From a virus: 20,644 nt of DNA. Each line of letters begins with the position of its first letter. The stretch's first letter is position 1. The translations under genes were made by a program, and so were the position numbers. Positions 1-20,644 of the stretch are shown piece by piece. The notes beneath the pieces were generated by a model. It saw only the letters and a list, made by a program, of their open reading frames with translations. It made no database searches and was not told the origin of the DNA. The stretch is taken from positions 1 to 20,644 of IMG/VR virus record IMGVR_UViG_3300048536_000617; one strand, 5' to 3'.

Positions 1-695
1 CCGCCTGCATTTTGGAACGTAAGCATTCCAAGGTTCTGCATGTGGAAGGCCACAGCAGAGTGACAAACCAGAACGGTCAAGTCGTTGCCACGCTCACCAA
101 GGCGTGCCTTGGCTTGAGTAACAGCACCCGCGCTCAGGAAGTTTGCTTCGGTTAGGTCATCGACCGCGTCAGCTTCTGTGCCGACAGTGACAACGTGGCC
201 TGCAAGGGCAGTGTCAAACAGGCCGGTCAATTGGCTAATGACTTTTGCCGTCAGCTTCCGGTTCATGTCCAGGCTTAGCTGGCTGGCAATGTTGCTAAGT
301 GCATCTTCTCCGGTCTCAACCTTAGAAAGGTCGTCCATGGAGAAACCAGCGGTTCTGTTTGTGAACACGCCATATTGTGTTGAAGCAGTCTGTTTTTGCC
401 ACGTCAGCACACCTTTGCCTTGGTCGCCCCATTTATTTGAAGAATCTAAGACTTCTTCGTTATAATTTAGCGGCGCAAAAAATGGTAATTCGACCAAAAC
501 ACCCGTCACATTATTCATGCGGGCATCAGTAGCCAACAGGCCACTTTGAACCATCGCGGATGATTCAAAGATTTGTTCTGTTAGATACTTTGAGAATTCA
601 CCACTCGTTGCCAGACGTGTTGCTGAGCCAATATCACTGGTAAAAGTGTTGGCGTTTGGAGTTGTTCCGGGGTTTGCGCCTAATGCGTAAGCCAT
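1..695 (-). CDS. Major capsid protein, N-terminal part (cut by window edge)
   Basis: The minus-strand reading frame is open from an ATG at 695-693 to the window edge, giving about 231 residues that begin MAYALGANPG. The protein would form the icosahedral head shell. Support is partly positional: it directly follows a coiled-coil scaffold gene 24 bp upstream, the usual order of scaffold then capsid in tailed phages. The residues also fit a coat protein: an early segment with ATRLATSGEF, then LLATDARMNNVTGVLVELPFF, a stretch typical of phage coat proteins that set up strained head contacts, followed by TNRTAGFSMDDLSKVETGED and a hydrophilic helix-rich region. An HK97-type fold is assumed from the family, not seen. 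There is no clear Shine-Dalgarno sequence before the ATG. The C-terminal part lies outside the window. Confidence 0.8.
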   Translation of the reverse strand, partial: MAYALGANPGTTPNANTFTSDIGSATRLATSGEFSKYLTEQIFESSAMVQSGLLATDARMNNVTGVLVELPFFAPLNYNEEVLDSSNKWGDQGKGVLTWQKQTASTQYGVFTNRTAGFSMDDLSKVETGEDALSNIASQLSLDMNRKLTAKVISQLTGLFDTALAGHVVTVGTEADAVDDLTEANFLSAGAVTQAKARLGERGNDLTVLVCHSAVAFHMQNLGMLTFQNAG

Positions 696-719
696 CGATT
701 TAACAAGAGGAGAGGGTAA

Positions 720-1400
720 TTACCCCTGCGCTTGAAGCATTGCGGCCTGGTTTGTCCCGTTTTCGCGGTCTGCAACTTTCATTGCAATTTGCTCCGACAA
801 GGTCATTCCAGTCCACGTCTTCCCGCCAGCGGTAGAAGTAGACGAACTCGTTGCACTCATCCCGCGTGCACCGCTACTAGCAAAATTGTGTTCCCAGTTG
901 CTGCCAGGTTGCTTGAGAGTGTTTAGATGAGAATTCAAATCAGTTTCTACGCCACCGGCAAGAATGATCAAATTCCCGTCTTTTAGCCTCAAATCATCCT
1001 TCAGCAGGGCATACATTTGGCCAGGGTTGACGGCTCCATTTTGTGAAATGGCACCGACTGCGGCGGCTTTAATCTGATCTTGCTGGCGGTGTGCCCGCTC
1101 TTGTTCCAACTGTTGTTGGAGAGCGTCACGCTCAGCAGCAACTGAATCAAAGTTGTTCTTTAAATCAGAGTGGAGGGTTTTGTAATCCTCCTTTTGGATC
1201 AAATCAGCCTTTTTCTTTTCAGAAATCTGACGTTGCAAATCTGAGTTGAGATCGGCTGTCTTTTTTTTCTCATCCAATAGCTTCGCGTTGTTCGCTTCTA
1301 GCAATTGAATGCGATTCAAAAGATCAGCTTGTGCGTCAGTTCCGCCCGCCTGGGCTTGAGCTTCATCCGCCTGGATGTTTTGCTCTGGAGTTTCAGACAT
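720..1400 (-). CDS. Head scaffolding protein (coiled coil)
   Basis: A 226-residue acidic/polar protein. Residues 1-24 are rich in Glu, Gln and Ala. Residues about 25-110 form a long heptad-rich coiled coil full of Lys, Glu, Gln and Leu. Residues 115-165 look folded (GAVNPGQMYALLKDD, then LIILAGGVETDL). The tail has a Ser/Thr/Gly linker at 175-195 and a short terminal helix (TLSEQIAMKVADREN). Size, coiled coil and position between the gpF-like minor head protein and the capsid gene fit a phage internal scaffold that guides shell assembly and then leaves. The frame extends upstream to a TTG at 1442, but the ATG at 1400 is preferred: the extra 14 residues look unlike a start and no ribosome site supports them. 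Specific family membership was not tested. Confidence 0.75.
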   Translation of the reverse strand: MSETPEQNIQADEAQAQAGGTDAQADLLNRIQLLEANNAKLLDEKKKTADLNSDLQRQISEKKKADLIQKEDYKTLHSDLKNNFDSVAAERDALQQQLEQERAHRQQDQIKAAAVGAISQNGAVNPGQMYALLKDDLRLKDGNLIILAGGVETDLNSHLNTLKQPGSNWEHNFASSGARGMSATSSSTSTAGGKTWTGMTLSEQIAMKVADRENGTNQAAMLQAQG

Positions 1401-1468
1401 GCGTGGGTGAGTAAAACGGCACTCCGCCTGGAGTTGGTGCAAATATAACCGTTACGCAGCGCGAATAT

Positions 1469-2674
1469 CTACACCCGATCAAATCTCTTGTCGGTTGCAT
1501 CACCATTGATCATTAATTTCAACGCCCGTTTTGGTTCCATGCCCTTATCGACCATTGCCATGAACTTCTGATTCCTGATCTTTCCAGCGTTACCACCGCC
1601 AAAGAATGTGGCGCGGTTGTAGTCATTGGATTGAACAAGGTAATCCGCGTAATTAGGGCGATTGCCGGTGCGGTTCGCAATCACGCTGCGGCGCTTTGTG
1701 AATGGCTTCAGCTCGCTACGACTGATGTCTCCCTTGACAGTGTCCGGCCCGTCTTCAGGGTCAAGCTCTGGGGGTTTCTCGCGGTTGCCCTTGCCTTCAG
1801 GGTCAAGAATTAAGCCGTAACGCGCAGCATCAAATTCAGCCCGATTCACTGGCACCACTGAACACTGGCAGTTGTCGTGCATTGGCAGCGACGGCAAGCG
1901 GTCTCGTTCAGATTCAAATTCACCATCCCACCATGCACAGGTAGCGCAGGTATTTGAATCCAACAGCGCAACATATTCATAGCCCATTTCGGGGTGTGCA
2001 ATATCAAGGTCAAGATCTTTTGCGGCTTGGTCTTGCGTGCGGTTTGCCACGTCTTCAACGGCATTACGGATCACTGTTTCCTGCCAACCTGCTGCGCGTG
2101 ATGCTGCGGTGCCGCCTTTAAGGCTGGTGTATTCAATGCCTTGCCGCCGAAATATTTTGATGATTTTTTTGCCCAGGTCTGCTGTTGCATCGCCAAAGGC
2201 GATACCAGCTCGGACAATGCGATCAATCATGCGCGTAAGCGACTTGACCCAAGGAGATTCCCGCTGCTTAGGGGTAACAGCAAACAACGTGCGAATGGTC
2301 GATGAGCTTGTAGCGGCCAACCCTGCGGCCTCCACGTTGCCTACAGAAAAAGTTGCGCTCACAGTGTCCACACCAGCCGCCGACAGCATCTCTAAAGCGT
2401 GCTGACGCGCTGCAGGCATCATTTCATCGACACGCCGCAACAACTCACGCTCAAACTTGGCGCTATATGGCCCCAATGCTTGACGGACTAATGGCAACGA
2501 TTGTGCCCATTGCCTTTCACGTATCAAGCTGGCGTCTGGCAACGTTTCTACAAGCAAACGAACCTGTCGCATTGCCCTGGCTAATTCAGGCGCCATTGCC
2601 TTTGACGTACCTGCCACAGCACGCCGTAATTCAAGTGATTGCTTTAAATACAGCTCTAGTTGCTTGTCGTTCAT
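1469..2674 (-). CDS. Mu gpF-like / SPP1 gp7-like minor head protein
   Basis: A 401-residue protein with an alpha-helical N-terminal half (rich in Arg, Leu and Ala up to about residue 220) and a compact cysteine/histidine module at residues 239-276. That module reads DSNTCATCAWWDGE and later MHDNCQCSVVPV, giving C243-x2-C246 and H266-x2-C269-x-C271. This D-x2-T-C-x2-C ... H-x2-C-x-C signature is the hallmark of the phage Mu gpF / SPP1 gp7 minor head family, proteins carried in the capsid in a few copies near the portal. The gene lies upstream of the scaffold, the normal place in the head module. The start is ATG at 2674, with no obvious Shine-Dalgarno. The C-terminal 100 residues (LDPEDGPDTVKGDISR onward) are charged and unassigned. 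Confidence 0.88.
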   Translation of the reverse strand: MNDKQLELYLKQSLELRRAVAGTSKAMAPELARAMRQVRLLVETLPDASLIRERQWAQSLPLVRQALGPYSAKFERELLRRVDEMMPAARQHALEMLSAAGVDTVSATFSVGNVEAAGLAATSSSTIRTLFAVTPKQRESPWVKSLTRMIDRIVRAGIAFGDATADLGKKIIKIFRRQGIEYTSLKGGTAASRAAGWQETVIRNAVEDVANRTQDQAAKDLDLDIAHPEMGYEYVALLDSNTCATCAWWDGEFESERDRLPSLPMHDNCQCSVVPVNRAEFDAARYGLILDPEGKGNREKPPELDPEDGPDTVKGDISRSELKPFTKRRSVIANRTGNRPNYADYLVQSNDYNRATFFGGGNAGKIRNQKFMAMVDKGMEPKRALKLMINGDATDKRFDRV

Positions 2675-2710
2675 AACGGCAACCTAGAGAAAAGTATCCC
2701 CCCCAAAGTA

Positions 2711-2938
2711 ATGGCAGGCAAAGCAAGCATCAGAAAGCTTGGCGGGCGCATTATGCGATTTAACACTGATGGGACAGTGGAAGACATCACCAATGTCAAG
2801 ACTTCCGAGGTTTCTTCACCGAAGCCTGTTTTGGATCAGATGAAGGAAAAGGTGAGCGAAGCGGTTCAGGCCGTGGAGGGAGTGGTGAAGCCAAAGGCGA
2901 AACGGGGTCGGAAACCGAAGGTTTCTTCTGACTCGTAA
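2711..2938 (+). CDS. Small basic protein on the opposite strand to the late operon
   Basis: A 75-residue plus-strand protein starting ATG at 2711 (MAGKASIRKLGGRIMRFNTD) with a short beta-like N-terminal region, an amphipathic helix (LDQMKEKVSEAVQAVEGVV) and a Lys/Arg-rich tail (KPKAKRGRKPK) that resembles an AT-hook-like nucleic-acid-binding tail. Residue composition is convincingly protein-like. A longer frame from 2660 exists, but its first 17 residues are antisense to the gpF-like gene. The gene is divergent from the gpF-like gene and antisense to the last 143 bp of the membrane protein gene 2796-3140. No promoter or Shine-Dalgarno is visible. It may be a moron-like insertion. Function is unknown and nucleic-acid binding is only suggested by the basic tail. 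Confidence 0.5.
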   Translation: MAGKASIRKLGGRIMRFNTDGTVEDITNVKTSEVSSPKPVLDQMKEKVSEAVQAVEGVVKPKAKRGRKPKVSSDS

Positions 2939-3140
2939 CAGCGCCAGCGCCTAACAAGGCCAGAGTTGTGGCGACCATGATGCCAACGGTGTTCTCATAA
3001 CGATCGCCAAGGTTTGGGCACGCTTCCCGTTCGCCAATTTGAAAACAACTAATCGCACCAAAGGTAAAAACTGCAGCTTGCCAGGTAAAGATCCCGGCAA
3101 GCATGTAAAGCAGAAACTTCTCGCGGTTAAATGGTTTCAT
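2796..3140 (-). CDS. Small two-helix membrane protein, holin candidate
   Basis: A 114-residue protein with two hydrophobic segments, residues about 9-31 (LLYMLAGIFTWQAAVFTFGA) and 51-68 (VGIMVATTLALLGAGAV). They are separated by a short polar loop with two cysteines (SCFQIGEREACPNLGD). A long Pro/Ser/Lys tail ends in KKPRKS. Two membrane spans, short length and a charged tail fit a phage holin, which would permeabilise the inner membrane at lysis, but no lysis enzyme is adjacent in the window, so this stays a candidate. Translation begins at the ATG at 3140, whose A is shared with the TGA of the upstream fibre gene (TGATG), a coupled junction. A TTG one codon earlier is less likely. The tail is antisense to the plus-strand gene 2711-2938. 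Confidence 0.7.
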   Translation of the reverse strand: MKPFNREKFLLYMLAGIFTWQAAVFTFGAISCFQIGEREACPNLGDRYENTVGIMVATTLALLGAGAVTSQKKPSVSDPVSPLASPLPPRPEPLRSPFPSSDPKQASVKKPRKS

Positions 3141-4510
3141 CAATCATGTTTGATGATGAAATGAACGGCTACAGTTTTTGGTCTAGTGACATCATCCCAG
3201 CCACTATCAATTGATGGGCGGGCAGTACCATCTGAATAAGCAGATGTGCCACCAGCTCCGTTAAAGGTTCGGGTGTTGGCGTTGGGGATTGAGTTTGATG
3301 AATAAGGTGAGCCGCCCGAAGGCTTTGCAGTTTGCTGCGGAAGCTTGATGCCTACATCACCATTGAGATGGTCACCAAGTTGCCCTGGGTAATGCCCGCG
3401 CCAATCGGGTAATTTGCCTGATGTATAACCTTCTGATTGCTGTAGATAAGCATGAAGTAATGGATAAACACCAATGTCAAAAGATTCACCTTTTAGCTTT
3501 AACCAGCCAGCAGGCGGGTCAGTGTTCATCCAGATCATGATGCAGCCAGCCGGTACGCCTCCGCCTTGGGCATCCACATACGCCTTGTTTGCCGCCATTG
3601 TGTCATTTGTTGGCGTGACAACGTTGTAGATCTTGGTTTCTGGCGTACCACCGTTTGGGTCTAGAACAATGTGCGACCCAACTCTGTCGTCAATGCTGTC
3701 TGTGTGGCTGGAGCGCAGCCGCATTTGACCGTCATTAAAGACATAGATGTTTGTGTCTGAAGTGCTGCTATTGGGTTCAATGTCAAATTGCGGGCTAGCT
3801 TTATTTCCTCTGTTGAACCTCAATCGGTTGGTGAGTGTTCCTCCGGTTAGGCTTAGCTTTTTGTCGTCTAGTAGTTGAACTTGGGCGTCAACGTAATCTT
3901 TAGAGGCAGACGATGCGTTCTGCGGGTAGATAAAAACCTGCCTTTCAGCCCCTAAAGCAAAATCACAATTACCTGAAATAAATTCGACAGCAACAAGAGT
4001 GGGTGCCCCACTTGCGTCAGTAATTTTATAGCGACTTACTTTGCCGTTAGCTGGATCAACGAACTCAATGATGTCATCATCGTTCATTGGTTTGGTGAGT
4101 ACGTTGTCAGCGTCCTCAGTGCCAAAACTTACAACGACGACATTCGACCAAAACGGATTATTAGTAGACAGTTGACCTGCTCTTGAGACAGGCGTTCCAC
4201 TGACGTTATCGACAATGTATCTAGCAACTTTGCCCTTAGTAACGCTCAGTTCCTCAATTTGTAGCTGTAGCTTGCTGTCTTCTGAATCGCTATAGGTTCT
4301 GGTGGCATAGGCGGATAAGTCAATGTCGCCATCCAGTTCAGCCTCAGCGATCTTCTCTTCTACCCATATCTCTGTCGCGTAATCCTCAAGCGCAGCATCA
4401 TCTAGCTTGTACTGCTTAACGCGCCACCGGTCAGCCTCCCAAACGTAGGTAACGCCGTTATCGGCAACGAATGGCTGGGTCTTGTCTGCGGGAAAGATTG
4501 AGGTGGTCAT
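3140..4510 (-). CDS. Tail fibre with collar-like C-terminal tip
   Basis: A 456-residue fibre protein. The N-terminal 90 residues are charged and helical. A middle beta-rich region includes IIEFVDPANGKVSRYKITD. It is followed by a repeat-type stalk segment (KDYVDAQ, LSLTGGTLTNRLRF, then KAYVDAQGGG). The C-terminal 130 residues look like a phage tail-collar/receptor tip: AGCIMIWMNTDPPAGWLKLK, LPDWRGHYPGQLG, and a final TRPKTVAVHFIIKHD. Collar-type tips sit at the distal end of fibres and contact the host surface. The middle IEFVDPANGKV block resembles the YIEIVNEGDEGNATYIIT block of the upstream fibre at 4548-6788, so the two probably share a domain. It starts at ATG 4510 and its stop overlaps the next gene. 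Confidence 0.82.
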   Translation of the reverse strand: MTTSIFPADKTQPFVADNGVTYVWEADRWRVKQYKLDDAALEDYATEIWVEEKIAEAELDGDIDLSAYATRTYSDSEDSKLQLQIEELSVTKGKVARYIVDNVSGTPVSRAGQLSTNNPFWSNVVVVSFGTEDADNVLTKPMNDDDIIEFVDPANGKVSRYKITDASGAPTLVAVEFISGNCDFALGAERQVFIYPQNASSASKDYVDAQVQLLDDKKLSLTGGTLTNRLRFNRGNKASPQFDIEPNSSTSDTNIYVFNDGQMRLRSSHTDSIDDRVGSHIVLDPNGGTPETKIYNVVTPTNDTMAANKAYVDAQGGGVPAGCIMIWMNTDPPAGWLKLKGESFDIGVYPLLHAYLQQSEGYTSGKLPDWRGHYPGQLGDHLNGDVGIKLPQQTAKPSGGSPYSSNSIPNANTRTFNGAGGTSAYSDGTARPSIDSGWDDVTRPKTVAVHFIIKHD

Positions 4511-4547
4511 GATTATTAAGGGAGGAGGAAACCGTCAGATTTAATGG

Positions 4548-6788
4548 TTAGAAAAATCCTCCAATAGTTATGTAATAAGCTTGTCCAACAACAAGGTCAT
4601 TAAAGCTGCGACCGTGCGACGAAGATAGATTATATTCCATGTGATTGTTGTAGTTCCAGCGGAAACCATCAACTCGAATCTGCCTCATCATTTGCCACTT
4701 ATTGTCTTTTTCGTTGTATTTCCATATAGTACCAAAAGGGCCATATTGCGTACTAAGAAATTGGGTATCTGGAAATAGATTATCACCTAAATCTATATTA
4801 TTGTCAGTCTTAAAGCTAATCCGCAGATAATCTCCCGACTTATAAAATCCTCCGTCTTCTGGCTCTTTTGCACCGTCAATTGCCCCGAGCCACCGCCAAG
4901 CTAGCCTTGCTGGACCTGGTAATAGGCCCATTTGGTCAACATATTTTTTAGTTACTAAATCCGAATCATCTTCGGGAGTATAGTCAATTTCCCTGCCTCC
5001 GGCTCTGATGCGACCGTGATTATGGACTCGAAGAATTTCATGACCCCTGGCATTCGTAACTGCAAAGACAGTTCCCTTGCTTTCGGATGGCAGATTTTTA
5101 CCTGCAAAAACAACTAAACCAGTTTCTGTATCTTTCTTTGGTTGAATCTGAAGCCCACCATTCATCAAATCACCAGCTTTTCTAACGTAATCGGTTGGGT
5201 CGCCTGACTTCATCTCGAAGACCTTAAATCGACCCAGCCCGCTAGGTGCGCCGGTTGATTGAATATCGCTAACTGCCACAATGGCAACACCGTCTTCAAT
5301 CTTTGCGTCTTCTGTGATTATGTAAGTGGCATTCCCTTCATCGCCTTCATTGACAATTTCAATGTATTTGTCAGCCGTGTAATCACCAAATCCGTGGGTA
5401 CTGCCATCTGACTCTTCGGTATGAATTGAGATGTGGTCAACTTGACCCCAGCGGCTTACATAAACACTGCCTCCCTCGTCTTCTTTGTTTTCGCAATCAC
5501 CCATTTGGCGGGTGCAAACACTTAGCTTTTCTGGATCACCATCCGCATCCTCAACGCATTTTGCGTATTGATCTTGGCAGTATTCCTTGGTCGCTTTAAC
5601 GCCTAATGCGTATTGACCGACAGTTGGTTTTTCAGTGACGTGCGCCCACTTGCCACGGTCAAATTCCTCCGCAATACCATCGACCTTTTCGTGTAGATCT
5701 TGAAGTTCTGCGTCTTGCCGGTCCTGATCAAGCTGTATATCTAACGCCTTTTCATCTAGCTCGCTTTTGTTCATCGCCACATTGGCGTTGACCTTTAGCA
5801 ACTGCTCATCAATGCTGGCAATAGCCGATTGCACACCGTCCAGGCTTACCGGTGGTGCAGCAGGCACCCATACCGCGCCGTCGTAGACGTACAACGTCAG
5901 GTCATCAGGTGATGTGCAAAACCACAGCTGACCCGCAACACTTGGCGGTCTGGGTACTGCTTCAGACAGCGTCACGCCTGCGCGTGACATTGCATCTAGG
6001 AAATACAGGTTTGCGTCTTCCTGCGTGTCCATTTTCCCAGGGACAGTCGGCAGATCTCTTGCCTCCGCCCTCTTGCGGATTGTTGAACCTCCATTGATTA
6101 ATGGCAGCGTGCGGGTGTTCTGCAGCTCTCCGTTACCGCCACCACCGCCGCCACCGCCACCACCAACAGCAGTTGAAATCCTGGTGTCTTTTACCGGTTG
6201 TCGCAGGTCTGCGATTTTGCTCCAGCCTTGACCTAATTTTTTGTAAAAGCTGAATTCTGCTGAGCTGCAATCAATCCACGAATCACCTTCTTTACCGTCA
6301 TCTTGAGACGGCGGGCGAAACGCCGTGAGCGTTGACGTGCCGTCTTTACCAGCTTTACCCGGCAATCCTGTAGCACCCGTTGCACCCGTCGCACCTGCCG
6401 GGCCAATAACGCGCCCACAATCAATAGAAGTGCCATTCGATAACCCAATAAGCAGACGCCCATCAGGCGTGACAACTCCGGTATCTACAAATGTTCCTGG
6501 CTGTCCATCAAGGCCATTTCGGCCATTAGATCCAGCCACGCCATTCTTGCCTGCGCTTCCTGCAGGGCCAGGATCACCCTTGCCGCCAGTGGCTCCTCTA
6601 TCCCCCTGTTCACCTTTAATCGGGGCAGGTACTTGGATTTCTTGCGTACGTCCATCTTCTAAAACAATCGTGAACGACGTTGGGCTCGATTGATTGATGT
6701 CCCGAATGCCAACACCAGCGGGGCCACGCTCGCCCTTCTGACCTTCTGCCGCCATCGCGGCAAGTTCTAAGAGTTCAGTGGTGTTCAT
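4548..6788 (-). CDS. Collagen-like tail fibre / virion protein
   Basis: A 746-residue structural protein. Collagen-type Gly-X-Y repeats occupy residues about 15-27, 58-99 and 129-150 (for example KGEQGDRGATGGKGDPGPAG and GPAGATGATGATGLPGKAG), followed by a ten-glycine run at 209-218. Such repeats form trimeric rods in phage fibres. The middle (320-375) is helical coiled coil. Residues 440-530 contain a beta domain (HISIHTEESDGSTHGFGDY, YIEIVNEGDEGNATYIIT), then a GDLMNGGLQI stalk motif and KKYVD linker, ending in a probable receptor-binding tip. An unusual Cys-bearing insertion lies near residues 405-435 (CQDQYAKCVEDADGD ... CTRQMGDCENKEDEGG) and may be disulphide- or metal-stabilised. It starts 3 bp after the portal stop. 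Its position between portal and gpF-like genes is atypical for a fibre. Confidence 0.85.
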   Translation of the reverse strand: MNTTELLELAAMAAEGQKGERGPAGVGIRDINQSSPTSFTIVLEDGRTQEIQVPAPIKGEQGDRGATGGKGDPGPAGSAGKNGVAGSNGRNGLDGQPGTFVDTGVVTPDGRLLIGLSNGTSIDCGRVIGPAGATGATGATGLPGKAGKDGTSTLTAFRPPSQDDGKEGDSWIDCSSAEFSFYKKLGQGWSKIADLRQPVKDTRISTAVGGGGGGGGGGNGELQNTRTLPLINGGSTIRKRAEARDLPTVPGKMDTQEDANLYFLDAMSRAGVTLSEAVPRPPSVAGQLWFCTSPDDLTLYVYDGAVWVPAAPPVSLDGVQSAIASIDEQLLKVNANVAMNKSELDEKALDIQLDQDRQDAELQDLHEKVDGIAEEFDRGKWAHVTEKPTVGQYALGVKATKEYCQDQYAKCVEDADGDPEKLSVCTRQMGDCENKEDEGGSVYVSRWGQVDHISIHTEESDGSTHGFGDYTADKYIEIVNEGDEGNATYIITEDAKIEDGVAIVAVSDIQSTGAPSGLGRFKVFEMKSGDPTDYVRKAGDLMNGGLQIQPKKDTETGLVVFAGKNLPSESKGTVFAVTNARGHEILRVHNHGRIRAGGREIDYTPEDDSDLVTKKYVDQMGLLPGPARLAWRWLGAIDGAKEPEDGGFYKSGDYLRISFKTDNNIDLGDNLFPDTQFLSTQYGPFGTIWKYNEKDNKWQMMRQIRVDGFRWNYNNHMEYNLSSSHGRSFNDLVVGQAYYITIGGFF
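6135..6164 (-). repeat. GGN trinucleotide tract encoding ten glycines
   Basis: A GGN codon tract inside the collagen-like fibre gene (plus-strand view: repeated ccgcca/ccg units) encodes Gly209-Gly218. It separates the collagen rod from the following domain and probably acts as a flexible hinge. Tracts like this can change length by slippage in steps of one codon. Confidence 0.8.
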
Positions 6789-6791
6789 GTC

Positions 6792-8402
6792 TTAATTTGC
6801 CTCTTCCTTATTATTGCCGTTACGCAAGGCTAATTTTTGAAGACGCCGAACAACTTCTTTTCTGGCTTCACTTTCGCCTTCATCTTCATCGGGTTCATCG
6901 GGTGGGGAATCGCTTGGGCTTTGTCCCACGGGTTCGCTACCAGCTAATGCAATATCCATGCTTTGTAGCTTCTCTTGGCTGACGGCTTCGACTTCTGCCT
7001 CAATGTCAACATCAGGAAGAATCTCGCCTTTTTTCAGCATATTCAATAGCGTTTCAATTGTGATCACGCCATTCATCCATAGCTGTTGATATTGGTTGAC
7101 CTGTTCGCTGCTAAGGGTTTGGAGGTCAAGGTCACGATCAATAACAACCTTGGGGGCTTCTTTATTCAAGAATTGCCCAGCCAGGTCAATTGCATCTTGC
7201 AGGCAACGCTCTAGGTCTTGGCTAATGATTTGCAGCATTGAGTCAGAGTCTGTGCGGCTCATCTTTTTGCTGTCTGCTGTTTCCGCTGCGTTCTTTTGAG
7301 CGAAGAGGGTTGATAACCCAAGATTCGACATCTGATTTTCAAGGTGACTAATAAAGTCCTGCTGAGATTGGAAGGCAGAGGATGCAGGCTCTACATATTG
7401 GGCGCTTCCATCAGGCGGTAAAACAATGGCGCTGTTGGCAGACAGGCCAATGGTGCTGTCGGTGTCATCCCAGCCGCTAATAGTCAGGATCGGCAATGCA
7501 GCGACGTGCAAAGCGTGTTGAAGATCAGCCAGCCGTTGTGCTGTGAGAATGTTCAACTGAGCAATAGGCAGCAGCGGGGGCTTACTGATTAGCTCGCCCA
7601 CCTTTGCGCTATAGGTCACGCATAACGGGATACTTGCGAGGCTTGTGGTGCCCTCGTCATGCTTTGCCCAGCCACTTTCATTCTTGCGGTAGGTCTCCCA
7701 CGCGCCTGGGGACAACACAAGAATTTCGCGAATAATCTCTTCACCAAACGGCCCAACCGGTTGAGTTACATAACGGTTGATGCGTACCTGCGTGATGGGT
7801 GCAATCGGTGATTCATCACCGGCCCGCCATCCCAAGATGTCAGCGGCTGCGATAGGACCGATGAAATACGGCCTTAGCCCTAGCTGACGTTCTATCGCCA
7901 AGTTCGGCGCCGGTTCTGTCGCAGGAAAGTCAACGAGCGTTGCCGCGTGGCCCGTGAGGATCGACTCTGTGGCCAAGCGTTTGGCAAATGCTTCGATGCT
8001 TGTGCCAAAACCATCAACATCGGCAATGAAATCATCCCAAAACGGATCAACATCGCCATTGCCTTCTTTGGATTGCAGAGTGATTGGTTTACGAAGCATT
8101 AGGCCTACGGCCTGATCAACCATGCGAGTCAGATATGGCGGCAACACAGCATGAGAAACACGCCTGAGCCATGCGTCGTGATCTTCCCGTGGCTCTTGAC
8201 TTAAAAATGTTGCGGCGTTCTCTCTGAAATATTGAGTACCAAGCTGACAGCATTTAACGGGCTGCCATGCCTGACTCATCTGCAAATAAGCAGCGGACAA
8301 GTAAGAGGGATCATTGCCTGGCTGCACCTCTTGCTTAGGTTCTGGCGGTCCATTGCCAGGGCCATAGATCCCAGATGAATAAGCCCCAGGATTGTCCGCC
8401 AT
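6792..8402 (-). CDS. Portal protein
   Basis: A 536-residue protein that would form the dodecameric portal through which DNA enters the head. It begins MADNPGAYSSGIYGPG with a flexible Gly/Pro-rich leader. An early helical segment (FLSQEPREDHDAWLRRVSHA) and LPPYLTRMVDQAVGLMLRKP are typical of the portal clip/wing start in the family with DUF4055. Then come a central beta region (FIGPIAAADILGWRAG) and helices with NLGLSTLFAQKNAAETADS. The latter corresponds to the conserved stem region of DUF4055-type portals. The C-terminal 50 residues are acidic (SPPDEPDEDEGESEAR) then basic. It lies downstream of the large terminase and three tiny genes. The start is ATG at 8402, with GGGCGG about 4 bases upstream as a weak ribosome site. 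Portal assignment is secure. The exact subfamily is inferred. Confidence 0.88.
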   Translation of the reverse strand: MADNPGAYSSGIYGPGNGPPEPKQEVQPGNDPSYLSAAYLQMSQAWQPVKCCQLGTQYFRENAATFLSQEPREDHDAWLRRVSHAVLPPYLTRMVDQAVGLMLRKPITLQSKEGNGDVDPFWDDFIADVDGFGTSIEAFAKRLATESILTGHAATLVDFPATEPAPNLAIERQLGLRPYFIGPIAAADILGWRAGDESPIAPITQVRINRYVTQPVGPFGEEIIREILVLSPGAWETYRKNESGWAKHDEGTTSLASIPLCVTYSAKVGELISKPPLLPIAQLNILTAQRLADLQHALHVAALPILTISGWDDTDSTIGLSANSAIVLPPDGSAQYVEPASSAFQSQQDFISHLENQMSNLGLSTLFAQKNAAETADSKKMSRTDSDSMLQIISQDLERCLQDAIDLAGQFLNKEAPKVVIDRDLDLQTLSSEQVNQYQQLWMNGVITIETLLNMLKKGEILPDVDIEAEVEAVSQEKLQSMDIALAGSEPVGQSPSDSPPDEPDEDEGESEARKEVVRRLQKLALRNGNNKEEAN

Positions 8403-8452
8403 TTACCGCCCACTATTTACTTATAGTTTGCCCAAGATACTCGGCACACCTA

Positions 8453-8641
8453 ATGGACAGATTCCAAATGTCGAGAGAATTTGAGTTTGTCAGGCAGTGC
8501 GACGAGATCCACAAGATTCAGGATCTAAATGAAGCCAAACAACTTGCGATAACGCTGCTGCGATTGAATCGCTGTATGCGTGAAACGGTGGCTGCAATGG
8601 TCAAGAGCGAGATCCCTGAGATCTCTTTGCCCCCGATTTAG
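8453..8641 (+). CDS. Small helical protein, possibly NblA-like
   Basis: A 62-residue plus-strand protein (ATG 8453, alternative ATG 8468), predicted as two helices. The first is REFEFVRQCDEIHKIQDL and the second NEAKQLAITLLRLNRCMRET followed by VAAMVK. Spacing and pattern (an aromatic near the start, an A-K pair opening helix 2, R-E near its end, then a hydrophobic pair and Lys) resemble cyanobacterial NblA, a ~60-residue helical-hairpin adaptor that triggers phycobilisome degradation and is known in some cyanophages. The match is by eye and weak, so NblA is a hypothesis only. The gene is divergent from the portal gene (50 bp between starts), runs against the late operon, and its last 41 bases are antisense to the tiny gene 8601-8756. 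No Shine-Dalgarno is seen. Confidence 0.62.
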   Translation: MDRFQMSREFEFVRQCDEIHKIQDLNEAKQLAITLLRLNRCMRETVAAMVKSEIPEISLPPI

Positions 8642-8756
8642 GACGGGTCTTTAACGCTGCTTTAGCTGCAGATCGCGCCACAGCAACCTGAACAGCAGCG
8701 GCCCTACCAGGGGAATCAGGAACGTTTCCATCAGCTAGTAACGCAGTCCAGTTCAC
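8601..8756 (-). CDS. Tiny hypothetical protein (51 aa, GTG start)
   Basis: A 51-residue frame starting GTG at 8756. Its GTG overlaps the TGA of the upstream 54-aa gene (GTGA), the typical coupled junction of this operon. The N-terminus MNWTALLADGNVPDSPGRAA is followed by an Ala-rich helix (VQVAVARSAAKAAL) and a basic tail (KTRPKSGAKRSQGSRS). Composition matches its basic small neighbours 8753-8917 and 8930-9124. The 3' 41 bases are antisense to the plus-strand gene 8453-8641. Function is unknown, and position between terminase and portal suggests a minor virion or packaging accessory. It is too short to be certain. The competing frame in this stretch would be a 26-aa hydrophobic peptide. Confidence 0.42.
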   Translation of the reverse strand: MNWTALLADGNVPDSPGRAAAVQVAVARSAAKAALKTRPKSGAKRSQGSRS

Positions 8757-8917
8757 TTCTTTTTCTTGGGCTTCTTCTTTGCTGTACGGGCAGCGTTTTT
8801 AAAGTCCTGTGCCGATGGAGCTAACTTGCTACTGGGCTTTCGAGGCTTCTTCCCAGCGGCCTTGCGCTTGCGGATGTTTGCGTAGAGGCCATCCCCTCCT
8901 TTCTTCTTAGGTGCCAT
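8753..8917 (-). CDS. Tiny Lys-rich protein (54 aa), DUF6321-like
   Basis: A 54-residue very basic protein: MAPKKKGGDGLYANIRKRKA, then AGKKPRKPSS, KLAPSAQDFKNAARTAKKK and a poly-Lys end. The pattern of a K-rich start, GLYANI-x-(A)KR, a K/R-P-G/S spacer, AP(S/T)A-x-x-F, and AA(R/K)TAKK resembles a widespread small phage protein I know as DUF6321, assigned here from memory of the motif. It may bind DNA or coat charges in the head, but no function is established. The ATG is at 8917. Its stop overlaps the GTG of the next gene. Upstream is another small basic gene. Confidence 0.72.
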   Translation of the reverse strand: MAPKKKGGDGLYANIRKRKAAGKKPRKPSSKLAPSAQDFKNAARTAKKKPKKKK

Positions 8918-8929
8918 TGCCCTGCGTAA

Positions 8930-9124
8930 TCAGATGACAGGTGCCCAGCCTAAACCTGGGTAATACTTCACCTTGGTTTTGCCTGCGGGCTTGGCATTTT
9001 TAATCGACGGCCATTTCTTTGCAAAAGCCAACTTTCCCTTTGTGGGCTTGCGTTTTGACTTGCCACCGGTCGATCCGGTGGAACTAAAACGTCCTTGCTT
9101 ATCTCTTGTGTAAGCGCGTGCCAT
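8930..9124 (-). CDS. Small basic protein with RDxxGRF N-terminus
   Basis: A 64-residue basic protein starting at ATG 9124 with AAGGTG seven bases upstream, one of the few good ribosome sites in the late operon. The N-terminus MARAYTRDKQGRFSSTGSTG matches that of the 372-residue protein at 10844-11962 (MARRYVRDAKGRFAPKGYSG), so both carry the same R-x-Y-x-R-D-x2-G-R-F tag. The rest is Lys/Gly-rich with FAKKWPSIKNAKPAGKTKVK, ending in YYPGLGWAPVI. It lies between the large terminase and portal genes. The shared tag suggests a common binding partner or virion location. Function is unknown. Confidence 0.7.
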   Translation of the reverse strand: MARAYTRDKQGRFSSTGSTGGKSKRKPTKGKLAFAKKWPSIKNAKPAGKTKVKYYPGLGWAPVI

Positions 9125-9202
9125 AAACACACCTTAGCAATGCGCCTGCGAATCGGTACGATAACCGCGGGGAGGAATGGACTCCTCTAACTGCTGCACC
9201 GG

Positions 9203-9228
9203 GCCGGTCTGGGACGCCGGCTTTTTTT
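9203..9228 (+). terminator. Rho-independent terminator reading rightwards
   Basis: Stem GCCGG (9203-9207) pairs with CCGGC (9217-9221) over a 9-base loop and is followed at once by seven T (9222-9228). G-U pairs can extend the base. A second small hairpin lies just upstream (GAGGA 9174-9178 with TCCTC, loop ATGGAC). Direction is plus, opposite to the late operon, so it would stop antisense transcripts such as one from 8453-8641. It does not work as a terminator for the minus strand. Confidence 0.6.
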
Positions 9229-9414
9229 ATGACTGGGCCGATCCCACTGCCAAAGACTTATCCAGCCAACCTGTGGCTTTGCTACCGAGGCGTGCGTTAT
9301 CGCCCTGCAGCGTTGCAGCTATTTGTTGCCCGTGGTGGCTGGGGTGATGAATACAGGCTCACCAAATCTTCGCCACCTTGCTCTTGGCGCTGCCGGTCTT
9401 CCATTGACGGATAG
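9229..9414 (+). CDS. Doubtful small plus-strand ORF
   Basis: A 61-residue frame whose ATG comes directly after the T-tract of the terminator at 9203-9228. The first 45 residues are protein-like (PANLWLCYRGVRYRPAALQL), and the YRGVRY core recalls short cyanobacterial YRG-x-x-Y proteins. The last 19 residues are antisense to the end of the terminase gene and look like a shadow (SSPPCSWRCRSSIDG). There is no ribosome site, and the ATG sits where transcripts should end. It may be a decayed or chance frame. It is kept because the 228 bp between 9131 and 9358 has no other gene. Confidence 0.22.
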   Translation: MTGPIPLPKTYPANLWLCYRGVRYRPAALQLFVARGGWGDEYRLTKSSPPCSWRCRSSIDG

Positions 9415-10765
9415 CGGCAAGCCTATAAACGACGTAGCCGGCTGCGTCGCCTGCATGACTTAAGTCATCCATGCCGACCCCACCTTTTTCAGGCCGTCCT
9501 TTTTCGTCGTAAGCGTGCTGTTCAAACGTACGAATCAGGTTTTTGCAGCCATTTCCAACCTTGATCTTTCGTTGTTCAATCAACATGTTTACTGCATTGA
9601 CTCGATCTTGAATAAGAGGGTTGCTCTGCTGTGCCTGCACCTTGTGACCAGCCCTTTTCAGGATCCCGATGTCTGACTCTTGCGCTGCTGCGGTGCTCCG
9701 CTGCTTTGATGCAGCGTCAGGGATAAGGATTAGTTGGCCCCGCTTAAAATGCTCGGGATACATTTCCTTGAGGCCTACAGCAATTTGCTGAGTGTCGCGG
9801 TAGACGTGCTCATTAAAGAAATGAAACTCATCACCACGGCGGACAAGATGCTGCGTGACGCAGTTACCAACGTTGAGGTCAACGCCTACATAAATGGTGT
9901 CTAACGGCTCGGGCTGAGCGTCGGTGTAATTAAGGCTGCGGTCAAACTCGGGATACAGGCTGCAGCTCGCCAAATTGACGAAATGCCCCTCAAGGTAAGC
10001 CGCAATTAATTGGCTTGGATAGTTGCGTTCCAAGCTCGGGATGAAGTCAGCCGGAAGATATGGGTTGTCTTTGGTCTTTACCCTGATCAGCCGCTTGTCT
10101 TCACCTTCATTCTCAACAAAGGTGCGGTAGCAATAGCGAAAGCCTTCAGGCGTTGATGCAATGGCTAGCTGATTGATGTTGCCTGTCCGCATACGTGCAA
10201 GGAGCATCTCGCCAGCTTTTTGCGCGGTATCTACAGGGCTTGTGTCCGCTTCGTCCCAAACTGCAGCCGCGAGGTTCTGACCACGGATCCGCTGGTAGTT
10301 CTCAGCCGATTGGCAAAGGATTGTGACCGGTCCAGTTGGTAGCTCTATTCGGTACTCAGGCTGGGGTGATGCTCTAAAGGTGTAGTCAATCTCCCACTGG
10401 GCTAAGGCCCCGTCTAAGGCAGGGATCAGAACGGTCCTGATCATGGGGAACGTAGGTTCGCAAGCCATGATCGTTTGGCCTGGGTTGCGTAAACCAAGAA
10501 AGATCAGCTTGGCCGCTAGCGCCCAAGATTTGCCTGATCCAAAGCCGCCGATGTAACTGAGGATGCGATGGTTTTCATCGTCTAAGAACTCACGCTGCGC
10601 TGGGAGACAGTCCGCGTGAATGCGATCCCTTAAGGCTTGCTCTGCCCCAGGCTCCGGCGGCTTGATGATCTCAACTGGAGGCTCTAGGAGCGTTCCCCCT
10701 GGGCAGGCGCTAAGCAGGCTGTTCAACTGCTTTAAAAGTAGTTTTGACAGTGCCTTGGGAATCAA
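9359..10765 (-). CDS. terL: Terminase large subunit
   Basis: A 468-residue packaging motor. The ATPase domain has a Walker A at residues 73-81 (GGFGSGKSW), Walker B at 166-174 (AAAVWDEAD) and the coupling motif AIASTPEG at 201-208. The RNase H-like nuclease domain has the three expected acidic positions: D296 in VGVDLNVG, D350 in LIPDAASK and the DDLSHAGDAAGY block at 433-444. It cuts concatemeric DNA and pumps it through the portal. The frame has no ATG: the first usable codon is TTG at 10765, inside the upstream 45-aa gene, and an in-frame TAA lies 15 bases before it. A later TTG (about residue 14) is possible because the first 45 residues precede the conserved core. It is followed by small genes and then the portal. 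Confidence 0.93.
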   Translation of the reverse strand: MIPKALSKLLLKQLNSLLSACPGGTLLEPPVEIIKPPEPGAEQALRDRIHADCLPAQREFLDDENHRILSYIGGFGSGKSWALAAKLIFLGLRNPGQTIMACEPTFPMIRTVLIPALDGALAQWEIDYTFRASPQPEYRIELPTGPVTILCQSAENYQRIRGQNLAAAVWDEADTSPVDTAQKAGEMLLARMRTGNINQLAIASTPEGFRYCYRTFVENEGEDKRLIRVKTKDNPYLPADFIPSLERNYPSQLIAAYLEGHFVNLASCSLYPEFDRSLNYTDAQPEPLDTIYVGVDLNVGNCVTQHLVRRGDEFHFFNEHVYRDTQQIAVGLKEMYPEHFKRGQLILIPDAASKQRSTAAAQESDIGILKRAGHKVQAQQSNPLIQDRVNAVNMLIEQRKIKVGNGCKNLIRTFEQHAYDEKGRPEKGGVGMDDLSHAGDAAGYVVYRLAAIRQWKTGSAKSKVAKIW

Positions 10766-10847
10766 CTGTAATCCGATGGATTACGACTGGCTCATCACCT
10801 TTAGGCTTGAGCATTCTTCCCACACCGGTCACTTTTGGCCTAGTCAT
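10710..10847 (-). CDS. Tiny hypothetical protein (45 aa) overlapping terL
   Basis: A 45-residue protein: MTRPKVTGVGRMLKPKGDEP, then VVIHRITVDSQGTVKTTFKA and VEQPA. The alternating hydrophobic residues suggest two beta strands. Its ATG overlaps the stop of the 372-aa gene (ATGA at 10847-10844), and its 3' 56 bases overlap the start of the terminase frame in another phase. Coupled junctions on both sides argue that it is translated. It could help initiate terL translation, since terL lacks an ATG. No family recognised. Confidence 0.65.
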   Translation of the reverse strand: MTRPKVTGVGRMLKPKGDEPVVIHRITVDSQGTVKTTFKAVEQPA

Positions 10848-11962
10848 CCTTTCGCCGCCTGCTTTGCTCTTTCAATTGTTAGTTTATATTCTTTTGATTT
10901 ATCTTGCAAGGAAAGTAACCTCAACTTGAGGCCAGGGACATCACCAAAGGTCATGGCATTTTTACGCGCTGTTTTGATTTGATCTCGCACCTGTCGAATT
11001 TCACTATCGACGTTTTTTTTAATTTGCGTAAATTGCGTTACTCGTCCCTTTGCTTGCTCTGCTGCTCTAGCTGCATACGAACCTGGAGCGTTAGCAACTG
11101 CCGCCCTGTCTGCCGAACTTGAAGTTAATTTTGCTTGCCTGTAATTCTCCTTAGCAGCATTTTGCGCAGCCTCTGCCTTGCTTAACCGCTGTTGTGCGGC
11201 AGCTTTATTAGAGCCAGATGCCGCAAACAAATCAGCACGGGCCTTTTCTGTTGCAGTTGTTGCGGCTGCATTTTGCCGCTTTGCGTCTGTAAGACGGTTT
11301 AATGATTGCGATTTTGCTTTTTGCTGCGCTTGCTCTTTACGAAGCAAAGCGACTTGTTTTGCTGGCGGCATCGACTTAATAGCTGCTTTCACTTCGCTTA
11401 AAGGCTTCCCCGTCTTGGCGCTAACTCTTGATGCCAACTCGCCACCAACTTCAGCCCGTAAACGCTTTGCTTCTGATTGGTCACTTTTGTATCGCTTATT
11501 TCTTTCAATACTTTCAGCCCGTTTCATGGCTTTATCAGCTTTAACTCTGCGCGAAATCTCCGCATCAAGCTGCCGCCCGCGAGACCCTGCCATTGGTCGA
11601 TTAACAGACGCCGTATCGCCTCTTGGTGGTTGTATCCCAGGCGGTTTTGTCTGTGCGTCTAATCTTGCTTGCGTTTTGTTATTGAAAGATTCAAGTCTCT
11701 GGGTTAAAGCGGCTTGTCTTGTTGCTTTTGCCTGTGCCTGAGTATTTGCATAACGCTGACCCTCAGACAAACTCTTTTGAGTTTTGCCTTTAACAGCAAT
11801 TTTTCTACTTTTACCTTCGGGCGTCATTTTTAAAACAGCGCCGCCGCCTTTGCGGGAATTACCAGCGCCGCCTTTTAACCGTGCCCCGCGCCCGCCTGTT
11901 TGGCCGCTATATCCTTTAGGCGCAAAACGACCTTTTGCGTCTCTGACATAGCGCCGAGCCAT
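10844..11962 (-). CDS. Large basic Ala/Lys/Arg-rich coiled-coil protein
   Basis: A 372-residue strongly basic protein of low complexity. The N-terminal tag MARRYVRDAKGRFAPKGYSG is shared with the 64-aa protein at 8930-9124. Residues 20-60 are Gly/Lys-rich and disordered, and residues about 65-370 are long Ala/Gln/Lys/Arg helices (for example KEQAQQKAKSQSLNRLTDAK and AAQQRLSKAEAAQNAAKENY). One short structured-looking stretch is GKPLSEVKAAIKSMPPAKQV. It has no enzyme motif. Its place just before terL and its charge suggest an internal virion protein, DNA-condensing protein or packaging accessory, but this is inference. It starts at ATG 11962, and its stop is coupled to the 45-aa gene by ATGA. 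Confidence 0.75.
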   Translation of the reverse strand: MARRYVRDAKGRFAPKGYSGQTGGRGARLKGGAGNSRKGGGAVLKMTPEGKSRKIAVKGKTQKSLSEGQRYANTQAQAKATRQAALTQRLESFNNKTQARLDAQTKPPGIQPPRGDTASVNRPMAGSRGRQLDAEISRRVKADKAMKRAESIERNKRYKSDQSEAKRLRAEVGGELASRVSAKTGKPLSEVKAAIKSMPPAKQVALLRKEQAQQKAKSQSLNRLTDAKRQNAAATTATEKARADLFAASGSNKAAAQQRLSKAEAAQNAAKENYRQAKLTSSSADRAAVANAPGSYAARAAEQAKGRVTQFTQIKKNVDSEIRQVRDQIKTARKNAMTFGDVPGLKLRLLSLQDKSKEYKLTIERAKQAAKG

Positions 11963-12004
11963 TACACATAAACAGTTGCAATAGCTTGCCCATACGCAGA
12001 CTCA

Positions 12005-12187
12005 TCAGTCAGTAGCCCTGTCGATTGTTTCCCTTATGCGGGAGAACGCAGAAAGCTGATGCCTGATTTGCGGGTCTTGGTATTCAATCGTTGTTTCGAT
12101 GATGGAAGACAAGACGCCGATCATTAGACACCAGTCAGAGAACGAAAGAGTGACAGAAACTGGCCGGGCCAGGTCTGATTTGTTCAT
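12005..12187 (-). CDS. Small hypothetical protein (60 aa)
   Basis: A 60-residue protein (MNKSDLARPVSVTLSFSDWC, LMIGVLSSIIETTIEYQDPQ, IRHQLSAFSRIRETIDRATD). It begins with a beta-like stretch followed by two amphipathic helices. The ATG overlaps the stop of the upstream gene (ATGA at 12187-12184). It is part of the leading end of the late operon between the small terminase-like gene and the 372-aa gene. No family recognised. Confidence 0.68.
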   Translation of the reverse strand: MNKSDLARPVSVTLSFSDWCLMIGVLSSIIETTIEYQDPQIRHQLSAFSRIRETIDRATD

Positions 12188-12360
12188 TCATTAAACGCTT
12201 GCCGGGATACAGCAATGATGGACTGCTGAAGCTGTTTTCGCTTCTCCTCAACAAGGTGCATTGAGGAAACGAGAGTACAAGCGCTGATCCCGTTCTCCAT
12301 TAAGCAGACCTTGTAGAGGTCGTGATCATCGTTTAGCGGGCTGACTTGTAGCTCTTGCAT
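12184..12360 (-). CDS. Small hypothetical protein (58 aa)
   Basis: A 58-residue protein from ATG 12360 (MQELQVSPLNDDHDLYKVCL) with a beta-hairpin-like middle (MENGISACTLVSSMHLVEEK) and a C-terminal helix (RKQLQQSIIAVSRQAFNE). The frame is open to an ATG at 12420, but those 20 extra residues overlap the upstream gene and read like a shadow. The ATG at 12360 follows the upstream stop by one base (TGAAATG), which suits coupled translation. Its stop overlaps the next ATG. Function unknown. Confidence 0.65.
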   Translation of the reverse strand: MQELQVSPLNDDHDLYKVCLMENGISACTLVSSMHLVEEKRKQLQQSIIAVSRQAFNE

Positions 12361-12361
12361 T

Positions 12362-12550
12362 TCAACAGTCGTGAACGGGGAGAAGTGCGTAAGCCTTGGC
12401 GAGGCCTGTGTAGACGCCATGCCTGGGGTGATCTTTGCGATGACGCCCGTCTAATTCGTAGAGGTACTCGATCCAGAGTTGCCGATTACGGAGAGCCTCG
12501 ATGTCCTCAGCACCGGGCTTGGAGCACATCATTGGGTCTGGTTTGATCAT
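12362..12550 (-). CDS. Small hypothetical protein (62 aa)
   Basis: A 62-residue protein (MIKPDPMMCSKPGAEDIEAL, RNRQLWIEYLYELDGRHRKD, HPRHGVYTGLAKAYALLPVH). The middle is a helix rich in aromatic and charged residues, followed by a His/Arg-rich loop. The ATG overlaps the stop of the small terminase-like gene (ATGA at 12550-12547), so it is co-translated with it. No family recognised. Confidence 0.68.
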   Translation of the reverse strand: MIKPDPMMCSKPGAEDIEALRNRQLWIEYLYELDGRHRKDHPRHGVYTGLAKAYALLPVHDC

Positions 12551-12870
12551 GATTTTCCTAAACCAACAAGAGCAATTTGAGCGTCAAGGCATTGCTTGGC
12601 GCACATGAGTTGTCCACGCCTTTCGGCTTGCATTCTTAAAGAGCGATAACCGGCAAGAGCTTCTGCCATAAAGGCTTCACGCGAGATGCGGCAATCTTCC
12701 TCAAGTTTGACGCGAGCTTTGGCAATGTAACTATCGAGAGTTCGTTCACTACAGCCCCAGAGTTCTGCGCCTTGTCGAAGAATGTCTGTACGCGATTTAC
12801 CGTCACACAACATGCCGTAAATCGTGTCTACACGTAAAAGAAGCTCATTATTTGTGGGCTTCTGACTCAC
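12547..12870 (-). CDS. Helix-turn-helix protein, probable terminase small subunit
   Basis: A 107-residue protein from GTG 12870 (MSQKPTNNELLLRVDTIYGM). An HTH-like unit lies at about residues 24-52 (GKSRTDILRQGAELWGCSER followed by TLDSYIAKA). It is followed by a long charged helix (KLEEDCRISREAFMAEALAG) and a C-terminal helix (LDAQIALVGLGKS). This HTH plus helical oligomerisation layout, and its place as first gene of the packaging operon, match phage small terminase subunits that bind the packaging site and load TerL. The frame is open to a GTG at 12939, but the added N-terminus is hydrophobic and looks like upstream DNA read through. A transcription regulator is the main alternative. Confidence 0.72.
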   Translation of the reverse strand: MSQKPTNNELLLRVDTIYGMLCDGKSRTDILRQGAELWGCSERTLDSYIAKARVKLEEDCRISREAFMAEALAGYRSLRMQAERRGQLMCAKQCLDAQIALVGLGKS

Positions 12871-12883
12871 TGAAGAATAAAGA

Positions 12884-12898
12884 AGGTGCTTATAGGTT
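12884..12898 (-). promoter_or_regulatory. Candidate late promoter -10 with an AGGTGC box
   Basis: Read on the minus strand, TATAAG (12894-12889) lies about 19 bases before the GTG of the small terminase-like gene. On the plus strand the same place reads AGGTGCTTATAGGTT, close to the AGGTGCTTGACAGGT element of the early promoters. No good -35 is present at normal distance, so late transcription may need an activator. The call rests mainly on position and box similarity. Confidence 0.33.
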
Positions 12899-12941
12899 AA
12901 CGAATAAGTGCAATACGCAAGCGAAATGAAAACCGTCACAC

Positions 12942-12973
12942 CCTGTTAACAGGTGCTTGACAGGTGCTATGAT
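12942..12973 (+). promoter_or_regulatory. Early promoter P1 with AGGTGC boxes
   Basis: Best promoter reading: TTAACA (12946-12951), 16-bp spacer, TATGAT (12968-12973). The spacer carries AGGTGCTTGAC and then AGGTGC eleven bases later, so regulator boxes sit between -35 and -10. A perfect 12-bp palindrome, CCTGTTAACAGG (12942-12953), covers the -35. The perfect TTGACA at 12957-12962 has no -10 at normal distance and is read here as part of the box. It drives the HTH membrane gene at 13026. Confidence 0.6.
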
Positions 12974-12984
12974 CCAGGGGTCAG

Positions 12985-13000
12985 GCGCACACCGCTGCGC
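12985..13000 (+). other. 5' leader hairpin of the P1 transcript
   Basis: GCGCA (12985-12989) pairs with TGCGC (12996-13000) around a 6-base loop, starting about 12 bases after the -10. It resembles the leader hairpins at P2-P4 in position but lacks the GAGA loop. Confidence 0.42.
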
Positions 13001-13025
13001 GGACAAAATCATTCACAACTGAACA

Positions 13026-13208
13026 ATGACCTGCACCTTTGCTTGGGTTGCAGCTCTCCTGCTGCTCCCATTGATCATTCTCTGGAGGCTCAGCCTCTCA
13101 CCACAGCAAAACGCCAAACGCTTACGAGCCGCTGGCCACACCTACAAATCAATCGCTTCAGCCCTCAACGTTTCACCAACCACCGCTCGCCGGTGGGCTC
13201 TTGCCTGA
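13026..13208 (+). CDS. Membrane-anchored helix-turn-helix protein
   Basis: A 60-residue protein with two parts: a hydrophobic helix at residues about 4-21 (TFAWVAALLLLPLIILWRL) and a compact HTH at 26-60 (PQQNAKRLRAAGHTYKSIAS then ALNVSPTTARRWALA). The HTH pattern (long first helix, A-G-x-T/S-Y-x-S-I-A, then L-N-V-S-x-x-T-A-R-R-W) is that of resolvase/Hin- or transposase-type DNA-binding helices. It would place a DNA-binding head on the cytoplasmic side of the membrane. It is first in the early region, behind P1, with a leader lacking a Shine-Dalgarno. It may tether phage DNA or act as an early regulator, and both roles are inference. Confidence 0.75.
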   Translation: MTCTFAWVAALLLLPLIILWRLSLSPQQNAKRLRAAGHTYKSIASALNVSPTTARRWALA

Positions 13209-13439
13209 GGGATGAATTGAAAGAACCTGCAAATTTGCGCGTTCTTTTCTTTGCCTTTTGCGTTCAAGAAATCTGAGCCACGCTTGTTTTGATCGTTTGG
13301 ATCGTTTAGGGCGCTTTCTTCTCTGCTGCTCCCCCGCGTGGCCGCCTGACGTCCCAGAGTTAAGGCAGCAGAACGACAAAGCCTGGGGATAGTTGCCAGA
13401 ACTATCAGCGGGGCCAGGGGGAAGCCTTGTCAGTTTCAT
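13173..13439 (-). CDS. Possible small basic protein downstream of the RHH-like gene
   Basis: An 88-residue frame whose ATG overlaps the stop of the 64-aa gene at 13436-13630 (ATGA). The middle is strongly basic (EQQRRKRPKRSKRSKQAWLR, FLERKRQRKERANLQ), and the ends are Pro/Ser/Gly-rich and less protein-like. Its last 36 bases are antisense to the HTH membrane gene. The coupled start and basic core favour a real gene, while odd end composition argues against it. If it is not a gene, 13209-13435 is otherwise empty of recognised features. Confidence 0.4.
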   Translation of the reverse strand: MKLTRLPPGPADSSGNYPQALSFCCLNSGTSGGHAGEQQRRKRPKRSKRSKQAWLRFLERKRQRKERANLQVLSIHPSGKSPPASGGW

Positions 13440-13630
13440 GGGAGCTTGATTTGGCCATTCGCAATCGCATCCATGAGTTGACCGGAAGCGCCTAAACGTT
13501 CGCCGCCTTTGCCCATGTAATAAAAGCCACGCTCAAGAGCTATGGCCCCGAGTTTGTCTGGAGTGTCGTTATTAACGCGAACAGCAAAGACGCGTCGGCC
13601 TGTGGGTGTGCCGTCTATTCGTTGAGTCAT
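13436..13630 (-). CDS. Ribbon-helix-helix-like small protein, candidate repressor
   Basis: A 64-residue protein. After MTQRIDGTPTGRR comes a strand (VFAVRVNND), a helix (TPDKLGAIALERG), a Gly-rich turn (FYYMGKGGERLG) and a second helix (ASGQLMDAIANGQIKLP). This strand-helix-helix order, with the second helix preceded by a small-residue cap, fits an Arc/CopG-type ribbon-helix-helix fold with a longer turn than usual. Such proteins bind DNA as dimers on short repeated half-sites. The gene lies on the minus strand within the early region and is driven by a promoter (13678-13651) that overlaps early promoter P3 and contains the AGGTG repeats, so autoregulation and control of the early units is a reasonable hypothesis. 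Sequence support for the fold is by eye only. Confidence 0.68.
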   Translation of the reverse strand: MTQRIDGTPTGRRVFAVRVNNDTPDKLGAIALERGFYYMGKGGERLGASGQLMDAIANGQIKLP

Positions 13631-13650
13631 AAGGGGATTTAACTGCAGCC

Positions 13651-13678
13651 ACTATAGGTGCTTGACAGGTGAAGTCAA
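13651..13678 (-). promoter_or_regulatory. Minus-strand promoter of the RHH-like gene, overlapping P3
   Basis: On the minus strand TTGACT (13678-13673), a 16-bp spacer and TATAGT (13656-13651) form a near-consensus promoter. It points to the ATG at 13630 with a leader of about 14 bases. The spacer contains ACCTGTCAAGCACCT, the reverse view of the AGGTG boxes, so one set of boxes can control both directions. Confidence 0.68.
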
Positions 13679-13689
13679 GGTGCTATCGT
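13656..13689 (+). promoter_or_regulatory. Early promoter P3 with three phased AGGTG boxes
   Basis: TTGACA (13662-13667), 16-bp spacer, TATCGT (13684-13689). AGGTG begins at 13656, 13667 and 13678, exactly 11 bp apart (AGGTGCTTGAC, AGGTGAAGTCA, AGGTGCTATCG). The expected start, about 7 bases after the -10, falls at 13696, at the foot of the leader hairpin. It drives the HNH-like gene. Confidence 0.68.
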
Positions 13690-13696
13690 ATGGACG

Positions 13697-13710
13697 GGCC
13701 GGAGACGGCC
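13697..13710 (+). other. 5'-terminal GAGA hairpin of the P3 transcript
   Basis: GGCCG (13697-13701), loop GAGA (13702-13705), CGGCC (13706-13710): a perfect 5-bp stem with a GNRA tetraloop, starting at the predicted +1. The ATG of the HNH-like gene follows 9 bases after the stem. Confidence 0.65.
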
Positions 13711-13719
13711 ATCAACCTC

Positions 13720-14145
13720 ATGTCCTCAATGCCATTGGTTTCAATGCCTAGATCACCAGAAGGGCGTCTTCGCCATCTGCAAAAGCAACGCGAGGCTTAT
13801 CACCTTGCAAAGCAAGATCCAAACTGGTTGGAGCTAAACCGTGAAAAGTGGGGTCAAAAACAACAACGCCGAAGGGCTGACCCTGCTCGATTAGAGCAAA
13901 TGAGAGCGAAAGACAGAGAACGCAGAAAGGCCCGTTTAGCTGATCCTGTTGAACGTCAAAAGATTGACGCCAGAGGAATGATAAATAAGCGGGCCAAGCG
14001 CAAGACCTTCCCTAGCCCGGGGCTTTTCGTCTGCTGCGACTGCCAGTCAGCAAAAGCCGTCGAATACCACCATGAAACCTATGAATTGTGGTGGGGTGTT
14101 GAGGCTTTATGCCGTGAATGCCATGAGAGAAGGCATCACCCGTAG
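13720..14145 (+). CDS. HNH-like zinc-binding protein
   Basis: A 141-residue protein from ATG 13720. Residues 10-100 are highly basic helices (RHLQKQREAYHLAKQDPNW, LNREKWGQKQQRRRADPARL). The C-terminal module at 101-141 is an HNH/zinc-finger unit: C105/C106-x-C108 (FVCCDCQSAKAVEYHHETY), a double histidine at 117-118, then C131-x2-C134-H (EALCRECHERRHHP). In the HNH family, the paired CxxC motifs bind structural zinc and the HH acts in DNA cleavage. Whether catalysis is retained is unknown. It may be a free-standing HNH nuclease or a DNA-binding protein. A longer frame back to GTG 13669 would start inside promoter P3, so it is rejected. Confidence 0.75.
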   Translation: MSSMPLVSMPRSPEGRLRHLQKQREAYHLAKQDPNWLELNREKWGQKQQRRRADPARLEQMRAKDRERRKARLADPVERQKIDARGMINKRAKRKTFPSPGLFVCCDCQSAKAVEYHHETYELWWGVEALCRECHERRHHP

Positions 14146-14293
14146 TCTCTTAGCGCCGGGGATCCTGCAATACAACACGCGGTTCCGCGAAATACAGGGC
14201 GATGAAGTGATCCAAAGATTGAGAGGCATTGCTCTTGAGGGTCTTTGGGGATTGTTGATCGACCCCCCGGCAGCTACCACCCCCTTTTCTTAT

Positions 14294-14329
14294 AGGTGCT
14301 TGACACCTGTCGCGTAGGTGTGCAATACT
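14294..14329 (+). promoter_or_regulatory. Early promoter P2 with AGGTGC boxes
   Basis: TTGACA (14300-14305), 18-bp spacer, AATACT (14324-14329). Boxes: AGGTGC at 14294, the inverted form ACCTG at 14305 and AGGTG at 14316, again in 11-bp steps. The -10 and start region (ATACTTTGTGCAT) is identical over 13 bases to P4. It drives the 57-aa gene at 14374. The 148 bp between the HNH-like stop and this promoter holds no gene I can support. Confidence 0.68.
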
Positions 14330-14337
14330 TTGTGCAT

Positions 14338-14351
14338 GGCCAGAGATGGCC
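14338..14351 (+). other. 5'-terminal GAGA hairpin of the P2 transcript
   Basis: GGCCA (14338-14342), loop GAGA (14343-14346), TGGCC (14347-14351), beginning about 9 bases after the -10. The stem differs from those of P3 and P4 at paired positions while the loop is the same. Confidence 0.68.
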
Positions 14352-14373
14352 GCCCCCCTCGCTTCCAAATCCA

Positions 14374-14547
14374 ATGACGATCAACGACACCAATTCTTTT
14401 GACAAAGGCGAGCTTGCCTACGTCGCTTTACAGGCCATCGAACAATTCGTTGGCGAGCGTGGCTACAAGCTCGGCTTTGGTTCTGATGACGGAATCCATG
14501 AGGCCATCTGGGACGCTCTGGGCTACGTCGAAATCGACCCCGCCTGA
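14374..14547 (+). CDS. Small acidic protein (57 aa), paralogue of 15280-15459
   Basis: A 57-residue protein (MTINDTNSFDKGELAYVALQ, AIEQFVGERGYKLGFGSDDG, IHEAIWDALGYVEIDPA). It aligns along its length with the 59-aa protein at 15280-15459: K-x-E-L/I-x4-A-x2-A-I, a central G-Y, then a D before I/V-x2-A-I-x-D-x-L and E-I-x-P at the end. Both look like two helices with a short link. It is a monocistronic unit behind P2, with a leader lacking a Shine-Dalgarno, followed by a terminator hairpin. Function unknown. The earlier in-frame ATG at 14296 lies in the promoter and is rejected. Confidence 0.78.
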   Translation: MTINDTNSFDKGELAYVALQAIEQFVGERGYKLGFGSDDGIHEAIWDALGYVEIDPA

Positions 14548-14553
14548 TCGCCT

Positions 14554-14581
14554 GGGGCTTCGGCCCCGCCACCCCTTTTTT
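14554..14581 (+). terminator. TTCG hairpin terminator after the 57-aa gene
   Basis: GGGGC (14554-14558), loop TTCG (14559-14562), GCCCC (14563-14567): a perfect stem with an extra-stable tetraloop, then 8 bases and six T (14576-14581). The gap before the T-run is longer than ideal, so termination may be partial. It separates the P2 unit from promoter P4. Confidence 0.55.
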
Positions 14582-14586
14582 AAACT

Positions 14587-14621
14587 AGGTGCTTGACACC
14601 TGATCGACACCATGTCATACT
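14587..14621 (+). promoter_or_regulatory. Early promoter P4 with AGGTGC boxes
   Basis: TTGACA (14593-14598), 17-bp spacer, CATACT (14616-14621). AGGTGC begins at 14587, ACCTG at 14598 and ACCATG at 14609, keeping the 11-bp step, the last box degenerate. The expected start is 14628, the first base of the leader hairpin. It drives the 62-aa gene and probably the chain of genes after it. Confidence 0.7.
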
Positions 14622-14627
14622 TTGTGC

Positions 14628-14643
14628 ATCGGAGAGATCCGAT
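14628..14643 (+). other. 5'-terminal GAGA hairpin of the P4 transcript
   Basis: ATCGGA (14628-14633), loop GAGA (14634-14637), TCCGAT (14638-14643): a perfect 6-bp stem located at the predicted +1. A 20-base unstructured A/C-rich stretch links it to the ATG at 14664. Confidence 0.7.
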
Positions 14644-14663
14644 CCTTCTAACCCTCAAAACAA

Positions 14664-14852
14664 ATGCTTGACCTTTCCACCATTCAAGTCAGCTCCACCA
14701 TTTACCGATACGAATCCAAAGTTCGCGCTGAAAAGTCTCTTGCCTTGTGGGTTGAAACTGCCTGCCCCGGCGAAACATTCGATCTGTTTGACAATGGCCG
14801 TGGCTACGTGGTCCGCATGTTTGAAGACGGCGAATTTGTCTCCACCGTTTGA
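14664..14852 (+). CDS. Small hypothetical protein (62 aa)
   Basis: A 62-residue protein (MLDLSTIQVSSTIYRYESKV, RAEKSLALWVETACPGETFD, LFDNGRGYVVRMFEDGEFVS). It looks like a small alpha/beta fold: strand, helix, then a beta-hairpin with a D-N-G-R-G turn and V-V-x-M-F-E-D-G. It is the first gene behind P4, and its leader has no Shine-Dalgarno. No family recognised. Confidence 0.75.
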   Translation: MLDLSTIQVSSTIYRYESKVRAEKSLALWVETACPGETFDLFDNGRGYVVRMFEDGEFVSTV

Positions 14853-14860
14853 TCACCACC

Positions 14861-14876
14861 GCCCCCGAGAGGGGGC
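14861..14876 (+). other. GAGA-loop hairpin between two early genes
   Basis: GCCCCC (14861-14866), loop GAGA (14867-14870), GGGGGC (14871-14876). It has no T-run after it, so it is unlikely to terminate. It lies 26 bases before the ATG of the exported-protein gene and has the same loop as the leader hairpins, so it may mark a processed 5' end or be the same kind of element. Confidence 0.58.
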
Positions 14877-14902
14877 TCTACCAACCTCACCACTTCAACC
14901 CA

Positions 14903-15280
14903 ATGAAACTTTTAACCGCATTTGCAGCCATCACCTTCATCGCTGCTCCTGCACAAGCCCAGGTTTACGAGGTTTACAACGGCGACCTTTACACCCGTTG
15001 CCACTTCACCGGCTCTAGCACTTTCTGCAAGCACGGAGACGCCGCACGCAGCGAGCGCGACCGCACCAAGCTTGCCGAAGCTTGCGAGGCAAAAGCAAAA
15101 GCTGCCCACGTTGAAAAATATGGGCACTACACCGTTCTCATGCGTGGCACGCACGTCGTTGGCAAACACCACTCTTCATTTCTGAAAACTCTTGGTCATC
15201 CAGAAGTTTTCTGGAATGACGCAGCCCATGCCGAATACAAGGCAGCTACACAAGCATGTTTCACCGCTCAAGGTTTCTGA
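14903..15280 (+). CDS. Exported protein with signal peptide
   Basis: A 125-residue protein from ATG 14903. Residues 1-20 (MKLLTAFAAITFIAAPAQAQ) are a classic signal peptide with Lys, a hydrophobic core and an Ala-x-Ala cut site, so the mature protein starts near residue 20. The mature part has four cysteines: two in a C-x8-C pair (RCHFTGSSTFCKHG), one in EACEAKAKAA and one near the end (ATQACFTAQGF), enough for two disulphides in the periplasm. A phage early exported protein could act in the host envelope, for example on entry exclusion or surface change, but nothing in the sequence fixes this. Its stop overlaps the next start (TGATG). The upstream frame to 14849 includes the GAGA hairpin and is rejected. 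Confidence 0.78.
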   Translation: MKLLTAFAAITFIAAPAQAQVYEVYNGDLYTRCHFTGSSTFCKHGDAARSERDRTKLAEACEAKAKAAHVEKYGHYTVLMRGTHVVGKHHSSFLKTLGHPEVFWNDAAHAEYKAATQACFTAQGF

Positions 15281-15459
15281 TGACCCCACAAATCGACGAC
15301 GCGTACATCAACAAAAACGAAATTGTTGATCGCGCCATGGACGCCATTACCGATGGCTTTGCCAGCTACGGCTACCTGACCAAATCATCATTTGATGAAC
15401 GGGTATGGACCGCCATTTATGACCAGCTACAACACGCAGAGATCACCCCTTTGAAGTGA
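15280..15459 (+). CDS. Small protein (59 aa), paralogue of 14374-14547
   Basis: A 59-residue protein (MTPQIDDAYINKNEIVDRAM, DAITDGFASYGYLTKSSFDE, RVWTAIYDQLQHAEITPLK) related to the 57-aa P2 protein, with the shared E-I/L-x4-A-x2-A-I helix, G-Y turn, V/I-x2-A-I-x-D-x-L helix and E-I-x-P end. It is coupled to the exported-protein gene by TGATG. Function unknown. The duplication within 1 kb suggests dosage or divergence of a useful small early protein. Confidence 0.75.
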   Translation: MTPQIDDAYINKNEIVDRAMDAITDGFASYGYLTKSSFDERVWTAIYDQLQHAEITPLK

Positions 15460-15467
15460 TCCACACC

Positions 15468-15671
15468 ATGTCCCTACGCAGAACCAAAATGTCTCGCAGC
15501 AAGTATGGAACCATCCCCTACGAACATCTCGGATATGCCATCCGTTGGGAGCAAGCCCGCGCCCAATACTTCGAGATGGTCGGCAAGTCTGACGACGCCC
15601 ACGACAGCCGCATGAGAGTCCGTGGGTACGAGCGCCGCGCACAGGTCGAATCTGACTCGATGTTTGTATGA
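15468..15671 (+). CDS. Small hypothetical protein (67 aa)
   Basis: A 67-residue protein from ATG 15468 (MSLRRTKMSRSKYGTIPYEH), with an inner ATG at 15489 as an alternative. The core is helical and rich in Arg and aromatic residues (LGYAIRWEQARAQYFEMVGK, SRMRVRGYERRAQVESDSM). It is followed at once by the next gene through an ATGA overlap. Unknown family. Confidence 0.68.
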   Translation: MSLRRTKMSRSKYGTIPYEHLGYAIRWEQARAQYFEMVGKSDDAHDSRMRVRGYERRAQVESDSMFV

Positions 15672-15832
15672 CACGCCTCAACCTCTGGTACAACCGCCCT
15701 CAAGACATCAGGGCAGCCGCAAGGGAACGCGCAGCGGCAGCGCTGCACGCAAAGCACGCAACAGGCTTAACAGTTTTAGAAGCCAGCTATTTGAGAGCCA
15801 TGAAAGACGGGAGGATCCCATGCGAGGAATAA
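15668..15832 (+). CDS. Tiny hypothetical protein (54 aa)
   Basis: A 54-residue protein: MTRLNLWYNRPQDIRAAARE, RAAAALHAKHATGLTVLEAS, YLRAMKDGRIPCEE. It has an Ala/Arg-rich helix and a second helix (TVLEASYLRAMKDG) resembling the LxEAxYLRAMxDG region of short phage helical proteins. The ATG overlaps the previous TGA (ATGA at 15668-15671). Its 3' end overlaps the next gene by 13 bases and supplies that gene's ribosome site. No function known. Confidence 0.65.
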   Translation: MTRLNLWYNRPQDIRAAARERAAAALHAKHATGLTVLEASYLRAMKDGRIPCEE

Positions 15833-15948
15833 TCGCAATCGTGGCGGTAACGATCTGCTGCCTGGCAGACCCATTAGCTCCGCTTGACAACATGCGCCTG
15901 CGGATCAACAATGTAACCAGTTCGTACCCAACTCATGCCAACAACTGA
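15820..15948 (+). CDS. Tiny membrane or exported protein (42 aa)
   Basis: A 42-residue protein: MRGIIAIVAVTICCLADPLA then PLDNMRLRINNVTSSYPTHA NN. The first 16 residues form a signal-like or membrane segment with a C-C-L-A end that could be a signal-peptide cleavage or lipobox-like region. A strong ribosome site, GGGAGG, lies 5 bases before the ATG, unlike most neighbours. Its stop lies 14 bases inside the next gene. Function unknown. Confidence 0.58.
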   Translation: MRGIIAIVAVTICCLADPLAPLDNMRLRINNVTSSYPTHANN

Positions 15949-16102
15949 ACTAGACGGCGCCAAGGTCTTTATTGACTCAACAGTGCTGACAAAGGCTGAG
16001 GCACTAAAACCGCCCTACCTGTCACGCACCGCTTGGGTCAATCAGCTAGTCGAGCAAGCCTGTCACCGTCTACCTGACCCCTCTGCCTACGCAACAGAAT
16101 GA
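15935..16102 (+). CDS. Tiny hypothetical protein (55 aa)
   Basis: A 55-residue protein: MPTTELDGAKVFIDSTVLTK, AEALKPPYLSRTAWVNQLVE, QACHRLPDPSAYATE. The segment YLSRTAWVNQLVEQACHRL is an amphipathic helix like the second helix of ribbon-helix-helix proteins, but the preceding strand is not clear. It overlaps the previous gene by 14 bases and the next by ATGA. Unknown function. Confidence 0.62.
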   Translation: MPTTELDGAKVFIDSTVLTKAEALKPPYLSRTAWVNQLVEQACHRLPDPSAYATE

Positions 16103-16584
16103 GTGCATCAAACTGTTTGGAGGAGCGGGCTCACGCTCTTCTCCAATGGAATCCGTACTCTCTGCCGTCTGAATTTGATTGGGAGCTTGCAGCCCTCGGG
16201 CATTACAGCAAGCTTCAGAAACAAAGATCAAACGAGGCAATCAAAGAGTTCGACAAGCTCCATCCACCAACTGCCAGCGAAGAGCTGGCTGCATTTCATG
16301 AATTAGAGCGGCTCGGTGTTTACACCCAAGCCGACTATTTCAGCCCCACTAAGGCTAAGGACTCATTCTATGTCAACCGGCTCAAAGAACACAAAAGAGC
16401 TGTTGCCCGATTGGCAGCAAGCAATGAAAGAACTGGAGGATCACGCCCTCACAGTCGCAACAACTTACGCGCCAGCTCAGTGGCTCCCAGCCATGAGAAA
16501 CATGGCCGGAGAACTCGGCCTCGACAGGGACGTAAGGGACAAGGAGCTGCTGACGTTTCTAGCAGCAGCCAACCCAGCCAGTGA
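16099..16584 (+). CDS. Hypothetical protein overlapping the helicase gene
   Basis: A 161-residue frame. Residues 1-115 are protein-like (CLEERAHALLQWNPYSLPSE, FDWELAALGHYSKLQKQRSN, KAKDSFYVNRLKEHKRAVAR). The remaining 45 residues are Ser/Arg/Gly-rich and coincide with the helicase frame read in another phase. Only the first 90 residues are free of overlap. The ATG overlaps the previous stop (ATGA). It could be a helicase loader or accessory by position, but no motif proves it. Confidence 0.6.
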   Translation: MSASNCLEERAHALLQWNPYSLPSEFDWELAALGHYSKLQKQRSNEAIKEFDKLHPPTASEELAAFHELERLGVYTQADYFSPTKAKDSFYVNRLKEHKRAVARLAASNERTGGSRPHSRNNLRASSVAPSHEKHGRRTRPRQGRKGQGAADVSSSSQPSQ

Positions 16585-18124
16585 ACCAATTAAGCCAGGC
16601 TCAGTCATTGACGAAAGCCTGCTGAAAAAGCCAGGGAGCCTCTGGGGAAAACTGTTGGTCCACGGTGGCATCAACCTCCTTGTCTCAGCTCCAAAAGTTG
16701 GCAAGACGGCGTTAATGATGCACCTCGCTGGTTGTGTTCTTCGAGGTGAGACAGAGTGCCTCGGAATTCCCATTGAGAACCCCTTTGATCATCTGATCAT
16801 TGTTGGCCCTGATATGCACGTCGATCAGTGGATGACACTGCTTCAACGCGAAGGATTAGCAGATGGTCCAAAACTCAGTGACAAGGTCACTCTCTGGCAC
16901 TCAGGGACTCAGATTTCTTTAAGTGATCAAGGCATTGAAAAGATCAAGGGAGAATGCCAACGGCATTTAAACAGCCTCCTCCTTATAGATACTCTTTCGA
17001 GTTCTATTGCTTCTTTAAATCTTGACGAGAACCGCTCGGAGATAGCGGTGCCCTTAATGGCGTTGCGCGTGGCATGTGCCTCCGCAGGCTCAACAATAAC
17101 AACCGTTGTCAACCACCACGCGAGCAAACAGGGGTATGGCTCATCGGGAACCTCTGCGTCACGAGGCTCTAGTGCTTTGCCTGGTGCCTGTGATTCCACG
17201 ATCAGCCTCAACTATTTCCGCACTGGCATTGACGGTGTGGAGCGCACTGACCGTCGCCTTGTTCTTTCAAGCGAAGGCCGCACTGGCTGTCAGACGGTCA
17301 TGGCTGAGATGTTCGACGCGGTTGATGGCCTCAAGTGGATGTCCCATGGAGACGCGAGCAACCATCGCGCTGCTGAGGCGCTCTGGGTGGCCCAAGAAGG
17401 CCTTTCAAACCGCCAGGAGGAGGCATACGACCTGGCGTGCAACTTCCACGATCAGGACCGCCTCTTGGACTCAGGGGAGCTGGGCCAACATTTGAACGTG
17501 TCCCGACAGAAGGCTTTGCGCTGCCTTAAGGCACTTGAACGCAAGGGGTTGGTGGCTGGCGTCAAAGATCCGGGCGGGGGTCGCAACGCTCCAATTCGGT
17601 ATCGCGCTGTTACCGAAAACGACTTTACGACCCCGAAGACCCCTGATACACCCCCCACACACCACGCGTGCGAGGGGGAGGGGTCATCACGTCCGCATGT
17701 CGGCCAAGTGGTGGATGTGAATTGGACTGGCTGGAAAAACGCCTGGAGTTTTGCAAGGGCCAGCATCGTGGAAGTTTTCCCAGGCGAAGGCCCTGAAGGA
17801 ATAGCCGTCAAGGTTGCAAGGCTTTTTCCAAAAACAAAGGCTGAGGAGATTCCCGAATTACTGCACTGGCCTCATCGAGTCAGAGCCTCTCAGCCAATCC
17901 CCAACGGAACCCCGGTCGAAAAGCTGGTTAGCGGTGTCTGGACCGCTGGCTTTGTGATCGCTGATGGAACCAACCCCGACGCCCTGAAGGTTTCCCCCCT
18001 TGGAAACCCCATGACCACTTACTCAAATCTCCGCTGGGGAATGGACGTGAGGGAGGCCACCGGCTCGCCCTTCGCCAATCCGCCTCAGCAGGACCAAACC
18101 ACAACAAAACTCCCATGGGAATAA
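16370..18124 (+). CDS. RecA-fold ATPase, RepA/DnaB-type replicative helicase
   Basis: A 584-residue protein from ATG 16370 (MSTGSKNTKELLPDWQQAMK). ATPase core: Walker A at about 106-115 (SAPKVGKTAL), Walker B at about 201-211 (NSLLLIDTLSS), a sensor-like TTVVNHHASK at 244-253 and RGSSALPGACDSTISL at 265-280. This order is that of hexameric RepA/KaiC-like single-domain helicases. Residues 355-412 form a winged helix (SGELGQHLNVSRQKALRCLK, ALERKGLVAGV). A Pro/Thr linker at 418-440 leads to a beta-rich C-terminal region with HVGQVVDVNWTGWKNAWSFA, perhaps an SH3-like fold. Such an ATPase would unwind the phage replication fork. A winged helix attached to the ATPase could give origin or partner binding. 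Its first 215 bases overlap the previous gene. Confidence 0.82.
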   Translation: MSTGSKNTKELLPDWQQAMKELEDHALTVATTYAPAQWLPAMRNMAGELGLDRDVRDKELLTFLAAANPASEPIKPGSVIDESLLKKPGSLWGKLLVHGGINLLVSAPKVGKTALMMHLAGCVLRGETECLGIPIENPFDHLIIVGPDMHVDQWMTLLQREGLADGPKLSDKVTLWHSGTQISLSDQGIEKIKGECQRHLNSLLLIDTLSSSIASLNLDENRSEIAVPLMALRVACASAGSTITTVVNHHASKQGYGSSGTSASRGSSALPGACDSTISLNYFRTGIDGVERTDRRLVLSSEGRTGCQTVMAEMFDAVDGLKWMSHGDASNHRAAEALWVAQEGLSNRQEEAYDLACNFHDQDRLLDSGELGQHLNVSRQKALRCLKALERKGLVAGVKDPGGGRNAPIRYRAVTENDFTTPKTPDTPPTHHACEGEGSSRPHVGQVVDVNWTGWKNAWSFARASIVEVFPGEGPEGIAVKVARLFPKTKAEEIPELLHWPHRVRASQPIPNGTPVEKLVSGVWTAGFVIADGTNPDALKVSPLGNPMTTYSNLRWGMDVREATGSPFANPPQQDQTTTKLPWE

Positions 18125-18270
18125 TCAAAGAATCTCAACGCGACCCCAAAGACTGGAAAGCCCACCAAGGCAAATGGAAGCTCATCAAGCTGCCATCCAT
18201 CGGCCCTGGCTCTGGTGTTGAACAACCCTCCACCAAATGGGTCAACAAGCCCATCAAGGAGGAGTGGTGA
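18115..18270 (+). CDS. Tiny hypothetical protein (51 aa)
   Basis: A 51-residue protein (MGIIKESQRDPKDWKAHQGK, WKLIKLPSIGPGSGVEQPST, KWVNKPIKEEW). It is rich in Lys and Trp, with three W-K/W-V clusters, and may be a small nucleic-acid or protein binder. The ATG lies within the last codons of the helicase gene, and the stop is coupled to the winged-helix gene by TGATG. Unknown family. Confidence 0.62.
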   Translation: MGIIKESQRDPKDWKAHQGKWKLIKLPSIGPGSGVEQPSTKWVNKPIKEEW

Positions 18271-18617
18271 TGACATCCCTCCAAGACCTGCCGCTCTTTG
18301 CTGTTAACACCACACCGGCTCATGTTCGTAATTGCGAAACCTCGCTCGATGCCGCCGAATCCATCAAACCCGCAGTCCCACACCTTCAAAAGCGGGTTCT
18401 TGATTGTGTGGCTTCTATGCCTGGCGGTCTTACATGTGACCAAGTGGAGTGCATTCTCGGCCTGGCGCATCAGACCTGCTCTGCCCGCTTCCGGGAACTT
18501 GCGACCTGTCAGCCGCCACTTATCCAGAAACTGATCACGGATGACGGCAGCTATGCCCGGCGCCCAACCCGCAGCGGTCGCGGCGCTTACGTCTACATCG
18601 CGACGGAGGCTGCATGA
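18270..18617 (+). CDS. Winged-helix DNA-binding protein
   Basis: A 115-residue protein from ATG 18270, with GGAGG 9 bases upstream. Residues 1-35 are a flexible leader (MTSLQDLPLFAVNTTPAHVR). Residues 36-115 fit a winged helix: helix PHLQKRVLDCVASM, a turn (PGGLTCDQVECIL), recognition helix GLAHQTCSARFRELATC and a beta wing (PPLIQKLITDDGSYARR then GRGAYVYIAT). Similar phage proteins bind DNA near replication genes. Its place between helicase and nuclease suggests a replication or recombination role. It is coupled at both ends (TGATG, ATGA). Confidence 0.72.
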   Translation: MTSLQDLPLFAVNTTPAHVRNCETSLDAAESIKPAVPHLQKRVLDCVASMPGGLTCDQVECILGLAHQTCSARFRELATCQPPLIQKLITDDGSYARRPTRSGRGAYVYIATEAA

Positions 18618-19285
18618 CCGACAGCGTCACCCGCCTGCACAAGCGCAACTGCATCCTGCGCGATGAGGATCACCGATACATCTGGGACCCAGAAGGTATC
18701 GCCGAGGAGATGGCCATCAGCGTCACGGGCGTGACCAGCTTCGGCAAACCGCCTGTTGATTACTCCGCGTATCCCGAGGCCGCCCCCCGCGGGACTCACG
18801 TCCACCGTGCGATGGAGGCCCTAGCCAACGGCGACCCGCTGCCTGATCACGTCAGCCCTGAAGGGATCGACTGCAGCGATTGGTATGAACAGATCAGCGG
18901 CATGTCGTTCTGGGAGCAGTCCCAGACCATCGCTTGTGAACTGACCATGGTGAGCCGCAAAAAAAGTCTGGGAGGCCAGCTCGACTTGCTCTGCGCTTAC
19001 AAAGATCACGTGATCTTGGTTGATCTCAAGACCAAATCAGCCAGCTGGTCTGGCCCGAGCAAAGACGACATTGCCTCTTACAAAGCCCAGGCCGGCGGAT
19101 ACCTGTACTTACTGAGCGATGGAGACGACGCCCACGGCGGTTGCTTTGTCGATGAGTGCCGCACCCTGATCGTGACCCCAAATCAGACCAAATGGCTGCC
19201 ACCGATGAATTGCGACGAATGCTTCGAAATCTGGGAAAACTGTTGGGACAAGTATTCCGCCTCCGCAGCGCTAAATCCTTTTTGA
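18614..19285 (+). CDS. PD-(D/E)XK nuclease (RecB/Cas4-like exonuclease)
   Basis: A 223-residue protein with the motifs of RecB-type exonucleases. RGTHVHRAMEAL (59-70) supplies the helix with His. GGQLDLLCAYKDHVILVDLK (120-139) gives the catalytic G-G-x-L-D124 and D137-L-K139. YKAQAGGYLYLL (156-167) is the Q-x3-Y motif. A Cys pair near the C-terminus (MNCDECFEIWENCWDKY) is extra, and with only these cysteines an iron-sulphur cluster of Cas4 type is possible but unproven. Phage enzymes of this type resect DNA ends for recombination or degrade host DNA. It is coupled to the winged-helix gene by ATGA and to the next gene region by TTGA. Confidence 0.8.
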   Translation: MTDSVTRLHKRNCILRDEDHRYIWDPEGIAEEMAISVTGVTSFGKPPVDYSAYPEAAPRGTHVHRAMEALANGDPLPDHVSPEGIDCSDWYEQISGMSFWEQSQTIACELTMVSRKKSLGGQLDLLCAYKDHVILVDLKTKSASWSGPSKDDIASYKAQAGGYLYLLSDGDDAHGGCFVDECRTLIVTPNQTKWLPPMNCDECFEIWENCWDKYSASAALNPF

Positions 19286-19422
19286 TCTACGACCCACTTA
19301 CTGACGACGTTGATGACTACTGCACCCACCGAGAACTCGAAAACGCATGGCTTGAGCACTGCCTTTCCTGCAGGGCCGTGGACAGGCCGGAACCTCGACC
19401 AAAGCGAGACGATCGTCCGTGA
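19282..19422 (+). CDS. Possible tiny protein (46 aa, TTG start)
   Basis: A 46-residue frame whose TTG start overlaps the nuclease stop (TTGA at 19282-19285). It reads IYDPLTDDVDDYCTHRELEN, AWLEHCLSCRAVDRPEPRPK, RDDRP after the initiator. It is acidic then basic with a C-x2-C pair. The last 110 bases are shared, in another phase, with the next gene. Residue pattern is natural, but the TTG start and overlap keep this uncertain. Confidence 0.35.
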   Translation: MIYDPLTDDVDDYCTHRELENAWLEHCLSCRAVDRPEPRPKRDDRP

Positions 19423-19711
19423 GTTTTTGGAGTCGGCAGCCGCTGAAAAGGCAGCGATTGCCCGCCACGCCCAAAGCAAATCACGGCTCATGGATGCCTG
19501 GAAATCTGGCCAGCTTGATGGCCACCAGGACATCTGCGATGAAAACCTTTACCAGTTTCCGGGCGTTGATTTCGTCGTTAAAAACGGAGTCAAGAGCTAC
19601 CCGATCGAGGCCTACAGCGAAACCACCCAAGCCCTAATCAAAGAGGAACGACTCAATGGCGCATTCCGTATTGGAGAAAAAACCCTTAGAGCCAAAATCC
19701 ACAACGATTGA
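19313..19711 (+). CDS. Hypothetical protein (132 aa) between nuclease and RusA
   Basis: A 132-residue protein from ATG 19313 (MTTAPTENSKTHGLSTAFPA). Residues 28-65 form a helix (DQSETIVREFLESAAAEKAA, IARHAQSKSRLMDAWKSGQL). Residues 66-132 are mixed (GHQDICDENLYQFPGVDFVV, KNGVKSYPIEAYSETTQALI). It lies between two recombination enzymes, so a recombination or ssDNA role is possible from context only. It overlaps the RusA-like gene by 56 bases. No family recognised. Confidence 0.65.
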   Translation: MTTAPTENSKTHGLSTAFPAGPWTGRNLDQSETIVREFLESAAAEKAAIARHAQSKSRLMDAWKSGQLDGHQDICDENLYQFPGVDFVVKNGVKSYPIEAYSETTQALIKEERLNGAFRIGEKTLRAKIHND

Positions 19712-20144
19712 GTTGCGGTTTTTTGGTGAGCCAGCGCCACAGGGTTCAAAGATTGTTTCCCGGTTTGGCTCCATGCGAGAGGCAAGCAAGAAACTGGAAC
19801 CATGGCGTGCCGTTGTTCAGTACCAATCAGAGCAGCAGTACAACGGGCCGGTTTTAACGGGGCCGGTATCGCTAGAGATAACTTTTGTGTTCCAACGAGC
19901 AAAAGGCCACTTCAGCACCGCGAAGGGAAAAACTGATCAGCTTTTGCCTTCAGCGCCTTTGCACCACACGAAAGCCCCTGATTTGGACAAGTGCTGTAGA
20001 GCGATCAACGATGCCTTAACGACCAGATGCGGGGGGAACATATTGCGAGACGACAGTCAAATCTCGAGGTTATATGCGTGCAAGCGATACGCAGAAGCAA
20101 ATGAAACCCCAGGCGCCCTTGTGCGCATTACACCTATCCGGTAG
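19656..20144 (+). CDS. rusA: RusA-like Holliday junction resolvase
   Basis: A 162-residue protein. RusA features in order: the beta strand IELRFFGEPAPQGSKIVSR (18-36), standing for the family's P-x-P-K-x-R-P start; then HHTKAPDLDKCCRAINDALT (103-122) with D109, D111 and N118-D119; and ILRDDSQISRLYACKRYAEA (129-148) with the D132-D133-x-Q pair. These acidic residues are the metal-binding set of RusA, which cuts four-way junctions and resolves phage DNA before packaging. The usual length is about 120 residues; the extra length is at the N-terminus and in the 60-100 loop. Start is ATG 19656. Confidence 0.85.
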   Translation: MAHSVLEKKPLEPKSTTIELRFFGEPAPQGSKIVSRFGSMREASKKLEPWRAVVQYQSEQQYNGPVLTGPVSLEITFVFQRAKGHFSTAKGKTDQLLPSAPLHHTKAPDLDKCCRAINDALTTRCGGNILRDDSQISRLYACKRYAEANETPGALVRITPIR

Positions 20145-20159
20145 ACCTTCTGCATTCGC

Positions 20160-20644
20160 ATGGGGAAAATGACCGAAGACTGTTCTGCGCTTCTCGGTCC
20201 CATCGTTAAGGCATGGTTTGCCCGTAACGAATGGCCCCAATCAGTCAGTGAAGGCTTAGCCAGATCAAAGGGATGGGACTGCGGCCCCTGGGCCTCACAG
20301 ATCTCGATCTGCATGTCTGGCCGCCTTACGCCTAAGCCCAACTTCTTTCGCGGCCTTGGCCAGTTCAACCAAGCTGTTGCCGAGCGGGACTTTGTAGGCG
20401 TCAAAGATCGCCGCCTCATGGATCGCCTTAAACAAGGTGTTCCAGTCACCCACCCCAATGGTGTGCCCTGGACTGCTGCGGACTTCTTTGCCGCTTACCT
20501 AGGCGCCCTTGAGGCCCCTCCTGAGTTACTTGCGCCACTTGTGCCAAAACTCACCCAGGAGATGGTTGACCAATGGGCTGAGCAAATCCGGGCTGCGTTT
20601 CGTCAACTGACCTTGTTAACGATGAGTCCCCCTGGGGTTGTTTG
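20160..20644 (+). CDS. Hypothetical protein, N-terminal part (cut by window edge)
   Basis: The frame is open from ATG 20160 (MGKMTEDCSALLGPIVKAWF) to the window end, 161 residues so far. A second ATG at 20169 has GGGGA 4 bases upstream and may be the true start. The N-terminal 80 residues have a W-x4-E-W-P pattern, then LARSKGWDCGPWASQISICM, GRLTPKPNFFRGLGQFNQAV. The rest is helical with PWTAADFFAAYLGALEAPPE. The region may contain a HTH-like unit, but no family is recognised. It follows the RusA-like gene by 15 bases in the same operon. Confidence 0.7.
   Translation, partial: MGKMTEDCSALLGPIVKAWFARNEWPQSVSEGLARSKGWDCGPWASQISICMSGRLTPKPNFFRGLGQFNQAVAERDFVGVKDRRLMDRLKQGVPVTHPNGVPWTAADFFAAYLGALEAPPELLAPLVPKLTQEMVDQWAEQIRAAFRQLTLLTMSPPGVV

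Follow-up and report, generated by a model that had tools for sequence, protein, structure and literature searches.

Many predicted transcripts of a likely cyanophage and of its relatives begin with a short hairpin that differs in sequence from one transcript to the next while its stem stays paired, and this hairpin is very likely a real RNA element. By analogy with known leaders, its likeliest role, to which we give about an even chance, is that of a 5'-terminal stem-loop that would shield the mRNA from the cyanobacterial nucleases RNase E and RNase J. The DNA analysed, hereafter called the window, is the 20,644-base virus record IMGVR_UViG_3300048536_000617 in its full length.

The minus strand of the window carries terminase, portal and head genes, and the plus strand carries RepA-like, exonuclease and RusA-like genes. 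In a search with the terminase (909 records in total), the top matches among cultured phages were KBS-S-2A and S-H1 (Synechococcus WH7803) with 41% identity, closely followed by enterobacterial phages with 40%. The replication protein, compared with 50,697 phage records, gave four matches, all of them to S-CBS3 or S-CBS1, which are phages of estuarine Synechococcus (33% identity). A cyanobacterial host is therefore likely, and the phage and its relatives probably infect picocyanobacteria. Two scans of bacterial genome contigs with terminase or RepA turned up no prophage relative, and ARAGORN detected no tRNA genes in the early region of the window or in four relatives; the label "early" refers to gene position only.

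The features concerned are listed below. The promoters are predicted by consensus match only and the genes are ORFs; the P1 hairpin was recognised in an RNA fold, and those of P2, P3 and P4 both in the sequence and in RNA folds.

12946..12973, plus strand: P1, predicted promoter TTAACA-16-TATGAT
12980..13004, plus strand: P1 hairpin of 3 bp, internal loop AG/G, 5 bp and loop CACCGC
13026..13208, plus strand: first gene after P1, 60-aa protein with hydrophobic start and helix-turn-helix-like end
13662..13689, plus strand: P3, predicted promoter TTGACA-16-TATCGT
13697..13710, plus strand: P3 hairpin GGCCG-GAGA-CGGCC
13720..14145, plus strand: HNH-type endonuclease-like ORF after P3, with a 9-nt leader
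14300..14329, plus strand: P2, predicted promoter TTGACA-18-AATACT
14338..14351, plus strand: P2 hairpin GGCCA-GAGA-TGGCC
14374..14547, plus strand: 57-aa ORF after P2, with relatives in contigs L003 and L004
14593..14621, plus strand: P4, predicted promoter TTGACA-17-CATACT
14628..14643, plus strand: P4 hairpin ATCGGA-GAGA-TCCGAT
14664..14852, plus strand: 62-aa ORF after P4
14861..14876, plus strand: intercistronic hairpin GCCCCC-GAGA-GGGGGC without predicted promoter upstream (fold of -14.5 kcal/mol, z -3.00)
14903..15280, plus strand: 125-aa ORF with signal-peptide-like start, 26 nt past the intercistronic hairpin

The sequence AGGTGCTTGACA is common to the four promoters. The -10 boxes of P3, P2 and P4 end at positions 13689, 14329 and 14621, and the stems begin 7, 7-8 and 6 nt later, respectively; an extra U-G pair (14337/14352) is possible in the P2 stem. 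The P1 hairpin starts 6 nt past its -10 box. As a general rule, +1 is the seventh nucleotide after the -10 box, and on this assumption the P3, P2 and P4 stems are located at about +1 to +3; all start sites used here are predictions. RNA folds of hairpin plus leader amounted to -10.7, -9.2 and -6.8 kcal/mol for P3, P2 and P4 (z -2.49, -1.02 and -1.58) and consisted of exactly these stems, with the remainder single-stranded, although several folds were no better than those of shuffled sequences (z -1.02 for P2 and -0.65 for L008:8338). A shorter stretch at P1 (12981-13025) folds partly differently. Coordinates and folds thus bear out the first-pass annotation, which had placed perfect stems of 5-6 bp closed by GAGA at the predicted +1 of P3, P2 and P4. 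The region 13669-14145, which includes the ORF after P3, matches phrog_2340 (E 5.4e-7), and homologues of the 60-aa P1-gene protein were found in 23 viral loci.

Several other elements were considered in the same region. A U-run directly after the stem is absent at P2, P3, P4 and 14861, where a terminator scan found nothing either; these four hairpins thus lack the U-run of an intrinsic terminator or attenuator. Rfam 15 yielded no family at threshold in the window (one sub-threshold match elsewhere in it, to sR3, scored 18 vs 41 bits), and in six relatives none reached the gathering score. A hairpin before a late gene near position 1434 on the minus strand was dropped, since its leader prefers another fold. 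A predicted minus-strand promoter (13678-13651; ORF 13436-13630) overlaps P3 on the opposite strand and has no hairpin downstream. The inverted repeat AGGTG-CTTGA-CACCT, present at 14294-14308 and 14587-14601, overlaps the -35 boxes of P2 and P4 and is a candidate operator at which a regulator could bind; in its place, direct AGGTG repeats are present at P1 and P3.

Within one phage, all stems are different (4/4 in the window, 4/4 in contig G002 and 3/3 in G009, where two of the three contain a bulge or mismatch). The closing pair, for example, is A-U at P2 and G-C at P3. The homologous leaders of P1 and L149 (52% protein identity) fold alike: two of the eight P1 pairs are changed on both sides and six are identical, as are the loop and the internal loop, and L149 has one extra outer pair. 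The differing stems within a phage and the compensatory changes between P1 and L149 indicate that pairing rather than sequence is retained. In an alignment of 13 distinct rows (A2), 65 of 65 cells are paired, 36 of them with both sides changed, a result with some circularity, since most cores had been selected by their pairing. The earlier proposal that the stems differ yet pair by compensatory change is upheld by the P1/L149 comparison and by the recurrence of hairpins at the same place in related phages. The opposite pattern was observed in L031 (2113, 2436) and L032 (696, 1431), where hairpins preceding different genes have the constant stem CGGGGCC/GGCCCCG and a triloop that varies (TAG, CAG, CAG and CAT, respectively).

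The frequency of such hairpins was determined in relatives drawn by terminase and by the 60-aa P1 protein, with promoters predicted without regard to hairpins. Distinct promoters in related contigs were counted when they scored at least 9 of 12, lay outside ORFs of at least 120 aa and had an ORF downstream, and a hairpin was considered to be at the start when the 5' base of its stem lay 3-11 nt past the -10 box. By these rules, 18 of 39 intergenic promoters are followed by a hairpin at the predicted start, although the contigs are kin and the counts are therefore not independent events. Windows of the same size displaced by +25, +40, -80 and -110 contained 1, 2, 1 and 3 hairpins for the same 39 promoters, and when the letters of the 45 nt downstream of the -10 box were shuffled 200 times, the mean was 1.44 and the maximum 7. 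Among promoters scoring at least 10, the hairpin was present in 10 of 14, vs 0, 1, 0 and 1 in the displaced windows. The commonest stem start in the set of 39 is 7 nt past the -10 box. The terminase relatives and the window account for 14 hairpins at 27 promoters, 8 with a GNRA loop, and the P1-protein relatives together with S-CBS1 and S-CBS3 for 4 at 12 promoters, none with GNRA; the sample drawn by the P1 protein alone gave 4 of 11, vs 0, 0, 0 and 1 in displaced windows. The other 21 of the 39 predicted promoters are without a start hairpin, and many of these may be false promoters.

Certain choices affect these counts. Leaving out promoters that overlap ORFs of at least 120 aa drops two G002 hairpins and also P3, whose promoter is overlapped by a 158-codon ORF, and the exclusion of ATGs less than 22 nt from the -10 box favours leaders with room for a hairpin. 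L150 was kept among the 18 although its late-gene hairpin (L150:9333) was dropped as evidence, as the leader folds otherwise, and the match in L137/L138, with AGAGA within the loop, is still counted and is probably due to chance.

A search for the promoter pattern only returned 91 viral stretches, which left 89 background contigs after removal of two of the group's own (L065 and L121). In these other viral contigs, a hairpin was present at 22 of 204 predicted starts, none with GNRA, vs 5, 1, 12 and 7 in displaced windows; several of the 22 are one hairpin under shifted -10 boxes, the 21 rows scoring at least 10 representing 15 hairpins in 13 contigs. The hairpin was accordingly rejected as a by-product of the promoter type. 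The excess over the displaced windows means that start hairpins are not confined to this phage group, and they may be more widespread, as judged from L080, L096, L107 and L120. These four have long hairpins at predicted starts, e.g., ATGGTCGGGC-AATAAC-GTTTGGCTAT, and in some of them the hairpin is followed by a Shine-Dalgarno-like stretch. In KBS-S-2A, S-H1 and the first 50,000 bases of S-CBS2 and S-CBS4, a hairpin was found at one of nine predicted promoters, and the one promoter predicted in S-CBS1 has none. When modules of hairpin plus G-poor leader were counted independently of promoters, their density per 10 kb was 2.42 in the window, 3.77 in G002 and 2.48 in background of more than 50% GC. 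The density in the window is no higher than in the GC-rich background, which counts against the protective role proposed here. The GNRA share of the modules, by contrast, was higher than in that background, at 4/5 in the window and 3/9 in G002 vs 4/58.

According to the proposed mechanism, many transcripts would carry, from about +1 to +3 onwards, a hairpin of 5-8 bp, the sequence of which would be free as long as it is paired, followed by a short, G-poor, mostly unpaired leader without a Shine-Dalgarno site and then the ATG. With its nucleotides paired, the 5' end would be out of reach of 5'-end-dependent RNase E and also of the host RNase J, a 5'-3' exonuclease, and the open leader would keep access for ribosomes. 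The GNRA loop would be a frequent stable cap and not the signal itself. Between genes, the hairpins would shield 5' ends that arise by processing, or leave the following leader accessible. Parts of the literature are consistent with such a role. RNase E and RppH are described as requiring 5' ends that are single-stranded, 5' structure as stabilising mRNA, and 5' roadblocks as effective against the RNase J1 of Bacillus (PMC3997798). Cyanobacteria possess RNase E plus the 5'-3' exonuclease RNase J and lack close RppH homologues (PMC10989914), and the E. coli model need therefore not carry over. In Prochlorococcus, phage P-SSP7 raises RNase E, and its transcripts are proposed to be protected by an antisense RNA (PMC9692554). 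In Cupriavidus, a T7 gene 10 stem-loop placed ahead of the ribosome site increased reporter output 1.5-3-fold (PMC6146998). Protection of the RNase E type fits the +1 register and the open leader. The likeness of loops within a phage, described below, is not needed by plain protection and counts against it. Since this likeness and the hairpins between genes fit less well, decay protection is given about an even chance, and a protein that reads the loop is a live rival.

Most hairpins are followed by a short, G-poor, mostly unpaired leader without a Shine-Dalgarno site. The leaders after P2, P3, P4 and 14861 are unpaired in the folds, that of P1 is partly paired, and no purine-rich Shine-Dalgarno stretch is present in those of P2, P3 and P4, as the first-pass annotation had also reported. 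Hairpins are found between genes too, at 14861-14876 in the window and at L130:6660, neither at a predicted start. The hairpin is hence not confined to transcript starts. The same arrangement of hairpin and leader at starts and between genes could mean that the hairpin, about 10-26 nt before the ATG, acts in translation by keeping a leader without Shine-Dalgarno site unfolded or by holding the ribosome. The G-poor, mostly unpaired leaders agree with this, as do the four P1-gene homologues first compared, in which the hairpins differ and a CA-rich stretch such as TTCACAACTCAATCC stays similar before the ATG. However, a role in translation leaves the stem start at the predicted +1 unexplained, the P3 hairpin is only 9 nt before the first ATG, and in the wider set of 23 P1-gene loci, which stops short of the true start for L161-L164 and L169, no clear hairpin is found beside the leader in L153 and L166-L168. 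We regard it as unlikely to be the main role. The hairpin of the P1-gene homologue in G002 looks like a tRNA 3' half. The hairpin at about 5650-5695 on the minus strand of L130 (8558-8607 in L008), which precedes the P1-gene homologue, consists of tRNA 3'-half-like sequence with T arm and acceptor stem; ARAGORN found no tRNA there, and the sequence is perhaps an attachment site.

The loop was claimed earlier to be a constant GNRA loop. GAGA indeed closes the hairpins at P2, P3, P4 and 14861-14876, but the P1 loop is CACCGC, and among the relatives loops are varied, GNRA being present in 8 of the 18 start hairpins of related contigs and in 0 of 4 in the P1-protein-only sample. The GNRA loop was therefore rejected as a general signal. 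Varied loops in homologous leaders, which the same annotation had named as evidence against its reading, were thus found in part. The loops of relatives include GAGA, GCGA, GGGA, GAAA and GGAA, but also ACGA, GCAG, CGCA, ACGCA, AATGA, ATTGA, AAGGTC, triloops and CACCGC. By contig, G001 has AAGGTC, GGGA and GTT, G005 has ACGA, L160 CGCA, L162 ACGCA, L163 and S-CBS3 GCAG, and G009 carries AATGA, AATGA and ATTGA on three stems. In L026, L033 and L034, a GAAA or GGAA hairpin directly follows TATAAT or TATATT and is itself followed by a U-run; these are possible attenuators at the promoter, and subtracting them (3 of the 8 GNRA cases) leaves 15 hairpins at 36 promoters, 5 of them with GNRA.

Loops are nevertheless alike within a phage. 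Identical loops were found in 9 of 24 same-genome pairs vs 14 of 252 between-genome pairs (permutation p 0.0005), as tested on 24 hand-listed hairpins that omit L026, L033, L034, one L032 hairpin, L149, L150, L163 and two S-CBS3 modules. This could reflect recognition of the loop by a phage or host protein, as for lambda N and boxB, controlling antitermination, stability or translation, with a loop proper to each phage on free stems. The four different GAGA stems of the window, the three stems of G009 and the retention of loop and internal loop between P1 and L149 are in line with this. Moreover, one small gene, the proteins of which are 53.7% identical between G002 and G009, has different hairpins at the same place: the promoter hairpin is GTCCC-GAGA-GGGGC in G002, whereas that of G009 is GGGAGGC-AATGA-GCCGCCC and contains one mismatch. 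On the other hand, G001 has three different loops, the L031 and L032 hairpins discussed above keep the stem and vary the loop, and copying of promoters within a phage could produce alike loops too. Lambda boxB in the nut site likewise combines a short stem and a GNRA-like loop and is part of early phage transcripts. It lies behind boxA, further into the transcript, whereas here the stem is at the predicted +1 and loops vary; a lambda nut site fits poorly, as boxA is lacking and only 0-2 nt separate the predicted +1 from the P1-P4 stems. HK022 put RNA, which consists of two neighbouring stem-loops in the leader, does not fit either, since the P2, P3 and P4 leader folds give one hairpin each. 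Loop recognition is, on balance, quite unlikely to be the principal function. A further, rather improbable idea is that each phage tags the first nucleotides of its own messages with a loop specific to that phage on stems of free sequence. Read by a protein of the phage or the host, the tag would distinguish phage from host mRNA during raised decay, and loop and reader would change together.

Among the modules of the window, the relatives, S-CBS1 and S-CBS3, GNRA occurs 11 times on the transcript strand and the complementary TNYC 0 times (6 vs 2 in the background), which argues for an RNA element rather than a DNA operator. Operators can take the form of inverted repeats at promoters, the repeats might also be chance products of GC-rich sequence, and other viral contigs have hairpins at 22 of 204 predicted starts too, above most displaced windows. 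An operator or chance is nevertheless very improbable, as the half-sites vary within a phage, their shared centre lacks symmetry, the repeat over the -35 boxes of P2 and P4 is the better operator candidate, and the 18 of 39 vs displaced windows and shuffles disfavours chance.

As to known 5'-terminal stem-loops, the decay-protecting hairpin proposed here resembles that of T7 gene 10, which Mertens and colleagues reportedly found in 1996 to stabilise mRNA, in being a phage leader with a terminal stem-loop. T7 gene 10 has one leader with a Shine-Dalgarno site and is transcribed by the phage RNA polymerase, whereas here there are many host-type promoters, many stems and no Shine-Dalgarno site, with a putative effect. 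The ompA and papA mRNAs of E. coli are said to carry 5'-terminal stem-loops as well (work attributed to Emory and colleagues, 1992, and to Bricker and Belasco, 1999); as in these, the hairpin is located at the very 5' end, here as predicted, and pairing matters rather than sequence. Unlike these single cellular genes, the architecture is repeated in the phages and also found between genes. It may thus be a variant of the known 5'-terminal stem-loop, judged by an anatomy like that of the T7 gene 10 and ompA leaders; the starts being predicted, membership is unproven. Like the P-SSP7 antisense RNA (PMC9692554), it would be a cyanophage means of keeping mRNA from the host RNase E, acting in cis and not, as that RNA, in trans. 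No description of the pattern was found in searches of open-licence PMC papers, which is weak evidence of novelty.

The cultured phage S-CBS3, the record of which names Synechococcus CB0202 as the host, has CATACT-GGTGACA followed by the hairpin CCGGG-GCAG-CCCGG upstream of gp38, which makes the question testable. On the minus strand of its genome (L143), at 28810, 25856 and 23018, a hairpin and G-poor leader also precede further genes, one with a TTCG loop. Cyanophage mRNA has to survive in hosts equipped with RNase E as well as RNase J, and one cyanophage raises RNase E in its host; a hairpin repeated at +1 would offer a simple solution in cis. Such leaders would also lend themselves to expression in cyanobacteria without a Shine-Dalgarno site.
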